This document shows, piece by piece, positions 1 through 11,841 of a stretch of DNA of 11,841 nucleotides. The notes under the pieces were generated by a model, which had not been told where the DNA came from, ran no database searches, and saw only the letters and a list, made by a program, of their open reading frames with translations. Numbering within the stretch: position 1 is the first letter of the stretch; every line of letters begins with the position of its first letter. The position numbers were made by a program, and so were the translations under genes. The stretch spans positions 1-11,841 of the forward strand of contig JASHXR010000094.1 in NCBI GenBank assembly GCA_030043435.1, in the 5' to 3' direction. This stretch comes from Microcaldota archaeon. Its GTDB lineage: Archaea > Micrarchaeota > Micrarchaeia > Micrarchaeales > CABMGC01.

Positions 1-1474
1 AGGTGAGTATTGCCGCTGCAACGACCACCGCGGCTATCGCAGAATAGAAGAGGGGGAGGTTCCTGCGCAGCAGCGCGGTGAGCCATCCTCTCCCCGCTGC
101 GGCCGCAGGCGGAGTGAGGAGCAGCGCGTAGACCAGGAACGCGGCGTAGAAGGTGTAGTATCCGTTGAGGGCATGGAAGACGAAGAAGAGGGGGATGACG
201 CTGAGGATGGGAATCAGCGCCTTCCTGTTCCAGTAGAGGGAGAGGAGCGCCACTATCGCAGTAGAGGCAAGTATCAGCACTCCGGAGAGAGCGAGGGAGA
301 CGTGGTAGTTGAAGAGGATGAAGCCTCCGAGCGGAGAGGCATTGAATGGTATTATGTTGCCTATCGGCAGGAGGACGTCTGAGACGAAGGCTTGGGGGTT
401 GAGGTAGATGAAATATCCGTTGATGATGAGGAAGATGGCGAGCGCGCCGAGGATGTCCCTGGCGCCCTTCCTGAGCCCGTAGTTGTTGAGAGAGAAGAGG
501 AGGAGGAGCGCGGCGGGGAGCCATATCTCCTGCTGTATCGAGAGCGCAAGGCCTATCGGGATGAAGGCATACCTGCTGTCGAGCTTGGCATACGCGATCA
601 GAAGGAGACTGAGCATTATCAGTGCAGTAATCGAGGTGACGGTGGACACGGCGAGCACCAGGAAGACGAGGGCTGCAAGCCTGAACTCGAACCGCTTCTT
701 CCTCTCGGTAACGAATAGGATTGCGAGGAGCAGAAGTATGGTGAAGACGAACGCCTGGGTCGACAGGACAGAGTGCCCGAGACTGTACAGAGTATGAGGC
801 GCTGCCAGGTAGAATGGGAGGAGGGAGAGGAAGTAGAGCGCAGGGTAGTCCATCGTTGAGATCAGGCTGTTCGAGGTGGTGGGCGTGCCGCCCACTGTCG
901 AGAAGTTCGAGTAGAGCAGGGACTGGATTGAGGCAGTGTATGGGTCTATTCCGTGCAGGAACTGCCCATCGGCCTCAAACGCGATGAGTATCTCGTCCCC
1001 GAACTGGTACGCGCTCACCATATAGAGGAAGAAGACAGCGGCGATGGCGACGCCGAGTGCGAACACGATCAGAGCGGGACCACGCCTTCCTGCGACAAGG
1101 TAGAGGTAAGCGGCTAGCGCGAAGATGAAGTAGAGGGGCAGAAGGAAGATGAAATAGAACAGGTTGGGTGTGACCATAGAGACAAGGGTGAGGAGCTCGA
1201 TGTGGAAGAGGGTATAAGGCATGGCGAAGAGCGCAAGGAAGAGGAGCACGAGCACGGCAAAGAGTATGTGGAGGGTGACGCGCCACACGTGCCCTGTGGA
1301 CCCCCTTCCCTTAACTATATAGAGCACAGAGTAGGCTAGGATGAGGAGCGTGTATAGCGGCGCCAGGGGGTAGTGGTGGAGCGGTTCGCCGAGATACAGT
1401 GAGATGTACAGGACGAAGAGGAAGAGGGAGACGAGGAACTCGAGATATAGTATATCGCGCTTCGGCTTCGCCAT
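1..1474 (-). CDS. Polytopic membrane protein, putative GT-C fold glycosyltransferase (3' end outside window)
   Basis: An uninterrupted reading frame of 491 codons runs off the left edge, so the C-terminus is missing. The ATG at 1472-1474 is preceded by GATGATC two bases upstream, a reasonable ribosome-binding site. The protein is almost entirely hydrophobic, with many predicted membrane helices from residue 8 onward. An extracytoplasmic loop carries a GDE motif (residues 159-161), then GIDPY (175-179) and DYPAL (209-213). This pattern of an acidic first loop, a G-x-(N/D)-PY element and a YPxL element resembles GT87/DUF2029-type lipid-linked sugar transferases. Such enzymes move sugars from polyprenyl-phosphate donors outside the membrane. 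The assignment is by motif only; the substrate cannot be read. It lies 97 bases downstream of the pilin-like gene on the same strand and may be cotranscribed with it, as no clear TATA element is seen in the gap. Confidence 0.6.
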   Translation of the reverse strand, partial: MAKPKRDILYLEFLVSLFLFVLYISLYLGEPLHHYPLAPLYTLLILAYSVLYIVKGRGSTGHVWRVTLHILFAVLVLLFLALFAMPYTLFHIELLTLVSMVTPNLFYFIFLLPLYFIFALAAYLYLVAGRRGPALIVFALGVAIAAVFFLYMVSAYQFGDEILIAFEADGQFLHGIDPYTASIQSLLYSNFSTVGGTPTTSNSLISTMDYPALYFLSLLPFYLAAPHTLYSLGHSVLSTQAFVFTILLLLAILFVTERKKRFEFRLAALVFLVLAVSTVTSITALIMLSLLLIAYAKLDSRYAFIPIGLALSIQQEIWLPAALLLLFSLNNYGLRKGARDILGALAIFLIINGYFIYLNPQAFVSDVLLPIGNIIPFNASPLGGFILFNYHVSLALSGVLILASTAIVALLSLYWNRKALIPILSVIPLFFVFHALNGYYTFYAAFLVYALLLTPPAAAAGRGWLTALLRRNLPLFYSAIAAVVVAAAILT

Positions 1475-1571
1475 CTGATCATCTGGGCCTCTTAGCCTCA
1501 CGTAAGGTCATGTGAGAGAGGAAGGCCTGCCCGTGGTACATGTGGTCAACCAGCCTACAGCCGCCAGCGGA

Positions 1572-1952
1572 TCAAAGCGTTGAGCAGCCCGTAATAGCAA
1601 GAGTAGAGCCACCTGAGGCCGTCGCGGCGATAGCGCTGAGCAGCGATGGCGCAATGACGACAAGTATCAGGCCGACAACGCCTCCGAGTATCATGCCCAT
1701 AGACCATCCCTGAAGGTTGCCCCTCATGTTGCCTGCAGCCGGAAGCATGTGCGCCACAGCGTACATCGTACCGCCTGCTATGAAGAGCAGGAGCGCAAGA
1801 ATACCGATTATGCTAGTTATGTCGCCGACTATGCTGCAGAGGCTCTCTGAGATTGTAGTGCCTGCGCCGGTAGCCGCAAATACGACTGAGGAGACCAGCA
1901 TCGACATGATTGCTGTAAGGTATAGCAACTTCAAAGCTCTAATAGCCTGCAT
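1572..1952 (-). CDS. VirB2/TrbC-like small pilin-type membrane protein
   Basis: The protein has 126 residues. Residues 1-27 look like a signal peptide (basic start, hydrophobic core, end near VVFAATG). Two membrane helices follow, about 44-68 and 85-108, separated by a short polar loop (PAAGNMRGN). This is the layout of VirB2/TrbC pilins of type IV secretion systems and of the small two-helix proteins common in DPANN archaea. Cys39 and Cys123 flank the helices on the same side and could form a disulfide. The start at 1952 is chosen because GGTGAT lies four bases upstream and a TATA-like element (1996-2006) places the transcript start near 1974. Longer frames upstream of that would lie before the promoter. 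No other secretion genes (VirB4, VirB6) are visible. The family call rests on topology, so it could be another small membrane protein. Confidence 0.6.
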   Translation of the reverse strand: MQAIRALKLLYLTAIMSMLVSSVVFAATGAGTTISESLCSIVGDITSIIGILALLLFIAGGTMYAVAHMLPAAGNMRGNLQGWSMGMILGGVVGLILVVIAPSLLSAIAATASGGSTLAITGCSTL

Positions 1953-1995
1953 CAATATCACCATCTTTCTTCTTGGATACATATAAGTATACTGC

Positions 1996-2006
1996 TTTAA
2001 ATATCT
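1996..2006 (-). promoter_or_regulatory. TATA element for the VirB2-like gene
   Basis: On the minus strand this reads ATATTTAAAGC. The expected start of transcription, about 25 bases downstream (near 1974), leaves a leader of roughly 20 bases that contains the GGTGAT ribosome-binding site. Confidence 0.5.
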
Positions 2007-2127
2007 TTCCTTGACGGCCGGCTTTGCCGCATTGGTCCTCCTGCTGCCTATTTGCACACCGGTCCATGTAGCGCGCGTTGGAGCCGCCATGCACGGTGCG
2101 CTGTGGGGATGACGCAGTACCGGAAGC

Positions 2128-3060
2128 TCACTTCAGCGTGGCGATTATGCCGTCTATTATGCCATGGACGCCGATGCCCCCCGTGGACCTGACGGCCATC
2201 CTGTGGCTCAGCACAGGCCTGGCAAGGAACTTTATGTCATCGATGTTTACGGCGGCCCTGCCCTGGATGAGGGCCCGCGCCTTGGCAGCATGCATGAACG
2301 CGAGGTCAGCCCTTGGGCTCGCACCCATCACGACGTGTATGTCGGTCCTGGTGGCGTTGACTATCCTGGTTATATATCCGGCCACCTCGTCTGACATGGA
2401 CACCGACTTGGCCTTCTCCTGCATCTCCAGTATGTCTTTCGTCTCGATTATCTTCTTGGTCTCTTCCCGTCCCTCCTGCTCCTTGAGCCGCATCATCACC
2501 TCCTCCTCCTGCATGTTCGGGTAGTCCACGTCTATCTTGACTATGAACCTGTCAGCCAGCACCTTGGGCAGCTGCTCCGTGCCCTCTATCCTGAGCGGGT
2601 TCTGGGTCGCGAACGCGGTGAAGGGCATGGGCAACTGCATGTCGACCCCGCCTGCCGTGACCTGCCGCTCCTCCAGCGTCTCCAGGAAGGCGCTCATCGT
2701 CTTCGGCGGCGACCTGTTCAGCTCGTCGACCAGCAGTATGTTTGTGAAGACAGGGCCCTTCTTGAACTCGACCTCGTTCTTATCGTTGAGGTAGGCGTAG
2801 CCCACTATGTCCGTAGGGACGAGGTCTGGAGTGCCCTGGATGCGCTTGAACTCTGCCTGCATGGTCTCTGCCATGGCCTTGCACATCGTCGTCTTGGCGA
2901 CGCCTGGTACTCCCTCGAGGAGCGCGTGGCCGTTGGCCACGATGGTTATGAACATGAGCTCGATAGTCTCGCTCTTCCCTGCTATGTGCTTCTTCATCTC
3001 TGCAAGGACCTGCTGGTATGCATCGTGAGCGTCGACCAAGCCAACACCGCGTAGAGCCAT
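2128..3060 (-). CDS. MoxR-family AAA+ ATPase
   Basis: The 310-residue protein is a complete MoxR-type AAA+ ATPase. Visible motifs in order: Walker A GVPGVAKT (50-57), Walker B LLVDE (109-113), sensor 1 ATQNP (151-155), arginine-finger region LADR (168-171), and the lid with sensor 2 GASPRA (246-251). The length matches the family. MoxR proteins act as chaperone-like ATPases, usually with von Willebrand factor A or DUF58 proteins that mature enzymes or envelope complexes. No such partner is present here; the neighbours are a DUF2079 membrane protein 34 bases upstream and a pilin-like protein downstream, which hints at envelope assembly. The start is slightly uncertain: ATG at 3060 is the first, but a TATA-like element at 3073-3081 would start transcription near 3051. 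The TTG at 3037-3039, with GGTG ahead of it, is then an alternative. Confidence 0.93.
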   Translation of the reverse strand: MALRGVGLVDAHDAYQQVLAEMKKHIAGKSETIELMFITIVANGHALLEGVPGVAKTTMCKAMAETMQAEFKRIQGTPDLVPTDIVGYAYLNDKNEVEFKKGPVFTNILLVDELNRSPPKTMSAFLETLEERQVTAGGVDMQLPMPFTAFATQNPLRIEGTEQLPKVLADRFIVKIDVDYPNMQEEEVMMRLKEQEGREETKKIIETKDILEMQEKAKSVSMSDEVAGYITRIVNATRTDIHVVMGASPRADLAFMHAAKARALIQGRAAVNIDDIKFLARPVLSHRMAVRSTGGIGVHGIIDGIIATLK

Positions 3061-3094
3061 TGGCGCAGCAGGTTATTAATGCTGTTGCATAGCG

Positions 3095-4663
3095 CTATTT
3101 CAGCCTGTATATCGCGAATGCGCTTGAGTTGTAGTACGTGGTATAATTGTCGCCCATGTACGCGTAGACGTTGAAGCTCGCGGTGAACATCGTATCGTCA
3201 GTCGAATCGTTTCTGTAGACAGCTATGTACTGGGGCCTGAACCAGTAGAATGAGAGGGTATTGGAAGGGAGGTCTATCTGGGTGAGATCAGGCGGCAGCT
3301 CAGTCTCGATGTTGTGGTATATCGTGTGTGGGAAGACGTCAGGCTGCACCATGAGGCTTGCGTTGCTTGGTATCGAGGCGAGCGCAGCCTCGATGGACGC
3401 ATAGTTAGGGGCGTTTGGCGCCGCTGCTGAGACGAAGGTGGAGAGCGCTACAGGCATGTGCAGGAAGGTGAACAGGAAGAGCACGAAGGCAGAGACCACC
3501 AGGCCAAACGAGAGCGCGGCCGCTGGGACGAAAGACCGGGAGCGGAAGAGCGCGCCGAGGGCGTCCTTCCTTGCCATGAGAATCTTGGCACCCAGCACTG
3601 AACCGACGAGGGAGCCGGATATGGCATACAGGTAGTACTGGTAGATGGGCGTCGCGAAGGCAAAGTTGCGCAGGTAGAAGACCTCGAAGAGCCAGGCGCC
3701 GATTAGTATCGAGGTGAGTAACGGGTCTGCCAGGGCGGTTATGCCGAAGCCCAGGAAGAGGATGAGGAGCCCAAGGATGGGGAAGAGGATAAAGCCGGAT
3801 GGATTCTGCGCTATCGCGCTTGACGCAGGGTTCAGGATGGCAGTGGCCTGTGCGCCCATGAAATCTATGACGCGTGCATATGGAGGTAGCGAGGCGTAGA
3901 GCCCCGTCGCGTAGTCGTGCACGAGCGCAGCGGTGACCAAGGTGTAGAACGCCACGAAGACCAGGGTTATCGCTGCAGCGGCGGCGAGGAGCGCAAGCCT
4001 CTTCCTGTGCGTGGCCTTATCGAACTCCCTTGATCTCCTGTAGTGCACGTACTCGTAGAAGGCCAGGCCTGCGATGAGCGTAGCGCCAACGTACGGTGCG
4101 CTCTCCATGATAGAGGCGAGGAGCGCGTAGCTGGCGAGGAACCATTTCCCTGAGCCGCGCATGTAGAGGTAGAACGCAAGGAGGTAGAAGAAGGGCATGA
4201 AGCCCTCGAGGTGCACGTCGAAACTCGCAGGCCCTATGATGGCCGGGCTGACCAGGAAGAGGAGCGTCATGACCAGGCCGAGCTGTCTGAACTGGAGCAT
4301 ATCCCTGCATATGAGATATGCCATCACCGCGGCCATGGCCATGAAGAGGTCCTGCACGGCGACGGTGGAGAGCGGGCTCGGCCAGGCTGCCGAGAGCGGA
4401 AGCAGGAGGATGGCGAATGGGGAGAGGTGGTTGCCGAAGACGAAGTACTGCAGCCCGGCGGTCATTGAGGTGCAGCAGAGGTGCATGTAGAGCGAGTACG
4501 GCAGCTCGCCCATGTCGAAGTACTGGTCTTGGAAGGTGTTGTAGGCATAGGCCGCGTAGAGCGTCCAGAAGATTGTGAACGCTGCAGCCATGGCCAGCAC
4601 GGCGATAAGGTAGATATCCCTTCTCCTCGTCTCCTTCGCTGCTGGCATACGGCGTGCTGGCAT
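3095..4663 (-). CDS. DUF2079 family integral membrane protein
   Basis: The protein has 522 residues with a basic N-terminus, many membrane helices and a soluble C-terminal tail. Features typical of DUF2079 are visible: YFDMGE in the first outside loop (48-53), NHLSP (78-82), and FDVHLEGF (148-155), which matches the family's D-F-H element. Acidic residues in these outside loops resemble GT-C glycosyltransferases, so a role in extracytoplasmic sugar transfer is plausible but unproven. Two start codons (4663 and 4648) lie five codons apart; the upstream frame continues open across rpo4 on the other strand, but that part is antisense shadow and lies beyond the promoter. The gene is divergent from rpo4, sharing an AT-rich element at 4692-4703, and may be cotranscribed with the MoxR gene 34 bases downstream. 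Confidence 0.85.
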   Translation of the reverse strand: MPARRMPAAKETRRRDIYLIAVLAMAAAFTIFWTLYAAYAYNTFQDQYFDMGELPYSLYMHLCCTSMTAGLQYFVFGNHLSPFAILLLPLSAAWPSPLSTVAVQDLFMAMAAVMAYLICRDMLQFRQLGLVMTLLFLVSPAIIGPASFDVHLEGFMPFFYLLAFYLYMRGSGKWFLASYALLASIMESAPYVGATLIAGLAFYEYVHYRRSREFDKATHRKRLALLAAAAAITLVFVAFYTLVTAALVHDYATGLYASLPPYARVIDFMGAQATAILNPASSAIAQNPSGFILFPILGLLILFLGFGITALADPLLTSILIGAWLFEVFYLRNFAFATPIYQYYLYAISGSLVGSVLGAKILMARKDALGALFRSRSFVPAAALSFGLVVSAFVLFLFTFLHMPVALSTFVSAAAPNAPNYASIEAALASIPSNASLMVQPDVFPHTIYHNIETELPPDLTQIDLPSNTLSFYWFRPQYIAVYRNDSTDDTMFTASFNVYAYMGDNYTTYYNSSAFAIYRLK

Positions 4664-4691
4664 GTTATCTGATATAGAAGGTACAGAAAGG

Positions 4692-4703
4692 CTTAAATTA
4701 AAG
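4692..4703. promoter_or_regulatory. Shared bidirectional TATA element between rpo4 and DUF2079
   Basis: The near-palindrome CTTAAATTAAAG reads as an archaeal TATA element on both strands. A plus-strand transcript starting about 25 bases away (near 4722) would precede the rpo4 ATG at 4743. A minus-strand transcript would start near 4670, just ahead of the DUF2079 ATG at 4663. A second AT-rich stretch (4670-4677) is a weaker alternative for the plus strand. Confidence 0.5.
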
Positions 4704-4742
4704 AGCATGCCATATATCAGCAGTAAGGAAGGAGCTGGGTAC

Positions 4743-5081
4743 ATGATTGGAAGAGGCAAGACGGAGACGAGGATAGCGACACTGCCCGAGGTCCTTGGTA
4801 TTCTCGATGAGAGGAAGCGCGGGGGAGCGATAGGGTACGAGCAGGAGCTGACCGACGAGTACGTGAAGAAGTTCTCGGGCGTGAGCGAGCCTGACGCCAA
4901 GAAGATGATGAAGGAGCTCGCGGAGCTAGGCCTCAGCGAGAAGACCGCTGCGAAGGTGGTGGAGATAATGCCGCAGGAGGCGCTTATGCTCAAGCAGGTG
5001 CTGATCATAGAGAAGAAGCCTCTGGGGGAGGAGGCGGTGCCGAAGGTCCTTGAAGTGGTAAACCGCTACAGGGGGAAGTAG
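4743..5081 (+). CDS. rpo4: DNA-directed RNA polymerase subunit Rpo4 (RpoF, RPB4 homologue)
   Basis: This 112-residue protein is the archaeal RNA polymerase stalk subunit that pairs with Rpo7 and helps bind nascent RNA and open the promoter. The family layout is clear: an N-terminal segment (MIGRGKTETRIATLPEVLGIL) that forms part of the Rpo7 contact, a helical YEQELTDEYVKKFS region, then the C-terminal HRDC-like helices (SEPDAKKMMKELAELGL, EEAVPKVLEVVNRYRG). The frame is open further upstream (starts at 4662 and 4707). The 4743 ATG fits the family length, has GGAG upstream, and lies downstream of the TATA element at 4692-4703. The DUF655 gene follows after 23 bases, the usual archaeal order; rpl21e, commonly upstream in other archaea, is absent, replaced by a divergent membrane-protein gene. 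Confidence 0.93.
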   Translation: MIGRGKTETRIATLPEVLGILDERKRGGAIGYEQELTDEYVKKFSGVSEPDAKKMMKELAELGLSEKTAAKVVEIMPQEALMLKQVLIIEKKPLGEEAVPKVLEVVNRYRGK

Positions 5082-5104
5082 CGACTGTCTTTGGGGCATG
5101 GCCT

Positions 5105-5710
5105 ATGGAGGGTATCGAGCAGCGGCGGGAGGAACTGGAGGAGTACGCAGTGGTGCTCGACTACCTGCCCATAGGCAGGAGCTCCTCGGCCAGGTCCGAG
5201 CCGCTCGTCCAGCTCCTGGGGGAGACCAAGTTCACGCTGCTCGAGGCCGTGCCCAAGAGCGGCGAGATAAAGATAGGGGAGGAGGTCTACATAGGCAAGG
5301 GCGACAGGGAGAAGGTCTCGCTGATAAAGTCCAGGCTGGGCTATGCTGACCTGAGCGAGGCCGCGAGGAAGGAGCTGCGCGACGCCATCTACAGCGTGGT
5401 CAAGAAGCACGAGGCGCAGTTCGTGGGGCTCTTCAACACGGCCTCGTCGCTCAACATAAGGATGCACTCGCTGGAGCTCCTGCCCAACGTCGGGAAGAAG
5501 CACCTTGCCGCTATACTGGACGCGCGCGAGGAGAAGCCGTTCGAGTCATTCGCTGACATAACGAAGAGGGTGCCGCTGCTGCAGGACCCGGCCAAGCTCA
5601 TAGTGGACAGGGTGGTGGTGGAGCTGAAGGGCGAGTCGAGGTTCTACATCCTCACCAAGCCGCCTGCCGTGAGCCACGAGCGCGAATACGACAGGGGGCA
5701 GCGGTACTGA
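5105..5710 (+). CDS. DUF655 family putative RNA-binding protein (COG1491)
   Basis: The protein has 201 residues. Its N-terminal part (about 13-75, from YAVVLDYLPIG to VYIGKGDREKV) has the beta-rich, OB-fold-like character of DUF655. A helical middle follows, then a helix-hairpin-helix motif around residues 122-141 (LELLPNVGKKHLAAILDAR) of the type that binds nucleic acid backbones. The C-terminus (from about 176) is polar. DUF655 is nearly universal in archaea and is normally found next to rpo4, often with ksgA, so a role in RNA metabolism is generally suspected; the exact function is unknown. Here it lies 23 bases after rpo4, probably in the same transcript, and is followed not by ksgA but by a tRNA gene with its own promoter. 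Confidence 0.9.
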   Translation: MEGIEQRREELEEYAVVLDYLPIGRSSSARSEPLVQLLGETKFTLLEAVPKSGEIKIGEEVYIGKGDREKVSLIKSRLGYADLSEAARKELRDAIYSVVKKHEAQFVGLFNTASSLNIRMHSLELLPNVGKKHLAAILDAREEKPFESFADITKRVPLLQDPAKLIVDRVVVELKGESRFYILTKPPAVSHEREYDRGQRY

Positions 5711-5738
5711 CGCGTTGGTGCTGGCCTTCCACTCAAAC

Positions 5739-5748
5739 GCATATAAAT
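5739..5748 (+). promoter_or_regulatory. TATA element for tRNA-Val
   Basis: GCATATAAAT, centred about 28 bases ahead of the first tRNA base, predicts transcription starting within a few bases of the mature 5' end. The tRNA is therefore probably transcribed independently of rpo4-DUF655. Confidence 0.65.
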
Positions 5749-5772
5749 GCGATATGCGCAATGTTCCTTCGC

Positions 5773-5843
5773 GGAGGCATAGTCTAGTGGCAGGACGGCA
5801 GATTGACATTCTGCAGACAGGAGTCCGATTCTCCTTGCCTCCA
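5773..5843 (+). tRNA. tRNA-Val (anticodon GAC)
   Basis: The cloverleaf folds completely. The acceptor stem is GGAGGCA (5773-5779) paired with TGCCTCC (5836-5842). The D-stem is GTC with GAC (5782-5784, 5794-5796) and carries the GG pair in its loop. The anticodon stem GCAGA/TCTGC (5798-5802, 5810-5814) encloses TTGACAT, giving anticodon GAC at 5805-5807. The T-stem is AGGAG/CTCCT (5819-5823, 5831-5835). The discriminator is A5843, normal for valine, and CCA is not encoded. Odd points: the variable loop has only four bases, and the T-loop reads TCCGATT, with C at position 55 where nearly all elongator tRNAs have T (pseudouridine). There is no intron. Confidence 0.9.
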
Positions 5844-5850
5844 TTACCAG

Positions 5851-6030
5851 ATCTTTCCAAAGACAAAGATTTCCAGTAAAAGTGCGTTTGCAGTCTAGGA
5901 GTTCGATTCTCAAACATTTCAGTTTAATGGAACTTTATATGTGACGTTTAGCATTGGATGCCGTAAGGCTTTGCTCAATTTAATATCCTTTGCGTCTGAA
6001 TACATCTAATAGAAGTTCCAGAGGGGGCTA
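5851..6030. other. AT-rich intergenic stretch after tRNA-Val with partial tRNA T-arm copy
   Basis: No gene is seen here. An inverted repeat (ATCTTT at 5851-5856, AAAGAT at 5865-5870) lies just past the tRNA and could end its transcript. At 5890-5911 the sequence repeats the tRNA variable/T-arm region (5813-5833) with one base inserted and two substitutions, this time with a normal TTCGATT loop. It lacks the matching acceptor 3' strand. Base composition changes from GC-rich to AT-rich here. A later motif at 5994-6011 recurs beside the vapB promoter. The layout is compatible with the edge of an inserted element, but no complete attachment site can be drawn. Confidence 0.45.
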
Positions 6031-6033
6031 ATG

Positions 6034-6042
6034 TTTATAAAA
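6034..6042 (+). promoter_or_regulatory. TATA element for the clan CD peptidase operon
   Basis: TTTATAAAA predicts a transcript start near 6065, about 45 bases ahead of the first ATG at 6109. A second weaker element (TTATAT, 6056-6061) would give a start nearer 6085. No comparable element is seen inside the operon, so the three genes are probably cotranscribed. Confidence 0.5.
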
Positions 6043-6108
6043 TCTGACATGATTGTTATATCGCGTAACATTATGCCAGCGATCAATAGTGTTAGGTTAA
6101 TTGATTAG

Positions 6109-6303
6109 ATGCCAATAGCTAAATCCGATTTGGAGAAATTCAGAGAGATTTACGCAAGACTTCCTGTTGCGGAACAGAAGATGCCAATAGTGAAGATAGG
6201 AGGCAAGATATGGACGTGGGAGGAATCATACAAGGAAATAGTAAGAGGAACTAAAGAAGCTGAGGAGATAGTTAAAAGGCTGCATGAGGTAGGAGTACTA
6301 TGA
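6109..6303 (+). CDS. Small hypothetical protein, first gene of peptidase operon
   Basis: The product has 64 residues and is not a family I can name. It is polar and mostly helical, with a central KIGGKIWTWEES segment (about 30-40) between two helical parts. No signal peptide or membrane helix is visible. It can be aligned with the product of the next gene around a shared pattern (hydrophobic-IGG/IGA, then T, then a E-I pair eight positions later, then an acidic helix ending in a basic-hydrophobic pair), so the two are probably diverged paralogues. The stop codon overlaps the next start as ATGA, suggesting translational coupling. Its place ahead of a caspase-fold peptidase suggests a regulator, adaptor or inhibitor of that enzyme; this is inference from context. 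Confidence 0.65.
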   Translation: MPIAKSDLEKFREIYARLPVAEQKMPIVKIGGKIWTWEESYKEIVRGTKEAEEIVKRLHEVGVL

Positions 6304-6521
6304 CAGACAAAATTCCCGAGAGTTTCTGGGATGTTCTAAAGGCCAGGTATAAGGAGATGCCCAAGGATGGCGTTATTCTGATAGGCGCTGGGGAGGAACT
6401 CACCAAGGCAAAGGCACTCGAGGAAATTGAAAAGAGAAGCGAGGTAGGCGAGCTTCTCGCAAGAATAGAATTGAATTATGTGAGACTATTCAAGGAGGAA
6501 GCCGAATGGGCAAAACAGTAG
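6300..6521 (+). CDS. Small hypothetical protein, second gene of peptidase operon, likely paralogue of the first
   Basis: The 73-residue product is charged and helical, without secretion or membrane signals. It resembles the preceding 64-residue protein around LIGAGEELTKAKALEEI (about 27-43) but carries a longer acidic/basic C-terminal helix and lacks the WTW segment. Its ATG overlaps the upstream stop (ATGA), with GGAG four bases ahead, and its 3' end overlaps the start of the peptidase gene by 16 bases. This tight packing implies that the three products are made together. I do not recognise the family; a binding partner of the peptidase is the simplest reading, and the function is unknown. 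Confidence 0.65.
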   Translation: MTDKIPESFWDVLKARYKEMPKDGVILIGAGEELTKAKALEEIEKRSEVGELLARIELNYVRLFKEEAEWAKQ

Positions 6522-7159
6522 TCATAACAAGACCAGATTTTGATCTTGCAACTTATTATTGGAAAAGGCTGAGCAGCGAGGTCATAACCTACGCTAAGGA
6601 GAGCGGATTCGAGGTTATAGATCTGCCAAAGGAAAAAGCAACGCGACAGAATCTTGAAAGGGCAGTACAGAGGTCGCCAAATCTGTACATACTTAATGGC
6701 CATGGGACCACAGAGACAGTTATGGGGCAGAAGAATGAGGTAATCCTAAACAGTGAAAATGTAAGCAGATTCAGTGGTAGCATCATATACACGATAGCCT
6801 GCGAAGCAATAGTCGGTATAGGAAAAAGGTCAATATCGGATGGCGTGCGGTGTTTTATTGGCTATAAGTTCCAGTTTGCAGTTTATAGCGATAAGAACCA
6901 CAGCGCAAATCCTGAAAACGACGAGTATGCAAGGCATTTCTTCGGAGCCACTAACATGATACCAAAGACCCTTTTCAAAGGAAATAGCTGCAATGAAGCG
7001 GTAGAACGGGCACGCGAAGCGTTCCAGAAGAGCATCATCGAGTTAAAAACTCGCACTGTAAAGGAATCTTTACCTGACAATGTGTGGACACTGAAATATC
7101 TGCTGTGGGATGCTGCAAGCCTGCATCTAGAAGGTGATGGAGATAGCAGGGCTTTCTGA
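6506..7159 (+). CDS. Clan CD (caspase/CHAT-like) cysteine peptidase homologue
   Basis: The protein has 217 residues. Two signatures of clan CD peptidases are present in the right order: a hydrophobic strand ending in His-Gly (NLYILNGHG, His66) and a second hydrophobic strand ending in Ala-Cys (GSIIYTIAC, Cys99). The 33-residue spacing is within the range seen in small CHAT, C25 and caspase-type domains. An alpha/beta start (KTVVITRPDF) and a later strand with FIGYKFQF (117-124) fit the same fold. There is no signal peptide, so it should act in the cytoplasm. A strong GGAGG lies seven bases before the ATG, inside the preceding gene. The length is enough for one catalytic domain with no attached sensor domain; the two small upstream proteins may supply that role. 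Some clan CD relatives are inactive, so activity is likely but unproven. The region is AT-richer than its surroundings, suggesting transfer. Confidence 0.75.
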   Translation: MGKTVVITRPDFDLATYYWKRLSSEVITYAKESGFEVIDLPKEKATRQNLERAVQRSPNLYILNGHGTTETVMGQKNEVILNSENVSRFSGSIIYTIACEAIVGIGKRSISDGVRCFIGYKFQFAVYSDKNHSANPENDEYARHFFGATNMIPKTLFKGNSCNEAVERAREAFQKSIIELKTRTVKESLPDNVWTLKYLLWDAASLHLEGDGDSRAF

Positions 7160-7177
7160 TGCGCCACCGGTGGTCTT

Positions 7178-7318
7178 ATGGGCAAACAAACGATGAAAAC
7201 AAAAGCAGGCAGATGGATGTTAAGCATGTGGGGTAAACGTTGCTCCGATTTCGATAAAAACTGTGCGCTCTGTAAGGCATGGAAAGCATACGACTACTTA
7301 TTCGCCTTCGAAGGTTAG
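7178..7318 (+). CDS. Small 46-residue Cys-containing protein downstream of the peptidase gene
   Basis: This short frame starts at an ATG with GGTGGT three bases upstream and ends at the TAG at 7316-7318. The product is basic and aromatic-rich, with WGKRCSDFDKNCALCKAWKAYD in its second half, holding three cysteines (22, 29 and 32) including a CxxC pair. That suggests a small metal-binding knuckle or a disulfide, though a fourth ligand is not evident. It is in the same frame as the peptidase gene, separated only by that gene's TGA and six codons, so it could be a detached C-terminal piece. Its end overlaps the broken vapC on the other strand. I do not recognise the family; the composition and ribosome-binding site favour a real gene. 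Confidence 0.5.
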   Translation: MGKQTMKTKAGRWMLSMWGKRCSDFDKNCALCKAWKAYDYLFAFEG

Positions 7319-7386
7319 ATAAGTGCGGTAGTGCCATCCTTGATGAAGGCTGCAAATATCACATTTGCATCTACCACTAGTTCGAC
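7315..7386 (-). pseudogene. vapC: Truncated VapC PIN-domain toxin remnant
   Basis: Directly after vapB, in the position of vapC, the minus strand encodes ELVVDANVIFAAFIKDGTT and then stops at TAA (7315-7317). The VVDANVIF stretch is the start of a PIN nuclease domain, with the first catalytic Asp; the remaining catalytic acids and about 100 residues are absent. The expected start codon is also lost: a good GGTGAT site is followed by GTC where ATG would be expected, although a GTG (7375-7377) remains. Downstream sequence on this strand shows no continuation in other frames. The break coincides with the end of the plus-strand 46-residue ORF, marking a likely insertion or deletion junction. No active toxin is expected. 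Confidence 0.7.
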
Positions 7387-7398
7387 GGGATCACCGCT

Positions 7399-7617
7399 TT
7401 ATTTCAGAAGTGCTGCAATTTCTTTATTTGCCTTTCTCCCTATGGCTATGGCATCCCTTTCTGTAAGGCTGCTCTTAGCCAGAAGCTTATCCATCTTCTC
7501 CAGTAAGGTCAATTTCTGAATTATCGACTGCCTGGCTACCTCAGACCAGTTTATCTCAGGGTGCTCATCCATCAATTTCTTCAGCTCTTTAGACACAGAT
7601 AGTGTTAAACTTGTCAT
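7399..7617 (-). CDS. vapB: VapB-type antitoxin, probable ribbon-helix-helix DNA-binding protein
   Basis: The 72-residue protein begins with a short beta strand (SLTLSVSKELKKLMDEH), then the helix-turn-helix part of a ribbon-helix-helix domain (NWSEVARQSIIQKL), and ends with a basic helix (IGRKANKEIAALLK) of the kind that wraps VapC toxins. This is the common architecture of archaeal VapB proteins. Such proteins dimerise, bind their own promoter and block the partner PIN nuclease. The cognate vapC immediately downstream is only a fragment, so this antitoxin is an orphan here. A TATA element (7646-7656) puts the transcript start about eight bases before the ATG, and 9-base direct repeats lie further upstream as a possible operator. 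Confidence 0.8.
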   Translation of the reverse strand: MTSLTLSVSKELKKLMDEHPEINWSEVARQSIIQKLTLLEKMDKLLAKSSLTERDAIAIGRKANKEIAALLK

Positions 7618-7645
7618 GTGTATCAGATAAACTATGAACGGATAA

Positions 7646-7656
7646 GTATTTATATG
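7646..7656 (-). promoter_or_regulatory. TATA element for vapB
   Basis: On the minus strand this reads CATATAAATAC, predicting transcription from near 7625 and a very short leader before the ATG at 7617. Confidence 0.55.
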
Positions 7657-7670
7657 TTACGTTTATTACG

Positions 7671-7697
7671 TCTAATATGTCTAATACATCTAATATG
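7671..7697. repeat. Three tandem 9-base repeats upstream of the vapB promoter
   Basis: TCTAATATG, TCTAATACA and TCTAATATG follow each other without gaps, and a weaker fourth copy (TTTATTACG, 7662-7670) precedes them. They lie just upstream of the vapB TATA element. Ribbon-helix-helix proteins typically bind short direct repeats, so this is a candidate operator for VapB. The inference is from position and repeat length. Confidence 0.55.
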
Positions 7698-7831
7698 TTT
7701 AAGTATGGGCTTTCAGTAGCGTATGTATTGTTTCTCCATCTGCATTTGCTACTACAGAGCCTTGCCTTATGCCTTGGCATTTGAATTGGGTGCAGGTTAC
7801 AGATACAGAGATGCTTTAAGGAGCGCAGCCC

Positions 7832-8392
7832 TTATTGCTGCCTGCGCATCCGGCCCATCTCGGCCTCTACGAGCTCCCCCAGCGCGGCGAACCTCGTCTC
7901 GTCTATGGTCGGGTCCCTTACGACCTCCGACCATGCCCTGGAGGCATCTCTGACAAGCTGCTTCGGGATATGCGCCGGAGCGGCTTCGCCCTGCGCCTCG
8001 GAGCCTTTGCGGCCAGTCTCCTTCAAGACCACCACTCGTGATGTCTCGTCAGGTTTGTCGTCGACTCCGGCATGCAGCCCGGCGTAGCTTCTTACTACTA
8101 GCAGGTACGCGGCCCGAGACCTTGACTCGGCGCCCTGGTCGCGGACATACGACCACTCCTCTGGCTCCAAGGCCCTTGTAAACGCGATGTTTGAGTCGGT
8201 ATCGTCCCTCGCTGCCCTCACCTCGTCCAGAGTGAGCAGCTCTTGCCCCTTCCTGCCTGCAGCGAAGTCGATTGTCTGCTGCAAGTTCATTCCGCTGCCC
8301 TCGGCGAACCTAAGCACCGCGTACCTCTGTCCGTTTGCGGTGAAGTGGTCGGTACTGACAGGTTGAATCTGTCTGGCTCTCACTGAAGGCAT
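7832..8392 (-). CDS. Hypothetical protein (186 residues), unrecognised
   Basis: I do not recognise this protein. It is soluble, without membrane helices or signal peptide. The N-terminal half has strand-like stretches (QRYAVLRFAEGSG) and an acidic segment with DEVRAARDDTDSN. The middle contains RAAYLLVVRSYAGLHAG (about 92-108), and the last 40 residues are helical and charged, ending in EAEMGRMRRQQ. A longer frame reaches 8512, but the ATG at 8392 is chosen because a TATA element (8428-8436) sits within the extension, giving a start of transcription near 8406. Codon use and GC content match the organism's core genes, so it is unlikely to be recent. It is transcribed divergently from the TraB-like gene, with an operator-like palindrome over its start site. 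Confidence 0.7.
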   Translation of the reverse strand: MPSVRARQIQPVSTDHFTANGQRYAVLRFAEGSGMNLQQTIDFAAGRKGQELLTLDEVRAARDDTDSNIAFTRALEPEEWSYVRDQGAESRSRAAYLLVVRSYAGLHAGVDDKPDETSRVVVLKETGRKGSEAQGEAAPAHIPKQLVRDASRAWSEVVRDPTIDETRFAALGELVEAEMGRMRRQQ

Positions 8393-8400
8393 GGAATCCA

Positions 8401-8417
8401 CACAGTGCCATACTGTG
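8401..8417. promoter_or_regulatory. Operator-like palindrome at the start of the 186-residue protein gene
   Basis: CACAGT (8401-8406) and ACTGTG (8412-8417) form a perfect inverted repeat with a five-base spacer. It lies between the TATA element and the ATG, over the predicted transcript start, a common place for archaeal repressor binding. A hairpin in the leader RNA is the alternative. Confidence 0.4.
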
Positions 8418-8427
8418 ATTTCCGTCC

Positions 8428-8436
8428 TATATAAAC
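8428..8436 (-). promoter_or_regulatory. TATA element for the 186-residue protein gene
   Basis: The minus strand reads GTTTATATA. Spacing to the ATG at 8392 is consistent with a leader of about 15 bases, and it rules against the longer frame that would begin upstream. Confidence 0.6.
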
Positions 8437-8537
8437 ATTGTTTTACTTCGGGAGCTGCCTTGTCCCGAAATAATGTCCTCACGACAAATAGGCCAATTGC
8501 GAGTCTGGGCAATACGTCATGACGATCTCAAGGCAAT

Positions 8538-8548
8538 GCATAAATATG
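8538..8548 (+). promoter_or_regulatory. TATA element for the TraB-like/beta-barrel gene
   Basis: GCATAAATATG lies about 50 bases before the first start codon and predicts transcription from near 8570, giving a leader of 25-30 bases. Confidence 0.5.
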
Positions 8549-8594
8549 GGGTCGGCGCATTACTATCGCGTGCGCCTTCTTCGGCGCTGCGGTC

Positions 8595-9812
8595 GTGTCA
8601 ATGAGACAGTTGCGCAAGCCCAATCCGGATAGCCGGCATCTTGAGATAGAGAAGCTCTATGGAGCAGTGCATGGCGCCTGGGCGGTAGACCGCTTCTTCG
8701 GCAGCCATGAGCTCCTCCTCAGGCCGAGCATGGAGATGCTCAATGGCATTGAGGCGCTGGGGAGGGGCAGGCTGGTAGGGCTGGAGAGCTTCGCGCCTGG
8801 CTCACTCGCAGAGCGGCAGAGTGTCGGGGGAATGGCGGTGGCCCTCGCCGACGGCTCGATCAGGTACTGGGGCGAGGTCGAGGAGCACTGCAGGGCGAGC
8901 GGGCTCAGGGTCGCATACCTCGACCCCGTGGACACCTACCGCCAGTACATAGAGATGGCGGTCAGGCACGCACGGCTCTCCGAGAGGCTGCGCACCCTAG
9001 GGGACGTACAGGGCATGGAGTCCGCGATGGCAAGGAAGCTCCTGAATGAGGTGTACAGGTCAGACATCGAGCTGAAGCACTTCTTGGTCGTGGAGAGGGA
9101 GAAGGGCATCATCGGGGCCATGCGCGAGAGCATGCCAGACTGTGTAGTAGTCGGCAGGGGCCATGCCGATATCCTCTGGGCGGAGAGTGGTGAGGGCAGG
9201 TATGGCATTCGTTTCGGCGCGTACAGGGCCGAGGTAGAGCCGGATAAGGGCGCAATCGCGCGCGCGGTGCGGGAGCATTACCTGGGAGCGGCGTTCGGGA
9301 GCGCCCAGGCAGGAGAGGGCAGCGGCACGGTGCTGCCGTGGCACGGGCAGGTCAGCATGATGTATAGGAACACGCTGGATTCAGAGGCTGCATCCAAGGC
9401 AGGCACTCTGGAGGGCCAGGCCGCGCGCTCCTCGCTGCTGCGGAGGTTCAGCGCGGTGAGTGGCGGGAAGGTCACGGAAGGGGGCAGGCCCGACTTCATA
9501 GGCACGTGGGACAGGGAGGTGCCTGCGCGCGGCCTCTTCGAGATGACGATAGGCAGCGACAGCGGGAGGAGGGTGATGGGCGCCATCGAGGATACAATAG
9601 GGAGCGCGCTCTTCGTAGGAAGCAGGCACGGCTCCAGGTTCACGTTCGAGAAGAGCTATACCTCGCAGGCGGTCCTCGCCGGGGGGCCGGAGGAGCGCAT
9701 AACATACGAGGCGGTGCTGCATGACGAGAGGTATGTAGGGAGGTTCCACGGCCCTGCCAGCGGCGAGTTCGAGATGTGGAGGCCCGGGTCTCTGCCTGAC
9801 CTGAGGCGCTAG
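8595..9812 (+). CDS. Two-domain protein: TraB/EreA-like N-terminal domain and lipocalin-like C-terminal beta barrel
   Basis: The protein has 405 residues from GTG at 8595; the ATG two codons on (8601) is equally possible. The N-terminal 235 residues carry two G-x-x-H motifs, GAVH (23-26) in LYGAVHGAW and GRGH (187-190) in VVVGRGHAD. VGLESF with Glu64 and an EREKGIIGAM helix (168-176) lie between them. This arrangement is that of the TraB/PrgY/GumN/TIKI and EreA/ChaN superfamily, which includes metal-dependent hydrolases. The last 110 residues (about 298-398) contain FIGTW, VMGAIEDTIGSALFVG, FEKSY, VGRFHGPASGEFEMW, a repeat of short strands like small lipocalin-type barrels. No signal peptide or membrane helix is seen. 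The domain calls are by motif; the substrate is unknown. It is divergent from the 186-residue protein gene, with no close downstream partner. Confidence 0.55.
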   Translation: MSMRQLRKPNPDSRHLEIEKLYGAVHGAWAVDRFFGSHELLLRPSMEMLNGIEALGRGRLVGLESFAPGSLAERQSVGGMAVALADGSIRYWGEVEEHCRASGLRVAYLDPVDTYRQYIEMAVRHARLSERLRTLGDVQGMESAMARKLLNEVYRSDIELKHFLVVEREKGIIGAMRESMPDCVVVGRGHADILWAESGEGRYGIRFGAYRAEVEPDKGAIARAVREHYLGAAFGSAQAGEGSGTVLPWHGQVSMMYRNTLDSEAASKAGTLEGQAARSSLLRRFSAVSGGKVTEGGRPDFIGTWDREVPARGLFEMTIGSDSGRRVMGAIEDTIGSALFVGSRHGSRFTFEKSYTSQAVLAGGPEERITYEAVLHDERYVGRFHGPASGEFEMWRPGSLPDLRR

Positions 9813-9846
9813 TACTGCGCGCCGGCGCCGCGCGTTCGCAGCAGTA
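9813..9846 (+). terminator. GC-rich stem-loop after the TraB-like gene
   Basis: TACTGC (9813-9818) pairs with GCAGTA (9841-9846), with further GC-rich pairing possible between. It begins right after the stop codon and before the 23S promoter. There is no T-tract, so termination is only a suggestion. Confidence 0.3.
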
Positions 9847-9865
9847 TCAGGCACGGCTCTAAAGG

Positions 9866-9874
9866 TATATAAAC
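9866..9874 (+). promoter_or_regulatory. TATA element of the 23S rRNA transcription unit
   Basis: GTATATAAA, preceded by AAAG as a BRE-like element, is the best TATA match in the window. It predicts transcription from near 9897, about 160 bases ahead of the mature 23S. The preceding protein gene is clearly separate, so the 23S has its own promoter rather than following a 16S gene. Confidence 0.7.
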
Positions 9875-9896
9875 CTTGCACCCCTAACTATACGCT

Positions 9897-10059
9897 GGTG
9901 CTTCTGTGGCCACCATTAGCTTGTAGAGGCTTATTTTCGAGGGCTACACGCTTGATGAGAAAATGCATTGGCTAGAGCCAATGCGCTGCGTCTATATGCT
10001 AGGCCATGGAACCTGTGTGAGATTGCGCTAAGCAATTGATTTGAGGAGAAGTCGAGCTT
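9897..10059 (+). other. 23S rRNA leader with stem-loops
   Basis: No gene is seen in this pre-rRNA leader. It holds a perfect inverted repeat of nine-base arms, GCATTGGCT at 9965-9973 and AGCCAATGC at 9976-9984, and a smaller one, ATTGC at 10022-10026 with GCAAT at 10032-10036. Archaeal pre-23S is normally cut in a stem formed with the 3' trailer, which is outside this window, so the processing stem cannot be verified. Confidence 0.5.
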
Positions 10060-11841
10060 GATTTATAAAGCCACCTAGAGGATGGCTTGGCTCTAGCAAC
10101 GACGAAGGTCGTGGCAAGCTGCGATAAGCCGAGGGTAGGCGCATGTCAGCCTTTGAACCTCGGATTACCGAATTGCGCGCTATGTATAGTGGCGCGCGTA
10201 CACGCGGGGAATTGAAATGACTTAGTACCCGCAGGAGAAGAAAGCATATGCGATTCCATGAGTAAAACGATTGAAAGTGGAGGAGGGCAACCTGAATCGG
10301 TACGCGCAAGTGTATCGAGATGTGGGGCAGTTTTTAGGCTTCTGCATTAGCTGAACGCCCTGGAAAGGGCGGCCAGAGAGAGTGACAGCCTCGTAAGCGG
10401 AGGTGCAGGAGTTGTACTGCAGGAGAGTAGTTTGGCTTAAGAATGTCTAACGAATACGGGGGCATTAAACCCCAACCCTAAATATTGGCTAGAGACCGAT
10501 AGCGAACAAGTAGCGCGAGCGAAAGCTGAAAAGAACCCACGCGTGTGGGATTGAAACAGATCTGAAACTAGGTGGTTACGAGAACGCACGGCACGGAAGG
10601 AATGTACCAGGCCGAAGAGAAGCTGCGAAAGCAGCAATCGTGGCCTGGCGAACAGTGTCGTGCATTTCTTCTCGAAGCAAGAGCCAGGGAGTGCGTAGGA
10701 GTGGCAAGCATTGAAGCGTAGTGAAAGCGAGGGCGCGCAAGCGATGAGGCGCCGGGCATGAAAATGCCTAAGTCACTCTTACTCGACCCGAAGCCGTTGT
10801 GATCTACTCGCGGCCAGGACGAAGTCGGGCGTAAGCTCGATGGAGGTCCGCAACCTGTCATGGCATGTCCTGTTGGGTGAGCTGCGTTTAGGGGCGATAG
10901 ACCATTCGAACACGGCAATAGCGGGTCCCCTCCGAAGTATCTTTAGGATAGCCCGGGGCGAGCTTGCACACGAGGTAGAGCGACCGATTTGAAGTTATGG
11001 AGCCGAAAGGCTCCGTCTTCTCGTCAAACTCCGAATACGTGTGCTGCGCAGACCCCCGGAGTCGGCGTTGTTGGGTAAGCTAGCAACGCGATGCTGTAAA
11101 GACAGTATCCGAGGTTAAGGTCCCTAAATCCTGGTTGAGTGTATCGAAGGACGGCGTTGCCATAGACAGTCGGGAGGTAGGCTCAGAAGCAGCCATCCTT
11201 TAAAAAACGCGTAATAGCGTACCGATTGAGGTAGCGCCTGCCGAAGATGGACGGGGCTAAGCCAGGTACCGATACCTCGGTATGGAGACATAGGTAGGAG
11301 GGCGTGCTGTACGGCAAGAAGCCAGGTCCTGCGATCTGGTGGACCGTGCAGTAGTGAAAATCCTGGTGTAAGTAACAGCAAATAATGGTGAAAATCCATT
11401 ACGCCGAAAGCACAAGGTTTTCCTTGCAATAATCGTTAGCTGGGAGTTAGTCGATCCTAAGCCGGGAGCCAATCACTACCCGGTAAAAGGGAAGCATGTT
11501 AATATTCATGCACCTAGCGCGTAGGCGTGGCAACACAAGGCAAATTTCCGACGTTTGGGGATAGGTCTGTAAGCAGGAGCAAATGGCTGCGGAGTCTCGT
11601 TATGAGGAGAAGCAGCTAAATGAACTAATATGGCTGAGTTCCTGAGCCCGTGAAAAGGGAATTTGCAACGATCGCACCAATCCGTACCTAGAACCAGTAC
11701 AGGTGCTGCTGGCTGAGAAAGCCAAGATGTGGCGGAAGAACCAAGGTTAGGGAAATCGGCAAAATGGTGGCGTAAGTTTTCGACAAGCCATGTCTGCGCC
11801 GGGTAAGCGCAGATAGCATTGACTAGGGAACAACGACTGTT
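10060..11841 (+). rRNA. 23S ribosomal RNA, 5' portion (continues past the window)
   Basis: The sequence carries landmark large-subunit segments in order: GGATGGCTTGGCTC and GGCAAGCTGCGATAAGCC near the 5' end (10080-10130), TTAGTACCCGCAGGA (10222), ACCCGAAGCCG (10786), GGTCCCTAAAT (11119), GCGTAATAGCGTACC (11210), GTTAATATTCATGCACC (11499), and CCGTACCTAGAACC (11682) with GGCAAAATGG (11757). Spacing of these matches other archaeal 23S genes, so no large intron lies in this part. The 5' end is set by comparison with halophile 23S and is good to a few bases. Several normally constant positions differ, indicating a fast-evolving lineage. Short reading frames on the opposite strand of this region are not genes. 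Confidence 0.95.

Follow-up and report, generated by a model that had tools for sequence, protein, structure and literature searches.

A three-gene unit of DPANN archaea and CPR bacteria pairs a predicted clan CD cysteine peptidase with two small partner proteins

Type II toxin–antitoxin operons place their small partner genes first, overlapping or abutting the effector gene, and are patchily distributed, sometimes multicopy and accompanied by decayed copies. Proteases of clan CD are defined by a catalytic histidine and cysteine at the C-terminal ends of strands 3 and 4 and a glycine beside the histidine, and one described member, the gingipain RgpB of family C25, carries, besides its 229-residue prodomain, an additional N-terminal subdomain and an Ig-like domain (PMC4357240, available sections). 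Prokaryotic metacaspases (C14B) sit in operons with varied genes, and archaeal metacaspases are recorded in 5 of 114 genomes, all of them Euryarchaeota with one gene each (PMC3501461, available sections). Few defence systems are recognised in ultra-small archaea and bacteria. In DPANN archaea, CRISPR–Cas and restriction–modification are under-represented while AbiE, SoFic and several candidate systems are enriched, a pattern likened to that of Patescibacteria and other small-genome host-dependent bacteria; in the accessible main text of this 2026 survey of archaeal immunity the words caspase, protease, peptidase and CHAT are absent (PMC12988326, available sections). Here we describe a trio of genes, A, B and C, that adds a three-component form to the prokaryotic clan CD proteases having dedicated partners and is unnamed in the libraries searched. 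No title or abstract among the literature matches listed describes it, several of these lists being partial and most subscription papers lying outside their scope.

The trio was analysed in a window of 11,841 nucleotides that is a single contig in the draft assembly of a small archaeal genome (746,368 bases in 125 contigs). On the forward strand, gene A (6109..6303) encodes a small partner protein of 64 amino acids, identified from the open reading frame list, conservation and selection in relatives; gene B (6300..6521) encodes a second small partner protein of 73 amino acids, identified by its predicted fold and conservation; and gene C (6506..7159) encodes a single-domain clan CD cysteine peptidase homologue of 217 amino acids. 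B shares 4 nucleotides with A and 16 with C, exactly the overlaps that a sequence-only reading of this DNA had reported. That reading had also pointed to NGHG with His66 and IAC with Cys99 in C, and both motifs are present: the codons of the NGHG motif (Asn64–Gly67), including the predicted catalytic His66, lie at 6695..6706 (+) and that of the predicted catalytic Cys99 at 6800..6802 (+), as placed by arithmetic from the open reading frame and by conservation. Upstream, a pattern search finds the TATA-box-like sequence TTTATAAA at 6034..6041 (+), a candidate archaeal promoter element that may act as the single promoter of the trio; the pattern has 2 matches in the window against 0.10 expected. 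A tRNA-Val(GAC) gene lies at 5773–5843, and GC content in 500-base windows is 0.40–0.46 across 5751 to 7750 and 0.50–0.66 wholly outside 5500–8000. The description of the locus as an AT-rich island beside a tRNA thus holds for the window itself and fails as a shared feature. As a general trait the tRNA island was ruled out. Of 108 loci, 2 have a tRNA within 500 nucleotides on the 5′ side, the window among them, and 1 of 106 has one on the 3′ side; the trio is less GC-rich than its flanks in 26 of 42 loci, with a mean difference of −0.026, and the window's difference of −0.144 is the largest among them.

Structure prediction gives C a confident caspase-like (clan CD) α/β/α fold with a six-stranded central sheet, in which His66 follows strand 60–64 and Cys99 follows strand 93–97, at the C-terminal ends of strands 3 and 4. 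By this computed fold C is predicted to belong to clan CD, with His66 and Cys99 as its predicted catalytic dyad, Gly67 beside the histidine and Asp13 as a candidate S1 residue. The dyad is nearly invariant in the core family of C, in which 100 sequences contain the histidine in 99, the cysteine in 99 and the glycine next to the histidine in all, a single sequence lacking His and a single one lacking Cys. Size is similarly uniform: 81 of the 84 C family proteins listed are 203–220 amino acids long and the other 3 are shorter, in a search that admits 0.55–1.75 times the query length. The earlier proposal of a clan CD peptidase homologue is therefore upheld at the level of prediction, and none of the outcomes it had named as refuting was observed: a caspase fold is predicted, the two residues each terminate a strand in the manner of clan CD enzymes, and core homologues keep both residues together with both small genes.

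Profile searches place C outside the curated families of this clan. For A, B and C of the window, searches of Pfam, NCBIfam, PHROGs and PADLOC yield no match above cut-off or with a convincing E-value, in line with the earlier remark that no named system is known with this exact layout; C gives no match at E 1 in Pfam or PADLOC and nothing beyond a chance-level row (E 0.093) in NCBIfam, and the three proteins together match 0 PADLOC families at E 1. Membership of C14, C25 or CHAT as these families are curated was ruled out by profile search. The Pfam C25 profile (PF01364) matches 3 of 52 C family members at E 0.1, the best at 0.00095, whereas window C has no match to it at E 1 and stays short of the gathering score. 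CHAT (PF12770) and C14 (PF00656) are absent from the 21 Pfam families matched by any of the 52 members at E 0.1. Six of the 52 sequences show weak similarity to BovA in PADLOC, so that C25 and BovA are the nearest profiles to the C family. Against solved structures, a sequence search with C alone gives no match at E 1, and searches with profiles of C, A and B give just rows at E 0.17 or worse.

These comparisons separate C from each described relative. Gingipain RgpB is secreted, and the gingipain catalytic domain shares 12% sequence identity with C over the aligned part; the C25-type prodomain and multidomain layout are not found in window C (217 amino acids), which is a single domain accompanied by two separate small partner genes. 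Prokaryotic metacaspases share the clan CD dyad and fold with C, yet none of the 52 members matches a C14 profile at E 0.1. Unlike the CHAT proteases of defence systems (SAVED-CHAT, Csx29/TPR-CHAT of Craspase and BovA of Borvo), C has no SAVED or TPR sensor domain, and its partners resemble no solved structure found, A and B by sequence and B also by fold. By analogy, C may resemble a small CHAT- or gingipain-type protease in its working, but with separate partners.

To define the unit beyond the window we counted distinct places of C after removal of duplicates, which gave 122, comprising 6 distant relatives (L079, L153–L157) and 116 core places, mostly in DPANN archaea and CPR bacteria. Taking as intact a C with at least 85% of its profile in one open frame, an A with at least 75% and a B with at least 70% of their own profiles, 101 core C genes are intact. 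In 100 of these A and B lie directly upstream, and in the remaining one (L115) B is present and A lies beyond the contig edge. In two of the other core places a contig edge truncates C (L026, and L077, where A and B are kept). Nine have a broken C beside intact A and B (L024, L030, L068, L112, L122, L145, L146, L147 and L169), and four have a broken or fragmentary C with neither A nor B (L160, L170, L171 and L172, L171 being near a contig edge). Left out of the count were loci fetched with A (L080–L104, L107, L108), L032, and both L173 and L176, which overlap another locus, as well as one weak place, in genome G776 (E 5.1e-4). Counting the window's own, 100 distinct complete loci thus share the A–B–C order, 99 of them elsewhere, confirming that the three-gene unit is real, and both small genes are kept upstream in core loci of other genomes. 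With start codons chosen by rule, gaps are within 40 nucleotides in 96 of 100 loci for A–B and in all 100 for B–C, with medians of 0.5 and −4 nucleotides and overlaps in 49 and 56 loci, respectively. Pooled pN/pS over 8 independent pairs of relatives is 0.154 for A, 0.125 for B and 0.169 for C. Because the order is shared by 100 complete loci and all three genes are under purifying selection, the trio is not a chance arrangement, and it is a conserved operon-like unit without a name in the libraries searched.

The trio is widespread across lineages and patchy within them. In the window's phylum 27 of 301 genomes carry C, as do 38 of 327 in that of a Woesearchaeota genome, a count that takes in fragments, and 12 of 379 in that of a Woesebacteria genome; among genomes searched with Omnitrophota the figure is 3 of 145, and with Methanoperedens it is 6 of 246, five of these six being distant relatives. 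Scanning 84,980 species genomes with two short patterns, which miss divergent members, returned 46 loci in lineages that include Woesearchaeota, Pacearchaeota, Micrarchaeota, Aenigmatarchaeota, Diapherotrites, Nanohaloarchaeota and several CPR phyla, along with one Omnitrophota and one Methanoperedens locus, bin contamination being possible for both. Within the window's genus, C is present in 2 of 10 genomes, and in a third (G009) the contig ends inside A. At L106, in a genome of that genus other than the window's, the contig ends inside A beside what we read as a tRNA and a tyrosine recombinase. The A profile finds 28 of 296 genomes, namely the C genomes of the window's phylum except G171, plus G009 and G264; in G171 C starts at a contig edge and the genome may lie outside the 296 searched with A, and G264 holds a remnant. 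Across these 296 genomes no stand-alone intact A was seen, and contig edges aside, the C and A profile searches found no intact core C or A without the rest of the trio. Some genomes carry two or three copies (G053, G314, G312, G749, G757 and G873). One 119 kb Aenigmatarchaeota contig (G314:C7; L174, L175) holds three C genes, two of them with A and B.

Proteins A and B are small domains that appear to be related to each other. In an alignment of 46 A family sequences P19, W37 and E43 are invariant, and an arginine is nearly invariant at position 23, where window A carries glutamine. B is predicted with high confidence (pLDDT 91.0) to form a helix at 7–18, a hairpin at 25–35, a helix at 36–45 and a long helix at 48–72, a fold for which no close match was found among solved structures. 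The B family comprises 285 protein clusters at E 0.01, of which the 120 that were listed carry no Pfam annotation and, where named at all, are called hypothetical protein; the profile libraries give B no convincing match to a DNA-binding profile. Core A and B profiles share a pattern with weak similarity (hhalign probability 23%, E 0.00088; second run 15%, E 0.0017), and direct A–B pair scores lie mostly near shuffled ones, with a mean z of 0.82 and 22.5% above 2 over 40 pairs, most from different loci because the two alignments cover different sets of loci. Relatedness is accepted because of a natural A–B fusion in the distant relative L157 (1124–2262), a 125-residue protein overlapping a 254-residue C relative by 4 nucleotides. 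In single-sequence searches the first half of the fusion scores best against the A profile (E 5.8e-7) and the second against the B profile (E 4.8e-12), and the halves are mutually similar, with 0 of 5,000 shuffles as good. Via this one distant fusion, sequence comparison indicates that A and B are related domains.

Decay of the unit is asymmetric. In core loci C is broken beside intact A and B nine times, and an intact C without A and B is seen 0 times; if single lesions fell at random over the trio, the chance that all nine would lie in C-only sequence is about 0.011, a figure to be read knowing that the assemblies are drafts in which frame errors are possible and that C served to find the loci. 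This pattern suggests, indirectly, that A and B restrain C, one of the roles that the sequence-only reading had put forward for them, and it favours restraint over activation, not strongly. A separate locus, L173 (2845–5658), carries tandem trios, one intact and the other a scar in which A is joined to a C tail without the active site and without B. Counted against restraint are the four broken or fragmentary C genes with neither A nor B and this scar, which keeps A and the C tail and not B.

Our preferred reading, to which we give a little less than an even chance, is that the trio is a compact proteolytic effector, C, held by a two-part A–B partner, following toxin–antitoxin or abortive-infection logic with the protease as the toxic part. 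In the mechanism that we infer, from activity and complex through inhibition and trigger to target, C would be an active cytosolic clan CD cysteine endopeptidase, probably cleaving after a basic residue. A and B, encoded by overlapping genes immediately upstream of C, would jointly bind C and hold it inactive. A signal such as virus infection, stress or loss of the locus would disturb the A–B–C complex, and freed C would cleave cell or virus proteins and stop growth. The trio is like type II toxin–antitoxin operons in that its small genes come first, are co-directional and are separated by a short gap or overlap in 100 core loci, and in its patchy, multicopy distribution with decayed copies; it differs in its predicted protease effector and its two related partner genes, and neutralisation by A and B would be a further property to share. 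Orphan antitoxins often occur as stand-alone genes, and the lack of a stand-alone intact A in the genomes searched counts against the toxin–antitoxin reading. The fuller proposal of an unnamed proteolytic toxin–antitoxin or abortive-infection system of DPANN and CPR, built on a minimal caspase-like protease that two paralogous small domains of new fold, paired as a heterodimer, keep in check, is more tentative and on balance doubtful. A 1 kb protease module that is strictly conserved, comes with two dedicated partners, occurs in both radiations and has no name in the libraries searched is a good candidate for a compact defence system. It would be a very small caspase-type proteolytic switch and, if the proposal is true, a stripped-down caspase-and-inhibitor switch in the smallest symbiotic cells of both domains of life.

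The same linkage and gene order fit equally well if A and B are activators or substrate adaptors that sense a trigger or deliver a target and switch C on, C being useless without them. No intact core C is seen without A and B, as expected of a cofactor-dependent enzyme, and in the available description of Craspase a partner's recognition of target RNA is coupled to activation of the TPR-CHAT protease. Such dependence predicts A or B broken at times beside an intact C, found in 0 core loci against 9 with C broken, a small number; we regard activation as unlikely. C could instead be a regulated enzyme that processes A and B, either as substrates or as pro-peptides, in some housekeeping or symbiotic function special to ultra-small cells. 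Purifying selection on all three genes and the spread across many DPANN and CPR lineages fit such a role, as does the nearly invariant arginine of the A family, given that a loop of the gingipain R prodomain puts an arginine in the S1 pocket (PMC4357240, available sections). The glutamine at this position in window A, the patchiness even inside a genus, the two or three copies in some genomes and the decayed remnants speak against processing, which we consider improbable.

Least probable of all, in our view, is that the trio is a module captured from a virus or mobile element for superinfection exclusion or counter-defence. The tailed virus vir519, assigned to Methanofastidiosa, carries a gene for a distant C that has a hydrophobic segment at its C terminus (L079, 5726–6669, BK063666.1), and this gene overlaps that of a 66-residue protein with weak similarity to A and B; the L157 fusion lies on a 3.6 kb contig whose remaining proteins we read as membrane-anchored; and the window's own copy is AT-rich and sits beside a tRNA with a repeated T-arm fragment. 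Set against a mobile origin, core-family copies are absent from IMG/VR, plasmid and phage records at the sensitivity used, one core copy (L036) lies on an 874,869-base chromosome record, and the family has no general tRNA or GC signature.

Selection on A, B and C is ordinary purifying selection without an arms-race sign, which counts against defence, as does the lack of core copies among the viral, plasmid and phage records at the sensitivity used. A tree of 45 C proteins shows little clustering by phylum (18 label changes against a minimum of 14, with shuffles as low in 24 of 200), and its deep branches are poorly supported; some mixed pairs, such as Omnitrophota with Staskawiczbacteria (100/100), are strongly supported, and this pattern is compatible with transfer. 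We scanned 97 of 245 flanking open reading frames, a hand-picked set that favoured likely real genes, around 45 of 46 named loci (none from L046). A fixed fourth gene was ruled out in this partial look, as none of the 122 Pfam families matched occurs in more than 2 of the 97 neighbours among the 25 largest listed. PADLOC matches are likewise scattered, with 38 families matched and none in more than 2 proteins among the 25 listed. The neighbourhood is not obviously a defence island, and from raw counts in a selected set we claim neither enrichment nor depletion of defence genes.

Among the distant relatives, no A or B was found for L155 and L156. At L154 (1426–2382, reverse strand coordinates) we read a distant C that ends in Cys-containing tandem repeats and is followed by a radical SAM/SPASM-like gene, a layout possibly linked to peptide modification. 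Around the window's trio, T-arm-like tRNA-Val sequence at 5820–5833 (+) is repeated with one base changed at 5898–5911 (+), 55 nucleotides past the tRNA end, with 2 matches to a degenerate pattern against 0.00 expected, perhaps a mark left when DNA integrated at the tRNA. An archaeal 23S rRNA gene begins at 10054, and between it and the trio lie open reading frames at 8595–9812 (+; 405 amino acids) and 7832–8512 (−; 226 amino acids) with no Pfam match at E 1. Nearer the trio, at 7315–7617 (−), is a VapB-like antitoxin gene (NCBIfam NF050799, E 2.2e-6, below cut-off), followed by 27 codons up to a stop, a remnant that we read as the start of a PIN domain; the two are perhaps a decayed VapBC pair beside the trio.
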